NCBI GenBank assembly: GCA_944389865.1
Contig: CALXNX010000006.1
Coordinates: 1 to 63,372, forward strand
From: an uncultured Succinivibrionaceae bacterium
GTDB lineage: Bacteria; Pseudomonadota; Gammaproteobacteria; Enterobacterales; Succinivibrionaceae
Reading direction: 5' to 3'
DNA: 63,372 bases
The notes under the pieces are model-generated. The model was not told the origin of the DNA and searched no databases. It was given only the letters and a program-made list of their open reading frames with translations. Position 1 is the stretch's first letter; every line of letters starts with the position of its first letter. Positions 1-63,372 of this stretch are shown here, piece by piece. The translations under genes and the position numbers were made by a program.

Positions 1-120
1 TCAACATCCCGCGGTGCCTGTTTCCTGATAAGCGCAGTCCCCTGCGGGACTTAGGCTAGTCAACCTGGGCTTAAAGCCTTTCAGCTTCAAGCCCCGCCTC
101 TTTAGGCGGGGGTAGTTGAC
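1..120 (+). mobile_element. Right end of an IS200/IS605-family-like element (partial)
   Basis: The sequence has no gene. It ends in a GC-rich hairpin (arms 92-99 and 104-111, loop CTTT) followed by GTAGTTGAC. A subterminal hairpin followed by a short TTGAC-like cleavage motif is the usual layout of the right end of IS200/IS605 elements, which have no inverted repeats. The transposase and TnpB would lie left of the window and cannot be checked. The assignment rests on the hairpin and its position at the break of a lipoprotein gene. A plain terminator is the alternative. Confidence 0.45.
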
Positions 121-353
121 CCTTTGCTAAATCATCCAGCGTGGTCTCGCCTAAGGCAATCGCGGCTTCATTGTAAGCGGCGCGCGCATCAGCCATGATG
201 GCGTCAATCGCCTTTTCATTCTGCGCCTGCAGAGCGGCCATGGACGCCGCAGCTCCGGGTTCTCGATTAGTCATAACTGAATTTGAAGTACACGCTGTTA
301 AGCTTAAGCTGAGGGCAGCGGCAAGCGCCGTCAGAGAGATTTGAAATACGCAT
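114..353 (-). pseudogene. Lipoprotein gene remnant, frameshifted and truncated
   Basis: An ATG at 353-351 begins MRISNLS and then runs out of frame. Shifting frame within the short CT repeat (AG on the plus strand, 333-338) restores a hydrophobic signal that ends in the lipobox LTAC, with the cysteine codon at 292-290. That frame continues to 114 as an Ala/Glu-rich helical segment with DAIMADARAAYNEAA. Restoring one CT unit would give a normal lipoprotein signal peptide. The 3' end runs into the IS-like hairpin, so the original C-terminus is lost. The ATG at 274 opens an ORF but lies downstream of the lipobox, so it is probably not the natural start. The family is not recognised. Confidence 0.5.
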
Positions 354-523
354 TGAGACCACCTTGCTGTTTGTAATCCAACAAGTTTTCAGTATAACAA
401 GCGGCCTTGCATGCCGATGTGATCGCGTTTGCAGTTTGGGCGCTTGGCCCTGGGCTTAAAACTGCAGTCTGCAGATACCGTTAAAGCTTACTGCCGAACG
501 TATAAGAAACTTGATGGTTCAGC
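354..523. other. Non-coding interval 3' of mrcB
   Basis: No ORF with a ribosome-binding site is visible here. It lies between the lipoprotein remnant's start and the end of mrcB. There is a short CTGCAG-rich patch near 460-475 but no convincing terminator. Confidence 0.4.
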
Positions 524-3274
524 CTAAAGGCCGAGGAGGAAGCGCTCAAAGGCGTTGAGCTCATCCCCCTTCTTATTGTTCTGCTGTCCCTGAGCGGCCG
601 GTTTTGCCGGCGCGCTCTGATTGGCCTTTTTAACCTGATCGGGCGTATAGACCTGCACCTGCGGCCCGGCGGTCGCCGGGTTAAAGCGGCACGGCCTGAT
701 GTACTGGATCATATCCTCGCGTGCCGGCAGCAGCATCAGCCCCGGCTCATCGCAGCCGTCGGCTACCACCTGTCCGTTGCGGTCAAAATTGACGAACTTG
801 ATGCCTTCAGGCCGCTTTAACTCCAGCGAGTTCACCCCGCGCTCCTTTAGGTACGCGGTATAGACGCGCAGCGCGCCGGAGGAGCCATACAGCGGCGTGC
901 GGCGGTTGTCGTCAAAGCCTACCCAGGTAGTGACCAATTCATCCGAGTCGATGCCGGTAGACCAGGTATCGCGCTGATCGTTGGTAGTGCCGGTCTTAGA
1001 GGCGATATTAACATTCGGGAAAGTGCGGGCCAAACGCCGGCCGGTACCTGAGCGCGTAGCCTCCTGCATGCCGTAAAGGGTGAGATAGGTATCGCGCGGA
1101 TCTAAGGTGCGGCTGGTCTGCTCCTGCTGACGGGTGTAGAAGATCTCCCCGTTCTTCACCACGGTACGCAGGGTAGTTAAGTTCTGATAGACGCCGTCCG
1201 TGGCCATGCTGGCGTACATGGCGTTAAGCTCATACGGGGTTAAGGACATGGCGCCCAGCAGCATCGACGGATACAGCGGCAGATCCTGCTTAATTCCTGC
1301 TTTGCGGAAAGTGTCGCGTACATTGGTAAGTCCGGCGGCCATGCCGATGCGCACCGTCGGCACATTGATGGAGCTGGCCAGCGCGCGCAGCACGGTGACC
1401 CGGCCGCGGAACCGTCCGTCATCGTTTTTAGGCGACCATAATTTGCCGTCGGCAAGGCGCACGGTAAGCGCGCTGTCATCGACAATGGAGCCTAAATGAA
1501 AGCCGCGGCCAAAGGCAGTTAAATATACAAAGGGCTTGGCCAAAGAGCCCACCTGGCGGCGGCCCTCAATCACGCGGTTAAAGCCGTCGTATTTAGGGGT
1601 GCGGCTGCCCACCACCGCGCTGACTTCAGCAGTGCGCCAGGAGCTTACCACCATCGCCGCCTCCAATCCCTTAACCTTAGTGTCAGCTTCAATGGCATTG
1701 AGCTCGGAGGCTGCGGCCTTTTCCGCCGCCGCCTGCGCCTGCGGGTCGAGGGAGGTGAAGATGCGGATGCCGCTGCCTGACAGAAAATCGGGACCAAAGC
1801 GCGTGGAGATCTCGTGCTTTAACAATCCCATAAAGGCCGGGGTCTTGGAGTAGTTCATCGAGCCGCGCTCAATTACACGCAGCGGCAGCGCCATGTACTG
1901 CTCACACTGCGCCTGCGTTAAATGCCCGCGGTTGCGCAGCACGGCCAAAACTGTATTGCGGCGCTCCAGCGCATTTTCCGGATGCCGCCACGGATCGTAA
2001 TAGGACGGACCTTTAATTAAGCCGACTAAGAGGGCCATCTGATCTAAGGAGAGCTCTGACACCGGCACGCCGAAATAGAAATAGGAGGCCAGTCCAAAGC
2101 CGTAAATGCCCGCATTGCCGTTTTGCCCTAAATAGATCTCATTCATATAGGCCTCCAGGATCTGATCCTTGGTGTAGCGGTGATCCATGATGATGGCCAT
2201 GATGATTTCTTTAAACTTGCGGGTATAGCTCTTTTCATTGGTGAGAAAGTAGTTCTTCACCAGCTGCTGCGTGATGGTACTGCCGCCTTCGACCACGCGC
2301 CCGGCAAACAGATTTTTAACAAAAGCGCGGGCAATGGCAAAGAAGTTGACGCCGATATGCGAATAGAAGGAGCGATCCTCAATCTCAAGGAGCGTGGTAA
2401 TTAGCTCGGAGGGCACTTCATCCAAGGTGATGAAGATGCGATCTTCTTTGGGGTCAATACGGTTGATGCGATCAAGCAGTACCGGATCCATGCGCACGTA
2501 GGACAGATCCTGCTTTAAATCGGCATTCATGATGCGGGCGACGCGCTGCCCGTCAAACTCAACCAGCAGCGACAGGCGATCTTCCTGCCCCTCGGGGAAG
2601 GCAAAGGGGCGCTTAATAACGATGAGTTTCTGCGTATCTTCATTTACCGCATACTCGCCCTCGCGCTGGGGATTATCGGTGCGGCGGTATTTGAGCAGTT
2701 CAAGCTCATATACCATCTGCTTTAAGGACAGACGCTGCTCGGGGTAAAGCTCCAGGGGACGCGAATACACCACGGCCGGCAGCACCCACTTATCGTCCAC
2801 CTCAAACTTGGAGAGCACCACCGAATCAAAATAGATAAAAAGCAGGACCATGACGCCAAAGCCGATTAAACCCACCTTTAAAGAAAAGAGGCTTAAGGCG
2901 CGGGTGACGCGCTTTTTCAGGCTCAGCTTGTTCTTATCATCCTGACCATCCCCAGAGCTGCCGCCGTCATCTCCGCCGCCTCCGCCATGCGAGCCGTCAG
3001 GCTGCGGATCTGCAGATTTACCCCCATCAAGCGGAGGACGCGGCGGCAGCGGCGGTTCGGCTCCGCAGGCTTCACTGCGGGAGGTTTGGGCAGCAGTCTG
3101 CAGTCTTTCAATCTGCACCTGCGCCGGGTGCGCAGCATCCGCCCCGCCTAAAATCTCCGGCAGTTCCGCGGCCTTATCAGCGCGCGGGGAAAAGGAGAGG
3201 ATCTCTGCGCCTAAGTTCTCTGCGCCTGCCTGCTGATTATCTTTATCAGATGCAAAAGGAGGGGTAGTCTGCAC
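524..3274 (-). CDS. mrcB: Penicillin-binding protein 1B (bifunctional transglycosylase/transpeptidase)
   Basis: This is a class A PBP of 916 residues that polymerises and cross-links peptidoglycan at the inner membrane. Residues 1-128 are a long cytoplasmic tail rich in Pro, Gly and Asp. A single membrane anchor follows at about 130-150. A UB2H-like region (about 155-250) precedes the GT51 domain with EDRSFYSH, where E299 is the likely catalytic glutamate, and GGSTITQQLVKN. The transpeptidase motifs are SLAK (S577), SIN (635-637) and KTGTT (760). Length and order fit PBP1B better than PBP1A. The cytoplasmic tail is unusually long and low in complexity. Two TATAAT hexamers on this strand (342-337 region and 361-356 region of 3300-3361) are possible -10 elements. 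Confidence 0.93.
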   Translation of the reverse strand: MQTTPPFASDKDNQQAGAENLGAEILSFSPRADKAAELPEILGGADAAHPAQVQIERLQTAAQTSRSEACGAEPPLPPRPPLDGGKSADPQPDGSHGGGGGDDGGSSGDGQDDKNKLSLKKRVTRALSLFSLKVGLIGFGVMVLLFIYFDSVVLSKFEVDDKWVLPAVVYSRPLELYPEQRLSLKQMVYELELLKYRRTDNPQREGEYAVNEDTQKLIVIKRPFAFPEGQEDRLSLLVEFDGQRVARIMNADLKQDLSYVRMDPVLLDRINRIDPKEDRIFITLDEVPSELITTLLEIEDRSFYSHIGVNFFAIARAFVKNLFAGRVVEGGSTITQQLVKNYFLTNEKSYTRKFKEIIMAIIMDHRYTKDQILEAYMNEIYLGQNGNAGIYGFGLASYFYFGVPVSELSLDQMALLVGLIKGPSYYDPWRHPENALERRNTVLAVLRNRGHLTQAQCEQYMALPLRVIERGSMNYSKTPAFMGLLKHEISTRFGPDFLSGSGIRIFTSLDPQAQAAAEKAAASELNAIEADTKVKGLEAAMVVSSWRTAEVSAVVGSRTPKYDGFNRVIEGRRQVGSLAKPFVYLTAFGRGFHLGSIVDDSALTVRLADGKLWSPKNDDGRFRGRVTVLRALASSINVPTVRIGMAAGLTNVRDTFRKAGIKQDLPLYPSMLLGAMSLTPYELNAMYASMATDGVYQNLTTLRTVVKNGEIFYTRQQEQTSRTLDPRDTYLTLYGMQEATRSGTGRRLARTFPNVNIASKTGTTNDQRDTWSTGIDSDELVTTWVGFDDNRRTPLYGSSGALRVYTAYLKERGVNSLELKRPEGIKFVNFDRNGQVVADGCDEPGLMLLPAREDMIQYIRPCRFNPATAGPQVQVYTPDQVKKANQSAPAKPAAQGQQNNKKGDELNAFERFLLGL

Positions 3275-3636
3275 GCTTATCTGTCCTTGCGTTGAAATGC
3301 GCTGCTGCCGTCAGACAAACGGCTCAGTCTGCGCTGATTATAACAAAGACGAAATATTATAGAACTTTGAGCTGAATCACTTTTAGCCATAAAAAAGCTG
3401 ACCTAAAAAGTGCATTTGCCGGCTGCGCCCTTGTAAGGCTGCGCGCTTTTATGGATAATGCCTGACTTGAAAAAAAGTCCCGTCTCGTACAGGACCATTA
3501 AATTTATGTTAAATAACAGGCAAATATTTACAATAATTATTTGTCTGCAGCGTTATGGCAGGGCTTTTGCACTTTATGCGGCAGCCCATTTGACGAACGC
3601 TGAGTAATGATAAGCGGATCATAAGGAAGCAAGATT
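3275..3636. other. Divergent mrcB/dksA promoter region
   Basis: This 362-bp AT-rich gap separates the divergent mrcB and dksA genes and has no supported ORF. On the minus strand two TATAAT hexamers (3337-3342 and 3356-3361) could serve mrcB. On the plus strand, 3490-3545 is very AT-rich and probably holds the dksA promoter, but no clean -35/-10 pair was found. A GACTT/AAGTC inverted repeat lies near 3463-3481. Confidence 0.4.
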
Positions 3637-4086
3637 ATGAGCGCACATGAATCCTTAGAATCAATGGGTCCCCTGGCCATTGCCGGCGTGAAGCCGTATC
3701 AGGAGAAGCCGGGCGAAGAGTACATGAATGAAGCGCAGAAAGAGCACTTCAGAAAGATTTTAACTGCCTGGCGCGATCAGCTCAGATCCGAGGTCGATCG
3801 TACTGTCGGCCACATGAAGAGTGAGGCCGCCAATTTCCCGGATCCGGTAGATAGAGCCTCTCAGGAAGAAGAGTTTGCTTTAGAGCTGCGCGCCCGCGAT
3901 CGTGAGAGAAAGCTCATTAAGAAGATTGAAAAGACCCTGCAGAAGCTCGATCGCGATGAATTCGGCTACTGCGAGCAGTGCGGCGAAGAAATCGGCATTA
4001 AGCGCTTAGAGGCCCGCCCGACCGCTGATCTGTGCGTCGAGTGCAAAGCCGTCGCTGAAATCAAGGAAAGACAGCTCGAAGGCTGA
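3637..4086 (+). CDS. dksA: RNA polymerase-binding transcription factor DksA
   Basis: DksA binds the RNA polymerase secondary channel and, with ppGpp, resets transcription of rRNA and amino-acid genes. The 149 residues match the usual length of about 150. The coiled-coil tip carries the DxxDxA signature as DPVDRA (D69, D72, A74). The C-terminal zinc finger has all four cysteines (C112, C115, C133, C136), so this is the zinc-containing form. AAGGA lies about 10 bases before the ATG. It is followed by gluQ as in many gammaproteobacteria. Confidence 0.96.
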   Translation: MSAHESLESMGPLAIAGVKPYQEKPGEEYMNEAQKEHFRKILTAWRDQLRSEVDRTVGHMKSEAANFPDPVDRASQEEEFALELRARDRERKLIKKIEKTLQKLDRDEFGYCEQCGEEIGIKRLEARPTADLCVECKAVAEIKERQLEG

Positions 4087-4155
4087 TCCGCAGGACACCC
4101 GGCTGGACTTGCCCGGCCGGTTTCCCCGGGGCCTGACGCTGACGCGGATGCTTTG

Positions 4156-5067
4156 ATGTACTGCGGCCGCTTTGCCCCAACTCCATCAGGCAGACTGCAC
4201 TTAGGCTCGCTGCTCTCCGCAGCGGGTGCGTATCTGCGCGCTCTGTCTCAAGGCGGTGAGTGCCTCCTGCGCCTGGAGGACTTGGATCGTCCGCGCTGCC
4301 GCCCCGAATATAAAGATTCCATTTGCGCTGATCTCAAAACCCTGGGGTTTACTTTCTCCGATCAGGTCTTAGTGCAGAGCGACGATCTCAATCCCTATCA
4401 GGAAGCCGTCGAGCAATTGCTCTCTACCGGCAAAGCCTTTGTGTGCCGCTGCAGCCGCCGGCAGATCCGCGAGCGTCCCTGCCAGTGCCGCGAGCTCAAC
4501 CTGCCCTATAAAAAAGGCCGGGCCATCCGGCTGGACTGTGAGGATGTCCCGCGCGATTTTTACGATGAGCGCCTCGGCAGCCTGCATTTATCTCTGCTGC
4601 CTGACAGCCTGATCCTCAAGCGCTCAGATGGGATCTTCTCCTACAATTTGGCCTGCGTGGTCGATGATGTCAGACAGCACATTACCGAGGTAGTGCGCGG
4701 CAGCGATCTCATTTCCTCCACCCCGCTGCAGATCTATCTTTATCATCTGCTGGGCCGGACGCCGCCCAAGTTTCTGCATCTGCCCTTAATTGTGGCCGCA
4801 GACGGCGGCAAACTGTCCAAACAGAATCATGCGCAGCCGGTCTTAGAGCGCTTCACCCCCGCAGAAGCGGTCAGACTGGCCTTAAAGCTTTTAGGGCAAA
4901 GCTTGGATGATTTGCAGGGCCTTACACCCTCTGAGATGTGGCAGCAGGCTGCATCCCGCTTTGACTTAGCCGCCATCCCGCGCCAGGACATTACGCTCAA
5001 CTTACAGCCTGTGCCGCAGCTCACACCCGCTCCCGGCGGGAATGACTGCAATCAGCTTACCCAATAA
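4156..5067 (+). CDS. gluQ: Glutamyl-Q tRNA(Asp) synthetase
   Basis: GluQRS is a tRNA-independent relative of glutamyl-tRNA synthetase that attaches glutamate to queuosine in the anticodon of tRNA-Asp. The catalytic core is present: the N-terminal RFAPTPSGRLHLGSL (HIGH-like), a CxC...CQC zinc cluster at about residues 97-115, and GGKLSKQNH (KMSKS-like). The roughly 300-residue length, without an anticodon-binding domain, separates it from full GltX. A TTG at 4153 directly precedes the ATG and would add one residue, but the ATG is preferred. It lies downstream of dksA in the standard order. Confidence 0.92.
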   Translation: MYCGRFAPTPSGRLHLGSLLSAAGAYLRALSQGGECLLRLEDLDRPRCRPEYKDSICADLKTLGFTFSDQVLVQSDDLNPYQEAVEQLLSTGKAFVCRCSRRQIRERPCQCRELNLPYKKGRAIRLDCEDVPRDFYDERLGSLHLSLLPDSLILKRSDGIFSYNLACVVDDVRQHITEVVRGSDLISSTPLQIYLYHLLGRTPPKFLHLPLIVAADGGKLSKQNHAQPVLERFTPAEAVRLALKLLGQSLDDLQGLTPSEMWQQAASRFDLAAIPRQDITLNLQPVPQLTPAPGGNDCNQLTQ

Positions 5068-5094
5068 GAACAATAACAATCAGCTGTAAAGATT

Positions 5095-5910
5095 ATGAGC
5101 GCTGCTGACTTCCTGCAGGAATGCACCCAGCCTTTTATCAATCGCGATCTCAATCCTGCCGCTTTAAACCACGCGGGGTTTACCCGCCTGAGCCTCGAGC
5201 TGTGTCAAACAGCACAGCTGCCCGTGTATCTGGCCGACGGCACACGCTTTGTGCTGACCGCCCGGATCATGGAGTTCAACGCCTGCTTAATCCTGCACCC
5301 GAGTAATGCTGCAGCCGATCCGCAGGCAGGCAATGAAGGTTTAAGCGTGCAGCTGCAGCTTATCGATCCCCTTATTAGCGAACCCTATACTCTCTTTTTA
5401 ACCGCCGCCGGCAGCTGGAACGGTGCGCTGCGCGAGGAGCTTGCGGCCTGGTGCCGCAAAACAGCAGCGCAGCTGCCCTTAAAGCCTGCAGCCGTTCACA
5501 CCTTCAGCGGCGAATTGATTCAGCAGTACTTTGCAAAGGTTAAAGCGCGCTTTCACAGCAGCCCTGAGTTTTTGTGGGCTGATTTCAAAGGAGCAGTGCT
5601 GCGCCGCGGCGACAGCGGCAAATGGTTTGCCTGCGTGATGGAAGTGCAGAGCCGACTCTTTGACAAGACGCGCGCAGGCAGCGCCTGCGGCATGCTGCCC
5701 GCCGTTATCGTCAATCTGCATCTGCCGCCGGCAGAAGTCGCCGCCCTCAAGGAAAAAGGTCCGCCCTTCTACCCGGCCTATCACATGAATAAAACCCATT
5801 GGATCTCGGTGGAGCTTTCTGCTGTAAGTCTTGATGAACTTATCGAGCTTACAGCCGCAAGCTTTAAGCTTGCCGCCTCAGGCAGCGCGGGCAAAAGGCC
5901 GCGCAGCTGA
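5095..5910 (+). CDS. MmcQ/YjbR-domain protein with a long N-terminal extension
   Basis: The C-terminal half (about residues 145-262) has the hallmarks of the MmcQ/YjbR (DUF419) family: the stretch FKGAVLRRGDSGKWFACVME, then PAVIVNLHLPP, and the strongly conserved YHMNKTHWISV. Usual YjbR proteins are about 120 residues. This one has about 135 extra N-terminal residues without a recognised domain. The family has a CyaY-like fold and no settled function. It lies 27 bp after gluQ and before pcnB, so it is probably cotranscribed with dksA-gluQ. Confidence 0.75.
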   Translation: MSAADFLQECTQPFINRDLNPAALNHAGFTRLSLELCQTAQLPVYLADGTRFVLTARIMEFNACLILHPSNAAADPQAGNEGLSVQLQLIDPLISEPYTLFLTAAGSWNGALREELAAWCRKTAAQLPLKPAAVHTFSGELIQQYFAKVKARFHSSPEFLWADFKGAVLRRGDSGKWFACVMEVQSRLFDKTRAGSACGMLPAVIVNLHLPPAEVAALKEKGPPFYPAYHMNKTHWISVELSAVSLDELIELTAASFKLAASGSAGKRPRS

Positions 5911-5956
5911 CGCATAACACCCGGCTGCGCTATTAGGTCAAAAGCCCGGAGGGTGA

Positions 5957-5962
5957 TATAAT
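5957..5962 (+). promoter_or_regulatory. Candidate -10 element of the pcnB promoter
   Basis: A perfect TATAAT follows TG one base upstream (TGATATAATAC), about 95 bp before the proposed pcnB start. No good -35 hexamer lies 17 bases upstream (TTAGGT at best). This suggests an extended -10-like promoter in the gap between the YjbR gene and pcnB. Confidence 0.45.
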
Positions 5963-6057
5963 ACGACGGATTTTTTAGATAAAAGAGCAGTGTATTTTGC
6001 CTAAGCGGCGGCTCTTCTCATGCCCGCTTGAGGCCAGTTTTATCGAGGATTAAGAAA

Positions 6058-7575
6058 ATTTCTGCCCTACTTTTCGGCCTGGACGATATTTTAAAGCAGC
6101 ATAAAGCTAAGGTAAGAAAGCGCGGTGCCGCGCTGCTGACCTTAGAGCGCTCCCAGCACACCATTTCCCGCAAGAATATTCCCCAGACGGCGCTGCGGAC
6201 TTTATACCGCCTGCGGGACGCCGGCTTTAAGGCTTATTTAGTCGGCGGCTGCGTGCGCGATCTGCTCTTGGGCAAGGCCCCCAAGGATTTTGATGTTTCG
6301 ACTAACGCCCGCCCGGAGCAGGTGCACCGCCTGTTCCCGAACTCGCGCATCATCGGTCGGCGGTTTAAGATTGTGCACGTGGTGTACGGCCAGGAAATTA
6401 TTGAAGTCACTACCTTCCGCAACGATGATAAGAGCGCGATTCAAAGCCGCGAAGGCATGCTGGTGCGCGACAACAGCTACGGCAACAGTATTGAGGACGA
6501 TTCCAACCGCCGCGACTTTACCATCAATGCTATTTATTACGATATCGATGATTTCTCACTGCTCGATTTCCACGGCGGCGTTTACGATTTAAACCGCGGC
6601 ATTATCGACATCATCGGTGATCCGGATACCCGCTATCAGGAAGATCCGGTACGCATGATCCGCGCTATCCGCTTTAAGGCCAAACTGGGCTTTAAAATTG
6701 CCAAGCGCACGGAAGAGCCGCTCAGCCGGCTGGCTCCGCTGCTGTTGAACATCTCCAATGCGCGCATGTTCGATGAGGTCAATAAGCTCTTTTTAACCGG
6801 CCACGGTCTGCAGAGCTATCGCGAGCTTAAGCGCTATAAGTTCTTAGAGCTGTTGTTCCCCGGGCAGAAAGGCATTATCGGCACAGCCGATTTTGACCGC
6901 TTTATTGAATACGCCTTAGCCAGCTCCGATCAGCGCACGCTGCAGCAGAAGCGCAATAAGCCGCACTTTCTCTATACCGTATTTTTATGGCCCAAGATAG
7001 AGCGCCTGGTCGCCAAGCGCAAGGCAAAGCTCGGCCATGAACTCAGCCCGCAGCAGCGCCATGAGGTGATTAACCAGGCCTGCGATCAGGCCTTGGGCGA
7101 TCAGCACTCGGTAACTGCGGTGCCGATGGCCATTGCCGGAGATATTAAGAAGCTGATTCAGACCGCCATCCTCATCACTGATCCGGATCTTGAAGCCCGG
7201 CAGACTGAGGAGATCGCGCAGCAGCCGTCCTTCCGCGCCGCTTTTGACATCATCAAGCTGCGCGCTAAGTTCGAGCCGGAGCTGATCCCCTTCGTCAAGT
7301 TCTGGCAGCACTATTACGACGAGGCGCAGGAGCGCTTTAACCTCGCTAAGTTAGAGCGTGAAGAGCGCCGCGCCGCCCGCATGGAAAAGCGCCGCCAGCG
7401 CCGCGAAAAAAGCGAGCGCCGCCGCTCCCGGCAGGAACTCACCGCTGAAGGCCAGGCCTGCATGGAGCGCCCGACTGCTGCGCAGGAGCAGTTTAATGAT
7501 GACGACGCTGCCGCAAGACAGGAGCGCTTAGCCCGCGCCCGCGCCTGGCGCGCTTCCATGAATTTGGATCCTTAA
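6058..7575 (+). CDS. pcnB: Poly(A) polymerase I
   Basis: PcnB adds 3' poly(A) tails to RNA and so targets it for decay. The nucleotidyltransferase core is clear: HTISRKNI, LVGGCVRDLLLGKAPKDFDV with the catalytic DFD, GRRFKIVHV, and RRDFTINA. The C-terminal 60 residues are very Arg-rich, as in E. coli. There is no in-frame ATG near the N-terminus. The longest frame starts at TTG 6028 without a Shine-Dalgarno sequence. An ATT at 6058 is preceded by GAGGA (6045-6049) at 8 bases and gives an N-terminus close in length to E. coli PcnB, whose start is the rare AUU. I therefore chose ATT (505 residues). Confidence 0.93.
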   Translation: MSALLFGLDDILKQHKAKVRKRGAALLTLERSQHTISRKNIPQTALRTLYRLRDAGFKAYLVGGCVRDLLLGKAPKDFDVSTNARPEQVHRLFPNSRIIGRRFKIVHVVYGQEIIEVTTFRNDDKSAIQSREGMLVRDNSYGNSIEDDSNRRDFTINAIYYDIDDFSLLDFHGGVYDLNRGIIDIIGDPDTRYQEDPVRMIRAIRFKAKLGFKIAKRTEEPLSRLAPLLLNISNARMFDEVNKLFLTGHGLQSYRELKRYKFLELLFPGQKGIIGTADFDRFIEYALASSDQRTLQQKRNKPHFLYTVFLWPKIERLVAKRKAKLGHELSPQQRHEVINQACDQALGDQHSVTAVPMAIAGDIKKLIQTAILITDPDLEARQTEEIAQQPSFRAAFDIIKLRAKFEPELIPFVKFWQHYYDEAQERFNLAKLEREERRAARMEKRRQRREKSERRRSRQELTAEGQACMERPTAAQEQFNDDDAAARQERLARARAWRASMNLDP

Positions 7576-7582
7576 CCGGATT

Positions 7583-8083
7583 ATGCAGGCATATATCAGC
7601 GCCGGCTCAAATCAAGGCGACAGCAGAAAAATCCTGCACGCAGCGCTGCAGGAAGTCAGAGCCGGAGCCGGACGCATTACTGCCATCTCCCCGCTCTATC
7701 GCACTAAGCCTTGGGGCAGCATCGAGCAGCCGGATTTTTTTAATCTGGCTTTTGCGCTCAACACAAAACTTACTGCGCTGGAGCTTTTGACCTGCCTGCA
7801 GCAGATTGAACAGGATTTCAAGCGGGTGCGCACGGTACGCTGGGGGCCGCGGACTTTAGATCTCGATATCATCAGCTGTGATGATATCGTCTCTTCTGAT
7901 CCCAGGCTTACCCTGCCCCATCCGCGGGCGCAGGAGCGCGCCTTTGTTTTAGCGCCCTTGTGCGACATTGCGCCTGACATGATTTTCCCGGACAGCGGCC
8001 TTACGGCGGCTGCAGCCTTAGCTGCCTTAGGTGAGGCGGCCTTAAAAGAGGTAGTAAAATTAGATGCCGGCATCAACGATTAA
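7583..8083 (+). CDS. folK: 2-amino-4-hydroxy-6-hydroxymethyldihydropteridine pyrophosphokinase (HPPK)
   Basis: HPPK transfers pyrophosphate from ATP to 6-hydroxymethyl-dihydropterin in folate synthesis. The family signatures are present: YISAGSNQGD at the N-terminus, the RWGPRTLDLDI loop with the metal-binding DLD, and LPHPRAQERAFVLAPL. At 166 residues it has the usual length. It begins 8 bp after pcnB, the standard pcnB-folK arrangement, and its 3' end overlaps pth by 20 bp, so the three are probably one transcript. Confidence 0.95.
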   Translation: MQAYISAGSNQGDSRKILHAALQEVRAGAGRITAISPLYRTKPWGSIEQPDFFNLAFALNTKLTALELLTCLQQIEQDFKRVRTVRWGPRTLDLDIISCDDIVSSDPRLTLPHPRAQERAFVLAPLCDIAPDMIFPDSGLTAAAALAALGEAALKEVVKLDAGIND

Positions 8084-8669
8084 GCTTATTGCAGGTTTGG
8101 GCAACGTCGGCCCCAAGTACGCGGGCTCGCGCCACAACTGCGGCTGCGATCTGCTCTTTGCCCTTGCAGATCAGTACCGCATTGCCTTAAATGAAGAAAA
8201 GCGCTTCTTCGGCTGCGTCGGCCGCGGTCTGATTGAAGGCTCTGAGGTGCGCCTGGTCTTCCCCACCACCTTGATGAATTTGTCAGGGCAGAGTGTGGGC
8301 GCCTTATGCACCTTCTACCGCATTGCGCCTGAAGAGCTCTTAGTCCTGCACGATGAAATGGATCTGCCGCCCGGCAGCGTGCGCTTAAAGTTCGGCGGCG
8401 GCTTAGCCGGTCACAACGGCCTTAAAAGCATTGCGGCAAGCTTAGGCGGCAAACAGAATTTTTACCGGCTGCGTCTGGGGATCGGCAAGCCCGCCCCCGG
8501 CGATGTCATCAGCTTCGTGCTGGGACGTCCGGCCCCGCGCGAGCGCTCATTAATTGAAGAGGCGCAGGAACACGCTTTATCCGGCATCAGCCTGCTGTTT
8601 AAACAAGGTCCGGAAAAGGCGGCTTCGTTCATCAATTCCTTTAAGCCCAATCAGTTTCAGGAGGTTTAA
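8064..8669 (+). CDS. pth: Peptidyl-tRNA hydrolase
   Basis: Pth releases peptides from prematurely dropped peptidyl-tRNA. Present are GLGNVGPKYAGSRHNCG with the catalytic His of RHN, TLMNLSGQSV, and LHDEMDLPPG...GGGLAGHNGLKS with the conserved Asp and Asn. The usual GLGNPG reads GLGNVG here. The 201-residue length is typical. The start codon lies within the end of folK, and ychF follows 3 bp after the stop, as in many gammaproteobacteria (pth-ychF). Confidence 0.95.
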   Translation: MPASTIKLIAGLGNVGPKYAGSRHNCGCDLLFALADQYRIALNEEKRFFGCVGRGLIEGSEVRLVFPTTLMNLSGQSVGALCTFYRIAPEELLVLHDEMDLPPGSVRLKFGGGLAGHNGLKSIAASLGGKQNFYRLRLGIGKPAPGDVISFVLGRPAPRERSLIEEAQEHALSGISLLFKQGPEKAASFINSFKPNQFQEV

Positions 8670-8672
8670 GCC

Positions 8673-9767
8673 ATGGGTTTTAACTGCGGCATCGTCGGTC
8701 TGCCCAATGTGGGCAAATCCACCTTATTTAACGCCTTAACCAAAGCCGGGATCGCAGCCGAGAACTTTCCGTTCTGCACCATTGAACCCAATACCGGCAT
8801 CGTTCCGGTACCCGATCCGCGCTTAGACGCCATTGCCGCCATCGTACATCCGGCCAAAATTGTCCCGGCCGCGATGGAATTTGTGGATATTGCAGGCTTA
8901 GTGAAAGGGGCCTCCAAAGGCGAGGGGCTTGGCAATCAATTTTTAATGAACATCCGCGAGACGGACGCTATTGCCCATGTAGTGCGCTGCTTTGATGATC
9001 CCAACGTCATTCACGTCTCCGGCAAAGTCAATCCGGAGGACGACATCTCCGTCATCAACACCGAGCTGGCGCTTGCAGATCTTGATGTCTGCGAAAAGGC
9101 TTTAAACCGCTTGGGCAAACGCGCTAAAACCGGCGGCGATAAAGAAGCTGCCGCTGCCGTGAAGGTATTAGAGCGCTGTCTGCCGGCTTTAGAAGAAGGC
9201 CGGATGCTGCGCGAGCTGGAATTTACCCCGGAAGAGCGCGCGGCTTTAAAGAGCTTCAGCTTTTTGACTTTAAAGCCTGTAATGTATATTGCCAATGTGG
9301 CTGAAGACGGTTTTGAAAATAATCCGTACTTAGATCAGGTGCGAAAGATTGCCGAGCGCGAGCACTCGGTGACCGTACCGGTGTCTGCAGCCATTGAAGC
9401 CGATTTAGCCTCGATGGAAGAGGCCGATCGCGCCGAGTTTATGGAAAGCTTAGGCTTAACTGAACCGGGGCTTAACCGCGTGATCCGCGCCGGCTACAAG
9501 CTTTTAGGTCTGCAGACTTTCTTTACGGCAGGTCCCAAGGAAGTGCGCGCCTGGACCGTCAAGGTCGGCGCTACTGCGCCGCAGGCTGCCGGCAAAATCC
9601 ACTCAGACTTCGAACGCGGCTTTATTCGCGCCCAAACCATCGCTTACGCTGACTTTATCAAATACGGCGGGGAGAACGGCGCCAAGGAGGCCGGCAAACT
9701 GCGCTCTGAAGGCAAGGATTACATTGTGCAGGACGGCGATCTGTTCGAGTTCCTGTTCAACGTCTAA
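8673..9767 (+). CDS. ychF: Redox-regulated ATPase YchF (OBG family)
   Basis: YchF is a ribosome-associated P-loop NTPase that prefers ATP and is linked to oxidative stress and translation-start fidelity. The protein opens with [19 protein letters not shown] (Walker A), then [21 protein letters not shown], and ends with the TGS-type domain and the [13 protein letters not shown] tail. At 364 residues the length is standard. A strong AGGAGG lies within the end of pth, 9 bases before the ATG, so the two genes are translationally coupled. Confidence 0.96.
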
Positions 9768-9774
9768 ATTTAGC

Positions 9775-9829
9775 GGGGCAGCGGCCGCTGCCCCGGCAGC
9801 AGAAACAGCCGGAATTTCACCGGCTGTTT
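9775..9829. terminator. Double hairpin terminator between ychF and uspE
   Basis: Two consecutive hairpins lie between the convergent genes. One is a 20-bp perfect palindrome (9775-9794). The second has arms AAACAGCCGG (803-812 of 9000) and CCGGCTGTTT (820-829), with A and T runs on either side, so it can stop transcription from both directions. Confidence 0.8.
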
Positions 9830-9860
9830 TATGCATATATCACCGTAAATTCGCCGCCCG

Positions 9861-10766
9861 CTATTCAAAATAAGGCGTGACGTCGTTGACGATGAAGATG
9901 TCGCCTAAGATCTGCTCCAGCACCAGTTCGCTGGCTGAGCTGTTCATCGGCGAGAGCAGTCCGGATTTGGCCGACGAGCCCATGCACACCATGCGCGCAT
10001 CTAAAGCTTTGCACAGCCGCGGGATCTCCTCATCCACCCGCCCCTGCACCACATGGGTATGCTCTATCGGCAGATGATGCTCCAGGGCAAAGACATCTAA
10101 GAAGCGCTGATGAATATCGCCGCGCGACTTAATCCCCGGCACCGCCGAGCCTAAGATCTTAGAGGGCGAGGTATTGCCGCCCATGTAGCCGCGATTGAGC
10201 GGCGACACGCAGTTGGCCACGTGAATTTCACCGTTGAACTCGTCGGCGAAGATCTTAGCGGCCTGGAACAGTACTTCATCGAGCTTCTTATCGTGATCAT
10301 CTTCCTCAAAATCGATGGCGAGCAGTATGACCTTATCAAGGCGCTGCGGCGCATTGGCGTCCTTAACCACGAGCAGCGGCACCTGAATGGTGCGCATCAC
10401 CTGGCTGTCTATGGTGCTGATGAAGAGATCTTTAATCTTATTGCGCTTATTGGCCGAAATAATGGCCATGGTGTACTGACCGTCTTTGGCTTCTTTAACA
10501 AAGGCTTCCGGGACATTTTTAGCACAGATGATGCGCGGAACGAAGTTTTTGATATTGGGGTGGCGCTTGGCCAGTACTAAAAGCTCGCGATTGACCTGCG
10601 CGGTCTGCGATTCCTTAGTCAGCTCATCAAAATCATTGATAATGCGGCAGGCTGTCACCTCAATATCCGGCATAAAGCGGGCAAACTCATTGGCCCGTTC
10701 CAGCGCCGGCTGGCTATCCCCGGGTTTTAACAGAACTAAGATCTTAAAGGTTTTGATTTTTTTCAT
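9861..10766 (-). CDS. uspE: Universal stress protein UspE-like (tandem Usp domains)
   Basis: This 301-residue cytosolic protein has two Usp domains in tandem, as in E. coli UspE (316 residues). The first runs from about residue 7 (KILVLLKPGDS) to LLVVKDAN (about 137). The second runs from KVILLAIDFEEDD to a C-terminal GDIFIVNDV. The nucleotide-loop-like MGSSAKSGLLSPMNSSASE lies near residue 265 in the second domain. Usp proteins act in stress survival and, for UspE, in motility and adhesion in E. coli. It stands alone, transcribed divergently from modF. Confidence 0.83.
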   Translation of the reverse strand: MKKIKTFKILVLLKPGDSQPALERANEFARFMPDIEVTACRIINDFDELTKESQTAQVNRELLVLAKRHPNIKNFVPRIICAKNVPEAFVKEAKDGQYTMAIISANKRNKIKDLFISTIDSQVMRTIQVPLLVVKDANAPQRLDKVILLAIDFEEDDHDKKLDEVLFQAAKIFADEFNGEIHVANCVSPLNRGYMGGNTSPSKILGSAVPGIKSRGDIHQRFLDVFALEHHLPIEHTHVVQGRVDEEIPRLCKALDARMVCMGSSAKSGLLSPMNSSASELVLEQILGDIFIVNDVTPYFE

Positions 10767-11001
10767 GATGCATCCTTAAGCTTGCGCGCTGCGTGCTATG
10801 ATCCCACATTAAAATTTAGTTAAAAATTAACTGCAGCGGTAACTTTAATGGTGAAAATTGCTCAGACCATCACAAAACACCCGCTCTTTTTCTCAAACTT
10901 TTGATGAAGCGCAGATTTTGCCTGAGCCTGAAAACTCACCCCCTGCAGCCCTCTGCCGGCTCGTGGCGCTGCCTGACCGGCGCTGTTTTCAGTGAGCGTA
11001 T

Positions 11002-12450
11002 ATGATTACTTTTGACCAAGCGGTATTCCGCCTGAGCGACAAGCTGCAGGTCACCATACCTTCTTTGCAACTCCGTCCCCATGATTTAATCGTCTTAATC
11101 GGCCAGAACGGCAGCGGCAAGTCCGTCGTTGCCCGCGCCGTAGCCGGTGAACTGCCTTTAATTTCCGGCTCAGCCCCGCAGCATGTGCATGCAGAACTTG
11201 TTTCTTTTGAAAAGCAGCAGCAGCTCTTTGAAGCCGACTATGACATGCGCAATACCGATAACGGCACAGCCAAAGATGAAATCGGCATTACCGCCGCCGA
11301 TCTTTTAACCGGCATGGATCCTAAGAGCGTCAGTGAGGCCATTGCAGCCTTACACGCCGGCCTCCTGATTCAGCGCCCCATCCGCACCCTGTCAGGCGGT
11401 GAAGGCCGCAGGATTTTATTGATTAAGGCCTTAGGCGCCAAGCCGGATCTGCTGGTGTTTGATACCCCGTTCGATGCCCTCGATGTGCAGACGCGCGCCG
11501 ACCTGCTGGAAATCATCTCCTACGTGCACAAAAACTACGCGCTGCCGATTGTGCTCATCGTCAACCGCCCGGATGAGATCCCGGCTGATCTCACCGCTTT
11601 AGGCATCATCTCCGATCTCTCCATCACCAAGCTCGATTCCCGCGAGATCATCGAGCAGGATGAAGAAGCCCGCGCCCTGCTCTACTGCGGCGCTCTCCCT
11701 CAGGTCGAGCTGCCTAAGGCCCCGGCCAAATTGGCCTTAATGCCCATCAAGGACGGCCCGGTGGTGCAGTTAAAGCATGTGAATATCACTTACGCCCGCC
11801 CGGTACTGCAGGATCTGAACTTTACGGTAAATCCCGGCGAACACTGGCAGATCACCGGACCCAACGGGGCTGGAAAATCCACTTTACTGTCCTTAATTAC
11901 CGGCGATAACCCGCTGGTTTACGCCAATGACGTCACTGTCTTCGGCATCAAGCGCGGCTCGGGCGAGAGCATTTGGGATATTAAGAAGTATTACGGCTAT
12001 GTGTCCGGGTCCCTGCATCTGGACTACCGCGTCTCTGCGCCGGTGATTAATGTGGTGCTGTCCGGCTTCTACGACTCCATCGGCCTGTATCAGCGCCCGG
12101 GCGATGAGGAATTGAAGCTGGCGCGGCAGTGGCTCAAGCTGATTGGCCTTAGCGATAAGGAGCATCAGTCCTTTAAGACCTTATCCTTTGGGCAGCAGAG
12201 ACTGCTGCTGATTGTCCGCGCATTGGTGAAGAATCCGCCGCTTTTAATTTTAGACGAGCCGCTGCAGGGGCTGGACGCCTTCGGCCGCGCCCTGGTGCGC
12301 GCCTTTATTACCTATATCATGGAGCACGGGCGCACCTCGGTACTCTTTGTCTCCCACCATCAGGAAGATGCCCCGCAGGGCATCACGCATCGCTTAAGCT
12401 TTGTGCCCGCAGGCGGCGGCAATTACACCGTGGTGCAGGAAAAGCTTTAA
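11002..12450 (+). CDS. modF: ModF-like ATPase with two ABC domains
   Basis: This 482-residue soluble protein has two ABC ATPase domains and no membrane segment. Domain 1 has Walker A GQNGSGKSVVAR (about residue 34) and signature LSGGEGRR. Domain 2 has Walker A GPNGAGKSTLLS (about residue 288), signature LSFGQQRLLL and Walker B LLILDEPLQGLD. The N-terminus (TFDQAVFRLSDK) resembles E. coli ModF, a molybdate-associated ATPase of unclear role. No modABC genes are nearby, so molybdate involvement is inferred from homology only. It converges on proA with a 13-bp gap. Confidence 0.82.
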   Translation: MITFDQAVFRLSDKLQVTIPSLQLRPHDLIVLIGQNGSGKSVVARAVAGELPLISGSAPQHVHAELVSFEKQQQLFEADYDMRNTDNGTAKDEIGITAADLLTGMDPKSVSEAIAALHAGLLIQRPIRTLSGGEGRRILLIKALGAKPDLLVFDTPFDALDVQTRADLLEIISYVHKNYALPIVLIVNRPDEIPADLTALGIISDLSITKLDSREIIEQDEEARALLYCGALPQVELPKAPAKLALMPIKDGPVVQLKHVNITYARPVLQDLNFTVNPGEHWQITGPNGAGKSTLLSLITGDNPLVYANDVTVFGIKRGSGESIWDIKKYYGYVSGSLHLDYRVSAPVINVVLSGFYDSIGLYQRPGDEELKLARQWLKLIGLSDKEHQSFKTLSFGQQRLLLIVRALVKNPPLLILDEPLQGLDAFGRALVRAFITYIMEHGRTSVLFVSHHQEDAPQGITHRLSFVPAGGGNYTVVQEKL

Positions 12451-12463
12451 GCTCAGGCCCCTG

Positions 12464-13726
12464 TTAAGCTCTGCAGAGGTAATCGCCGCTGCAGACATAT
12501 TGATAGGTGGTAAGCTCGGTCAGCGCCATAGGGCCGCGGGCATGGAGCTTCTGCGTCGAGATGGCCACCTCAGCTCCGAGGCCGAACTGCCCGCCGTCGG
12601 TGAAGCGGGTAGAGGCATTGACGTAGACGCAGGCTGAGGGAGCCCCGCGCACAAAAGTCTGCGCCTCGTTTAAATCGCTCGTTAAAATGGAGTCTGAGTG
12701 CTGCGCATGATGCGCTCTTAAATGCTCCAAAGCCGCGTTCACATCACGCACCGGGGCAATGTTCATTGCAGGGGACAGCCACTCGCGATCAAAATCCTCA
12801 GGCGATCCTGCCGCTAAATAAGGATAATTGAGATCTGCAAGCGCAGTTAAGCAGCTGCCGTGCGCGTGCACTTGAATGTGATGCTCGGCAAGCTGCGCGC
12901 TCAGGCGCTGGCACAATTCACCGACCACAGGTTCGGCAATCAAGAGCGTATCCAGGGCGTTGCAGGCCGAGGGCTTCTGCACCTTGGCGTTGATGATAAG
13001 CGGCACCGCCTTTTTCAGATCGGCGCTGGGAGCGGCGTAGATATGCGAGACGCCGAAGCCGCCGATGATCACCGGAATGGCCGAATTGGCCTGACAGAAG
13101 CGATGCAGCTGCTCGCCGCCGCGCGGGATGATCACGTCGATGTACTGATCCTGCTGGAGCATTTCCATGACGTCCTCGCGCCTGGTGCTCTTTAAAAAGC
13201 TCACGGTATAGGGATCAAGCCCCTGCTTTAACAGCCCCTCGCGCACAATCTGATAGAGCTTGAGGTTAGTGCAGATGGCCTCCGAGCCGCCGCGCAGCAC
13301 GCAGGCATTGCCGGCCTTAAGACAGAGCGCTGCAATATCGATGGTAACATTGGGACGGGCCTCGTAAATCACGCCGATAAGCCCTAAGGGCACGCGCTTT
13401 TTGAGGATATTCAGACCAGAGGGTACAGTATGGCCCTCGCAGATCTCGCCCACCGGATCACTTAAGGCCGCCACCTGCCGCACGCCTGCCACCATTTCAG
13501 CAAAGCGCGCCGGGGTGAGTTTTAAACGATCAATGAGGGCCGGAGCCAGTCCCTTTTCGGCCGCCGCCTGCACATCAGCCTGATTGGCGGCTTTAATTTC
13601 TTCCTGCTCTGCTTCCAAACGCGCCGCTAAGGTGAGCAGAAATTTATTTTTCTGCGCCGTGCTCAGCTGCGCTGCCTGAAAGGATGCCGCATGCGCCTTG
13701 CGGCAGATGTCTGCAATATTATCCAT
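12464..13726 (-). CDS. proA: Gamma-glutamyl phosphate reductase
   Basis: ProA reduces gamma-glutamyl phosphate to glutamate semialdehyde, the second step of proline synthesis. The aldehyde-dehydrogenase fold is shown by PLGLIGVIYEARPNVTID, CLKAGNACVLRGGSEA, and the catalytic cysteine in KPSACNALDTLL. The C-terminus has TRFTDGGQFGLGAEVAIST. I chose the ATG at 13726 because AGGAG lies 5 bases upstream. A GTG two codons earlier would overlap that site. It follows proB by 8 bp, so the two form a proBA operon. Confidence 0.95.
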   Translation of the reverse strand: MDNIADICRKAHAASFQAAQLSTAQKNKFLLTLAARLEAEQEEIKAANQADVQAAAEKGLAPALIDRLKLTPARFAEMVAGVRQVAALSDPVGEICEGHTVPSGLNILKKRVPLGLIGVIYEARPNVTIDIAALCLKAGNACVLRGGSEAICTNLKLYQIVREGLLKQGLDPYTVSFLKSTRREDVMEMLQQDQYIDVIIPRGGEQLHRFCQANSAIPVIIGGFGVSHIYAAPSADLKKAVPLIINAKVQKPSACNALDTLLIAEPVVGELCQRLSAQLAEHHIQVHAHGSCLTALADLNYPYLAAGSPEDFDREWLSPAMNIAPVRDVNAALEHLRAHHAQHSDSILTSDLNEAQTFVRGAPSACVYVNASTRFTDGGQFGLGAEVAISTQKLHARGPMALTELTTYQYVCSGDYLCRA

Positions 13727-13734
13727 AAGCACTC

Positions 13735-14859
13735 CTAGAGCCGCACCAGATCATCGCGGTGAACCGCCGCCGCGCCGTGCGAATATCCTAATACAGCCTC
13801 AATCTCCTCTGAACGCCGTCCCTTAATTTGGTTCAGCTCTGAGGAGCTGTAGCGGGCAATGCCGCGCGCCAGCACCCGGCCTTGGGCATCGGCAATGGCT
13901 ACCACTGCGCCGCGCGGGAAGTCGCCTGCTGCCGCACTGATGCCGGATGGCAGCAGACTTGAGCCCTGGGCCGTTATTGCCTGCGCCGCCCCCGCATCGA
14001 CAGTTAAAGTACCGCTGACGCGCGTCGCGCTCTGCAGCCATAATTTGCGCGCGTGCTGAGCCCTGCTCTGCGGCACAAAGCGCGTGCATTCGCCCTTGCC
14101 GTTCACTAAATCCACCAGGACGGTCGGATCGCGGCCTGAGGCAATGATAAGCTCAATGCCCGCCGCGCAGGCGGTTTTAGCCGCCTGCACCTTGGTGCTC
14201 ATGCCGCCGGTGCCTTGGGCGCTGCCCGCCCCGCCGGCCAGCGCAATTATCCGGTCGTCAATGTCCTCAACGCGCTCGATAAGCTTTGCATCAGGATTAG
14301 TCCGCGGATCGGCTGAATACAGGCCCTTTTGATCGGTAAGCAGAACGATGAGATCAGCTGCACACAAAAGACCGGTTAAAGCTGCCAGATTATCATTATC
14401 CCCGACCCGAATTTCCTGCGTAGATACCGCGTCATTTTCATTGATGACCGGCACGATCCCGTGCTCCAGCAGCGCCTCTAAAGCATCGCGGGCATTTAAA
14501 AAGCGCTCGCGGCTTTCCAAATCGGCCCGGGTGAGCAGGATCTGACCTATCTTGATGTCATAGATATCAAACAGACTTTCCCACATTTCAATCAAGCGCC
14601 CCTGTCCGACGGAGGCCAGCAGCTGCTTGGAGCTTAAGGTCGGCGGCAGCGCCGGATCATTTAAGCGCTCGCGCCCGGCCGCCATGGCTCCGGAGGAAAC
14701 GACTGCCACCTGATGCCCTTGAGCGCGCAGCTGCGCTGCGGCCCGTACAATCTCCAGCATCTGGGCGCGGTTTAAATGCCGGCTGCCGCAGGTTAAGGTG
14801 CTGGTGCCTAATTTAATTACGATGCGCAGGCCTCTGCCTGCTTTCTCCTGCACGCTCAT
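13735..14859 (-). CDS. proB: Glutamate 5-kinase
   Basis: ProB phosphorylates glutamate at the gamma-carboxyl group, the first and feedback-controlled step of proline synthesis. Residues 1-260 form the amino-acid kinase domain (VIKLGTSTLT, VVSSGAMAAG, VINENDAVST, GDNDNLAA, GTGGMSTKVQAAK). The C-terminal PUA domain (about 275-370) includes FPRGAVVAIAD and RYSSSELNQIKGRRSEEI. The two-domain 374-residue form is typical of gammaproteobacteria. It is the first gene of proBA. Confidence 0.95.
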   Translation of the reverse strand: MSVQEKAGRGLRIVIKLGTSTLTCGSRHLNRAQMLEIVRAAAQLRAQGHQVAVVSSGAMAAGRERLNDPALPPTLSSKQLLASVGQGRLIEMWESLFDIYDIKIGQILLTRADLESRERFLNARDALEALLEHGIVPVINENDAVSTQEIRVGDNDNLAALTGLLCAADLIVLLTDQKGLYSADPRTNPDAKLIERVEDIDDRIIALAGGAGSAQGTGGMSTKVQAAKTACAAGIELIIASGRDPTVLVDLVNGKGECTRFVPQSRAQHARKLWLQSATRVSGTLTVDAGAAQAITAQGSSLLPSGISAAAGDFPRGAVVAIADAQGRVLARGIARYSSSELNQIKGRRSEEIEAVLGYSHGAAAVHRDDLVRL

Positions 14860-14886
14860 GCTTTATGCGCCATCCTGTTCTACTGT

Positions 14887-16146
14887 TTAGTTAAAATGGG
14901 CGGTAAAAAAGTCCACTATCTGCTGCATTAAGGCAAAGCTGCCGTGACTGAAGCTGCCGCCGCCTTCAACAACATTCACATCCTTAAAGCTGCGCTCAAT
15001 TAAGTCCACATCCTCACTGCTCAAGCCCCGGCTCCGGGGCTTCAGGCACCAGAGCGGAGTGCGGCCTTTGCTGGATACGGACAGCAGCCCCTGTTTTTTG
15101 AGCGATAAGATCTGCACCTGCGGCACCAGGGTATCCCAATGGGAAGCATCTAAATCCATGCGGTTGGCAAAAGAGGAGCGCAGGCACAAAGGTACATTTT
15201 TTAAAGCCTCAGCGTGCACAAAGACGCTGTCAATCAAAGGCGCCGCTAAAGCCGCAGCTTTAATCAGCCCGGGCTCTAAGATGCACAGACGCAGGCCTAG
15301 GGCCGCGCCGACGCCGCGGGTATAGAGGCCGATATTCTCCCCGTCGATAAAGGGCAGACCCTTTAAATGCAGCACCGCTTCCTTTAAATAATCCGAGCTC
15401 TGCGTCTCCAATTTTAACTGGGAGCAGTTGCCCTGCCCGGGCATTTCCAAAACCATCACCGCTATACCCTGAGGTCTTAAATAGTCATTAAAGAAGCGAT
15501 AGAAATCGGTACAGCTCTGCTCGTAGGTTCCCAGCACAATGACGCAGGGATGGACGGAGGTATTATCCGGACTGTGCAGATAGGCGCTGATCTTCTGGTC
15601 CTGGTAGGTAAAGCTCTCCTCGCTGTAGTAGCCGCATAAGGATGAGGCCTTAAAGATCTCACGGTAATTGCGCCGGCACAGCAAAGCTGACTGCTCAGCT
15701 AAGGTGTCCCCCTTTAAATAAGGGTAAGCCGCGATGGCGTAATAGCGCGAGGCCATGCGGTAATGATGCGCGCGTCGCTCCGGATCAACCGTTTCTGCGG
15801 CCATATTGACGCGCTTTTGGGCAATGGTATTGAACTCGTAGATCCAATTGCCCGGGCCGTATTCATCGACGGTATCGAGGCAGGATTGACGGGTGCGCTT
15901 ATTGCCTGAAGCAGCGATCTGCGCCAGGGCCTCATCAATGTCCAGGAGATTGCCGCCCAGCCAGGTCCAGTAAAAACGGTTAACCGGCCGATACCAATGG
16001 GGCTGAAAGCCAAAATGGATCTGATGGTCATAATCTATATCCGGCAGCGGGCAGCCGGAATTGGAGATCAGCGAGGTCTCCAGCGTGGTGCGCTGGGGCT
16101 TGAATAAAACTTCAGATAAATTCTGCGACAGCTGCTCTGCGGTCAT
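14887..16146 (-). CDS. frsA: FrsA/YafA family alpha/beta-hydrolase-fold protein
   Basis: FrsA (fermentation-respiration switch) binds unphosphorylated enzyme IIA-Glc in E. coli. The match runs end to end: the N-terminal NLSEVLFKPQ, HWYRPVNRFYWTW, GNWIYEF, IAAYPYLKGDTLAEQ, and a C-terminal hydrolase-like domain with CVIVLGTYEQSCTDFYRFF. The position of the hydrolase nucleophile reads TRGVGAALG, without a serine. E. coli FrsA also lacks one there. At 419 residues the length matches. It lies 27 bp upstream of proB on the same strand, so it may be cotranscribed with proBA. Confidence 0.85.
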   Translation of the reverse strand: MTAEQLSQNLSEVLFKPQRTTLETSLISNSGCPLPDIDYDHQIHFGFQPHWYRPVNRFYWTWLGGNLLDIDEALAQIAASGNKRTRQSCLDTVDEYGPGNWIYEFNTIAQKRVNMAAETVDPERRAHHYRMASRYYAIAAYPYLKGDTLAEQSALLCRRNYREIFKASSLCGYYSEESFTYQDQKISAYLHSPDNTSVHPCVIVLGTYEQSCTDFYRFFNDYLRPQGIAVMVLEMPGQGNCSQLKLETQSSDYLKEAVLHLKGLPFIDGENIGLYTRGVGAALGLRLCILEPGLIKAAALAAPLIDSVFVHAEALKNVPLCLRSSFANRMDLDASHWDTLVPQVQILSLKKQGLLSVSSKGRTPLWCLKPRSRGLSSEDVDLIERSFKDVNVVEGGGSFSHGSFALMQQIVDFFTAHFN

Positions 16147-16252
16147 GACATATCCTCAAACGCCCGGGGCTAAAGTTTAATTGTGCCACAGGACGCCTTG
16201 AAGATCTGCGCCTTTGTCGGCGTTTTTGGCCCTCTGCGCGCTTAATGTCTCT

Positions 16253-16258
16253 ATAATC
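16253..16258 (+). promoter_or_regulatory. Candidate -10 element of the ZIP transporter gene
   Basis: TATAAT lies 27 bp before the start of the ZIP gene. GAGGAG at about 16270 is its ribosome-binding site. No clear -35 hexamer is seen at the right spacing. Confidence 0.4.
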
Positions 16259-16284
16259 TCTCTAAGATAAAGAGGAGATTTAAT

Positions 16285-17070
16285 ATGTTAAGCCCGATGC
16301 TGTATGCCTTAAGCGGCACGCTGTTCACCTTTGTCATGACCGCGGCGGGAGCTGCCTGCGTCTTTTGCTTTAAAGACCGGCCGCAGGCAAAGCTTACCAA
16401 GCTCTCCTTAGGGGCAGCCGCTGGGATCATGCTGGCCGCAGCGGTGTGGTCTCTCCTGCTGCCGGCCATGGAAGAGGCTGCGGCGCTGGGACTTGCGCCG
16501 GAGCTGCCGGCAGCAGGCGGCTTTATTTTAGGCGTCGGCTTTTTAATGCTGCTGGACAGCCTTACCCCGCATCTGCACTTAAATGCCGCTGTACCCGAAG
16601 GGCCGCACACTGCCTTAAGCCGCGCAGCCCTGCTCTTTTTGGCCGTCACCATCCACAATATCCCTGAAGGCATGGCCGTAGGCATTTCCTGCGCCGCTGC
16701 GGCCGGATCGAATCTTGAGGCAGGCCCGAGCTTTGCAGTAGCCTTAGGCATGGGCCTGCAGAATGTCCCGGAAGGAGCGGCGGTTACGCTGCCGCTGATG
16801 GCCGCGGGCGTGAAACGCGCTAAAGCCTTCGGCTTAGGCGTCCTGTCAGGACTGGCCGAGCCTGCCGCCGCCGTTCTCACCGTTTTGGCTGCCGCAGGCT
16901 TCAGCTCCATCCTGCCGTGGCTTTTGGCCTTTGCAGCCGGCGCCATGCTCTATGTAGTAGTGGAAGAGCTCATCCCTGAAGCGCGCCTGGGCGAGCACAG
17001 CAACGCCGGAGCTCTGGCGGTTTTAGGGGGTTTTGTGCTGATGATGAGCCTTGACAGCATTTTGAGCTAA
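16285..17070 (+). CDS. ZIP-family metal transporter
   Basis: This is an inner-membrane protein of 261 residues with about eight hydrophobic segments. The ZIP metal-site motifs are present: HNIPEGMAVG in transmembrane 4, QNVPEGAAV in transmembrane 5, and EELIPEA near the end. A histidine-containing loop (LTPHLHLNA) lies between segments 3 and 4. Family members import zinc and other divalent metals (ZupT type); the substrate here cannot be told. It is divergent from frsA. Confidence 0.85.
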   Translation: MLSPMLYALSGTLFTFVMTAAGAACVFCFKDRPQAKLTKLSLGAAAGIMLAAAVWSLLLPAMEEAAALGLAPELPAAGGFILGVGFLMLLDSLTPHLHLNAAVPEGPHTALSRAALLFLAVTIHNIPEGMAVGISCAAAAGSNLEAGPSFAVALGMGLQNVPEGAAVTLPLMAAGVKRAKAFGLGVLSGLAEPAAAVLTVLAAAGFSSILPWLLAFAAGAMLYVVVEELIPEARLGEHSNAGALAVLGGFVLMMSLDSILS

Positions 17071-17876
17071 AACTTTCCCACCGCAAATTTCCCACCACTG
17101 CCAGCCCTGCATCGTCAGGGCTGAAATTTATGCGCGTAGATTCTGCGCGCTTGCGGATCTTTTTTCCTTTAAAATCAGTGAAACATCTCATTACCCACTG
17201 CAGGTCTTAATTTCAGGCATGAAAATCAAGGCTTGGGGATAAAAATATTTTTCCCACCGATCCGGATTGGGGGAAGATCTTGTGGGAAATTTTGGGGGTT
17301 TGCCTTAAATCCGTGGGAAAACACCTCATCAGACCTGTGGGAATCTTTATTTCCAGTCCAGCATCTCCTCGGAAAGACCAGTTTAAAGCGGTGAAGAAAA
17401 ATATTTTTATTCTTTAAATCAAACTATTATTTTACAAATACGATAGATAAGCGCTTTTTTCGGACTTGACAGCAGGATTAGGGGGAAAACAGCTTTCCGC
17501 ATCTTCCGCCTGCGCGGGCCTCTTGAGGTTAAACTGCTCTGCTGAGGCTTTAATTTATCGGGGAAATGCCCCGCTCCTGCCCGCAAAAGAGCATTTGTCT
17601 CCGCACTTTCGTGATCAGGTTCGCAATTTTCAAGGCTGAAACTGCAAGCCTCTAATTTTTACGCCTGGGTTTTCCCAAAGAGATCGGTGGGAACCTGGAG
17701 GAAAGCCCGGGGAAAATAGATTGTGACCCTGTACCCAAAAATGAGCTGCCCGTCATGTCGGCACTGCAGCGGCGCGTATAATGGCAAAATGCGCCGCATT
17801 AAAACCTCGCGGCATTAAAGCTATAAACATATAGTTATAACCAGATCCCCGCTCTGAGGTTTCACAGGAAGCAGAT
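17071..17876. repeat. Non-coding region with dispersed TTTCCCACC / GTGGGAA motifs
   Basis: This 800-bp gap has no supported gene. TTTCCCACC occurs at 17074, 17088 and 17250. Its complement occurs as GTGGGAAA at 17282 and 17313, GTGGGAAT at 17337 and GGTGGGAA at 17686. There is also a near-copy, TTTCCCAAA, at 17671. The AT-rich block 17395-17450 and a TATAAT near 17777 could belong to the promoter of the kinase gene that follows. The repeats look like binding sites for an unidentified protein. Confidence 0.6.
17102..17123 (+). terminator. Terminator-like hairpin after the ZIP gene
   Basis: Arms CAGCCCTG and CAGGGCTG with a 6-base loop lie 31 bp after the stop and are followed by an AT-rich run. 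Confidence 0.6.
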
Positions 17877-20555
17877 ATGCCCAATCGCGCTCTTAACGCC
17901 TATTTCGGCAGCCGCAGACAGCACAAAGCTCTGCGCCCGCGCAGGTTTTTCTCCTCGTACGGGGCAGCAATGTTTATTGTCTTTATCGTCTTTTCCATCA
18001 TTGCGCTGCTGCTGCTGCGCAACTCCATGCTCAATGCCAGCCGCGATGCCGGACTGCAGCTGACGCAGCGCATCAGTTTTGCCGCAGTCTCTGAAGCGCG
18101 CAAAGAGCAGGACTTCATCACCTTAATTGCCAACTTTGCGGGACAGCGCATTCAGATCATGCGCGACGTAAAGCGTACGCCTGCGGAGATAGAGCTGCAG
18201 CTGAGTGAAATCGTCAGCAATGCCCAAAAAAGCGTGGAAGAGATGTTTCCGCAGCTGAGCTTCGTCTTTTACGTGGTCTATCAAGGCAAAATGCTCAATG
18301 CAGTGCCCAAGCTGCAGCAGGGATACGATCCTGCCGCCAGGCCGTGGTATCAGCAGGCCATGGCGCAGCCTGGCAGGGCGGTGATGCTCGATCCCTATAT
18401 TGACGCTCTAACCGACCGTCTGGTGCTGACTATGGCCGCCGGCCTGCCGCAGTACGATTTTGTCTTAGCCTGCGACATCTACACTGAGCTTTCCGGCGAA
18501 CAGCCTTTAACCTCAGCCATCCCCTCAGGCTACAGCGCCTATATCACTGACGTGAACGGCAATGTGATCTTCTATCAGGGAGCCTTTGACGCCGCCGCGA
18601 TCGATCCGTCCGAAATGCGCCGGCGCGCTCTGGCGCTGCATCAGACTGCTGCTGAGCATATCAGCGGACCAGGCAGCAGCTGCGGATCAGAAGCCGGCTC
18701 GGACAGCGCCTGTTATTTTATTGAGCGGATCTCCATGGAAAACGAGCCTGATCGCGCCGCCTATTACTGCCATGATCCGCAGACCAATTGGATCACCATG
18801 ATCACGGCGCCTGCCGATCTGATGCTCAAAGACTTCAATTACATCGTCTGCATCTTCGGCGCGATGATCATAGGATTTGCCCTCCTGGAGGCTTGGATGC
18901 TCCTGCGCGAGTACCGCTTCTCGCGCCAGATTGCCTCAGGCAACGAGGCCTTAAAAGTACTGGGCAATACCTTCAGGGACATTGTGCGGGTTAACTTTCG
19001 CACCGGCAGCTTCTCGCTGTTAAAATCCTCGCCCTACTTTAAAGAGCAGCTGGGATCGGCCGCAGTTTACGGCGGCTTTATGCAGGCCATGCAGAAGATC
19101 ATTAAGCCCGAGCATTGGCAGGAGTTTGCCCGCGAATATTCGCTGCAGAATCTGGAGCATTTGGCCGTCAACTACATTCGCGATACCGGCCATGACTTTT
19201 TAATTTTTGAAGATCATTCGGGCAAATACGTGTGGTTTAACGTCCGCATCCTCTTTGACGAGTCTCTTGACGTCAATGAAAGCCTGATCTCCTTTAAGCA
19301 GGTGGACGCCGAAAAGCTCAAGGAAATTGAGGAGCATCAGCTCTTAAAGGATACCTTGGCCATCTCCAAGCGCAATGAAAAGGCCAAAAACGCCTTCTTT
19401 GCCAATATGTCCCACGATATGCGCACGCCGCTCAACGGCATTCTGGGCCTGTGTCAATTAGCTGAACATAAGAAGAGCGCCAAGGAGCTCTCCGACATCA
19501 TCGATCGCATCAATACCACTTCCTGCCAGCTGCTGCTCCTCGTGGATGACATTCTGGAGGTCTCGCGCCCGGAGATGAAGCAGAGTCTCACTCAAGGCCC
19601 CTTTGATCTGCGCAGCTTCATTGACTCCAATTTGGACGTCTTCCGCGTCATGGCTGAGCAGATGGACCGCGTCTTTACCATCAGCTACGATATTGTACAC
19701 TCGCGCGTAGCGGGCGACAGTCAGAAGCTGCGGCAGATCCTCAATAATCTTATTTCCAACTCCTTTAAATACTCCCTGCCCGGCTGTCATATCAGCTGCT
19801 TAATCAAAGAGGTTTACGAGCAGGAGGTAAATACCAAGTTCATCTTTGAGATTAAAGATGACGGCATAGGCATGGCGCCTGAGTTCATCAAAGAGGTCTT
19901 CACCCCTTACGCCCGCGAAGAGCGCAAAAAGGAGGTGGTAGGCACCGGCTTGGGACTCTCTATCGTCAAGAGCTTTGTCTCCTTAATGGGCGGCGATATT
20001 CAGGTGCACTCCGAGGTTAACGTCGGTACGGTGTTTACCATCACCCTGCCGCTGCAGCTGCAGCATGAACCGGTGCAGCCCGCCCCCGCCGCAGCCGCTG
20101 AAGAAGAACCGTGCGCCGATGCCGCGCAGACTTTAGCCGGCATGACCGTGCTGATTGCTGAGGATAACGAGCTGAACATGGACATCGCCTGCGATATGCT
20201 GGAGCTGCGCAATGCCGCAGTCCTCAAAGCCTGGGACGGGCAGGAGGCAGTAGAGATGTTTGAAAAATCGCAGCCTTTCTCCATTGATGTCATCTTAATG
20301 GATATGCGCATGCCCAAGCTTGACGGCTGTCATGCCGCCATGCGCATTCGCGCCTTAAAGCGGCCGGATGCCCAAAGCGTGCCCATCATCGCGGTGACCG
20401 CCAACGCCTTTGCCGAGGATATTGCTGCCACCCATGCCGCCGGCATGAACGCCCATGTATCAAAGCCGATTGATTTTGCTATAGTGGAAAAAACCATCGC
20501 CCGCTTAACCGCACAGCGCCGCAGCCGCACTGAGAACAAGAATAATAAGAGGTAG
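17877..20555 (+). CDS. Hybrid sensor histidine kinase
   Basis: The 892 residues are arranged as: transmembrane 1 (about 27-47), a periplasmic sensor of about 270 residues resembling a Cache domain (YDPAARPWYQQA), transmembrane 2 (about 318-340), a PAS-like linker, HisKA with NMSHDMRTPLNG (phospho-acceptor H513), HATPase (NLISNSFKYS, DDGIGMAPEF, GTGLGLSIVKS), and a C-terminal receiver with phospho-acceptor D809 (VILMDMRMPKLDG). AGGAAG precedes the ATG. Hpt and HD-GYP regulator genes follow directly, so phosphate probably flows H513 to D809 to the Hpt. The ligand is unknown. The Cache pattern suggests a small molecule. Confidence 0.92.
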   Translation: MPNRALNAYFGSRRQHKALRPRRFFSSYGAAMFIVFIVFSIIALLLLRNSMLNASRDAGLQLTQRISFAAVSEARKEQDFITLIANFAGQRIQIMRDVKRTPAEIELQLSEIVSNAQKSVEEMFPQLSFVFYVVYQGKMLNAVPKLQQGYDPAARPWYQQAMAQPGRAVMLDPYIDALTDRLVLTMAAGLPQYDFVLACDIYTELSGEQPLTSAIPSGYSAYITDVNGNVIFYQGAFDAAAIDPSEMRRRALALHQTAAEHISGPGSSCGSEAGSDSACYFIERISMENEPDRAAYYCHDPQTNWITMITAPADLMLKDFNYIVCIFGAMIIGFALLEAWMLLREYRFSRQIASGNEALKVLGNTFRDIVRVNFRTGSFSLLKSSPYFKEQLGSAAVYGGFMQAMQKIIKPEHWQEFAREYSLQNLEHLAVNYIRDTGHDFLIFEDHSGKYVWFNVRILFDESLDVNESLISFKQVDAEKLKEIEEHQLLKDTLAISKRNEKAKNAFFANMSHDMRTPLNGILGLCQLAEHKKSAKELSDIIDRINTTSCQLLLLVDDILEVSRPEMKQSLTQGPFDLRSFIDSNLDVFRVMAEQMDRVFTISYDIVHSRVAGDSQKLRQILNNLISNSFKYSLPGCHISCLIKEVYEQEVNTKFIFEIKDDGIGMAPEFIKEVFTPYAREERKKEVVGTGLGLSIVKSFVSLMGGDIQVHSEVNVGTVFTITLPLQLQHEPVQPAPAAAAEEEPCADAAQTLAGMTVLIAEDNELNMDIACDMLELRNAAVLKAWDGQEAVEMFEKSQPFSIDVILMDMRMPKLDGCHAAMRIRALKRPDAQSVPIIAVTANAFAEDIAATHAAGMNAHVSKPIDFAIVEKTIARLTAQRRSRTENKNNKR

Positions 20556-20559
20556 CCAT

Positions 20560-20910
20560 ATGCAGCTTGAAGATTTAGGCACTAAGCTTGATATCGACAT
20601 CACCGGCGCGCTGGCGCGTTTTTCCGGCGTGAAGCCCCTATATGTAAAGTATTTAAAGCGCTTTGCCGTCGATCCGACCTTTACGGCCTACGAAGCTGCA
20701 GTCAGCGCTCAGGATCCCAAAGGACTGGAAGAAAGCGCTCATGCGCTCAAAGGGATCTGCGGCAATTTGGGGCTGACATCGCTCTATCAGGCCTACAGCA
20801 GACAGGTGGCCTTAGTGCGCGCCGGAGACAGCGCCGCGGCCTTCAGCGAAGCTGATGCCGTGATCCATGCCGCCAGGCAGTGCCGGCAGCTGCTGGCAGA
20901 GCTCGCTTAA
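20560..20910 (+). CDS. Histidine phosphotransfer (Hpt) protein
   Basis: This is a stand-alone 116-residue Hpt domain. The phosphorylatable histidine is H61 in SAHALKGICGNLGL, the typical HxxKG motif. It starts 4 bp after the hybrid kinase and ends 16 bp before the response-regulator start, so it is the likely carrier between the kinase receiver (D809) and D54 of the HD-GYP regulator. Confidence 0.9.
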   Translation: MQLEDLGTKLDIDITGALARFSGVKPLYVKYLKRFAVDPTFTAYEAAVSAQDPKGLEESAHALKGICGNLGLTSLYQAYSRQVALVRAGDSAAAFSEADAVIHAARQCRQLLAELA

Positions 20911-20926
20911 GCGCAGGGACGGGGCT

Positions 20927-22021
20927 ATGGAAGATATCATCCTCATTGTCGATGACGTGGAAATGAACCGCGCCATTTTAAGCGAGATCTTCAAAGATCA
21001 CTTCGTGATTTTGGAGGCGGCCGACGGGCAGGAAGCTTTAGCTCTTACTGCAGCTCATCAGGCTGACATTGCAGCGGTCCTGCTTGATCTGCACATGCCC
21101 AACATGGACGGCCTGCAGTATCTGCAGCACATTCGCGCGCAGGGGCTTTTAAAGGACGTGCCCATCTTAATTATCACCGCGGACAACAACGAGGCCTTAA
21201 AGCTTTCCACCTTTGATTTCGGCATCACCGATATCATCGAAAAGCCGTTTAATGCGGTATTTCTGCACAAGCGGGTCGAGGCGCAGATTGAGCTCTACCG
21301 CAGCACTAAAAGTCTTAAGTACATCAATATGCGTCAGGAGGCGGAACTGCGCCGCCGCGCTGAGGAATTTGCCGACTTAAACGTCAAGGTGATTTCAGCC
21401 TTAGCGGTGGCCATTGAATTTCGCTCAGGCGAGACCGGCGTGCATGTGCGCCATATCCGCGATTTGACTAAGCTGCTGCTGCGCCGCCTGCGCACGCGCG
21501 ATGTCTTAAACTGCGGGGCTCTCAGCGATGAAGATATTGAGGAGATCTCCTACGCCGCCATTCTGCACGATATCGGCAAGATCTCTATCCCGGACTCCAT
21601 CTTAAATAAGCCCGGCCGGCTGACCGCAGATGAATTTACCGTGATGAAGACCCACTCGCAGCGCGGGGCGGATCTTATCGACAGCATCGGCATTGCCGAC
21701 AATAAGATATTAAATTACGCCCGCGATATCTGTCTGCATCATCACGAGCGCGTGGACGGCAAAGGCTATCCTGAAGGCCTCAGGAACGGCGAGATCAGCG
21801 TCTGGTCAAAAGTCGTCGGCATTGCCGATGCCTACGATGCCCTCACGCAGGATCGCTGCTACAAGCAGGCCTTCAGTAAAGAAAAGGCCCTGGCCATGAT
21901 CTTAAACGGCGAGTGCGGAGCCTTTGAGCCGATCCTGCTCGACGCCTTTTTGGATATAGTGTCAAAGCTCGAGCTCCAGCCTCAGTCCTGCAGCGCTTTA
22001 AGCGCCGCCTGCCGCGCGTGA
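20927..22021 (+). CDS. Response regulator with HD-GYP phosphodiesterase output
   Basis: The N-terminal receiver carries IVDD, the phospho-acceptor D54 (VLLDLHMPNMDG) and a KPF switch region. It is followed by a helical linker and an HD-GYP domain with the HD pair at H214-D215 (ILHDIGKISIPD) and HHERVDGKGYPEG at about 272-284. HD-GYP enzymes degrade cyclic di-GMP, and all visible signature residues are kept. I start at ATG 20927 (MEDIILIVDD); an upstream ATG would overlap the Hpt gene. The last 40 bp overlap the convergent racemase gene. This is the RpfG architecture. Confidence 0.92.
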   Translation: MEDIILIVDDVEMNRAILSEIFKDHFVILEAADGQEALALTAAHQADIAAVLLDLHMPNMDGLQYLQHIRAQGLLKDVPILIITADNNEALKLSTFDFGITDIIEKPFNAVFLHKRVEAQIELYRSTKSLKYINMRQEAELRRRAEEFADLNVKVISALAVAIEFRSGETGVHVRHIRDLTKLLLRRLRTRDVLNCGALSDEDIEEISYAAILHDIGKISIPDSILNKPGRLTADEFTVMKTHSQRGADLIDSIGIADNKILNYARDICLHHHERVDGKGYPEGLRNGEISVWSKVVGIADAYDALTQDRCYKQAFSKEKALAMILNGECGAFEPILLDAFLDIVSKLELQPQSCSALSAACRA

Positions 22022-22674
22022 ATCAGCGTGGTGTCAAAAAGCGGCACAGCGGTATCGTGCTGCTGTACCAAAAGACCGATTTCGGTACAGCCTAAGATAA
22101 TGCCCTGCGCTCCGCCGGCGTGCAGCTTATCTATGATGCGCAGATACTGCGCCTTGGACTGCGGCTTAATCACTCCAAGACAAAGCTCGTCATAAATGAC
22201 GTGATTGACCAGCTCGATGTCCGCGCTGTCAGGGATCAGGACCTCAATACCGTTCTGCACCAGCACGTTTTTGTAGAAGTCCTGCAGCATGGTGTATTTG
22301 GTACCCAAAAGTCCCACCCTGGCGATTCCCTGCTGTTTGAGCTCCTGCGCGGTCATATCCGCAATGTGCAGAATGGGGACGTTGAGGTGCGGCTGCATCT
22401 GCGGGACCACCTTGTGCATGGTATTCGTGCAGATCACAATGAATTCCGCGCCGGCGCGCTCCAGGCTCTGCGCGGCCTGCGTAAGGACCGCAGCGCTCTT
22501 ATCCCACTCTCCGCTGGCCTGAAAATGCTCAATTTCAGCAAAATCCACACTGTAGAGGACGCACTGCGCCGAATGCAGACCGCCCAGCTCCTGCTTTACG
22601 GTCTCATTAATGACCTGATAATAGGTCACCGTGCTCTCCCAGCTCATGCCGCCCAAGAGACCAATAGTTTTCAT
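21982..22674 (-). CDS. Aspartate/glutamate racemase family protein
   Basis: This 230-residue enzyme is of the Asp/Glu racemase (YgeA) type. Its N-terminus has IGLLGGMSWESTVTYY. The two catalytic cysteines are in FIVICTNTMHKV (about residue 83) and IILGCTEIGLL (about residue 195). Such enzymes make D-amino acids from L-forms; broad-specificity YgeA is the nearest well-known relative. The exact substrate cannot be told. Its 3' end overlaps the HD-GYP gene on the other strand by 40 bp, and its 5' end is divergent from a small membrane protein. Confidence 0.85.
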   Translation of the reverse strand: MKTIGLLGGMSWESTVTYYQVINETVKQELGGLHSAQCVLYSVDFAEIEHFQASGEWDKSAAVLTQAAQSLERAGAEFIVICTNTMHKVVPQMQPHLNVPILHIADMTAQELKQQGIARVGLLGTKYTMLQDFYKNVLVQNGIEVLIPDSADIELVNHVIYDELCLGVIKPQSKAQYLRIIDKLHAGGAQGIILGCTEIGLLVQQHDTAVPLFDTTLIHARQAALKALQD

Positions 22675-22700
22675 TTATGCCTTCTTAAATGTAAATACTG

Positions 22701-22716
22701 CTCGATTATAATCGAG
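22701..22716. promoter_or_regulatory. Perfect 16-bp palindrome containing TATAAT in a divergent promoter
   Basis: The palindrome CTCGATTATAATCGAG lies between the divergent racemase and small-membrane-protein genes, 26 bp before each start. Because ATTATAAT is symmetric, a TATAAT -10 can be read on both strands. It may be a shared -10, an operator, or both. Confidence 0.45.
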
Positions 22717-22741
22717 AACAGTTTAGAGCAAAGGGCCGCTT

Positions 22742-22945
22742 ATGATCATTATTTATTTCTTAGCCTTCATCGGCGCACTAATCCTGCTCACCGGAGCCAT
22801 TCTGTATTTCGGTCGGGGCAGTGCGGCGACATTCTTCGGCGGGATGCTGCGCTTCTCCACCGCCGTCGCCATTGCCGCCGCTATTCTGGGGCTCATCCTC
22901 GCGGCGGCGCTGATCTTTATCTTCGGCTATCAAACCCTAGCTTAA
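22742..22945 (+). CDS. Small two-segment membrane protein of unknown function
   Basis: The 67 residues are almost all hydrophobic. The first segment is about 2-23 (IIIYFLAFIGALILLTG), there is a short loop with FGRGSAATFFGG, and the second segment is about 38-62. Only two charged residues (both Arg) are present. No family is recognised. The start has an AAGGG site 7 bases upstream, and a terminator follows at 22969. It is divergent from the racemase and convergent with deaD. I regard it as real because of its composition, its start context and its fit to the gap. Confidence 0.6.
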   Translation: MIIIYFLAFIGALILLTGAILYFGRGSAATFFGGMLRFSTAVAIAAAILGLILAAALIFIFGYQTLA

Positions 22946-22968
22946 CTTTCTTCCTCCCTCACAGCAGC

Positions 22969-22992
22969 GCGGCCCGCACATTGGCGGGCCGC
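22969..22992. terminator. Hairpin between the small membrane protein and deaD
   Basis: Perfect 9-bp arms (GCGGCCCGC / GCGGGCCGC, loop ACATTG) lie between the two convergent stops. It probably serves both genes. Confidence 0.65.
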
Positions 22993-23013
22993 ATGGGACT
23001 GCTTTACAAATCA

Positions 23014-25068
23014 TTAATAGCCGTCGCGGCGGCGGATGCTGGCCGGAGCGCCGAAGCTGCGGCGGGTGGCCACGCGCGGCGGACGGCGGCTGCTGCCGAA
23101 ATCCAGAGAACGGCGGTGCGAAGCCGGGCGCGGGAAGCGCGGACCATGGCTCTGCGGACCGCGCGGCTGCATCTGTCCCGGCTGATAGTTGATGCTGTTG
23201 CCGTTGATGTCGCCGGGCTCATGCCGATACTCCGGCTCCTCTCCCTCGTCATCGGCTAAATAATCGGCCGGCTTATAGGAGCCAAAGTCGCGGCGCGGCC
23301 GACGCGGAGGCTCGGCGGTGTAGACGCGCAGATCCATGCTGCGCCCGCATATGCGCGCCTGCGCTAAGATCTCCTGCGTCTCCTCGGGCATGCCGTCAGG
23401 CAGATCCACAGTCGAGAAGGTATCGAAGATGCAGATCTCGCCGATATACTTGCTCTCCATACCGGCTTCGTTGGCGATGGCGCCGACGATCTGGCCCGGC
23501 TTGACGCCGTCGCGGCGGCCTACGGCCACGCGATAGCGCACCATCTTCATATCCGGGAATTCGCGCAGCGGCGCAGGCTGAGCCGACGGCACGCGGCGCT
23601 CGCGGAAGCGGCGCTCCTCAAAGCCGCCGTGCTGCGGCAGATAATCCGGCGCATTCTCATCGATAAGGAGCGCCGATCCGCGCTGCGCCATTTTAGCTAA
23701 GGCGGCAGCTAAGGTCTCAGGCTCTAAGCTGTCATCAGACAAAAGCTCAGACACCACCTCCTGATATTCCTCTAAACCGCCTGCCTCAATAGTTTCCATG
23801 ATCTGACTGCGGAAATTCTCTAAGCGGCGCTTGTTGACGTCAGCGGCAGTGGGCATGCGCAGCGGCTCAATGCGCTGACGGGTCACGCGCTCGATTTGCC
23901 GCAGAGCGCGGCGCTCGCGCGGGGTGACGAATAAAACCGCCTCGCCGCTGCGGCCGGCGCGGCCGGTACGGCCGATGCGGTGCACATAGCTCTCGGCATC
24001 ATAAGGCACGTCATAATTGAACACATGGGTAATGCGATCAACATCCAGACCGCGCGCCGCCACATCGGTGGCAATGATGATGTCGAGGCTGCCGTTCTTT
24101 AAGCGCTCGACGATCTTTTCGCGCTGGCGCTGCGGGATGTCGCCATGCAGGGCGGCACAGGCCAGACCTCTGGCCTGCAGCTTAGTAGCTACGTCCTCAG
24201 CATCTGTCTTAGTGCGCACAAAGACTAAGACTGCATCGTAATTTTCCACCTCCAGGATGCGGGTCATGGCATCTACCTTGTGGGCATTGGCCACCACCCA
24301 ATAGCGCTGATGCACGGTGGTAGCCGGAGTGATGCGGCTTTCAATGCGCACTTCCTCAGGATCCTGCAGATATTCCACTGCCACGCGGCGGATGGGCTCC
24401 GGCATGGTGGCGGAGAACAGTGCAGTCTGCCGCTTCTCCGGCAGACGGCTTAAGATCCACTCCACATCCTCAATAAAACCCATGCGCAGCATCTCATCGG
24501 CCTCATCTAAGACCACATGCGTTAAATGGCTTAAATCAAGCTTGCCGCGCTCGATTAAATCAATGACGCGGCCCGGAGTACCGACCACCACCTGCGCGCC
24601 GTGCTTTAAGCTTCTGATCTGAGTTTCATACGAGGCGCCGCCGTAAATCGGGGCCACGCGGAAATCTTCAATATGGCGGGCAAAACCTTGGAAAGATTCA
24701 GCTGACTGCAGCGCCAGCTCGCGGGTAGGCTCTAAAACTAAGGCTTGAATGACGCGCTCCTCTGCATTGATGGCGCTTAAGACCGGCAGTGCGAAAGCGG
24801 CGGTCTTGCCGGTGCCGGTCTGCGCCTGACCGATTAAATCGCGCCCTGCGATCATCACCGGAATGGCATGCTCCTGAATGGGGGTAGGACTTTCAAAACC
24901 TAAGTCCTTGACCGCCTGCAGCACCGGAGCGCTCAGCCCCAGGGATTCAAAAGTAACTAAAGGCGGCTCTTCCATGCCGGCCTCATCTGCAAGTAAAGCG
25001 CTCTCCTCCGCGCCGGTGGTCTGCAGCACAGTCTCTGCCTGTTCATCCGTGCCGTATAAATCTGCCAT
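23014..25068 (-). CDS. deaD: ATP-dependent RNA helicase DeaD/CsdA
   Basis: This is a DEAD-box helicase for ribosome assembly and mRNA decay, typically cold-induced. All motifs are present: the Q motif (FESLGLSAPVLQAV...TPIQ), AQTGTGKT, PTRELALQ, TPGRVIDLI, VLDEADEML, SATMP, VFVRTKTDAEDV, TDVAARGLDV and HRIGRTGRAGRSG. After the core come the DeaD-specific domain (about 390-560) with an RNA-binding RRM-like segment MVRYRVAVGRRDGVKPGQIV, and an Arg/Pro-rich tail. The 684 residues exceed the roughly 630 of E. coli because of the tail and an acidic N-terminal extension. The gap to leuA on its 5' side is long. Confidence 0.95.
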   Translation of the reverse strand: MADLYGTDEQAETVLQTTGAEESALLADEAGMEEPPLVTFESLGLSAPVLQAVKDLGFESPTPIQEHAIPVMIAGRDLIGQAQTGTGKTAAFALPVLSAINAEERVIQALVLEPTRELALQSAESFQGFARHIEDFRVAPIYGGASYETQIRSLKHGAQVVVGTPGRVIDLIERGKLDLSHLTHVVLDEADEMLRMGFIEDVEWILSRLPEKRQTALFSATMPEPIRRVAVEYLQDPEEVRIESRITPATTVHQRYWVVANAHKVDAMTRILEVENYDAVLVFVRTKTDAEDVATKLQARGLACAALHGDIPQRQREKIVERLKNGSLDIIIATDVAARGLDVDRITHVFNYDVPYDAESYVHRIGRTGRAGRSGEAVLFVTPRERRALRQIERVTRQRIEPLRMPTAADVNKRRLENFRSQIMETIEAGGLEEYQEVVSELLSDDSLEPETLAAALAKMAQRGSALLIDENAPDYLPQHGGFEERRFRERRVPSAQPAPLREFPDMKMVRYRVAVGRRDGVKPGQIVGAIANEAGMESKYIGEICIFDTFSTVDLPDGMPEETQEILAQARICGRSMDLRVYTAEPPRRPRRDFGSYKPADYLADDEGEEPEYRHEPGDINGNSINYQPGQMQPRGPQSHGPRFPRPASHRRSLDFGSSRRPPRVATRRSFGAPASIRRRDGY

Positions 25069-25347
25069 GAATTTTTCGCTCCATTACTGCAACAAAAAGG
25101 GGCCCACATCATAATTTGTCGGTAATCTGCGGCAAGCGCCGCTTCCACATAATCTTAATGACGCCAAAACCCGCGCGTCAGCCGTAAGCCCTGATGATTG
25201 ATACGCCGGTATTATACCGGCAAGACGGGGTTTTTCACCAAACTGCAGCCGCTTTTTTGCCTGCAGACCAGGATTTGTCTGCCCCGCCCCTGCGATCTGC
25301 GCACCGTCTTTTCATTGCAGAACCGCGCATTTCTGTAAAACCGCATT

Positions 25348-25541
25348 TTTGCAAAACGGCATCATTCTGCAAAATATACAGCACGCGTTTTATTTGCAAA
25401 ATAAAAATTCTTAAATAAAAATCTCTTTTAATATCATCAATAATATTTGCAAACCAGCAGATCTTTGCAAAAAGTGATTGACGCGCGCTTTTTATGCTCC
25501 TAGCATAAGCCCATCTTTACAAAACAGACAAATTTTGCAAA
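25348..25541. repeat. Seven TTTGCAAA-type palindromes upstream of leuA
   Basis: Exact TTTGCAAA occurs at 25348, 25393, 25446, 25464 and 25534. One-mismatch copies occur at 25366 (TCTGCAAA) and 25516 (TTTACAAA). Two of the pairs, 25446/25464 and 25516/25534, are both 18 bp apart and bracket the leuA core promoter. The layout suggests cooperative binding of a regulator controlling leuABCD. The protein is not identified. Confidence 0.65.
25478..25506 (+). promoter_or_regulatory. leuA core promoter
   Basis: TTGACG (25478-25483), a spacer of exactly 17 bases, and TAGCAT (25501-25506) make a good sigma-70 promoter about 50 bp before leuA. It is flanked on both sides by TTTGCAAA-type repeats. Confidence 0.65.
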
Positions 25542-25554
25542 CGAGGCATTAAAT

Positions 25555-27114
25555 ATGGCAGACGATAAGCGCGTATTGATTTTCGACACCACTCTGCGTG
25601 ACGGCGAGCAGGCTTTGCCCAGCTCCCTGTCGGTAAAGCAGAAGCTGCAGATCGCTTTGTGCTTAGAGCAGTTAGGCGTAGATATTATTGAGGCCGGCTT
25701 CCCGATCTCCTCCCCGGGCGACTTCGAGGCCGTGAAGACTATTGGTCAGCACGTGAAAAACTCCGTGATCTGCGGTCTGTCGCGCTGCGTGGAAAAGGAT
25801 ATTGATGCCGTGGCCGAGTCCTTAAAGGACGTGACGGATCACTATCGCATTCACACCTTTATCGCCACATCCGATATTCACGTGCAGGATAAGCTCAGAA
25901 AAAGCTTTGACGATATCGTGGAGATGGCGGTGCGCTCGGTCAAGCATGCCCGCAATTACTCCGATGACGTGGAGTTCTCCTGCGAGGACGCCGGCCGCAC
26001 GCCGATTGACCACCTCTGCCGCATGGTTGAAAGCGCCATTGCCGCCGGGGCAACTACCGTGAACATTCCCGATACCGTGGGCTACACTCTGCCCCATGAG
26101 TTCGGCAATATCATTGAGACCTTATTCAACCGCGTTCCGAATATCGACAAGGCCAGGATCTCAGTGCACTGCCACAATGACTTAGGCATGGCTACCGCCA
26201 ACTCCGTTACTGCCCTGCAGCACGGCGCGCGCCAGATCGAATGCGCCGTCAACGGCTTAGGCGAGCGCGCCGGCAACTGCTCGCTCGAAGAAGTGGCGAT
26301 GATCATCAAGACCCGCCAGCAGTATTTAAACGGCCTTTATACCAACATCGTCGCCGAAAATATTGCGCGCGCCAGCCAGGTAGTTTCCGGCATCTGCAAC
26401 GAGCCGGTGCCGCCGCACAAGGCTATTGTGGGTTCCAACGCCTTTGCCCACAGCTCGGGCATTCATCAGGACGGCGTGCTGAAGAACCGCAATACCTACG
26501 AGATCATTACCCCGGAATCAGTCGGCTTTAAGGAAAACAATCTGCACATGACCGCCCGCTCAGGCCGCCACATGATCAAGGCCTGCCTGGAGAAGCTGGG
26601 CTATAAGGAAGGCACTTACGACTTAAATGAGATCTATCAGCGCTTCCTGAAGCTTGCCGACAAGAAAGGTCAGGTGTTTGACTATGACTTGGAGGCGCTG
26701 CTCTTCTTCTCCAACACTGAAGAGGAAGAGACGCAGTTCACCTTAGAGCAGATGAACGTGATGTCCGGCGGCAAGAACGTTATTCCTACCGCCAGCGTGC
26801 AGATGAAGATCGGCAAGCGCACCAAGACCGAATCCGGCACCGGCAACGGCCCTGTGGATGCAGTATTCAACTGCATTACCCGCTTGACCGGCATCCGCTG
26901 CGAACTTACCAGCTACGTAATCACCGCCAAGGGCGCGGGCATGAACGCCCAGGGCCAGGTAGACGTGGATGTGCAGTACAACGGCCGCCAATATCACGGC
27001 AAGGGCTTGTCCACTGACGTGATTGAATCGTCGGCCTTAGCTTTAATTCATGCCTGCAACAGTATTTACCGCGCGCAGATCATCGAAAAAGAGAAAGAAG
27101 AACAGGAGTCGTAA
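25555..27114 (+). CDS. leuA: 2-isopropylmalate synthase
   Basis: LeuA condenses acetyl-CoA with 2-ketoisovalerate, the first step of leucine synthesis. The N-terminal HMGL-like domain has [32 protein letters not shown] and the [13 protein letters not shown] motif; [14 protein letters not shown] follows. The C-terminal allosteric domain (about 390-510) mediates leucine feedback. The 519 residues match the E. coli length. It is the first gene of leuABCD. Confidence 0.97.
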
Positions 27115-28212
<1,098 letters not shown>

Positions 28213-28289
28213 TACAGCATAAATTGAAATACTTTAACTGCAGGCCCGCCGCGTACGGCGGGCTTAACCTTGGATCAACAGGTAACAGC

Positions 28290-29690
28290 ATGGGTAAGAC
28301 ACTTTACGAAAAAGTTTACGATGCGCATGTGGTCTTCCAAAAGGAAGGCGAACTGCCCACCATCTATATCGACCGCCACTTAGTGCATGAGGTCACCAGT
28401 CCGCAGGCCTTCGCCGGCATTGAACAGGCTGGCCGCAGACTCCGCCGCCCCGATCTGACCTTAGCCACCATGGATCACGATATCTCCACCAAGTCCTTAG
28501 AACTCTCCGCCTGCAGCCCCATGGCCCAGCAGCAGATTAAGGCCTTAATGGAAAATACTAAGAAGTTCGGGGTGACCTTATATCCTATCGGCAGCGCCAA
28601 TCAGGGCATTGTGCATATCGTAGGTCCCCAGACCGGCTTCACTCTGCCGGGCACGACCTTAGTATGCGGCGACTCGCACACCGCTACCCACGGCGCTTTC
28701 GGCGCTTTAGCCTTCGGCATCGGCACCTCGCAGGTCGAGCACGTCATGGCCACCCAGACCTTAAAGCAGGGCAGGCTTAAGACCATGAAGATTGAGTGCA
28801 CCGGCCGCTTAGGCAAAGGCGTTTACGCCAAAGACTTAATCCTGGCCATCATCGGCAGACTCACTACCGCCGGCGGCACCGGCTACGCTGTGGAATTCTG
28901 CGGCGAGGCGGTGGAACATCTCTCGATGGAAGGGCGCATGACCTTATCGAACATGGCCATTGAGTTCGGCGCGCCGGTCGGCATGATTGCCCCCGATGAC
29001 GTCACCTTCGACTATATCAAGGGCCGTCTCTATGCACCTAAAGGCAGAGACTTTGAGGAGGCCGTGGCTTACTGGCGCACCTTAAAGTCTGATCCGGATG
29101 CCCATTTCGATGCCGTGGTGACCATCGACGCCTCCGCCATCGAGCCGCAGCTTACCTGGGGCACCAACCCCGGTCAGGAGTGCGGCATCAGCGGTACGGT
29201 GCCGGCACCTGAGAGCTTCAGCGATCCGGTAGTACGCAAGTCCTGCGCGGATGCGCTGGCGTATATCGACTTAAAGCCCGGGCAGAAGCTTGCCGGTACG
29301 CCCATTGACTTAGTCTTCATCGGCTCGTGCACCAACGGGCGCATTGAGGACTTCCGCGCCGCCGCCGCCGTCTTAAAGGGCCGCAAAGTCGCCCCGGGCG
29401 TCACTGCTTTGGCAGTCCCCGGCTCGATGTGGGTCAAGGAGCAGGCTGAGCGTGAAGGGCTCGATCAGATATTCAAGGACGCAGGCTTTGAATGGCGTCT
29501 TCCGGGCTGCTCGATGTGCCTGGCGATGAACGACGATCGCGCTCCTGCAGGCAAGCGCGTCGCTTCAACCTCGAACCGCAACTTCGTAGGCCGTCAGGGC
29601 AAGGGCTCGCGCACCCACTTAATGAGCCCGGCATCGGCGGCCGCCTGCGCCGTCACCGGCACCTTAACCGACGTCAGAGCATTTCTTTAA
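28290..29690 (+). CDS. leuC: 3-isopropylmalate dehydratase large subunit
   Basis: LeuC carries the 4Fe-4S cluster of isopropylmalate isomerase. I start at ATG 28290 ([15 protein letters not shown]), which gives 466 residues, the E. coli length. An upstream in-frame ATG would add 22 unrelated residues. [20 protein letters not shown], the cluster cysteine in FIGSCTNGR and the pair in [11 protein letters not shown] are present. A 77-bp gap separates it from leuB. Confidence 0.96.
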
Positions 29691-29702
29691 GGAGGCAAGG
29701 TC

Positions 29703-30314
29703 ATGCAGAAATTTACCGTTCATGAAGGCGTTGCAGTACCGCTGGACTCTGCCAATATCGATACCGATCAGATTATCCCTAAGCAGTTCCTGCTGGCCGT
29801 CTCCCGCAAGGGCTTCGGCGTGCACTTATTCCACGATTGGCGCTATTTAGATGACGCCGAGACTAAGCCCAATCCTGAGTTTAATCTCAATAAGCCTGAG
29901 TACGCGGGAGCTACCATCCTGGTGGCGCGCGATAATTTCGGCAACGGCTCCTCGCGCGAGCATGCCCCGTGGGCGTTGACCGATTACGGCTTTAGAGCTG
30001 TCATCGCTCCGAGCTTTGCCAACATCTTCAATAACAATGCCTTAGGCAACGGTCTGGTCACCGTGAAGCTGACTGAGCATGAAGTCGATCAGATCTTCCA
30101 AGTCTTAACCGCTCACCCGGGCACCAAAATCAAGGTGTCGCTGGAGGACATGACGGTGGACTGCGCGGATCTGCACTTTACCTTCAGTCTGGATCCCTTC
30201 ATTCGTCACTGCCTGTTAAACGGCCTCGACAGCATCGCCCTGACCTTAGAGCACGGCGCTGAGATCTCCGCCTTTGAAGATCGCATGCCCGCCTGGGAGC
30301 GCGCGGTGCATTAA
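29703..30314 (+). CDS. leuD: 3-isopropylmalate dehydratase small subunit
   Basis: LeuD is the swivelling-domain partner of LeuC. Its motifs are IDTDQIIPKQFL near the N-terminus and DNFGNGSSREHAPWAL. At 203 residues it matches the family. A strong AAGGAGG lies 8 bases before the ATG. It is the last gene of leuABCD. Confidence 0.97.
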   Translation: MQKFTVHEGVAVPLDSANIDTDQIIPKQFLLAVSRKGFGVHLFHDWRYLDDAETKPNPEFNLNKPEYAGATILVARDNFGNGSSREHAPWALTDYGFRAVIAPSFANIFNNNALGNGLVTVKLTEHEVDQIFQVLTAHPGTKIKVSLEDMTVDCADLHFTFSLDPFIRHCLLNGLDSIALTLEHGAEISAFEDRMPAWERAVH

Positions 30315-30325
30315 GCCGCAGGCTC

Positions 30326-30356
30326 AAGCCGTCCGCCCTTTACCGGCGGGCGGCTT
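30326..30356 (+). terminator. leu operon terminator
   Basis: A 12-bp stem with one G-T pair (arms 30326-30337 and 30345-30356) lies 11 bp after leuD. A pyrimidine-rich run follows further on. Confidence 0.65.
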
Positions 30357-30465
30357 GTCCTCACATCAGCCTGCTTTTTCTCTCCCCCTTTTTCTCTGCC
30401 TTTTTGCGCTAAAATTCCCTTTATCCTGCAGCTTCATGCATCGCAATTAATAAGGCACAGCAATT

Positions 30466-31224
30466 ATGAAAAACCGACGTCATCAGCAGATCTTAGACTA
30501 CTTAAAGCTGCACAATTTAGTCACCGTCGAAGAGCTGGCCGGCATTACCGGCGTCTCCGATGCCACCATTCGCCGCGATCTCATTGATCTTGATCGCAGC
30601 GGCTCAGTCTACCGCGTCCACGGCGGCGTATCCTTAAACCGCTTTGTACAGCAGCAGCCTTCCACCTCGCAGAAGGCCGGACAGCATCATGCCGAAAAAA
30701 GCCGCATCGGCATGAAGGCCGCTTCCTTAGTCAAAAGCGGCAGCTCTATTGTGCTTGATGCCGGCACTACCACCATTGAGCTGGCCAAAAACCTTAAGGC
30801 TGAAGACATTACCGTCATCACCCCGGATCTGCATATCGGCCTGTTTTTAACCAGCATCTCCGGCAGCCATGTCATTATTACCGGCGGACCTGCCGACAAT
30901 AAGAGTCAATCCTGCGTCGGCGCTGCCTGCATTGAGCAGCTGCGCTCCTTCTGCCCTAATACCGTATTTATAGCCTGCAATTCCTTCAGTTTGGAAAACG
31001 GCGTCACCGCGCCGACCTATGAGAAAAGTCTGGTCAAAAAGGCCCTGACGGAAATGCACGCCCGCCTGGTGCTCACCGCCGACAGCAGCAAATACGGACT
31101 GTCGAGCCTGTACAAAGTCTGCCCGCTGGATATTTTCGACGTCATTATTACCGATAAGAATCTGGACGCGCAGGCGGTCAAGGAGCTGTCCGCTTTGGAG
31201 CACACTGAGCTGATTTTGGTGTAG
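30466..31224 (+). CDS. DeoR-family transcriptional regulator (probable D-threonate/erythronate regulator)
   Basis: The N-terminal winged helix (about 5-58) reads RRHQQILDYLKLHNLVTVEELAG in its first half and contains VSDATIRRDLIDLD. The C-terminal sugar-phosphate sensor domain has VLDAGTTTIELAKNL, VITPDLHIGLFL and LTADSSKYG. The 252-residue length is standard. It is encoded next to, and convergent with, the gntP-pdxA2-dtnK operon, so that operon is its likely target. This is inferred from position. Confidence 0.88.
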   Translation: MKNRRHQQILDYLKLHNLVTVEELAGITGVSDATIRRDLIDLDRSGSVYRVHGGVSLNRFVQQQPSTSQKAGQHHAEKSRIGMKAASLVKSGSSIVLDAGTTTIELAKNLKAEDITVITPDLHIGLFLTSISGSHVIITGGPADNKSQSCVGAACIEQLRSFCPNTVFIACNSFSLENGVTAPTYEKSLVKKALTEMHARLVLTADSSKYGLSSLYKVCPLDIFDVIITDKNLDAQAVKELSALEHTELILV

Positions 31225-31309
31225 ATACGGACAGAGGCGGTAAAGAGAACTAAAGGCAGCTGAATCACTGCCTTATGAAGGATGCTTTACAAGATCTGAA
31301 GAGTGAGAC

Positions 31310-31332
31310 GGCAGCCTGACTGTCAGGCTGCC
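31310..31332. terminator. Hairpin between deoR-type regulator and gntP
   Basis: Perfect 10-bp arms (GGCAGCCTGA / TCAGGCTGCC) with a 3-base loop lie between convergent genes. Confidence 0.65.
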
Positions 31333-31343
31333 GCCCCTGAAAG

Positions 31344-32747
31344 CTAGAACCAGACTAACTCTAAAATCAGCACTTCCACGATGCCGATAGCCCAGGCGAT
31401 GGTGGTCGGGATCGACCAGACCAGGATCTGCTCCTTCACCTCGCTGACGCCCAGCATGCGGTTTACCACCCAGAACATGGAGTCATTGAAGTAGGAGAAG
31501 AACAGCGAGCCAACGCAGCAGGCGATGGCGCCGAAGACCGGATCTACGCCCGCAGCAATGATGATCGGGGCGGAGATGCTGGCGGCGGTAGTCATAGCTA
31601 CCGTACCGGAGCCCTGAATGAAGCGCATTACGGTTGCAATAGCCACCGGCAGAATGATGATGGGGATATTCGCCGAAGCCATGCCCTCAGCCATGTAGGT
31701 GCCGAGGCCCGAGTCCTTAATGATCTGGCCTAAAGCGCCGCCGCCGCCGGTTACCAGCATAATAATGCCGGCTGCAGCCATGCCCTTTTCCATCTCCGCG
31801 AGCGCAGTCTTGCGATCCAGACGACGGGCTAAAGTGACAATGGAGAGCAGCACGCCGATGCCCACAGCAATGATCGGCTGGCCTAAGAAGACCAAAAAGC
31901 CCATGAAGCCGGTGGTCATGCCGAAAGCCGTCGATACGGTGTTGACTAAGATCAGCAGAATAGGAATTACCAGCGGAGCAAAGGCCTCAAAGGTGCCCGG
32001 CACATCGCTTAAATCCTGCTTTAAGATCGAAGTGAAGTCCGGAGCGCAGCGCGGCGCATCCACGATTTCACCATGTTCATTCGGGATGCGGAAAAGCTTG
32101 CGCGGGATGTAGTACTTGGCATAAATCAGACAGCCGATAGTCATGGGGATCGACAGCACTAAGGTGAACAGAATGAACTTGCCCACATCAATGCCGAAAA
32201 TACCGCAGACGCCTAAAGGACCCGGCGTAGGCGGAACCATGGTGTGAGTGATCACCAGGCCTGCGCCTAAGGCTACGCCTAAGCCTATTGCCGACTTCTT
32301 CACTGCGCTGGAAATGGCTTTGGCGATCGGCGACAGGATCACGAAGCCCGAGTCGCAGAAGATCGGGATGGACACAAAGAAGCCGGTCAGGCCCATGGCC
32401 TCTTCCTCGCGGTTCTTGCCGAACAGCCGCAGGAAGGTAAACGCCATGCGCTTGGCAGCGCCTGTGGCCTCAAAGATCTGGCCCATGATGACGCCGAAGC
32501 CTATAATAATGCCGATGCTGCCTAAGGTGCCGCCGAAGCCTGACGTAATCGAATTCACGATGCTGACGGTTTTGCCGCCGATAACTTCATTGGTCATCGG
32601 CATGCCGCCAATCAGGCCCACGATCACCGTACACATAATCAAGGCGATGAAGCTGTGGATCTTAGTTTTCAAGATCACGAAGATGAGGAAGACGATGCCT
32701 ATCAGCAGGCCTATCATCATGCGATCGCCGCTTAAACCTTCAATCAT
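31344..32747 (-). CDS. GntP-family sugar-acid permease
   Basis: This 467-residue inner-membrane protein has about 12 hydrophobic segments. Family stretches include SIPIFCDSGFVILSPIAKAI, HTMVPPTPGPLGVCGIFGID and GSGTVAMTTAASISAPI. GntP proteins import gluconate and related acids with protons. The neighbouring kinase and dehydrogenase point to D-threonate or D-erythronate as substrate. It is the last gene of a three-gene operon, 47 bp after pdxA2. Confidence 0.9.
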   Translation of the reverse strand: MIEGLSGDRMMIGLLIGIVFLIFVILKTKIHSFIALIMCTVIVGLIGGMPMTNEVIGGKTVSIVNSITSGFGGTLGSIGIIIGFGVIMGQIFEATGAAKRMAFTFLRLFGKNREEEAMGLTGFFVSIPIFCDSGFVILSPIAKAISSAVKKSAIGLGVALGAGLVITHTMVPPTPGPLGVCGIFGIDVGKFILFTLVLSIPMTIGCLIYAKYYIPRKLFRIPNEHGEIVDAPRCAPDFTSILKQDLSDVPGTFEAFAPLVIPILLILVNTVSTAFGMTTGFMGFLVFLGQPIIAVGIGVLLSIVTLARRLDRKTALAEMEKGMAAAGIIMLVTGGGGALGQIIKDSGLGTYMAEGMASANIPIIILPVAIATVMRFIQGSGTVAMTTAASISAPIIIAAGVDPVFGAIACCVGSLFFSYFNDSMFWVVNRMLGVSEVKEQILVWSIPTTIAWAIGIVEVLILELVWF

Positions 32748-32793
32748 AAACTACTCCTTAGCGCCGCCTGCGCGGCGCTTGCTTACAGCTTTT

Positions 32794-33792
32794 TTACTTC
32801 GTAAAGAACGGGGCATATTTAGCTGCCAGCACGATGGCTTCAATCATGCTGACCGCGCTCACTATGCCCTTTCCTGCGATATCAAAGGCCGTACCGTGAT
32901 CTACTGAGGTGCGCAGAATCGGCATGCCGTTGGTTACAGAAATCGTGCGCTCAAAGTCCAGGGTCTTGGTCGCAATATGGCCCTGATCGTGATACAGGGA
33001 CAGCACTGAGTTGTAGCGGCCGATGGCAGCCTGATGGAACACGCTGTCTGCCGGAACCGGGCCTGCCACGCTGTAGCCCATCTTCTTGAGCTCTTCGACG
33101 GCCGGCGCAATTTCATTGACCTCTTCCCAGCCGAATAAGCCGTGCTCGCCCGAGTGCGGATTAAGTCCGGCCACCGCCATAGTGCCTTCAGTGACGCCTA
33201 AGCGGCGCAGCGCTTCAGTGCAGCGCTTCACGTAATCGATAATGCGATCCTTCTTGATCTGACCCAGCATCTGCAGCAGCGATAAATGGCGGGTCAGGAA
33301 GAATACGCGCAGACCGCGGGTTTCAAACATAGTTAAAGGATCAGGCGTGTTGGTCAGCGCCCCGAAGATTTCAGTATGGCCGATAAACGGAATTTCACCG
33401 GCGTGCAGAGATTCCTTGTTGATCGGCGTAGTAGCCACGGCATCCACCTCGCGGGCATTGGCCAGCTCAATGCACTTGGCAATGTAGGCGTAGGCTGCCT
33501 TGCCGCACATGCCGCTGACCTTCCCGAAGGCAAATTTGCTCATATCGATGTTGTTTAAATCAATTAAATTGAGCACGCCCGGAGTAAAGTCAGCTTCCTT
33601 GACTGCGCTGATGATCTTGACCGTCAGCGGCACCTTGGATATTTCAATGGCCTGACGCACAATTTTGCCGTCGCCGACCACAATGACGTTGGCACAGGCC
33701 TGTACTTCCTCGCTGGCCAGCGCTTTGGCTGTGATCTCCGGGCCCACGCCGGCGGGATCGCCTATCGGCACTGCAATAATGGGTTTAGTCAT
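32794..33792 (-). CDS. pdxA2: PdxA2-type 4-phospho-D-threonate/erythronate dehydrogenase
   Basis: This 332-residue NAD-dependent dehydrogenase is of the PdxA family: [55 protein letters not shown] and [13 protein letters not shown]. Because it is next to a DUF1537 kinase and a GntP permease, it is far more likely to be PdxA2, which oxidises the 4-phosphates of D-threonate/D-erythronate and yields dihydroxyacetone phosphate plus CO2, than the vitamin B6 enzyme PdxA. Confidence 0.9.
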
Positions 33793-33878
33793 GAATACGC
33801 TCCTCTTATTTTTCTGCTTTAAAAACGTTTAACGTAAAGGCGGATCTCTCCGCACCTTGAAAACCTGATTCTGCTGTT

Positions 33879-35183
33879 CTAGATGTACAAACTGCGCTTT
33901 AAGTAGGCGATGCAGCGGGAAATCGCATCCGACTTGCCCTGACTGCCGCCCTTGGTAATGATCTTGACCCCCTTGAACGGGCCGTCCATAAAGCTGCCGA
34001 AAGCTGCCAGCGGCAGGACTTCATCTGCCAAATCAATGCCTGAGGTTTCCATCTTGCGGCACACCTCCACAGTGATGTCGCCGCCGCTGCTGTAAATGCC
34101 TTTGAAAGCCGGCGCGGCCTCCAGGATGCGGCGGGCAATTTCACCGAAAGAGCCGTTGATAAGCGCCGTCACCTCGTCCAGAGAGCAGTGATAGCGTGCG
34201 GTATACGGGGCAAAGTTGATGCGCTTTTCAGGCTGCAGACCGTCGCCGGTGACCACCGAGACGCTGTACTGACTGTAATGCTCCAAAATGCCCTGCGTGA
34301 CGCGCGCAATTTCCGCCTCACGCCGCTCGGGGCTTTCAATCAACTCTACAGTGTTCACTTCAATGCGATTAGTCTGTTGCGACAGGAAGAACTCATCGAG
34401 CTGTACTTTAGCCAGAGGATGCACGGTACCAACCACCGCCAGGATGCGCGCCTGTTCCTGCTGCTCGTGCGGCTTGACCAGCTTGCGCGTTAAGGTCGCA
34501 GTGAAGACGCCCGGGCAGACCGCCACCACCTTAAGACCGGAGCAGATGCAGGCGTCAGCGATTAAATCCAAATCATCCTGCGAAATGCAGTCGCAGCTTA
34601 AAATACGGCTGCCGCTCTTTACCGCAGCCAGCATGGACTGAGCTAAAGCCTGCGGTCCGTCCATTAAATCCTTCAGATAGAACGAGCTTAATTGATTTTT
34701 GCTCTGCGAGCGCACCACTGCCGCCACTTCAGAGATCTTTACCGGGCTCTTGGGATCAATGGCAATATCGGTCTTATGCAGCGGAATGCCGTTGACCAGC
34801 ATATAGCCGCCGCACACTACGCGCCCTGAAGAGGGGAAGGCGGGCGCGAGGACGGCGACGTAATCATCACCCAAGCAGTCGAGCATGGCATCGATTTCAA
34901 CCCCAACGTTGCCGCGCAGGGTACTGTCAATGCGCTTGGAATACACCTTGACCTCAGGGGAGGATAAAAGCCTGGTACTGTCATAGACCCGGCGATAAGC
35001 TTCCTCAGGACTGAGCGAACGGCTGTCCGTCGGATAAATCACGCAGTCGCAGCCGCCTAAAAACTCCGGTTTAAAATTTTCGGTATTGAGCACCGTAATG
35101 GCTCGATAATTGAGCTGCTTTAACAGTACGCCGGTGGCATTGCCGCCGGTTAAATCATCTGCAATGACTGCGCATTGAGGCAT
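33879..35183 (-). CDS. dtnK: Four-carbon acid sugar kinase (DUF1537, DtnK-like)
   Basis: This kinase of D-threonate/D-erythronate is 434 residues from ATG 35183, where AGGGAGA lies 5 bases upstream. The longer frame to 35249 would add 22 residues through the operator region. The N-terminal domain has VIADDLTGGNATGVLL and RIDSTLRGNVGVEIDAML. The C-terminal nucleotide-binding domain has IYSSGGDITVEVCRKM and ITKGGSQGKSDAI. It is the first gene of dtnK-pdxA2-gntP. Known family members differ in stereo-specificity, so D-threonate versus D-erythronate is open. Confidence 0.88.
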   Translation of the reverse strand: MPQCAVIADDLTGGNATGVLLKQLNYRAITVLNTENFKPEFLGGCDCVIYPTDSRSLSPEEAYRRVYDSTRLLSSPEVKVYSKRIDSTLRGNVGVEIDAMLDCLGDDYVAVLAPAFPSSGRVVCGGYMLVNGIPLHKTDIAIDPKSPVKISEVAAVVRSQSKNQLSSFYLKDLMDGPQALAQSMLAAVKSGSRILSCDCISQDDLDLIADACICSGLKVVAVCPGVFTATLTRKLVKPHEQQEQARILAVVGTVHPLAKVQLDEFFLSQQTNRIEVNTVELIESPERREAEIARVTQGILEHYSQYSVSVVTGDGLQPEKRINFAPYTARYHCSLDEVTALINGSFGEIARRILEAAPAFKGIYSSGGDITVEVCRKMETSGIDLADEVLPLAAFGSFMDGPFKGVKIITKGGSQGKSDAISRCIAYLKRSLYI

Positions 35184-35623
35184 AGGTATCTCCCTCTGAA
35201 TAACTGTGTCTAATGCGCATACTAGATCAAATTGATCAAAATCGATCATACATTAATGCGCATTGTGAAGGTCATCACAGAAACAAAACCTGACCCGCTG
35301 ACAGCCGCCCCCTTAAAAAAGCTGATTTTCAGCAAATTAGCTGGATATAAAGCCAACAAAGCAGAGTAAAGCGGAAATTTTGCGTTAATGCGCAAATTCG
35401 CGCATTTTTTTACATTTTTACATTAGAGATGCATGAGCATGTGTGCACTGCGAAGTAACAGCCCTTAACGGCGCGGCAGCAGGCTGCTTGTCATATTTTT
35501 ATCTGCAGAAAGCAGGCCCTGCTCTAATGGCGCTTTAATCCCTGCCCAATTCCAGCAATAAAACTCTCATAACCAAGCGCTAGATCCGGCTCATAAACAC
35601 TGTGTTTATCCGTATCTACGCAA
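35184..35623. other. Non-coding region between dtnK and the transposon
   Basis: No supported ORF is present. The part next to dtnK holds the operator-like repeats described at 35211-35262 and a third TTAATGCGCA at about 35384. The rest is AT-rich and probably part of an accessory segment running to galM. Confidence 0.45.
35211..35262 (-). promoter_or_regulatory. Operator-like repeat cluster upstream of dtnK
   Basis: Two TAATGCGCAT copies (35211-35220 and 35253-35262) bracket three GATCAA/GATCAT units at 35225, 35234 and 35244. The cluster is 28 bp upstream of the dtnK start and is the best candidate binding site for the DeoR-type regulator at 30466. An FNR-like site (TTGAT-CAAA-ATCGA, 35232-35245, one mismatch from TTGAT-N4-ATCAA) overlaps it. 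Confidence 0.5.
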
Positions 35624-35630
35624 ATCAGCC
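35624..35630. repeat. Target-site duplication, left copy (ATCAGCC)
   Basis: ATCAGCC directly precedes the left inverted repeat and is repeated directly after the right one at 39551-39557. The length of 7 bp is within the 4-8 bp range known for IS21 elements. Confidence 0.88.
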
Positions 35631-35860
35631 TGTCTACCGCCAGGCAAGTGGGCTCCCGACGACAAACAAAAATCCATCCCACGACAAACATTCGGGCACC
35701 AGCTATTACACCTAAATACCGCTCTGATCTTATTTAACCCCGTTTTATAAAAATTACTCTTATCCCTCCTTTTATTGATTAATAAATCTTCCTAATTCCC
35801 TTATCGGGACTATCCTGCGTGTGCAGCAATGTCGCTGCGTTTAAATCAGGAGTTTTGACT

Positions 35861-37576
35861 ATGCGTGTTGTCACACCATCAGTCATCAGACAGCTATTTG
35901 CCCTGCTCTGTGAAGATCCTTCTAAGGGATCTCGCAAATTAGGCAAAGAGCTCGATATCGGCCATTCAACGGTTGATAAGTATAGGAACCTGGCCAGAAA
36001 TAAGTCGCTGAGCTCTGTTGATGTCAGGGCTATGACTGACGAGCAGATCATTGAGATCTTTGGACTCAATAATAAAGTTTCGATTTTCATCGTCCCAGAA
36101 TGGGATGAAATCGTACGTTATCTGCTGTCCCCACGCAAATGGGGCTGCAAGATGAACACCGAGCATAATGCCTGGCTGTTTTACTACGTTAAAAAGCACT
36201 GGCCTATGCATCTTGTAAACGAGCCTCTGCCTCCTGACTGCATGAGCGAGCGTACCTTTAATCGCCGCTATAAGGAGCATATTGACTCACTTGGGCTGGG
36301 TTTTATCAAACATCAGCCCAATGCCAACATGCAGTTCGGCCCAGGTTCAATGATTGAGATAGATACCATTGGCGATAAGTTTACCTACTACGACACCACC
36401 AATGAATGCAAAAAGAACGCCATCTTGTTCACTGCCGTATGTAAATTCTCCGGTTATATCTATGCCGAGCCCATGCCTGGCGCTGATGGTCACTGCTGGG
36501 CCCAGGCTATTATCAATGCCTTATGGTTTTTCGGAGGCCTGTTTGAGTGCTGCCGTATGGATAATGACAGTGCTATATGCCTGCACGGCAAGAAGTATGG
36601 CTCCGTCAAATATAGCCGGCTGCGTCCGACCGTGCACTGCCTGTTCCGGGATCTGCACATCCAGACAGATCTGTGCCCTAAGCAGAGCCCGGAATGGAAA
36701 GGAAGCTGTGAAAACAGCAATTTCCAGCTGGAACGTGAGCTTTTTGCAGATGCAACTAAATATAAGCTCCCTCTGCATGTAAGCAGTTTAGACGAGCTTA
36801 AGCGTCTGATAGGCTGTGAGGTTGAACGGATCAACCTCAAGCCTCGTTCCAATAGTAACCTATCCCGCAAAGCTCTGTTTGATCAATACGAAAAGCATGC
36901 TTTACAGCCATTGCCGCTGTTTAGACCAGAAGTGCGCTTTTTATCCATGGGGCAGGTAAAGCATGACGGCTATGTATGCTATCTGCACCAAAACTATTAC
37001 GCCGGCGCAGATAACATCGGCAAGAGGGTCGTAGTTGAAAACATGCATGGAAAACATCTGCGTATTCTCAAAGAAATCACTTTAGAGGAAATTGCCTTTT
37101 ATGAGATTGATCACGACAAGATGACCGTGCATTACCACAAAGCCGACAAATTCACCTCATCTAAGGAAAAGATCATGACCCGCCCTAAGGAGTGGTTTAT
37201 TACGCAGTTTAATCAGGTTTCTGCGCCACACGGGCACATCGTGACACTGATTGATGTGATGTGGTCAAAACTTGCTAGAACTAAGCCTGTTGCAACCAGG
37301 CATTGCAACTTGATCTGGTCATTGTACGAAAAAGCTCCCAACGACTGTGACGTGCTGAATGACACCTGTGAGTTTATTTTGAAAAACAAAGATTACAGCG
37401 ACTTTAAACACATCTTTATCCAGACCTACAACATCATGCTGGAGTTAAAGCAAAGAACCAAAGAGCTGGACTTATTCTCTCCGGAAGCACAGTCCGCTCA
37501 GGGTACCACCACCGCCAATGTAAGCACTGAATCCTACCTGCATGGAGCAAATTACTATGAAAAATTTGAACATTGA
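35861..37576 (+). CDS. istA: IS21-type DDE transposase (IstA)
   Basis: This 571-residue recombinase has an N-terminal helix-turn-helix (RKLGKELDIGHSTVDKYRNLA, about residues 27-47) and an RNase H-like catalytic core with D168 (MIEIDTIG), D234 (CRMDNDSAIC) and E284 (GSCENSNFQLERE). A beta-barrel-like C-terminal part and a 100-residue tail that may bind IstB follow. The start at ATG 35861 is preceded by CAGGAG; an in-frame upstream ATG at 35819 lacks a good site. Its 3' end overlaps istB. Confidence 0.9.
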   Translation: MRVVTPSVIRQLFALLCEDPSKGSRKLGKELDIGHSTVDKYRNLARNKSLSSVDVRAMTDEQIIEIFGLNNKVSIFIVPEWDEIVRYLLSPRKWGCKMNTEHNAWLFYYVKKHWPMHLVNEPLPPDCMSERTFNRRYKEHIDSLGLGFIKHQPNANMQFGPGSMIEIDTIGDKFTYYDTTNECKKNAILFTAVCKFSGYIYAEPMPGADGHCWAQAIINALWFFGGLFECCRMDNDSAICLHGKKYGSVKYSRLRPTVHCLFRDLHIQTDLCPKQSPEWKGSCENSNFQLERELFADATKYKLPLHVSSLDELKRLIGCEVERINLKPRSNSNLSRKALFDQYEKHALQPLPLFRPEVRFLSMGQVKHDGYVCYLHQNYYAGADNIGKRVVVENMHGKHLRILKEITLEEIAFYEIDHDKMTVHYHKADKFTSSKEKIMTRPKEWFITQFNQVSAPHGHIVTLIDVMWSKLARTKPVATRHCNLIWSLYEKAPNDCDVLNDTCEFILKNKDYSDFKHIFIQTYNIMLELKQRTKELDLFSPEAQSAQGTTTANVSTESYLHGANYYEKFEH

Positions 37577-38405
37577 TCCTGAAAACAATTTCAACACTGC
37601 CAGAACCTCTATCCATTCTGACGCAGAAATCCTGGAGCTGATGAACAAACTGAGAATGAGCGCTATGCGTGCAGCTTATCAAGAACAAAAAGACAGCAGT
37701 AAATTCAATAGGTTAAGTTTGGTAGACCAACTGTTTGAACTGCTGTCTGCAGAACAATTGAAAAGAGAAAATAGCGGTTATGTTAACAGGCTCAAAAAAT
37801 CAGACAGAGAAACCCAAACCTCTGCAGCTCAGTTTATTGAGCGAGCCTCCAACTATAGTTTAACGCATCAACAGGCAGATTATCTGCTTAGCGGCAAGTG
37901 GTTTGGTGAGCAAACTCTGGTTATTACAGGAGCCAGTGGCACCGGCAAGACCAGCTGTTGTAGCGCCATTATTGAAGCGACTTGCCGCGGCGGTAAGCGG
38001 GCGCTAAACCTGCGTTACCCGATGCTGGTGCTAGAGATTTGCGACATCATGACCAGGCCAACCGATTTCAAAAATTATATCAAACACTTATGCCACTACG
38101 ATTTGATAGTCATAGATGATTTTTGCATCACCAGGCAGCTGCGTATAAATGAGCCAGAGGCCATTAAGGAACTTTTGGATCGCTGTTTGCAGAGTTCCTG
38201 CGGGGTTATTATTTCCTCGCAAGTAAATTCCTCCGGCTGGCATAAGCATTTCGGCGGTGACGCTATAGCAGAGGCCAGAGTAGAGCGCATCATCACCAAG
38301 GACAAATATTTCGCCCTTACCCTGACCGGTGATTCTATGCGTGCCGGCAAGGCAGCAGATATTCCTGATGACAAGCAGGGCGGTATGGGAGCGAAGAATG
38401 AATAA
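37557..38405 (+). CDS. istB: IS21-type AAA+ helper ATPase (IstB)
   Basis: The 282 residues begin with a helical region (about 1-110) and continue into an AAA+ domain with Walker A GASGTGKTS (about 125-133) and Walker B DLIVIDDFCI (about 181-190). IstB-like proteins assemble on target DNA and activate the transposase. The ATG at 37557 has GGAG 9 bases upstream and lies inside istA, so translation is coupled. An ATG five codons earlier is possible. The end overlaps the next gene by 8 bp. Confidence 0.9.
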   Translation: MKNLNIDPENNFNTARTSIHSDAEILELMNKLRMSAMRAAYQEQKDSSKFNRLSLVDQLFELLSAEQLKRENSGYVNRLKKSDRETQTSAAQFIERASNYSLTHQQADYLLSGKWFGEQTLVITGASGTGKTSCCSAIIEATCRGGKRALNLRYPMLVLEICDIMTRPTDFKNYIKHLCHYDLIVIDDFCITRQLRINEPEAIKELLDRCLQSSCGVIISSQVNSSGWHKHFGGDAIAEARVERIITKDKYFALTLTGDSMRAGKAADIPDDKQGGMGAKNE

Positions 38406-39390
38406 TCAGCAGGATCTCAAAGAGCAAAATCAGATCCCAGAACTGCCCCAAAAGTCACAAAGTGTAAGCAAGTGTAATGAATTACACCAAGGAGCCGGGG
38501 CTGTAGCAAGTGTAGAAAGTGTAACAAGTGTAACTATTACACCTTACACCTGTTACACTTTGCCCCAGCCTGCGGAGAAAGGACAGTCAGGTACAACAGA
38601 TCCTGGAATGGCTCATGGACAAAATCCCCAGCCTCACAGCGAGGATGCCACACATACTGCAGCCGCCAGCGCCAGCAAGCGGGTGTGGCAGGATATTGAC
38701 AAGTTTCGGGAAGTTTATGCCCAGCTGCGCTCAGTTAACGGAGATGTACCGCCGACTGTGACCGCACTGCGAGCAATCATGCAGCATGGCTCATATTCGA
38801 CCATAAGCAAATACAAGCTACAGCTTGATAAAGAGTATGGAAGCAGCAAGCGGCCTAAAAACGCCGCTGAGGACATCAGGGATCGAGGCATCACCAATAT
38901 GGTAAAGATGCTGTCTGCTCATATGATTGATTACAAAATCTCTGAATATGAACATAAAATTGATGAACTAAAGGAAAATTTAGTAACGGTGACGGAAGAA
39001 CGCAATCGCGATCTGGCCGACCCAAGTAACCGATGCGATGAACTAACAAAGAAAATAACAGAGCTAAGCATACAACTTAATGAAAAATCGCAACAAGTTT
39101 TGTCATTAAGCGATAAAAACAGCTCTTTGGAGAATGCGCTGGCAGAAGCGGATTCTGAACGAAAACAGCAAATGGAGGATCTAAAAAAGTACGCATTATT
39201 CAATTCCATGCTCAGGCTTTTTGAGAAAGACAATTTTAAGCTGGAGATATTTATGAGTAGAGTAAAGAAACTTTTGGAGGAGCAAGCTCCGGCGAAAGGT
39301 AAAGGGTCAGCTGAACAGAAGTCACATGCTGGGGATAAAACAGGCACGGAGGAAGAAAAATCCCAAACACGGGCAAAAATAAGGCAGTAA
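38398..39390 (+). CDS. KfrA-like DNA-binding coiled-coil protein, third gene of the transposon
   Basis: The 330 residues can be divided into: a low-complexity N-terminus (1-90) encoded partly by the GTGTAA repeats; a KfrA N-terminal-type DNA-binding region (about 94-150: VWQDIDKFREVYAQLRSVNG, then PPTVTALRAIMQHGSYSTIS); a long coiled coil (about 180-275, EYEHKIDELKENL to ADSERKQQMEDLKKY); and a charged tail. KfrA proteins are plasmid DNA-binding factors that autoregulate and form filaments. The ATG lies in the istB stop (ATGAATAA) with GGGAG upstream, so it is coupled to istB. It may act in target choice, end synapsis or autoregulation. No experiment supports any of these. Confidence 0.72.
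   Translation: MNNQQDLKEQNQIPELPQKSQSVSKCNELHQGAGAVASVESVTSVTITPYTCYTLPQPAEKGQSGTTDPGMAHGQNPQPHSEDATHTAAASASKRVWQDIDKFREVYAQLRSVNGDVPPTVTALRAIMQHGSYSTISKYKLQLDKEYGSSKRPKNAAEDIRDRGITNMVKMLSAHMIDYKISEYEHKIDELKENLVTVTEERNRDLADPSNRCDELTKKITELSIQLNEKSQQVLSLSDKNSSLENALAEADSERKQQMEDLKKYALFNSMLRLFEKDNFKLEIFMSRVKKLLEEQAPAKGKGSAEQKSHAGDKTGTEEEKSQTRAKIRQ
38462..38558. repeat. Cluster of nine GTGTAA/TTACAC hexamers inside the KfrA-like gene
   Basis: GTGTAA occurs at 38462, 38472, 38519 and 38528, with GTGTAG at 38510. TTACAC occurs at 38482, 38537, 38544 and 38553. Two pairs form tight inverted repeats (38472-38487 and 38528-38542). The same hexamer is found near the transposon ends at 35706, 39404, 39415 and 39486. 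The repeats are coding in this gene and explain its odd Ser/Val/Thr-rich N-terminus. Confidence 0.8.
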
Positions 39391-39626
39391 AGATTACTGA
39401 AAAGTGTAATTAATGTGTAAGCGCTATAGATTTTATATGCAGCCTATGGCGCTTTTAAATTGAAAAAATGCCCGAATAGTTGTCAGTGTAATGAAAATAC
39501 GGGGTGCCCGAATAGTTGGCGCGACCCGCCCGAATCCCTGGCGGTAGACAATCAGCCAGACGGCATGATAAAGCTGATGGTTTAACAGGCGCGAACAGAA
39601 AGCAACAAAGCGCTGAAGATAAGAAG

Positions 39627-39678
39627 TGTGAGTGACCTACTCCCCACCTTGAAGAAGGTGGGGAGTAGGTCACTTACG
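39627..39678. repeat. Large palindrome (20-bp perfect arms, 4-base loop)
   Basis: Arms 39631-39650 and 39655-39674 are perfectly complementary around GAAG, and four more pairs (one G-T) extend the stem to 39627-39678. The core CCCCACCTT...AAGGTGGGG followed by AGTAGGTCAC resembles the IS605-type hairpin plus GTAG-T-AC at the left edge of the window. It may be a solo IS end or a palindromic mini-element. It marks the exact 3' break of the methyltransferase remnant. Confidence 0.75.
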
Positions 39679-40391
39679 GTGATCGCCGGATAAGCACTGA
39701 CCGCACTTTCAAACATCGCCGATCCCTGAAGTCTGATTACACTCTCAAGGCAGAAAGCATCACTGATGCGCCCGCGCAGTAGCTTACCGTATCCGTTCTG
39801 CATCCAGCGATCAGCACAAATAAAGCACAGTACTCCCTCAGGGCGCAGCAAATTTAAGCCTTGGTCATAAAAGCTGATGTACAAATCGCATCCGCGGGTC
39901 ACAGAGGGCAGAAAAGATGCGTAGGCGTCACGCATACTGCTGTTCAAGGCTGAAGCTCTGACATATGGTGGATTTCCCACCACAAAATCCGCTTTCGGCA
40001 AGGAAGCGCTGATAAAGTCCTCTTGGCGGATCCATTGCTCTGCAAGTGACTCTGCATACTTCTTTCCGCAGTCTGCCGCCTGCAGTACTTGGCAAACTTC
40101 ACGTCTTGAGGCTGTGACTGCGGTCTCGCTGATATCACATGCTCTTAAGGCACAGCTGATCGCCTGCCACGACAGTCCGCGCAGCAGCACTTCAGCAGCC
40201 AAACGCTCTGCAATTACAGATATAAAAGCTCCACTGCCGCAAGCAGGTTCAACCATAACCTTGTCAGCAATTCCGAAACCAGCTTTATAGCCCGCCAGAT
40301 CCAGAATGAGTTCTACTGCCCAGCGCTTGGTATAAACGACACCATTTTGATCTGCCTGGAGATCATCCGTTACCGCCCAAAATAATACCTC
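39679..40391 (-). pseudogene. N6-adenine DNA methyltransferase remnant
   Basis: The frame is open from a stop at 40394-40392 to the palindrome. It encodes GVVYTKRWAVELILDLAGY, then motif I VEPACGSGAFISV, motif IV VVGNPPYVRAS, and LRPEGVLCFICADRWMQNGYG. These belong to the Eco57I-like class of restriction-modification methylases, which usually exceed 500 residues. No ATG, GTG or TTG lies in the conserved upstream part; the first ATG (40256) is directly before motif I. Both ends are therefore missing and the fragment is inactive. No restriction enzyme gene remains nearby. Confidence 0.8.
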
Positions 40392-40609
40392 TTAGCTTTG
40401 GAAATATAAGCATTATAGCGGTTAATGCCCTCTGCTTTGCTTATTTGTGTTTTTCCACCTGCGTCCGCTCTTTTTTCTTTAAGCAGCGGCATCTTTGCAA
40501 GCAATCTTGCGACTTTGCGGGCAGGATCGCCGTTTTATTTGCTCCCACCTCTATAATGAGCACTAAGGTTTTTACATTGCTCCCGCGCAGGAGCGCTGAT
40601 GAGGTATTT

Positions 40610-41638
40610 ATGGCTGATATTTATTCACAGAATCCCAAGCTGCAGACTATTACCAACAGGAACGGCATGAACGTCACCGTGATGGACTGGGGCGCAACCA
40701 TCATCTCCATTCAGGTTCCTTTAAAGGACGGCACTAAGCGCGAGGCCCTGTTAGGCGTGGCTGATCCGCAGGACTGGCACACCCAGGCCTGCTATTTCAA
40801 TGCTACCATCGGCCGCTACGCCAACCGCATTGCTGAATCCTCCTTTACCCTGAACGGCCGGGAATATAAATTAAATTCTGCCGATCGCCACTGTCTGCAC
40901 GGCGGCATCGAGGGCTTTGATAAGCGCCGCTATACCTTCACGGAAGTCAAGCCCAATGCTCTGACCTGCACCATTCACTCCGCTGACGGCGATCAGGGCT
41001 TCCCGGGCAATTTCGATCTCAAGGTGATCTTTACGCTGACCGATGACAATAAGCTCACCATGGCTTACGAGGCGGTCTGCGATCAAGCCTGCCCAGCCTG
41101 CATTACCAACCACGCCTACTTCAATTTAAACGGCTGCAACAGCACGATCTTAGGCCACACGCTCAAGCTGAACTCCACTGAATTCTTAGAGCTTGACGCC
41201 CTGTCCATCCCCACCGGCAGGGTAATTTCAGTCAAGGACATGCCGGCCTTTGACTTCACCGCGCCCAAAACCGTGGGACGCGATTTCTTAACTGACGAGC
41301 AGCAGAAGGCCGCCTTAGGCTACGATCATCCCTTCCTGTGCTCGGGTAACGGCGATGAAGCCATCGTGCAGGCGACCGGCGAGGACGGCCGGCTGCAGCT
41401 GGAGGTCTTTACCGATTATCCGGCCTTCCAGTTCTACTCCGGCAACTACATTCATGCAGGCACTCCCATCATTGCGCGCGATGACGGCAGGGAATATCCC
41501 AATCAGGCGGGTTTCTGCTTTGAACCGGAGTTCTACCCCGATGCCCCGCACCTGCCGCAGTTTGCCGCCAGGAACCCGATAGTTGAGCCCGGCAAGCCTT
41601 TAAAGCGCTTTATTGCCTATAAGTTCACGGCGCTGTAA
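40610..41638 (+). CDS. galM: Aldose 1-epimerase (mutarotase)
   Basis: GalM interconverts the alpha and beta anomers of aldoses such as galactose and glucose. The 342 residues include NATIGRYANRI, HCLHGGIEGFDKRRY, the catalytic-His region TNHAYFNLNG, YDHPFLCSG and FCFEPEFYPDAPH with the catalytic Glu. I start at ATG 40610 (MADIYSQNPKLQ) with GAGG upstream. The longer frame adds 55 unrelated residues. It stands alone with its own terminator. Confidence 0.93.
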   Translation: MADIYSQNPKLQTITNRNGMNVTVMDWGATIISIQVPLKDGTKREALLGVADPQDWHTQACYFNATIGRYANRIAESSFTLNGREYKLNSADRHCLHGGIEGFDKRRYTFTEVKPNALTCTIHSADGDQGFPGNFDLKVIFTLTDDNKLTMAYEAVCDQACPACITNHAYFNLNGCNSTILGHTLKLNSTEFLELDALSIPTGRVISVKDMPAFDFTAPKTVGRDFLTDEQQKAALGYDHPFLCSGNGDEAIVQATGEDGRLQLEVFTDYPAFQFYSGNYIHAGTPIIARDDGREYPNQAGFCFEPEFYPDAPHLPQFAARNPIVEPGKPLKRFIAYKFTAL

Positions 41639-41663
41639 CACATCGCCTGGTTTGTGTCTTGGC

Positions 41664-41684
41664 AGGAGGCCTGAATGGCCTCCT
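41664..41684 (+). terminator. galM terminator
   Basis: Arms AGGAGGCC and GGCCTCCT with loop TGAAT are followed by TTTATTTTT, a standard intrinsic terminator. Confidence 0.85.
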
Positions 41685-41741
41685 TTATTTTTGCCATCAG
41701 TTTGGAAAAGGGCTGCTGTCCCCGGTGCTGTACCCACAAAT

Positions 41742-41763
41742 AAGGCGGCCCCGCAGCCGCCTT
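41742..41763 (-). terminator. amtB terminator
   Basis: Arms AAGGCGGC and GCCGCCTT with a 6-base loop lie 31 bp beyond the amtB stop. On the minus strand it is followed by a TTATTTG run. Confidence 0.7.
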
Positions 41764-41793
41764 GATTCCTGACAGATTATTACAGTTTGATGT

Positions 41794-43107
41794 TTAGAGG
41801 CTGTAGCCGCGCTCGCCGTGCGTGGAAAGGTCCAGACCTTCACGCTCGCTGTCTAAGGTGACGCGCAGAGTGCCGCCCAGCAGAGCCTTGGCAGCTGTAC
41901 AGGCGATGAAAGTTGCCGCACCGGCCCACACAATGGCCACCACCACGGAGACGGCCTGAGCATAGACCTGACCTGCGATCGAAGTGATGTCCGCCTTAAA
42001 GCCGACGCCGCCTAAGGACGGAGCGCAGAACACGCCGGTAAGCAGAGCGCCCACAATAGCACCGACACCGTGCACGCCGAACACATCCAGACTGTCATCA
42101 AGGCCGATTAAGCGCTTTAAGCCGTGCACGCCGTACAGGCAGACCGGACCCGCGACCAAGCCTATCACCAGGGCGCCTAACGGAGAAACGAAGCCGCAGG
42201 CCGGGGTGATGGCCACTAAGCCTGCCAGTACGCCGGAGGCGGAACCTAAGGTCGTCGGCTTCTTATAAATCACCCATTCGCAGGCCATCCATGAAATGGC
42301 AGCCGCAGCTGGAGCAATAGCGGTATCCACGAAGGCCATGGCGCTGATGCCGTCAGCCGCTAATTCAGAGCCGGCGTTAAAGCCGAACCAGCCGATCCAC
42401 AGGAAGCCCATGCCGATGTAGGTGATAGGCAGCGAGTGCGGAGTGATCTGCACGCGGCCCAAATCAGTACGCGCACCAACGAACTTGGCTAAGACTAAGG
42501 CTGCCACGGCAGCATCGATATGCACCACGGTACCGCCGGCGAAGTCGTAAGCATGGAACACGCTGTCAATAAAGCCGCCGCCCCATACCATGTGGCACAG
42601 AGGCACGTAGGATAAGACAGCCCAGATGCCGATGACGATTAAGAGGGCGGAGAAGCGCACGCGCTCGACGCAGGCCCCCACAATCAGGCAGGCTGAAATC
42701 GCCAGGAACGCGCCTTGGAAGATAAACCAGGTGTAGCCGGAGATAGAGCCGTTTAAGGCATCGGGCGTCATGCCTGAAAGGAAGGCGGCATCAAAATTGC
42801 CGATGACAGCCGACAGCAGCCCGCCGTCAGAGGAAAAGGCTAAGGAGTAGCCGCAGAAAAACCAGATCATCAGACACATGCCGAAGACGATCAGGCACTG
42901 CTCCAGCACCGACATCACATTCTTGGCGCGCACCAAGCCGCCGTAGAACAGGCCGATAGCCGGAATGGACATCACAATCACCAGCATGGCCGACAGCAGC
43001 ACGAAACCGTTGGCGGCCGGATCCAGTGCGGGTTCGTCCGCCGCCCATACCGGAGCGGCTGCAGCAGCTGCCGCTAAGGGAATTAAAGATGAAATAATGC
43101 GTTTCAT
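41794..43107 (-). CDS. amtB: Ammonium transporter
   Basis: AmtB conducts ammonium across the inner membrane. The 437 residues begin with a cleavable signal (MKRIISSLIPLAAAAAAAPVWA) and have about 11 membrane segments. Family motifs are LFYGGLVRAKNVMSVL, DFAGGTVVHI with the first pore histidine, FGFNAGSEL, and DVFGVHGVGAIVGALLTGVF with the second. I start at ATG 43107 because GAGG lies upstream. An ATG 12 codons earlier would put a polar stretch before the signal. No glnK is adjacent, although amtB is usually paired with it. Confidence 0.93.
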   Translation of the reverse strand: MKRIISSLIPLAAAAAAAPVWAADEPALDPAANGFVLLSAMLVIVMSIPAIGLFYGGLVRAKNVMSVLEQCLIVFGMCLMIWFFCGYSLAFSSDGGLLSAVIGNFDAAFLSGMTPDALNGSISGYTWFIFQGAFLAISACLIVGACVERVRFSALLIVIGIWAVLSYVPLCHMVWGGGFIDSVFHAYDFAGGTVVHIDAAVAALVLAKFVGARTDLGRVQITPHSLPITYIGMGFLWIGWFGFNAGSELAADGISAMAFVDTAIAPAAAAISWMACEWVIYKKPTTLGSASGVLAGLVAITPACGFVSPLGALVIGLVAGPVCLYGVHGLKRLIGLDDSLDVFGVHGVGAIVGALLTGVFCAPSLGGVGFKADITSIAGQVYAQAVSVVVAIVWAGAATFIACTAAKALLGGTLRVTLDSEREGLDLSTHGERGYSL

Positions 43108-43462
43108 AGCTGACCTCGCAGAAAAAATACCGTTGGTTTTCATCTGAGGTGATTGTGGAAAAATCGTGACGCAGATGCAATTTTCAGCCGCAGAATCGGC
43201 GCATTTTCCCGCTTATGAAGCGCTGAAACCCTTGTTTTCACCATGGTTTAACAGCTTTTGCACTGTTTTGATACGTGCATTAATTTTGTGCATCTGTGCT
43301 TTATTTTGGGGAATTAAGCTTATTTGCGGGCAGCTGATATTAAGGGCGCCGCAGGGGCGTATAGTGCAGAATTTTAACTTTTGAGCTCGAAAGCTTAAGG
43401 CAGGATTCAAGGCAGCGCCGCAGCGCTGCCTTAAGCGTAAATCAAAAGATGCAGACCGTGAA
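43108..43462. other. amtB promoter region
   Basis: No supported gene is present. The stretch around 43255-43310 has repeated GTGCAT units. I looked for a sigma-54 site, which would be expected for nitrogen control, and found no good match. A hairpin at 43409-43432 ends the upstream transporter gene. Confidence 0.4.
43409..43432 (-). terminator. Terminator hairpin of the sodium-dependent transporter gene
   Basis: Perfect 10-bp arms AAGGCAGCGC / GCGCTGCCTT with a 4-base loop lie 31 bp beyond the stop at 43463. Confidence 0.7.
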
Positions 43463-44836
43463 TTACAGCAGTCCGTAAATGAAGATGGCGAGGATCAAAA
43501 TCGGCACCGCATAGCGCACGTACGGATACCAGAAGTTGATAAAGCCTGATTTCAGCGCGCCGTGATTGGAGATCTCAGCTAAGGCATCCTCCTTCAGCAC
43601 CCAGCCTGCAAAGAGCGTACAGCCTAAGGCGGTCAGGACGAAGCAGATGTTGCCGCTGACATAGTCAAAGGCATCAAAGATGCTGCGTCCGGCGATAGTG
43701 ACCTCCTTTAATGGTCCCGAGCTTAAGACACAGGGCACATTGCCTAAGATAAAAACGCCCAGGAGTGTAATATTGATCGCACCGGCGGCGCGGATGTGCA
43801 GCCGCTCGTACAGCACTGAGATCAGGACCTGATAAATGGTCAGCGACGTAGTCAGCGCGGCGATCAGCAGCAGGAAGAAAAATACTAAAGCAAAGAAATT
43901 GCCGAAGCTGATTTCCGAGAAGGCAATGGGCAGCGTCTTAAACACCAGAGACGGGCCGGAATCCGGAGCGAGACCTGCCGAGAACAGCGACGGGAAGATC
44001 ATGAAGCCTGCAAGCACGGCAATCAGCGTATTGATGATGCCGGTGATCATGGCGGTCTTGACCATGTCCTCCTTGGCAGAGAGATGAGATGACAGGGTGA
44101 TCATGACGCCGAAGCCCAGGGATAAGGCAAAGAATACCTGCCCCAGCACATCAAGGAAGAGCTGCGGGGTGAGCTTGGAGAAATCCGGCGTAAGATAGAA
44201 GGTCACACCGGCACCGGCGCCTTCTAAGGTTAAATTGCGCGCCACCATGATGATAAGACAGATAAAGAGCAGCGGCATTAAATACTTCACCGCGCGCTCA
44301 ATTCCCTGAATAATGCCCTTGCGCAGAATAAGATAATTGATCACCACAAAGATGAAGGTGTAGATAGTGATGGAGAGCGGCGCATTTTCGATGTGCTCTG
44401 CGTAGAAGGCCTCGGTGACATCTTTGCCTACAGGGCTTGAAAGGTCAAGTCCGGGGAGCCCCACCATAGAGGTAAAGAGATTGACGATATAGGAAATCAC
44501 CCAGCCGCCTAAGACCATGTAGTAGGCCAGGATGCCGAAAGCGCCGATCAGACCGGCAATGCCCACTAATTTCCAGTATTTGGGAATGGGCTTGCCGCGC
44601 ACGGTGCCGGTAAAAGCGGTAACGCTGTCAGCATGGGCCCGGCGGCCGATCACATTTTCCACCAGAATAATGGGAACGCCGGCTAAAGCCATAACGATGA
44701 TGAAGGTGAGCACGTAAGCGCCGCCGCCGTTTTCACCAACGAGATAAGGAAAGCGCCACGTGGCGCCGAAGCCGATGGTAGCGCCGGCTACCGTCAGCAC
44801 ATAGGTCAGGCGGGATGACCAGGTTTGTCTTGCCAT
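43463..44836 (-). CDS. Sodium-dependent transporter (NSS/SNF family)
   Basis: This 457-residue membrane protein has about 11-12 hydrophobic segments. The family N-terminus is WSSRLTYVLTVAGATIGFGATWRFPYLVGENGGGAYV, quoted here as its two halves WSSRLTYVLTVAGATIGFG and ATWRFPYLVGENGGGAYV, with the glycine-rich ion-binding region. Segment 6 has FFALSLGFGVMITLSSH. NSS proteins import amino acids with sodium. The amino acid is not predictable. It lies alone between purL and amtB. Confidence 0.88.
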   Translation of the reverse strand: MARQTWSSRLTYVLTVAGATIGFGATWRFPYLVGENGGGAYVLTFIIVMALAGVPIILVENVIGRRAHADSVTAFTGTVRGKPIPKYWKLVGIAGLIGAFGILAYYMVLGGWVISYIVNLFTSMVGLPGLDLSSPVGKDVTEAFYAEHIENAPLSITIYTFIFVVINYLILRKGIIQGIERAVKYLMPLLFICLIIMVARNLTLEGAGAGVTFYLTPDFSKLTPQLFLDVLGQVFFALSLGFGVMITLSSHLSAKEDMVKTAMITGIINTLIAVLAGFMIFPSLFSAGLAPDSGPSLVFKTLPIAFSEISFGNFFALVFFFLLLIAALTTSLTIYQVLISVLYERLHIRAAGAINITLLGVFILGNVPCVLSSGPLKEVTIAGRSIFDAFDYVSGNICFVLTALGCTLFAGWVLKEDALAEISNHGALKSGFINFWYPYVRYAVPILILAIFIYGLL

Positions 44837-44891
44837 AAATTAACACGGCAGTGCCGGCTGTCAGAATCCGGAAACTGCCGCTCCGTAACAG

Positions 44892-44909
44892 GCCGCGCCG
44901 GGGCGCGGC
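44892..44909 (-). terminator. Terminator-like hairpin after purL
   Basis: GCCGCGC and GCGCGGC arms with loop CGGG lie between purL and the transporter gene. No strong T-run follows on the minus strand. Confidence 0.5.
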
Positions 44910-44963
44910 GGTAAAAATTATGCTGCAGCCTTCAAACTGCTGATGCAGCTGCAGCCCCTGCCC

Positions 44964-47900
44964 TTAACCCACGAATTTGCGGGCATTGCGGAAGAGACGC
45001 AGCCACGGGCCGTCCTCGCCCCAGTCATCCGGATGCCAGGAATTGGCCACGGCGCGCATCACGCGTTCCGGATGCGGCATCATGATGGTAAAGCGCCCAT
45101 CGGTATTGGTCAGGGCGGTGATGCCGTCAGGCGAGCCGTTCGGGTTCAGCGGATAGCGCATGGTAACCTGACCGTTATGATCCACATAGCGGGCGCAGGT
45201 AAGACCTGCCGCCTCAAAGGCCTGCAGATGAGCCTCATCCTTAAACTCCGCGCGGCCCTCGCCGTGGGAAACCGCAATCGGGATCAAGGAGCCGGCCATG
45301 CCGTCAAAGAGCACGGACTTATTGTCGCAGACTGCAAGCTGCACGAAACGGGCTTCAAAGCGCTCGGAGCGGTTGGTTACAAAGCGCGGCCACAGCTCAG
45401 CGCCGGGAATGAGATCCTTTAAGGTCGACATCATCTGGCAGCCGTTGCACACGCCTAAGGCAAAGGTGTCTTTACGCTCAAAGAAGGCTGCAAACTCATC
45501 GCGGGCGCGGGAGTTGAACAGGATGGACTTGGCCCAGCCCTCACCGGCGCCCAGCACGTCGCCGTAAGAGAAGCCGCCGCAGGCTGCAAAGCCCTTGAAG
45601 TCCTTTAAGGACACGCGGCCGCTTAAGATGTCGGACATATGCACGTCGATGCAGTTAAAGCCCGCTCGGTTGAAGGCAGCCGCCATTTCGCCCTGGGAGT
45701 TGACGCCCTGCTCACGCAGAATTGCGACCTTCGGGGCAATGCTGCCGGCAATATACGGCGCGGCGGGATCTTCGTTTAAGTCAAAGGAGAGCTTGACGGT
45801 CAGGCCCTTGTCCTCCTCACCCTTTAACGCATGCTCCTCATCGGCGCACTGCGGATTATCGCGCAGACGCTGCATTTGGTGAGTGACGGAAGCCCACACC
45901 GTTCTGAAATGGCTGCGCGGGGCATTCACCACATCGCGGCCGTCGCGGGTGAAGATGATGCGATCGCTGTCATTCAGGCTGCCGACGGCAAAGGAGCAGC
46001 TGGCCAGTCCATGGCCTGACAGAATATTGAGCACCTTTTCCTGATCTTCAGCGAGGATCTGCAGCAGCGCACCGGGCTCTTCAGCAAAGAGCACGCCTAA
46101 ATCGTCATGCCCCAGCTCGTCCATGCGCAGGGTCACGCCGGTATGGCCGGCAAAGGCCATTTCGCAGGCGGTGACGAAGAGGCCGCCGTCAGAAATATCG
46201 TGGTAGGCCAGCACCAGATCCTTCCTGTTTAAGAACTGTACCGCATCAAACAGGCCCTTTAAACGCTGCGGATGATCTAAGTCCGCAGGGACTGAGCCCA
46301 GCTGCGAGTAAACCTGAGCTAAAGCCGATCCGCCTAAGCGGTTCTGGCGCTCGCCTAAGGTGACATAGATAAGCACGGTGCTGCCGGCATCAGTGCGCAG
46401 CTGCGGGGTTAAGGTGCGGCGAATATCAGCGCAGCGGGCAAAGGCGGAGATGATAAGCGACAGCGGAGCGGTCACCGCATGATCTTTGCCGTCCTGCTGC
46501 CATGTGGTCTTCATCGACATCGAGTCCTTGCCTACCGGAACGGTGATCCCCAGCTCCGGGCACAGCTCCATGCCTAAGGTACGCACGGCCTCGTATAAAC
46601 CGGCGTCCTCCCCCGGATGCCCGTTGGCGGCCATCCAGTTGGCTGACAGCTTGACGCGATTGAGTTCGCCGATACAGGCGGCGGCGATATTGGTCACGGC
46701 CTCAGCGACGGCCAGGCGCACTGAAGCGGCGTGATTTAACAGCGCCACTGGAGTACGCTCGCCCATGGCGCCGGCCTCGCCCTGATAACTGTCGTAGGAG
46801 GCGGCAGTGACGGCGACGTCAGCTACCGGCACCTGCCACGGACCTACCATCTGATCGCGGGCCACTAAGCCCGTCACGCTGCGATCGCCGATGGTGATGA
46901 GGAAGGTCTTTTCCGCCACGCACGGCAGACGGAGCACGCGCTCGCAGGCTTCCTGGATCTGAATGCCGGAGGTATTAAGCTCCGGGCTGTGCTGCGCGGC
47001 CTTTTTCACTTCCTTGTGCATGCGCGGCGGCTTGCCTAAAAGCACATCTAAGGGCAGGTCAATCGGGCAGTTGTCAAAATAGCTGTCATGCAGCACCACC
47101 CGGCGCTCTTCAGTAGCGACGCCTATAACGGCGTACTGAGCGCGCTCGCGGCGGCAGAAGTTTTCAAACACGGCAAACTTGTCGGCAGCTACAGCTAACA
47201 CATAGCGCTCCTGGGACTCATTGCACCAAATCTGCAGCGGGGACATGCCCGGCTCATCATTGGGAATAGCGCGCAGCTCAAAGCGCCCGCCGACGCCGCC
47301 GTCAGCTACCAGCTCCGGCATGGCATTTGACAGACCGCCCGCGCCCACATCGTGGATGAACATAATCGGATTGTCAGCGCCCAGCTGCCAGCAGGCGTCG
47401 ATCACTTCCTGACAGCGCCGCTGCATCTCAGGATTGCCGCGCTGCACGGAGGCAAAGTCCAGATCTTCGCTCGACGCGCCGGAGTTCATCGAGGAGGCAG
47501 CACCGCCGCCCAGGCCGATGTCCATGGCCGGGCCGCCTAAGACGATGAGCTTGGCGCCAGGTTCAATGTGATCCTTGATAATGTGCTCGCGGCGGATGTT
47601 GCCCCAGCCGCCGGCCAGCATAATGGGCTTGTGATAGCCGCGCACCTCAGTGCCGTTAAAGGAGGTCACCTCCTCCTCATAGGTACGGAAGTAGCCGCAC
47701 AGGTTCGGGCGGCCGAACTCATTGTTAAAGCTGGCAGCTCCCAGCGGGCCTTCAATCATGATCTCAAGGGCGGAGGCCAGGCGGCCGGGCTTGCCGTAAT
47801 CATGCTCCCACGGCTCCATGGCCCCGGGGATCTTGAGGTTTGATACCGTAAAGCCGCAGATGCCGGCCTTAGGCTTAGAACCTACGCCGGTAGCGCCCTC

Positions 47901-48860
47901 GTCGCGGATCTCACCGCCTGAGCCTGTAGCCGCGCCCGGGAAAGGCGAAATGGCGGTCGGATGATTGTGGGTTTCCACCTTCATTAAGATGGGCAGATCT
48001 TCTGCGTGATAGCTCCACTCTAAGGTCTTTCTATCCGGGAAGAAGCGTCCGGCCTTAGAGCCTTCCATGACTGCGGCATTGTCCTTGTAGGCCGACAGTA
48101 CATAATCCGGAGTTTTTTTGTAGGTATTGCGCACCATGGCAAAGAGCGAGCGCTCCTGATCCTGCCCGTCAATATTCCAGCTGGCGTTGAAGACCTTGTG
48201 GCGGCAGTGCTCAGAGTTCATCTGCGCGAACATGTAGAGCTCAATGTCGGTAGGATCGCGGCCTAAATCGGCAAAGGACTGGTGCAGATAGTCCATTTCA
48301 TCAGCGGAAAGGGCTAAGCCCAAGGAGACATTAGCCTCCTGCAGCGCCTCCCTGCCGCCGGCGGTCAGCGGGATCACCTTGAAGGGGGCCGGCTCCTGCG
48401 CGGCAAACAGCGCAGCGGCGCTGTCAAAGTCCGGCAGCACGGTCTGCATCATGCGATCGTGAATATATGTGGAGATCTTCAGACGCTGCGCCTGCGTGAA
48501 CGGCGCGCCGTCAGCGCTCGTGATGTAATAGGCAATGCCGCGCTCGACGCGGTGAATGGAGGCCAAGCCGCAGTTCTTAGCGATATCGGTGGCTTTGGAA
48601 GCCCACGGCGAAATAGTGCCGATGCGCGGGATCACGAAGAACAGCTCGCCGTCTTCGGCAACTTCAGCTGCCGCAGGGCCGTAGGATAAGATCTTGGTCA
48701 GAACTTCCCGGTCGGCCCCTTCAATCGGAGCCGGGGCGTCAATTAAATGGATGTAGCGCGCCCCGACAGCGGATACCGGCAGGCCGGCCGCCGCAAACTG
48801 AGCACGCAGCTTCTCGATTTTGTAATCAGATAACGCAGAAGAGCCGCGCAAAATTTCCAT
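44964..48860 (-). CDS. purL: Phosphoribosylformylglycinamidine synthase (single-chain)
   Basis: PurL converts FGAR and glutamine to FGAM in purine synthesis. The 1,298 residues match the large gammaproteobacterial form (E. coli 1,295). Order: N-terminal PurS-like domain; synthetase core with [23 protein letters not shown] (cited as [17 protein letters not shown]), [11 protein letters not shown] and [14 protein letters not shown]; and a C-terminal glutaminase with the nucleophile in [11 protein letters not shown] and the triad HPERVMR. I start at ATG 48860 ([18 protein letters not shown]); the longer frame to 48980 adds 40 unrelated residues. No clear PurR box was found upstream. Confidence 0.96.
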
Positions 48861-49075
48861 AATGTTCTGCCTTGTAACTTGCAAAGAGCGTTGACTGGAA
48901 GAAAACGACAAAAATATCGTTAGATAAGCCCGGTATTTTACGGCAAAACCACCCAGAAATACAGGCTTTGTCCCCTGCACCGGCGGCCAAAATCCGTCCT
49001 TTTTGGGCTATAATCGCAGCGCCTGCCCCCGCAGAGCCTGTGCAGTCAAACAGCTTAATAAAAAAGGATGACCAT

Positions 49076-49213
49076 ATGCAGCGCATGCGCACCCGTTTTC
49101 GCCACAACATTACCTTAGGCCGCATTAAAAGAAGACATAAGCTCACCAGGATTATCCGCAAGCAGCAGCGCCTAAGACGCGGCGTCTTCTTCCTGCAGGA
49201 ACAGCAGAACTAA
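49076..49213 (+). CDS. Very basic 45-residue protein of unknown function
   Basis: This is a small ORF with AAGGATGA 5 bases before its ATG, a good ribosome-binding site. It has 12 Arg, 3 Lys and 2 His against a single Glu, a net charge of roughly +14. It starts MQRMRTRFRHNITLGRIKRR and ends in FFLQEQQN. No family is recognised; the composition suggests nucleic-acid or ribosome contact. It lies between the divergent purL and the sigma-54 promoter of fliS. The frame extends upstream to 48968 without a start as well placed as this one. Confidence 0.55.
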   Translation: MQRMRTRFRHNITLGRIKRRHKLTRIIRKQQRLRRGVFFLQEQQN

Positions 49214-49228
49214 GGCTTTAAGTCAGTA

Positions 49229-49245
49229 TTGGCATACTCTTTGCT
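49229..49245 (+). promoter_or_regulatory. Sigma-54 (RpoN) promoter of fliS
   Basis: TTGGCATA-CTCT-TTGCT matches the -24/-12 consensus YTGGCACG-N4-TTGCW closely, with GG and GC at the required spacing (49231-49232 and 49243-49244). It lies 58 bp before fliS. Sigma-54 control is usual for middle flagellar genes in polarly flagellated gammaproteobacteria. Confidence 0.75.
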
Positions 49246-49302
49246 GGATCACAGCAGTTTAATAAGAGACGGCAGTTTTTTGCCGCTGTCAGGAGAGATG
49301 CC

Positions 49303-49770
49303 ATGTACGGACGCAATTTACGCGCATACCGCAATACCTCAGTTTCAGCCGAAATTGCGGTTGCCGATCCTTATGTGCTGACTAAGATGCTCTATCAGGG
49401 CATTTTCGAGCGCTTAGCGCAGGCTAAAGGCGCAATTATGCGCGGCGATTTGGAGACTAAAGCTAAAAAACTGTCCTCCGCCACCGCCATTATTGAAAAT
49501 CTTAAGAACACCCTTGATTTCAACCGCAATGCGGCCATTGCGCAGAATTTCTCGGATATTTACGACTATATGCTCGAGCGCATTGCCGATGCTGCGGTGC
49601 AGATTGATCCGCACCCCATTGATTTGGCGCTGCAGATCTTTATGCCCATCAAGCAGGCATGGGACAATATCCCGGTCGCAGCGCAGCGCGAGGCGGCAGA
49701 GATCCGCAGTCACGACGCTGATGCCGCCGAGTTCCAGAATACCTCCTCCTTAGCCCGCGGCACCATTTAG
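49303..49770 (+). CDS. fliS: Flagellar export chaperone FliS
   Basis: FliS binds the C-terminus of flagellin and keeps it unpolymerised until export. The 155-residue helical protein has YRNTSVSAEIAVADPYVLTKMLYQGIFERLAQAKGAI (quoted in part: ADPYVLTKMLYQGIFERL) near the N-terminus and ENLKNTLDFN in the middle, both typical. The C-terminal 25 residues are longer than usual. AGGAGAG lies before the ATG. It is followed by a FliT-like gene and a Maf gene. The flagellin gene is not in this window. Confidence 0.9.
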   Translation: MYGRNLRAYRNTSVSAEIAVADPYVLTKMLYQGIFERLAQAKGAIMRGDLETKAKKLSSATAIIENLKNTLDFNRNAAIAQNFSDIYDYMLERIADAAVQIDPHPIDLALQIFMPIKQAWDNIPVAAQREAAEIRSHDADAAEFQNTSSLARGTI

Positions 49771-49877
49771 AAGCTGCAGGACTGCGCCCGCAATTTAGGC
49801 TACACTAAACAGTACTTAATTGCCCTTGCCGCGGGCGCTGCGTTCGCGGTTTATCCAGTGTTTTGTGAGGAGTGCAC

Positions 49878-50216
49878 ATGAGCGATCAAGCAGCTGCGAA
49901 TTTAATCTCACGGCTCACCGCCGCAGAAAATGCGCTGACCGAAGCTTTAGAAAATGAGGATTACGCGCAGGCCGAGGCGCTGAATGATGAGCGCACCGCC
50001 TTAATTCAGGAGTTAGTGCAGATCTTCCATCAGTCTGAGGACGCCCAGCAGAAGCAGGAGCTGCAGAATTTTGCCCGCGCGCTGCAGGCGCATGGGCAGG
50101 AGACTCTGCAGGCGCTGCAGGAGGAGCGCGATAAAGCGCGCGAGGAATTAATCAAGCTGCGCCGCAGTCAAAGCGGCCGCAGTGTCTATCAGCAGGTCAG
50201 AAAAACCCGCGGTTAA
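49878..50216 (+). CDS. FliT-like flagellar coiled-coil protein
   Basis: The 112 residues are almost wholly helical and charged (SDQAAANLISRLTAAENAL, NEDYAQAEALNDERTALIQEL). The size, the position after fliS and the helical pattern resemble FliT/FlaI-type flagellar chaperones, but sequence identity to a defined family cannot be shown by eye. The ATG at 49878 has GAGGAG upstream; a GTG two codons earlier is an alternative. Its end is 36 bp from the Maf gene. Confidence 0.55.
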   Translation: MSDQAAANLISRLTAAENALTEALENEDYAQAEALNDERTALIQELVQIFHQSEDAQQKQELQNFARALQAHGQETLQALQEERDKAREELIKLRRSQSGRSVYQQVRKTRG

Positions 50217-50252
50217 ATAAAAGCACCAAGGTCTTAATCAGGGGAGGCGAAT

Positions 50253-52718
50253 ATGGAACATGCGGAGCTGCAGTCCATCGAACAGGAACTGCCGCAGTTA
50301 AACGTCAAAGATCTCAGCGACATCAAGGATTTAGTTGAGCTGCAGGCGCAAATGTCCGATGAGCTCATTGCCCGCTTTGCCCGCAATATTGAGGCCTTTA
50401 AGCGCTATATGCCGCAAATCGGCGAGTTTTACGAGCATTATCAGCCCAAGCGCACCATGGAGTTTTTCTGTGCGCCCGGCGGCGCGCCGAATCTCCTGTG
50501 GGTCGATGAAAATAAGGTGTTCTACCGTACCTTAGACCCCAAGGAGCTGTGCCGCCGCCAGGTCGAGCTGCTGCTGCGCAGTCAGCGCTTCTATCAGGTG
50601 CGCTATGATAACGAATACGATCCCTTTGGGCAGATCCATCACCGCTATATGAATGAGGCGGTCAATGTCCTCAAGGACTACAAGGTCAAGGACGGCACCC
50701 CGCTGCTCTCCGGCTCCGTGCCCTGCTGCATGATGTTCGGCTGCGGCTTGGGCTATGTTCTGGAGCATCTGTACTCGCGTATTGAGATCGCCAATTTAAT
50801 CTTAATTGAGCCGGATACCGACGTGTTCTTTGCCTCGCTGCATACCTTCGACTGGGCTCCGCTTTTGGATTTTCTCCATGAACAGAACTGCGCCCTGTGT
50901 CTGCTCCTTGGGGCTGACACCAAGACCGTGATGGATGACCTGACGCTCTTTTACAACAAGCACGGCAAATTCATCTCGGGCTATCTGTGGAACTTCATTC
51001 ACTACCACTCCCCGGAAATTGACGCCATCGCGCAGCTGGTCATCAAGGATTACTCCCGCAATTATTCAGCCTTGGGCTTCTTTGATGATCACATGTTCGG
51101 CGTCTCGCACGGCGTGCACCTCCTGACCGAGCAGAAGGCCAATTTAGCCCGCTCCGATGTCCAATTGCCTGAAAAGATGCGCGAGGACATCCCGGTCTTT
51201 GTGGTGGGCAACGGCCCGTCCTTAACCCAGGATCTGCCTTTCCTGCGCCGCTGTCAGGACAAGGCCTTAATCCTCGCCTGCGGCACCGCGGTGGAAACTT
51301 TATACAACGCCGGCATTCAGGCGGACTTCTACGCGGCCACCGAGCGCGTGCCGATGCTGCGCAATACCCTGCTCTATCTGCCCGATCAGCATTATCTGGA
51401 CGACGTGATGCTGTTATCCAGCGACGTCATTCACCCCTCCACCGTATCGGTCTTCAAGCACAGCTTTATCTTCAGCAAGGCCGATGAGCCCTTCTTCTGG
51501 CTTCTGCTCCAGCATCATGCCGCAGCGGCCAAGCGCTGGCGGCCGATTGTGCTGATGAACCCCCTGGTGGGCAATCTGGGACTCTCTTCCGCCCTGAACC
51601 TTGGGTTTAAGAAGCTGTACCTATTCGGCCTCGATAACGGACGCAAGCTCGGCACGCAGGCCTATCACCCGGAACTGTCCGGCATCTATCAGGAGATCTT
51701 CAGGCAGTGGCTGACCCGGGTCGAGCAGTATACCGCCAAGCTCAAGGCCTTAGATCCATCCGTGCCGGATATGCCTAAATTGGAGGATGCGCCAACTGAT
51801 CCGTCCGGACGCAGATTGAATGAAGAGGAGCGCACAGAGCGCTACGAGCGCTATATTGAGAATCTGCTCAATTTTTATAAAGCCTGCAATGTCCACATCC
51901 GCAGACTCAAGGAAAACGGCCATCCGGAGCTCAACCTCTACAGCGAGCGCAAGCCCATTCCGCCGACGGAGGTCAAGCCCGGCAACTTCGGCGGTGAAGT
52001 GCACTGCAACGGCATGTACAAGCTCTCCAAACTCTACATGGAGCTCATTATCGAGTTCTATAAGAATGAGCAGGTCATCAACTGCAGCGACGGTGTCAAG
52101 CTCGATCACACCACTCCGATGCACAGCGAGGAGCTGGCTGAAACCTTCGCCAATCTGCCCAATGTAGATAAAGCTGCGGTGAAGCGGTATTTAGAGGAGG
52201 AGATGACCTTCAGGATCCCGCTGACGCACAAAGAGTTCAAGTCCTACTGCGATCCGGAGATCTTCAGCCACTACATCGACAAGCTCATGGCCACCTTTGA
52301 CGAGCGTCCAAAGACGCGCATGGAGTACATGCAGCGCCTGGAAAGCCACGCCGAGGCAGTCAACGAAATCGGATGGCACATCAGCCCGTTCCTGACCTTG
52401 ATGATCGACGGCTCGATGAATACCTTCTTTATCCTGATCCTGAGCGCGCTCTTTAAAAGCGCCGATGAAGAGCAGGGAATGACCATTGCCAATAAGATCG
52501 TGGATATTTACTTAAACTTCCTGTCCGACGCCAAAAAGCTTTTCCCGTACCTGCCGGATTACTGCATCGGAGAGCATCAGAAATACACCAATTTCAAGGT
52601 AGGATTTGATCATCCGGGCTCCCCGGCGCCTGACTGCCCGCACATCCGCGAGGTCATCACGGACGAAGTGCTGGCGCGCAAAAAGAAGGGCGAGCCCTTC
52701 ATCAAGCGCTATGTATAA
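50253..52718 (+). CDS. maf: Motility accessory factor (Maf-type, DUF115) glycosyltransferase
   Basis: This 821-residue cytoplasmic protein of the Maf family transfers nonulosonic acids (pseudaminic or legionaminic) to flagellin. The central DUF115 domain shows VFVVGNGPSLTQDLPFL, LACGTAVETLYNAGI, and DFYAATERVPM (about residues 313-375). An N-terminal region has LLWVDENKVFYRTLDPKE and FGCGLGYVLEHLY. Its place after fliS and fliT fits flagellar glycosylation. The genes making the sugar are not in this window. Length is within the family range. Confidence 0.82.
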   Translation: MEHAELQSIEQELPQLNVKDLSDIKDLVELQAQMSDELIARFARNIEAFKRYMPQIGEFYEHYQPKRTMEFFCAPGGAPNLLWVDENKVFYRTLDPKELCRRQVELLLRSQRFYQVRYDNEYDPFGQIHHRYMNEAVNVLKDYKVKDGTPLLSGSVPCCMMFGCGLGYVLEHLYSRIEIANLILIEPDTDVFFASLHTFDWAPLLDFLHEQNCALCLLLGADTKTVMDDLTLFYNKHGKFISGYLWNFIHYHSPEIDAIAQLVIKDYSRNYSALGFFDDHMFGVSHGVHLLTEQKANLARSDVQLPEKMREDIPVFVVGNGPSLTQDLPFLRRCQDKALILACGTAVETLYNAGIQADFYAATERVPMLRNTLLYLPDQHYLDDVMLLSSDVIHPSTVSVFKHSFIFSKADEPFFWLLLQHHAAAAKRWRPIVLMNPLVGNLGLSSALNLGFKKLYLFGLDNGRKLGTQAYHPELSGIYQEIFRQWLTRVEQYTAKLKALDPSVPDMPKLEDAPTDPSGRRLNEEERTERYERYIENLLNFYKACNVHIRRLKENGHPELNLYSERKPIPPTEVKPGNFGGEVHCNGMYKLSKLYMELIIEFYKNEQVINCSDGVKLDHTTPMHSEELAETFANLPNVDKAAVKRYLEEEMTFRIPLTHKEFKSYCDPEIFSHYIDKLMATFDERPKTRMEYMQRLESHAEAVNEIGWHISPFLTLMIDGSMNTFFILILSALFKSADEEQGMTIANKIVDIYLNFLSDAKKLFPYLPDYCIGEHQKYTNFKVGFDHPGSPAPDCPHIREVITDEVLARKKKGEPFIKRYV

Positions 52719-52760
52719 GCGGCCTTAAACTGGGCTTGAGTTCGCCTGCGATAAAACGGT

Positions 52761-52777
52761 GCAGGCGATCCGCCTGC
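52761..52777. terminator. Hairpin between maf and the AAA-ATPase gene
   Basis: Perfect arms GCAGGCG / CGCCTGC with loop ATC lie between the convergent genes. No T-run follows, so its role as a terminator is uncertain. Confidence 0.4.
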
Positions 52778-52857
52778 TGTACTGCGGATGTGCCCTGAAT
52801 ACTCTCAGCGGCTCAGCAGGAACCTGTCCTGATCCTGATTACCTGCAAAGCCGGTCC

Positions 52858-54543
52858 TTATACAGGTTCTAAAAGCGCCAGTTCCCGCACCGGCGCAGCT
52901 TTCCCCTGTTTTGCTCTCTCTTTTACGATTACGGCCGCCAGCGGAACCACCTTCTGTATGGCCAGCCGCAGACAATATTTGCGGGATTTTATCTGATCTG
53001 CAGCCTCTTTAAGCTTAACCTCTGCTTTTGCCGGATCATCCGTCACCTTAAACTCAAAAACAAACAGAGTATCGTCAGTTGACAGGCAGAGGTCACAGCG
53101 CCCGGAGGCGGTTGAGTATTCTGAATAGGCATCAAAATCCATCAAGACTAAAAATGCCTTGATTACATCGCGGAAGGCGGCTTCATTAAAACTCAGAAAA
53201 GCCTCAGGAGTAAACTCATTGAGATATCGATTAATGATCTGCCGCAGCTGCTGATAGTCCTTCTGTGCAAGCGCCTGTCTTATTGAGAGCAGATAGACCG
53301 CGCGCAGAGCCGTTCGCGGCTTCTGCGTCAATTTGTGCAGAATAATGCCGGCATAAGCCTGTTTTACCTCCAAATTAGGAATACCGATCTTTACAATACC
53401 GCAGCAGGCTTCTTTAATGGTCAGATAGCCTGCCTGATACATGATCGCCATCAGCGGGTAATCCTGCTTTTGAATGTCGGTAAGTACCGGCGATAATTCA
53501 TCAATATCTGCAGTGCGCCTGAAGTCCAGATTTAGAAAAGCCTGCACATTAGTTTCATTCAGGCGGCGCTCTATATAGTTATCAAGAAAATTGACCAATA
53601 AGGCAGGAGCGGCCCCGCCTGTTTCCAGCCAGTAGCTCTTGAATTCTCTGCCGGGATATTTCAGAAACTTTAGTATAGACCAAGGGTTATAGACTTCATA
53701 TTGATGATCTTCATCAAAGCTGTAGCCGTCGTAATGTTCCTGAAGCTTCTTCAGAATAAGTTCACGGTCATATTTTGCGGTTTGGTATTTCCGGTTCAGG
53801 ACATCCGCCGCGTAGTCGAGGTAATCTTTAAAGCAGTGCTCCAGCTCCTGCTGTGTATAGCCGGTAATAGCGCCGTAGAGCGGATTGGAACTGATGTCGT
53901 CCAAATTGTTAAAGGCTGAAAAAATGCTGACTTCAGAAAAGCGGGTAACGCCGGTGATGAAGATAAAGCGGAACTTTTCAATATTAGTTTTTAGTGTCAG
54001 GAAAAAAGCAGAGAGGATCTTTCTTCTGCGCTCAAATTCTATCGGATCATTCATGACCTGCGTCAGCGGCGCATCGTATTCATCCACCAGCAGCACCAGT
54101 TCCTGATCGGCAAAGGAGCCTGCAGCATCTTCAAAAGCTTCAACCACGTCAAGCTCTGGATTTAACGTGAAGCCGTGCTCTTTAAACGCCTTGTAGACGC
54201 GGTAACGCAGGGCCTGCGCAAAGGTTTTGCCTTCAATCGGATCTTTAGCCGGCGAGAAGTCAAAACGCAGCACTTTATAGGTTTTAGGATCATGCCAGAG
54301 CTGCTGCTTATCTATCTTCAGACCCTTAAAGCTGCCAAGGCCGTGGGCAAAAAGCTCATGAAAAGTATTGACCAAGGTAGATTTGCCGAAACGACGGGGG
54401 CGGGATAAAAACACGGGACCATTGGAGCCGGCAATTTCGCCTGCCAAATCGGTTTTATCTACATATATCTTGTCCTGCGCAATCATCTGAGCGAATGAGG
54501 TAACGCTCAAAGGCAGCCTGTTAAGATCGGGATTGCGGCTCAT
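52858..54543 (-). CDS. AAA-ATPase-like / PD-(D/E)XK nuclease-domain protein (DUF1703)
   Basis: The 561 residues start with PLSVTSFAQMIAQDKIYVDKT and a Walker A-like SRPRRFGKSTLVNTF (about 46-60), then Walker B LVLLVDEYDAPLT (about 148). The C-terminus has GRCDLCL...DDTLFVFEFKV, the D and ExK of a PD-(D/E)XK nuclease fold. This family is expanded in gut bacteria and has no established role; a defence or mobile-element link is often suspected. GGAG precedes the ATG. It stands alone between flagellar and sugar-transport genes. Confidence 0.85.
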   Translation of the reverse strand: MSRNPDLNRLPLSVTSFAQMIAQDKIYVDKTDLAGEIAGSNGPVFLSRPRRFGKSTLVNTFHELFAHGLGSFKGLKIDKQQLWHDPKTYKVLRFDFSPAKDPIEGKTFAQALRYRVYKAFKEHGFTLNPELDVVEAFEDAAGSFADQELVLLVDEYDAPLTQVMNDPIEFERRRKILSAFFLTLKTNIEKFRFIFITGVTRFSEVSIFSAFNNLDDISSNPLYGAITGYTQQELEHCFKDYLDYAADVLNRKYQTAKYDRELILKKLQEHYDGYSFDEDHQYEVYNPWSILKFLKYPGREFKSYWLETGGAAPALLVNFLDNYIERRLNETNVQAFLNLDFRRTADIDELSPVLTDIQKQDYPLMAIMYQAGYLTIKEACCGIVKIGIPNLEVKQAYAGIILHKLTQKPRTALRAVYLLSIRQALAQKDYQQLRQIINRYLNEFTPEAFLSFNEAAFRDVIKAFLVLMDFDAYSEYSTASGRCDLCLSTDDTLFVFEFKVTDDPAKAEVKLKEAADQIKSRKYCLRLAIQKVVPLAAVIVKERAKQGKAAPVRELALLEPV

Positions 54544-55017
54544 AGTTCGCGCTCCTTGACGGTCGTGACAGCGTTTTGCTGTTTCTTTATTGTACTAATC
54601 TTTAAGGCAAATGGCGCTGCCGCGATGTCTTTTAGAAAAAGAAGTTAAGCTTTATCTCCTGCCCATGATCTGAAGGTCATGGATTTGCCCGGTATGAATT
54701 TCACATCAATGAAAATGCGGTCGAAATACCGCCTGCTCCGTGAAACTGCGCTGCTCTTCTATGCGTGATTTTGTATTCCTATCCTGACAAAAGGCTGCAG
54801 CTGCACCTGCTGCGCCCGCGGCAATTATTCCGGGCATCCCCCATAGGCTCAGTCTGCGAGCAGCCAATCCGCCTGCAGTGACCGTTCTGCACCCGCACCG
54901 GGGCAAACGGTCATGTATCATTCCCCGCTCCCGGTTCCATGTGACCAGGTTCACAATTCAGCGCCGGCAATTGCTTTAACTTACATTAGAAATCAAATTG
55001 TTAGTAAATGAGGATTC
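54544..55017. other. Divergent intergenic region before the sugar ABC operon
   Basis: No supported gene is present. An 82-residue ORF on the minus strand (54706-54954) has no family match and no ribosome-binding site and is judged spurious. The AT-rich stretch 54965-55010 directly before the regulator gene is the likely operon promoter, but no confident hexamers were picked. Confidence 0.4.
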
Positions 55018-55794
55018 ATGTCGGAGTTCAGCAGCCTTGCGCGCAAAGAGAGATTTGCCCGGATCATCGCCCTGGTAAACCAGCAGGGAACGGTGGAGGT
55101 TGAGAGCCTGGCGAGCCTCTTTTCGTGTTCAGTTGAAACTATCCGCCGCGACTTAAGGTATTTGGAGGCACACGGCAGATTAGTGCGCATTTACGGCGGC
55201 GCCTCTACGGTGCAGGCCACGGACATAGGCAAAAGCTTTGACAAGCGCCGCGATGAGCATGTGAAGGCCAAAGAGATCATGGCCTTCAAAGCCTCCAGCA
55301 TGATTTCGCCGGGGCTGACGATTTTCCTTGACAGCAGCTCCACCTGCTACTACTTAGCGCGGGCACTGCCTGATGTAGATCTCAATATCGTAACCAACTC
55401 CATGCGGATCCTGAATCTGCTCAAGAGCAATCCGCGCTACGTGCTGATCGGCACCGGCGGCCAAATTGATGACAAGCACGAGGACTTCATCTTAGCCCCC
55501 GACGTCAGGCTGAGCTTATTGGATCACTACGAGATTGATTTGTGCTTTATCTCCTGCACCGGACTCGATCTGTTAAGCGGGCTGTATGAAATGAATGCAG
55601 GATTGGCGCAAATGAAGGCGCTGCTTGTAAAGAGCTCCGTGCATACCGTACTGCTGGCCGACTCCAGCAAGTTTGACAAGAAAACTCCGTTTTTTATCGG
55701 CCCCATGCGGCTTATCGACTACGCCATTGATGACGGCGACATGAAAAACCATCACCGGCAGAAACTGCATGAGCTCGATATCAACATCATCTGA
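55018..55794 (+). CDS. DeoR-family regulator of the sugar ABC operon
   Basis: The N-terminal winged helix (about 8-64) has SLARKERFARIIALVNQQG and SCSVETIRRDLRYLE. The sensor domain has FLDSSSTCYYLARAL, NIVTNSMRILNLL and LLADSSKFD. It is 258 residues, a standard length. GAGG lies 7 bases before the ATG. It is the first gene of an operon with the ABC transporter and is expected to sense the phosphorylated sugar and control the operon; this is inferred from family and position. Confidence 0.88.
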   Translation: MSEFSSLARKERFARIIALVNQQGTVEVESLASLFSCSVETIRRDLRYLEAHGRLVRIYGGASTVQATDIGKSFDKRRDEHVKAKEIMAFKASSMISPGLTIFLDSSSTCYYLARALPDVDLNIVTNSMRILNLLKSNPRYVLIGTGGQIDDKHEDFILAPDVRLSLLDHYEIDLCFISCTGLDLLSGLYEMNAGLAQMKALLVKSSVHTVLLADSSKFDKKTPFFIGPMRLIDYAIDDGDMKNHHRQKLHELDINII

Positions 55795-55810
55795 ACTTAA
55801 GGAAGTGTCC

Positions 55811-57454
55811 ATGGAAGAGTACGCTGCAACACAGCTTAGAGCTGAACCGCATAAAGGCGATCCGCAAGGGCTGCCGCTGATGGTAGAAGCCATCGACATC
55901 ACCAAAACCTTTGGGGATTTCAAAGCCCTCGACAACATTAATCTGATGTTTAAGGGCGGCGAGATCCATTGCCTGGCCGGGGAAAACGGCAGCGGCAAGT
56001 CCACCCTGGTGAAGGTGATCTCGGGCATCTATACACCGGACAAGGGCACGATTGTGGTCAACGGCCGCAATTACAGTTCCATCACACCGGTGCAGTCCAT
56101 GCATGAAGGCATTCAGGTCATCTATCAGGATCTTTCCTTATTTGAGCACATGAGCGTGGCCGAGAATATTGCCATCGGCAAACTGCGCGAAACCAATCAG
56201 CGCTTAGTCAATTGGCCGCAGATTTATGAAATTGCCGCAGAGCAGCTGAGCCGCATCGGCGTAAATCTTGATTTGCGCCAGGAGCTGCGCGAGGCTTCCA
56301 TCAGCACCAAGCAGCTGACGGCCATCTGCCGCGCTCTGGCCATGGATGCCAAGGTGCTGTTCATGGACGAGCCTACCACCGCCTTGACCAGCCGCGAGGT
56401 GGATCGCCTGCTGGCGGTGATGTCAGAGCTCAAAAAGAGCGGACTGGCCATCATCTTCATCAGTCATAAGCTCGACGAAGTCTTCCGTATTTCCGATGTG
56501 GTGACGGTCTTTCGCGACGGCCGCAAAATCGGCGACTTCCCCAGCCGCGATTTAAATCAGCGCCGCCTGTCCTACTACATGACCGGCCGCGAAATCTCCT
56601 ACCCCAAATATCAAAGAACCAGCCCGGATGAACCGAGCTTTATCGAGCTCAAAGATCTGTGCAAAAAAGGCATGTATGAAAACATCAGCCTCAAGCTGCG
56701 CAAGGGCGACATTACCGGATGCATCGGCCTGTTAGGTTCCGGCCGCACGGAGCTGGCGCTGTCCTTATTCGGGCTGAATCGTCCTGACAGCGGGCAGATC
56801 TTAATTGACGGCAAAGAGGTGAGCATCAGCTCGCCGACGACAGCCATGGATCACGGCATTGCCCTCCTGCCTGAAGATCGTGCCGTGCAGGGCCTGTTCT
56901 TAGAGCGCTCCATTGCCGTCAACACCACCGCAGCCGTCATTAAGCAGCTGTGCAGCAGTATTTTAGGCTTCTTTGACTTTAAGAAAGAACGCAGCGCGGC
57001 CGTGGACAGCATCAAGCGCCTGAAGATCAAAACCACCTCCGAGGACAAGCTGTCAGGCGAGCTGTCAGGCGGCAATCAGCAGAAGGTAGTGCTGGCCAAA
57101 TGGCTTTTGACCAAGCCCCGCCTCTTTATCATGGACAACCCGACGGTGGGTATTGATATCGGATCAAAGTCTGAGATCTACGAAATTGCGCAGCAGCTGG
57201 CGCATCAGGGGATGGCCATCCTGCTGCTGTCCGACGAGCTCGAGGAGCTTACTTCAAACTGCAATCGCATTGCGGTGTTCTACCACGGGCGCATCATTAA
57301 GCTCCTTGAAGAGGATGAGCTTAAAGATCCGCATACAGCCGTTTTTATCAATGCCGCGATTGCCTCCGGCGATATCGCAAAAGCGCAGGCCGCAGCGAAA
57401 GCTGCCCGCGCCGGCGCTGCCGTTCAGACCTCTGCTGCAAAGGAGGGTAAGTAA
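55811..57454 (+). CDS. Sugar ABC transporter ATPase, RbsA type (two ABC domains)
   Basis: The 547 residues hold two ABC modules. Domain 1 has Walker A GENGSGKSTLVKVISG (about 69), a weak signature (SISTKQLTAICRAL) and VLFMDEPTTALTSREV. Domain 2 has the usual degenerate Walker A GLLGSGRTELALSLFG, signature LSGGNQQKVVLAKWL and LFIMDNPTVGIDIGSKSEIY. This is the RbsA/AraG/XylG arrangement. I start at ATG 55811 with AAGGAAG upstream; the longer frame would overlap the regulator gene. The stop overlaps the first permease start by one base. Confidence 0.92.
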   Translation: MEEYAATQLRAEPHKGDPQGLPLMVEAIDITKTFGDFKALDNINLMFKGGEIHCLAGENGSGKSTLVKVISGIYTPDKGTIVVNGRNYSSITPVQSMHEGIQVIYQDLSLFEHMSVAENIAIGKLRETNQRLVNWPQIYEIAAEQLSRIGVNLDLRQELREASISTKQLTAICRALAMDAKVLFMDEPTTALTSREVDRLLAVMSELKKSGLAIIFISHKLDEVFRISDVVTVFRDGRKIGDFPSRDLNQRRLSYYMTGREISYPKYQRTSPDEPSFIELKDLCKKGMYENISLKLRKGDITGCIGLLGSGRTELALSLFGLNRPDSGQILIDGKEVSISSPTTAMDHGIALLPEDRAVQGLFLERSIAVNTTAAVIKQLCSSILGFFDFKKERSAAVDSIKRLKIKTTSEDKLSGELSGGNQQKVVLAKWLLTKPRLFIMDNPTVGIDIGSKSEIYEIAQQLAHQGMAILLLSDELEELTSNCNRIAVFYHGRIIKLLEEDELKDPHTAVFINAAIASGDIAKAQAAAKAARAGAAVQTSAAKEGK

Positions 57455-58461
57455 TGTCTTTTAAAATTGCCCGTTCAGAAGGCATCCTGCTGGCCATCAT
57501 TGCGGCCTACTGTGCCGCGGTGGCGGTGATCAATCCTGCCTTTTTAAATATTGATACGCTCTTTGACCTTATCAGAACTTCATCGCGCGATCTTATTCTG
57601 GTGATGGGTCTGCTCCTCATCATGCTCTCAGGCGGCATCGACATTTCCTTCATGGCGATGGCGCTTGTCGGCAGCTACTGCGCAACCTGGCTGATGATGA
57701 AAATAGGCTGGCAGTCCGCGGCCGTGCTCATTCCCTGCGCCATGCTTATAAGCACCATTATGGGACTGTGCAATGCCTGCCTGGTCAGCTGGCTGAAGCT
57801 CCCGGCCTTCATTATTACCTTAGGCACCATGAACTTGTTCCATGGTCTGATGGCAACCTTAGTAGGCACCCGCACCTTCGGCGGCGGCATTCTCCCGCCC
57901 AGCTTCAGCGCCTTCGGCTCAGCCACGCTGTTTGAAATTGAAGGCGAGTACGGCGCAGTCGGACTTACCGTCAGCATCATTCCGGTCATTATCGTGGTGG
58001 TTTTAACCTGGTTTATTATCTACAAGACCATGTTGGGCCGCGGCATTGTAGCCATAGGCAATGATGAAAACTCCGCCATTCGCTTAGGCTTCAAGCCCCT
58101 GTATCTGCGCCTCTTTGCTTACGGCTATATTGGTGCTTTAGCGGGCCTCGCCGGATCCATCTATATCTGCCAGGTCAACGCCGTCTATCCCGACAAAATG
58201 ATCGGCGAGGAGCTGATGGTAGTGGCCGGCGCAGTGATCGGCGGCACCAGCATCAGCGGCGGCAAGGGCAAGATCTTCGGGGCCATCTTAGGCGTCATTA
58301 TCATCTACCTTTTAAAGTCCACCTTAATCTTCCTCGGGCTGTCAGCCTCGTGGAACAACTTCTTTGTCGGCATCATTCTGGTCCTCTCCCTGTCGTTCAC
58401 CGCCTGGCAGGAAAAGGTGCGCAATGATCGCCATCTCTTATTCAAGGTTGAATCACGCTGA
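57454..58461 (+). CDS. Sugar ABC transporter permease (RbsC type), first of two
   Basis: This 335-residue inner-membrane protein has about ten hydrophobic segments. Family stretches: LLLIMLSGGIDISFMAMAL, FIITLGTMNLFHGLM, and the C-terminal VVAGAVIGGTSISGGKGKIFGAILG loop (cited as AVIGGTSISGGKGKIFG) that contacts the ATPase. Its start overlaps the ATPase stop (TAATG), so the two are coupled. It forms a heterodimer with the next permease by inference. Confidence 0.92.
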   Translation: MSFKIARSEGILLAIIAAYCAAVAVINPAFLNIDTLFDLIRTSSRDLILVMGLLLIMLSGGIDISFMAMALVGSYCATWLMMKIGWQSAAVLIPCAMLISTIMGLCNACLVSWLKLPAFIITLGTMNLFHGLMATLVGTRTFGGGILPPSFSAFGSATLFEIEGEYGAVGLTVSIIPVIIVVVLTWFIIYKTMLGRGIVAIGNDENSAIRLGFKPLYLRLFAYGYIGALAGLAGSIYICQVNAVYPDKMIGEELMVVAGAVIGGTSISGGKGKIFGAILGVIIIYLLKSTLIFLGLSASWNNFFVGIILVLSLSFTAWQEKVRNDRHLLFKVESR

Positions 58462-58472
58462 GGAGATCTGTG

Positions 58473-59606
58473 ATGAAAAGCTTACACCTGCATGTAAAAG
58501 GCCAGAGCGCCAAGCTCATGGCAGAAAGTCAGGAATCCGCAGGAGCCGGAGCTCCGGCTTCCACGCAGAACTCTTGGTTTAAACGCTATTTTATTGCTGA
58601 CGCCAACTTAAATGCGCTGTGCTTTGTCTTCATCCTGATGGCGGCAGTCTGCGCTTTAGCCTTCGGCAGTTCCATGTATTCCGGAGCCAATCTGCAGTCC
58701 ATGGCCTTCCAGATCCCTGAGTTCGGCTTGATTGCTCTGGGCATGATGCTGGCTTTCTTAGTGGGCGGCATTGATTTGTCGATTGTCGCTAATGCCTGTC
58801 TCTCGGGCATTATCGCCGGCTTTATTCTCACTGGACAGTGGCTGCCCGGCCTTGAGGAAGGCAGCCGCATTGCTCTGGCTGTCGTTATCGCACTGACGCT
58901 TTCTACCCTGATGGGGCTTTTCAACGGCATCCTGATTGCAACCTGCGCAGTTTCGTCGCTGATTGCCACCCTGGGGACCATGACTTTTTACTCCGGCATC
59001 GGCATGGCGCTGACCGGCGGCCGCTCGGTAGTGGGGTTTCCGGACAGCTTTACCTCCATGGGCATTGCTGAGGTCGGCGGCGTTCCGCTCATCTTCATCA
59101 TGTTCATCGCGGTGATGATCATAATGGCGGTGATGCTGGAGAAGACCGGCAACGGGCGCAAACTGTATTTATTCGGCGGCAATCCCGTGGCCTCCCTGTT
59201 CTCGGGCATTAACAACAAGCGCATGAACCTCGCCGCCTTTACCGCCATAGGATTTTTAGCGGGGCTGGCCGGTCTTACCATCATCATGCGCGTGAACTCC
59301 GCCAAAGTCGGATACGGCGACGCTTACGTCTTCCAGTCCTTAATTGTCTGCGTGATTGCCGGCATCCATCCGGCAGGCGGCCGCGGCAAGGTAATAGGCA
59401 TCGGCATTACCACGGTGCTGATGCAGATGGCGGCCAGCTCCTTCACCATCCTGCAGCTCTCGCCCTACACCACCAAGCTCATCTGGGGCTTGATGCTCAT
59501 CCTGGTACTGGGGCTTACCAAGGACGGCAGAAAACTGCTGAATATGCTCTCTCAATCTCTCAAAAAACCGGCCGCCCGCAGGCCGGCGGGCTCTGAGGAT
59601 GCCTAG
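58473..59606 (+). CDS. Sugar ABC transporter permease (RbsC type), second of two
   Basis: The 377 residues begin with an unusual 40-residue polar extension rich in Ala, Gly and Ser, then about nine to ten hydrophobic segments with ALGMMLAFLVGGIDLSIVAN, SLIATLGTMTFYSGIGMAL and CVIAGIHPAGGRGKVIG. The final loop has IHPAGGRG where the first permease has TSISGGKG. GAGGAG precedes the ATG at 58473; a GTG one codon earlier is less likely. It follows the first permease by 11 bp. Two permeases with one double ATPase suit LsrCD- or AI-2-like layouts as well as sugars. Confidence 0.9.
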   Translation: MKSLHLHVKGQSAKLMAESQESAGAGAPASTQNSWFKRYFIADANLNALCFVFILMAAVCALAFGSSMYSGANLQSMAFQIPEFGLIALGMMLAFLVGGIDLSIVANACLSGIIAGFILTGQWLPGLEEGSRIALAVVIALTLSTLMGLFNGILIATCAVSSLIATLGTMTFYSGIGMALTGGRSVVGFPDSFTSMGIAEVGGVPLIFIMFIAVMIIMAVMLEKTGNGRKLYLFGGNPVASLFSGINNKRMNLAAFTAIGFLAGLAGLTIIMRVNSAKVGYGDAYVFQSLIVCVIAGIHPAGGRGKVIGIGITTVLMQMAASSFTILQLSPYTTKLIWGLMLILVLGLTKDGRKLLNMLSQSLKKPAARRPAGSEDA

Positions 59607-59634
59607 TTTTACTTTGACCATGAGGAATAACAAG

Positions 59635-60213
59635 ATGTTAGATGAACAATTAAAAAAGCGCTATACCGAGCTGTATGAAGTCATTTTAAAAGAGCATCGC
59701 GAGGTTTTTGAGGCGCAGGATCTTAAAAATCTCCAGGAGTTCATTGAACTGCTCACCGCCCATGAGCGCATCTTTGTGATGGGCGTCGGCCGCGAGGGCA
59801 TTGCCGCCCGTTCCTTTGCCATGCGCTTAATGCACTTGGGCAAAGAAGTGCACTGGCTTTGGGATGACACCACTCCCGGCATGCACCAGGGCGATCTGTT
59901 CCTGGCTGTGAATGGATCGGCCAATATTTCCCACATTAACTGCGTGCTGGAGAACGCCGTCAAAACCGGCGCCGACACTGTGGTGGTCACCGGCTCGCCG
60001 TCTGGCAGAGCGACGTCCATTGCCCGGCATTTTCTCTTTGTGCCGGCGGCGGTCTTTAACGGCACTGACAAGGTAGTGCCGTCCATGCAGCCGATGGGCA
60101 ATCTGTTTGAGCAGCACCTCTTTATGCTCTTTGACTTAATCATCATGGTGCTGGAGGAAAAGCTGACCGTTACCCATGAAAGCATGGAAAAGCGCCATCG
60201 CAATATTGAGTAA
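59635..60213 (+). CDS. SIS-domain protein, 6-phospho-3-hexuloisomerase-like (HxlB)
   Basis: The 192-residue protein is a single SIS domain with FVMGVGREGIAARSFAMRLMHLG, quoted as FVMGVGREGIAARSFAMRL, then LFLAVNGSANISHIN and VVTGSPSGRATSIA. Length and layout match HxlB, which converts 3-hexulose 6-phosphate to fructose 6-phosphate; related enzymes handle other phosphosugars. I start at ATG 59635 with GAGGAA 8 bases upstream; the longer frame runs back into the permease gene. No HxlA is present, so its substrate is probably the sugar phosphate derived from the transporter cargo. Confidence 0.78.
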   Translation: MLDEQLKKRYTELYEVILKEHREVFEAQDLKNLQEFIELLTAHERIFVMGVGREGIAARSFAMRLMHLGKEVHWLWDDTTPGMHQGDLFLAVNGSANISHINCVLENAVKTGADTVVVTGSPSGRATSIARHFLFVPAAVFNGTDKVVPSMQPMGNLFEQHLFMLFDLIIMVLEEKLTVTHESMEKRHRNIE

Positions 60214-60313
60214 TCAAATACAAGGCTTCAGCCTGACTGCTGAGTCTGCGTTTTGGCAGTGAGGATGAAGCTTCAGCGCATTTTATTTTCAGTAACTGCC
60301 CTAAGGAGGCCTT

Positions 60314-61312
60314 ATGAAAAATACTTTAGTAAAGTCTGTGTGCGCCTGCGCCGTCGCCTTATCGACCGCAGCCGTCGGTACAACGGCAGCTTACGCTGCC
60401 GAGGACTCGGACATCACGGTGGTCATGATCGTCAAGCAGAGTGACCCGTGGTTTGACGATATGACTCTGGGCATTGAAAAGCTCAAGGAAGATCTGGGCA
60501 TCAATGTTTACGTGCAGACTCCGGTATCAGGTGATCCGTCACAGCAGATTTCCATCATGGAGAATTTAATCTCCCAGAAGGTGGATGCCATCTGCGTAGT
60601 GCCGAATGATCCGCGCGCCTTAATTCCCACCATCAAGAAGGCTCGTGAAGCCGGCATCAAGGTGGTCACCCATGAGGCTCCGGATATTGCTGACAGCGTA
60701 GATCTCGACGTGGAAGCCTTCAGAAATGAAGACTTCGGCAAGCTCTACGGCGACTTCTTAGGCGAGGCCATGGGCGGATCCGGTCAGTATGCCGGCTTTG
60801 TCGGCGGTCTGACCATGACCACTCATATGGCCTGGTACAACGCCGCTGTAGAACAGATCAAGGCCAAGTATCCTGACATGGAAAACATTTCAGCCGAGCC
60901 TTACGAGGATAAGAACAGTCTGGATCAGGCTTACAGCCGCACCGTTGAGATCTTAAAGGCCTATCCTAAGATCAAGGGCTTCTTTGACTGCTCTGTGCAC
61001 GGCAGCGCCATTGCTCAGGCTCTGAAGGATAAGAAGCGCACCGACGTGAAGGTAGTCTCGCTGGCCATGCCTTCGACCTCGGCCAACTACTTAAAGGACG
61101 GCTCCATTTACAAGGGGCTGGCTTGGAGACCTGCAGATGCGGGCTACGCCACTGCCTACGCCGCCTACCTCTTAGTTAAGGGCGACGGCGTGGCATCCGG
61201 CACCGATCTGAAGGCTCCGGGCTATGAAAAGGTTGAAGTGGACAACGGCATTGCCTACGGCTATGCCCCGCTGGTCTTTACCGCGGACAATATCTCTGAC
61301 TACAACTACTAA
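60314..61312 (+). CDS. Periplasmic sugar-binding protein of the ABC transporter
   Basis: The 332-residue protein has a signal peptide ending near residue 29 (TTAAYAAEDS) and the type-1 periplasmic fold: VVMIVKQSDPWFDDMTLGIE, DAICVVPNDPRALIPTIKKA, and GFFDCSVHGSAIAQAL. The binding site residues are those of Peripla_BP_4 proteins such as RbsB and LsrB; the ligand is not determined. It is the last gene of the operon with its own AAGGAGG site, which allows the high yield a binding protein needs. Confidence 0.9.
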   Translation: MKNTLVKSVCACAVALSTAAVGTTAAYAAEDSDITVVMIVKQSDPWFDDMTLGIEKLKEDLGINVYVQTPVSGDPSQQISIMENLISQKVDAICVVPNDPRALIPTIKKAREAGIKVVTHEAPDIADSVDLDVEAFRNEDFGKLYGDFLGEAMGGSGQYAGFVGGLTMTTHMAWYNAAVEQIKAKYPDMENISAEPYEDKNSLDQAYSRTVEILKAYPKIKGFFDCSVHGSAIAQALKDKKRTDVKVVSLAMPSTSANYLKDGSIYKGLAWRPADAGYATAYAAYLLVKGDGVASGTDLKAPGYEKVEVDNGIAYGYAPLVFTADNISDYNY

Positions 61313-61353
61313 AAGCTGAAACATCAATCCCCGTCACACCATACTGCGGGGGT

Positions 61354-61377
61354 AAAAGGCGGCCCAGGCCGCCTTTT
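61354..61377 (+). terminator. Terminator of the sugar ABC operon
   Basis: Arms AAAAGGCGGCC and GGCCGCCTTTT lie 42 bp after the binding-protein gene. The A/T arms make it a good intrinsic terminator on both strands. Confidence 0.85.
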
Positions 61378-61520
61378 ATCTGCCCGGCGCCAGCGCTTAC
61401 AGCATCCATACAGCGGACATGGAAAATGCCTGGCCTATGAATTAAAGCTCCCGCTTCAGCACTCCAAGGCAGCGAGTCGCAGCTGTCAGCCTTCTCCATG
61501 ACTGCATGGCTTTGTTAAGG

Positions 61521-61580
61521 GTGAGACTGTCTGCTGTCGGCGCTTAAAGGGTGAGACTGTCTGCTGTCGGCGCTTAAAGG
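61521..61580. repeat. Two exact tandem copies of a 30-bp unit
   Basis: The unit begins GTGAGACTGTCTGCTGTCGG and ends CGCTTAAAGG. Copy 1 is 61521-61550 and copy 2 is 61551-61580. A degenerate third start (CTGAGTCCTGCTTAA) follows. There are no spacers, so it is not a CRISPR array. It lies between the sugar operon and IS remnants. Confidence 0.9.
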
Positions 61581-61604
61581 CTGAGTCCTGCTTAATGTTA
61601 GGAA

Positions 61605-61790
61605 TTGCTGAGATGATCGGTCGAAATTAGTAAGATGATCTGTTGACCAGTTCAACAGAAAAAAGATCATCTCGGTGTTAGAGTCAGCCGCCGGGGATTC
61701 GGGCGCGGCATGAGTGAGGTAAAGGGTACTGCTGAAGTACTGAACGTGAAGGGCGGGAGTGAGGTCTTTGGAGGGGGTGAGTTGCTGCAA
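61605..61790. mobile_element. IS-end debris (possible IS21-family terminal sequences)
   Basis: AGATGATC occurs at 61611 and 61633 and inverted at 61665, with a TGTTGA/TCAACA inverted repeat at 61641-61657. Spaced copies of a short motif are typical of the multiple transposase sites at IS21-family ends. At 61683-61705 a 23-base stretch matches the right-end repeat of the transposon at 35631-39550 (as read inward) in 20 positions, including GGGATTCGGGCG. No transposase coding sequence accompanies it. The assignment is tentative. Confidence 0.35.
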
Positions 61791-62093
61791 ATCCTATCTG
61801 TTTTGCAAAAATAATTTGATGTACTTCAAAAATTTAAACTTTAAAAAACAGCAGTTCTGCAGAGGGTCTGAGCAGGAGGTATTTTTATGCCTCTGAGGGC
61901 ATCACAGCTCTTAATGAAGGTTATATGAAGTTTTTGTCCTCCTGAATCTGAGGCTTGTCTGTGTGCGTTCCAGTGGCCCGTATGAGCATTTTTATAAGGA
62001 ATATCAATCTGTATCAGGTCTTATCAGGGGTTTAAAATCCCGCCGCCGCGTGCTGTTCCTGCTTGCAGTTAAAAGATTAACAGAGAGCATTTT
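61791..62093. other. Leader of the IS66-like transposase gene
   Basis: No complete gene is present. An AGGAGG at about 61875 precedes a very short reading frame starting MPLRASQLLMKVI, which could be a remnant or a leader peptide. TTTTGCAAAA at about 61798 is another copy of the TTTGCAAA palindrome seen before leuA, here perhaps by chance. Confidence 0.35.
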
Positions 62094-63372
62094 ATGACCA
62101 GCAGGTCCAGGCACAAAATGCCGCCCGGGACGCAGCCGGCTGAGCAGTCCGAGCTTGAGGCGCTCAGAGCGCAGACAGCACGGCTGCAGCAGGAGGCCCG
62201 GGACCGGGAGACCGAGCTTAAAGCCGCCCGCAGTCCGGCAGAGGCTGATGAAAAGAAAGCCGGGCACTTTAAGGAAAAGTACGAGAAGAAAAGCGCTGAG
62301 CTTAAGACGGCCCAAAAGACTATCGACCGCCGGCAGCAGACCATTGCCGAGCATGAAGAGACCATCGCGGCTTTAAGGAGCGTCAATGCTCGGGCCTTTG
62401 AAATTGAGCAGGAGCTGCTGAAGCTGCACTCCTCCCCGGAGCTGGTGCGCGCCTTTGAAGCTCTGGATACTGATGCCGAGCGCATGCTCTTTGTTGTAAA
62501 AGAGCTGTGCCGGGTGATTATGAAAGACCGCCCGCTCACGGAATACCTGTTCGGCGCCGCCAAGCCCGCAGCTGCAGCGGCGCAGGAGGGCAAAGAGCCT
62601 GAGCGCAGCGAAAGCGCGCCGCAGGAGAACGGCAGACCGTCCGCACAGTCCGGCAGAACGCCTGAAACCGTGGGTGAGGCCTGCTGCAGCAGGATTAAAG
62701 GTCTTTTTGCTGAAACTTCAGCCGCTGTTGAGCAGGAACAGTCCTTAACGGACGAGCAGAAAAACTCAGTGGCCGCCTGCTTAAAGGGCCGCAGCCGTCC
62801 GGCCGTCAGTCCGGAAAAGCTTAAGAAGCCCCCGCCCGGGAAAAGAAAAGCCGATTGCGAACACCTAAGAATTCCCGACACGCTCAGACTGACCAGGCGC
62901 GAGCAGGAGATTTCTGATGAGATCTTTACCTGCCGCCGCTGCGGGGCGCCCATCACCGACACCAAAACCATGATCAGGCAGGTTTTCGGCAGCCTCCACC
63001 AGATGGGTCTGCTGGAGACGGAGAATGACGGCTCAGTGCCGGCTGACGGCGAGCTGATTAAAACCGTCTGCCCCAAGTGCGGCTTTAGAGACATTGAAGA
63101 GCGCGGCTCCCTGCCGCTGCTGCCCGGCCATGACATGGAGCTCAGCGCCGCAGTCGGTCCGGGGCCGGCGGCGGCCGGCGGCATGACCTGCAATGAGTTT
63201 GAAGAGCAGTATCTCAAGGATGCGCAGCCGGGCCATTCCACCTGCCGGAACGCCCTTAAGACTGCAGCTTTGCTGCTCTCTCCGCCGGCCAATGCCATCA
63301 GCAGAGCCGTTGATGACGCGAAGACGGCAGGATTTGATGAGACCACCTTTGTCTGCATTGATAAAGACGGCA
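62094..63372 (+). CDS. IS66-like transposase, N-terminal part (runs off the window)
   Basis: The frame is open for 426 codons to the window end without a stop. Residues 15-110 are a long coiled coil (QSELEALRAQTARLQQEARD and on). A zinc ribbon follows near 280-335 with CRRCGAPI and CPKCGF, and then the start of a DDE-type domain with FDETTFVCIDKDG, similar to the DET motif of IS66 transposases. GAGAGC lies before the ATG. The N-terminal 180 residues are longer than in typical IS66 TnpC. The equally long reverse-strand ORF over this region is its shadow. A divergent subfamily of IS66 is my best call. Confidence 0.55.
   Translation, partial: MTSRSRHKMPPGTQPAEQSELEALRAQTARLQQEARDRETELKAARSPAEADEKKAGHFKEKYEKKSAELKTAQKTIDRRQQTIAEHEETIAALRSVNARAFEIEQELLKLHSSPELVRAFEALDTDAERMLFVVKELCRVIMKDRPLTEYLFGAAKPAAAAAQEGKEPERSESAPQENGRPSAQSGRTPETVGEACCSRIKGLFAETSAAVEQEQSLTDEQKNSVAACLKGRSRPAVSPEKLKKPPPGKRKADCEHLRIPDTLRLTRREQEISDEIFTCRRCGAPITDTKTMIRQVFGSLHQMGLLETENDGSVPADGELIKTVCPKCGFRDIEERGSLPLLPGHDMELSAAVGPGPAAAGGMTCNEFEEQYLKDAQPGHSTCRNALKTAALLLSPPANAISRAVDDAKTAGFDETTFVCIDKDG

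Follow-up and report, generated by a model that had tools for sequence, protein, structure and literature searches.

An IS21-family element of the Succinivibrionaceae with a third, KfrA-like gene and an internal repeat array

Results and Discussion

The stretch of DNA analysed here (the window, 63,372 nucleotides of contig CALXNX010000006.1 from an uncultured Succinivibrionaceae bacterium) contains a complete, three-gene element of the IS21 family on the forward strand at positions 35631-39550. It is bounded by 14-bp terminal inverted repeats, the left one (TGTCTACCGCCAGG, 35631-35644, forward strand) matching the right one (39537-39550, reverse strand) at 14/14 positions, and is flanked by the 7-bp target duplication ATCAGCC at 35624-35630 and 39551-39557. 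This confirms the complete IS21-like insertion with istA, istB and a third open reading frame that a preliminary description had claimed; as to the insertion being recent, the intact repeats and open reading frames are the only signs. Repeat analysis further revealed a pair of subterminal repeats at the left (CCGACGACAAACA and CCCACGACAAACA, with a spacing of 22 bp, 35656-35690, forward strand) and three at the right (GCCCGAAT..., 39470-39543, forward strand), which by analogy with the terminal repeats of IS21 are likely to represent IstA sites. The element is present as a single copy in its own genome (2.3 Mb), and a 99% copy is found on a 3.4-kb contig in a second genome of the same genus. 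Ends were also mapped for three further elements (L034, L039 and L040).

The first gene, istA (ATG start, 35861-37576, forward strand), encodes a DDE transposase of 571 aa, identified by NCBIfam IS21, Pfam rve and alignment. IstA matches the NCBIfam IS21 transposase model NF033546 with an E-value of 1.6e-26 (93.5 bits, below the curated cut-off of 160) and Pfam rve with an E-value of 6e-6, likewise below cut-off. Residues D168, D234 and E284 are invariant in an alignment of 9 sequences and probably form the catalytic triad. Directly 3' of istA, istB (37542-38405, forward strand, with a second ATG at 37557) encodes an AAA+ ATPase of 287 aa that matches Pfam IstB_IS21 (PF01695) above its cut-off of 24.1 (E 6e-20, 72.2 bits). 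Among transposons that have an AAA+ helper, IS21 is a simple and well-studied case. Like the family members IS21 and IS5376, the window element combines an IstA-type transposase and an IstB AAA+ ATPase in an overlapping operon with TG...CA ends, several subterminal repeats and a short target duplication (4-8 bp in the family). It is unlike them in its third, KfrA-like gene and internal repeat array, and in that IstA and IstB score below the curated NCBIfam thresholds. The family is defined by two genes only, whereas in the window element and its relatives a third gene lies within the ends. Because transposase, helper and ends fit, the element is filed as an IS21 variant.

The third gene (hereafter kfr; 38398-39390, forward strand) encodes a KfrA-like protein of 330 aa, as judged from a weak KfrA_N match, a family alignment and an AlphaFold model. 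It overlaps the end of istB by 8 nt; its ATG, which had been placed inside the istB stop codon, in fact precedes that codon by 5 nt. Taken alone, the window protein matches KfrA_N only weakly and below cut-off (E 2.8e-4, 22.0 bits, cut-off 26.1), whereas the related third proteins of L081 (E 1.6e-10) and L209 (E 5.9e-9) score above it. The AlphaFold model comprises a disordered region (residues 1-97), a three-helix head (94-151) and a long helix (154-296) with pLDDT mostly >90, which would correspond to the long C-terminal coiled coil typical of KfrA. Of 1407 candidates in a protein search with the third protein, a single cluster (98% identical) matched, and the family is therefore not demonstrable by sequence search alone. 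A PDB fold search with the window model gave no match at E up to 0.001 and is uninformative, and a PDB sequence search matched the profile almost entirely in its coil section. Short third proteins of 134-153 aa ('S' type) reached hhalign probabilities of 16 and 20% against the KfrA type, too low to establish homology. The modelled helix layout of an 'S'-type protein resembles that of the KfrA type.

At least 17 distinct IS21 elements carry a KfrA-like gene 3' of istB, in 14 of 56 Succinivibrionaceae genomes including that of the window; the census is partial, covering selected loci among the IstB matches listed, and the near copy L044 from a fifteenth genome is not among the 17. Many genomes are fragmented, and loci ending just past istB were set aside (L032, L007, L045, L193-L195). 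Three of the loci counted as kfr-less have short 3' DNA (L047, 648 nt; L196, 545 nt; L202, 365 nt), and 13 of the 35 control loci listed extend at least 500 nt past istB. In the IstA tree, from which L035 was omitted because a stop interrupts its istA, the window clade consists of 11 rows (support 100/95). kfr is present in all nine rows with downstream DNA assembled, being open in eight (in L005 up to the contig end) and frameshifted in one (L038); the other two, L032 and L007, are cut at contig ends. It is open in all copies of one element with six copies (98-99.6% identical, both ends readable in five) and in all three copies of another.

According to the preliminary description, recurrence of the three-gene order with matching inverted repeats would support a distinct subfamily, and close relatives with identical ends and no third gene, or a third gene found only as unrelated cargo elsewhere, would speak against it. 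The order does recur, with the third gene inside the mobile unit, and no such relatives were seen, the near copy and all of the six and three copies having kept the gene; genes of the KfrA type are known from contexts other than IS21 too, though not exclusively so. The third gene belongs to the moving unit and is not stray cargo. Random cargo is ruled out by the recurrence within mapped ends. Two accessory genes are present in L211, L213 and L214, the second gene of L211 having been identified via L040 (BLAST E 3e-19) and not by profile. Members of one kfr subfamily are found in two IstA groups that are far apart, and kfr has therefore been exchanged or captured more than once.

Within the data searched, the pairing of IS21 and kfr is limited to one bacterial family. 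No KfrA-like gene near IstA was seen in the other 368 genomes of the gammaproteobacterial sample; the class and phylum searches scored the best candidates per genome (at most seven for the third protein or three for IstA), so that an uncommon three-gene element from another family may have escaped notice. Among plasmids, 112 records held IstA relatives (identity at most 25.4% among the 15 listed) and none matched the third protein of the G022 element; viral contigs gave no match. In the literature covered, which included PMC7821693 and PMC7157771, no title or abstract opening dealt with a KfrA-like gene in an IS21 element, which is a weak indication with most subscription papers and ISfinder outside this coverage. 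Some other gammaproteobacterial KfrA_N proteins adjoin a tyrosine recombinase gene, in a divergent layout similar to that of TnpS/TnpT in Tn4651-type Tn3 elements. As with TnpT, the third protein is predicted to be a DNA-binding helper of a mobile element, and it might by extension assist cointegrate resolution as TnpT does beside TnpS. The window element, however, has no tyrosine recombinase or other such gene, and we consider this role extremely improbable.

A repeat search revealed eight half-sites AAGTGTAA/TTACACTT at 38460-38560, within the first 165 nt of the window third gene (five exact, three with one mismatch, several in inverted pairs), which we predict to be a candidate binding array of the third protein. 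Two further matches with one mismatch each lie between the left end and istA (35706-35761), and three more, an exact one and two with a single mismatch, fall between the third gene and the right end (39402-39491). No sigma-70-like match was found beside the array in the window. Across the kfr-bearing elements, short and often inverted repeat arrays are located at or beside kfr, and their motifs mostly differ around a G(A)TA core. The commonest 6-mer per 160 bp near the kfr start has a mean count of 5.65 in 17 kfr elements, compared with 3.12 for the istB start in those elements (Wilcoxon p 7e-4); in 48 kfr-less loci, some of them mutual copies, the mean at the istB end is 3.29 (p 2.4e-6). For L005, L037, L087, L098, L213 and L214, the array count is not above the highest shuffle (4 vs 4, or 3 vs 3). 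Most clade-1 arrays lie within coding sequence, mostly where kfr begins or istB ends. In L211, L213 and L214 the array is immediately upstream of the kfr start, which is an operator position.

The elements' own motifs also recur in their end regions, with 25 matches in 7 elements vs 4.0 for permuted motifs (0/20000 permutations as high), the motifs of L081, L087 and L098 having been chosen after both flanks had been viewed. Such sites are present in six of the seven elements with mapped ends, and five have two or more; L039 has one and L040 none between genes and ends. Ends are unmapped in L036, with one exact 7-mer upstream of istA, in L035, with none recorded, and in L037, which was outside the end-site survey. 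The L081 motif has 8 additional one-mismatch matches within istA/istB. A half-site is common to the window element and L035, to L040 and L213, to L005 and L209, and to L039 and L211, and the motifs are therefore not fully private.

It had been suggested that the third protein could be an independent solution for target selection, end pairing or target immunity, given that TnsD/TniQ directs target choice in Tn7- and Tn402-like elements. As a target selector it would guide the transposase to a preferred target. The window element resembles these in having an extra gene in the operon of a DDE transposase and an AAA+ ATPase. It differs in that none of the third proteins tested matched the TniQ/TnsD family and in that a preferred target is not apparent: the five G022 element copies whose two ends can be read reside in unrelated sequences with differing 4-5 bp duplications (compared by eye). 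Moreover, the palindrome pattern of the window has matches only in the array across the whole 2.3-Mb genome, and the sites are therefore in the element and not in the target. Target selection of this kind is not supported, and we regard it as very improbable.

Pairwise distances over 15 elements correlate between kfr and IstB (r 0.64) and between kfr and IstA (r 0.55). In partial Mantel tests of these elements, which are lenient, the correlation of kfr with IstB given IstA is 0.40 (p 2e-4) and that with IstA given IstB is -0.04; kfr-IstA distances over 12 elements gave r 0.38 (p 0.002). Because the divergence of kfr follows that of IstB once IstA is accounted for, a contact between the third protein and IstB is the guess that we favour, as a statistical hint only. 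This co-divergence would also suit self-immunity, in which the protein on its array would label the element as self and remove IstB from it or keep IstB off, thereby avoiding insertion into or near it. The absence of the window palindrome from the remaining genome and the differences in motif between most elements would agree with such a role, and early work had suggested IstB immunity, with a mechanism that is described as awaiting study (PMC11208146). Differing arrays are, however, expected from plain repressor-operator co-evolution too, some element pairs have a half-site in common, and the G022 copies, tens of kilobases apart, are too few for a test. Self-immunity as the main role thus appears quite unlikely to us.

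KfrA proteins are known to regulate themselves and to have iterated operators. RA3 KfrA has an operator made up of five 9-bp repeats (motif TGTATTGTA) at the promoter of its own gene, oligomerises, and interacts with the ParA ATPase IncC (PMC7783346). The RA3 repeat has a GTA core in common with the element arrays. As in KfrA of RA3, R751 and RK2, the third protein has in its model an N-terminal helical head, a putative DNA-binding unit of the KfrA_N type, and a long, predicted coiled coil, and the arrays in or beside kfr are predicted to form an iterated operator at its own gene. Unlike these plasmid genes, the third gene sits in a transposition operon, the clade-1 array is mostly inside the kfr start or istB end, and copies are also found near the element ends in several cases. 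The known autoregulation, together with the arrays directly 5' of kfr in L211, L213 and L214, would fit a passenger that represses only itself and serves stability or host interaction like plasmid KfrA, with no role in transposition. Against this, kfr has been kept in all assessable rows of the window clade despite IstA identities to the window IstA down to 19-41%, its divergence tracks IstB, and own-motif sites recur near the ends; we consider a mere passenger unlikely.

The third protein is best read as an architectural regulator of the KfrA type that controls its own synthesis and acts on the DNA of its element. By analogy with plasmid KfrA, its dimers would bind the iterons via the N-terminal helical head and oligomerise via the long coil. 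The protein would then repress kfr and, where end sites exist, may join array and ends in a single nucleoprotein complex, through which IstA/IstB would be held back or channelled. We think it probable, if far from assured, that it recognises the array at its own gene and the copies near the ends, thereby regulating both its own synthesis and the transposition complex. End pairing and self-immunity are compatible with sites near the ends. A more far-reaching proposal, which we put forward as doubtful, is that in a lineage of IS21 elements a plasmid-type KfrA filament protein and the internal iteron array have become a self-recognition system. In it, the protein would assemble on the array and ends of its element and signal to the IstB ATPase, thereby setting end pairing and self-immunity; the recognition codes would mostly differ from one element to the next. 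In phage Mu, too, an internal enhancer/operator array accompanies a DDE transposase and an AAA+ target protein, and the window element resembles it in this respect; it differs in its DNA-binding protein, and binding of IstA to the array is unsupported.

Conclusion

New in this study are the repeat arrays at or beside kfr in the kfr-bearing elements, with a motif that recurs near the ends in several. The arrays supply about 17 candidate protein-site pairs for reading DNA recognition by KfrA heads and, together with the third genes, place KfrA-type proteins, known from plasmids, in transposition operons as well. An IS21 branch that has its own site array and a third gene for a predicted DNA-binding protein provides a natural comparison with two-gene relatives. 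Recurring in distant relatives, the three-gene arrangement would put the element in control of its own transposition.

Structure and mobility of the element

The element at 35631-39550 (W), taken in the preliminary description for a complete insertion, was borne out as such, with ends identical at 14 of 14 positions and a 7-bp direct repeat on both flanks. It carries two subterminal repeats on the left and three on the right, several such repeats also being typical of IS21 elements, and its istA (ATG at 35861), istB and third ORF overlap in an operon-like manner. IstA and IstB are of the IS21 type, yet diverged. By transposase, helper and ends, W is a member of the IS21 family, a variant with a third gene. 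It adjoins a short Eco57I-type methylase fragment, and no ORF of at least 60 aa spans the insertion site when the flanks are joined. Outside the right end, a long perfect hairpin (AGTGACCTACTCCCCACCTT...AAGGTGGGGAGTAGGTCACT, 39631-39674) lies in the methylase fragment. Near the start of a PF07005/PF17042 gene (33879-35249), the segment 35170-35410 has several partly palindromic sites that contain AATGCGC and are likely operators of a regulator.

Alignment of the ends of relatives, which the preliminary description had proposed, showed that the third, KfrA-like gene (kfr) is enclosed by them in elements L034 (20/24 matching), L039 (21/24) and L040 (17/24), with a 5-bp duplication in L040 and no clear one in the other two; the ends of L098 (19/24, no duplication) are tentative, and no settled ends were obtained for L033, L035, L036, L037 and L209. 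Kfr is likewise enclosed in genome G022, where one element is present in six copies of 98-99.6% identity, with a common left end (TGTTGAATATTG...) and an open 184-aa kfr in each. Both ends are present in five of them, whose duplications of 4-5 bp, judged by eye, differ; the right side of the sixth is divergent. All three copies of the element of genome G037 contain an open 169-aa kfr and a 99-aa coiled-coil ORF. Between W and a 99% copy, istA shows six silent and three replacement changes, and istB and the part of kfr present zero and two, too few to judge selection.

Recurrence and phylogenetic context of the third gene

The IstA query matched in 28 of 195 genomes of relatives, the window's own included, and most of the closer IstA relatives, read downstream, have a coiled-coil ORF with a common head after istB. 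Of 56 Succinivibrionaceae genomes, 29 had matches to a profile built from nine of these proteins; of nine further profile-matched loci that were opened, only one (L098) adjoins istAB. In a partial census of IstB loci, with L038 added by reading and L211 by BLAST, at least 17 distinct elements from 14 genomes carry kfr, so that the three-gene order does recur, as the preliminary description had asked. They are W, L005, L033-L037, L038 (broken), L039, L040, L081, L087, L098 and L209, together with L211, L213 and L214, in which a short S gene lies between istB and kfr.

In the IstA tree (74 rows), the window's clade comprises 11 rows (support 100/95), of which eight have kfr, two are cut by contig ends and one, L038, is drawn as 'none' and has a frameshifted kfr. 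A second clade (8 rows, 100/100) has kfr in five, L044 and L087 being near copies, and its three kfr-less rows have little assembled downstream sequence. Within a third group (20 rows, 100/100), ten rows have the S gene (100/99), three of these plus kfr; eight have neither gene and two are unassessable. Kfr was not seen in 35 control loci of other families, only 13 of which extend at least 500 nt past istB.

Among 369 genomes of the class, the window's own included, the third protein matched in 57 and IstA in 59. Compared by eye, these tables shared, besides the window's own, only two contig-sharing pairs, more than 11 and more than 80 kb apart. Neither istA nor istB was present in the stretches fetched for third-protein loci, 29 of them taken from the class search and 25 from that of the phylum. 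A tyrosine recombinase adjoins several of those loci (four tested).

Across 15 elements, kfr distances correlate with those of IstB (r 0.64) and IstA (r 0.55); with IstA held constant the correlation with IstB is 0.40 (p 2e-4), and that with IstA given IstB is -0.04 (p 0.65). The values are 0.54 (IstB) and 0.38 (IstA) for 12 elements, and 0.48 and 0.53 (both p 0.014) for eight elements of the window's clade. One kfr subfamily (L039, L040, L211, L213, L214; support 99/95) is found across two IstA groups, which argues that kfr was acquired or swapped more than once.

Other third genes and KfrA-like genes

The S gene (134-153 aa where complete; L199, L201, L203, L204, L207, L210, L211, L213, L214, L216, L218, L220, L222, L226) is a second kind of third gene, following istB in one IstA group. 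Its product has predicted short helices and one long helix, homology to the KfrA type not being established, and no array was found near it in the seven elements scanned (L199, L201, L203, L207, L210, L220, L222). A different 159-aa ORF overlaps the istB end by 4 nt in a two-gene-type IS21 control (L145/L017, one locus of genome G060).

KfrA_N genes lie directly 3' of other transposase-ATPase pairs (rve + AAA_22) at L097:2899-6249 and L099:1878-5442, so the association with transposase pairs is not confined to IS21. At loci L104, L105, L107 and L109, KfrA-like genes adjoin phage-integrase-type recombinases, divergently in the first three, a layout resembling that of TnpS/TnpT, resolvases known from Tn3 elements. 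In five genomes of the family (L092-L096), KfrA-like genes occur in adjacent pairs with no istAB in the fetched stretch, and their neighbours look like housekeeping genes.

Repeat arrays and the probable role of the third protein

Inspection by eye revealed arrays of short repeats, predicted sites of the KfrA-like protein, in each of the 17 elements. Their motifs are AAGTGTAA (W), GTGTAACGTTACAC (L035), TGGTAGCC (L034), TGGTAAGC (L040), GGTACC (L039), TGATAAT (L036), AGATAAC (L005), ATGATAC (L037), GAGTAGC (L033), GGAAGCTTCC (L038), AAAAGAGCATGCTCTTTT (L081), CTGTACAG (L087), CGGTCACGTG (L098), AAAGATAACACGTTATCTTT (L209), GGTACAA (L211), TGGTAA/TTACCA (L213) and AAATACC (L214). Most, except those of L038, L081 and L098, have a GTA or GATA core. 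The motifs differ between most elements, a half-site being common to W/L035, L040/L213, L005/L209 and L039/L211. With the exception of L033, where it is right of kfr, each array is located within the first 300 nt of kfr, at the istB end or just upstream of kfr. Right of the L209 kfr, seven 24-bp-spaced AGAAGAT repeats (L209:4041-4235) plus one more are possibly extended terminal repeats.

When 6-mers were counted blind around the start of kfr, 12 of 17 elements had one present at least five times within 160 bp, versus 5 of 48 controls (the 6-mer counted in L033 differs from its array), and the means differed clearly. The arrays of L005, L037, L087, L098, L213 and L214 were not above the best shuffle. 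Between genes and ends, seven elements had 25 sites of their own motif versus 4.0 for permuted motifs, the motifs of L081, L087 and L098 having been chosen after both flanks were seen: W (2 left, 3 right), L034 (2 left), L039 (1 right), L040 (none), L081 (1 left, 7 right), L087 (1 left, 2 right) and L098 (2 left, 4 right). With up to one mismatch, the W motif had no match in istA or in the body of istB, and GTGTAA, 0-20 bases, TTACAC matched only in the W array across the 2.3-Mb genome (four overlapping matches).

The modelled third protein of W (mean pLDDT 70) is disordered at residues 1-97, followed by helices at 94-114, 121-128 and 133-151 (head, pLDDT 76-88) and one helix at 154-296 (pLDDT mostly >90). 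The array DNA falls within the part coding for the disordered stretch, which may explain why several of the KfrA-like proteins look repetitive in their N-terminal parts.

KfrA of plasmid RA3 is an autoregulator; its operator comprises five repeats of 9 bp (motif TGTATTGTA) that occur in both orientations and are absent from the rest of RA3. It oligomerises and has IncC (ParA) and KorB as partners (PMC7783346). KfrA proteins are also described as forming filaments on their operators (PMC7821693). A protein of the KfrA type would therefore require iterons at its gene. Two readings are rated slightly lower here, given that half-sites are shared between some elements and that six arrays are weak when set against shuffles. 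That the protein sits on its own array and the ends, contacts IstB and sets end pairing and self-immunity appears rather unlikely. Most likely, and with somewhat better than even confidence, the third gene of W encodes an element-borne KfrA-type regulator predicted to bind its own array, and we infer that this regulator would have an effect on transposition.
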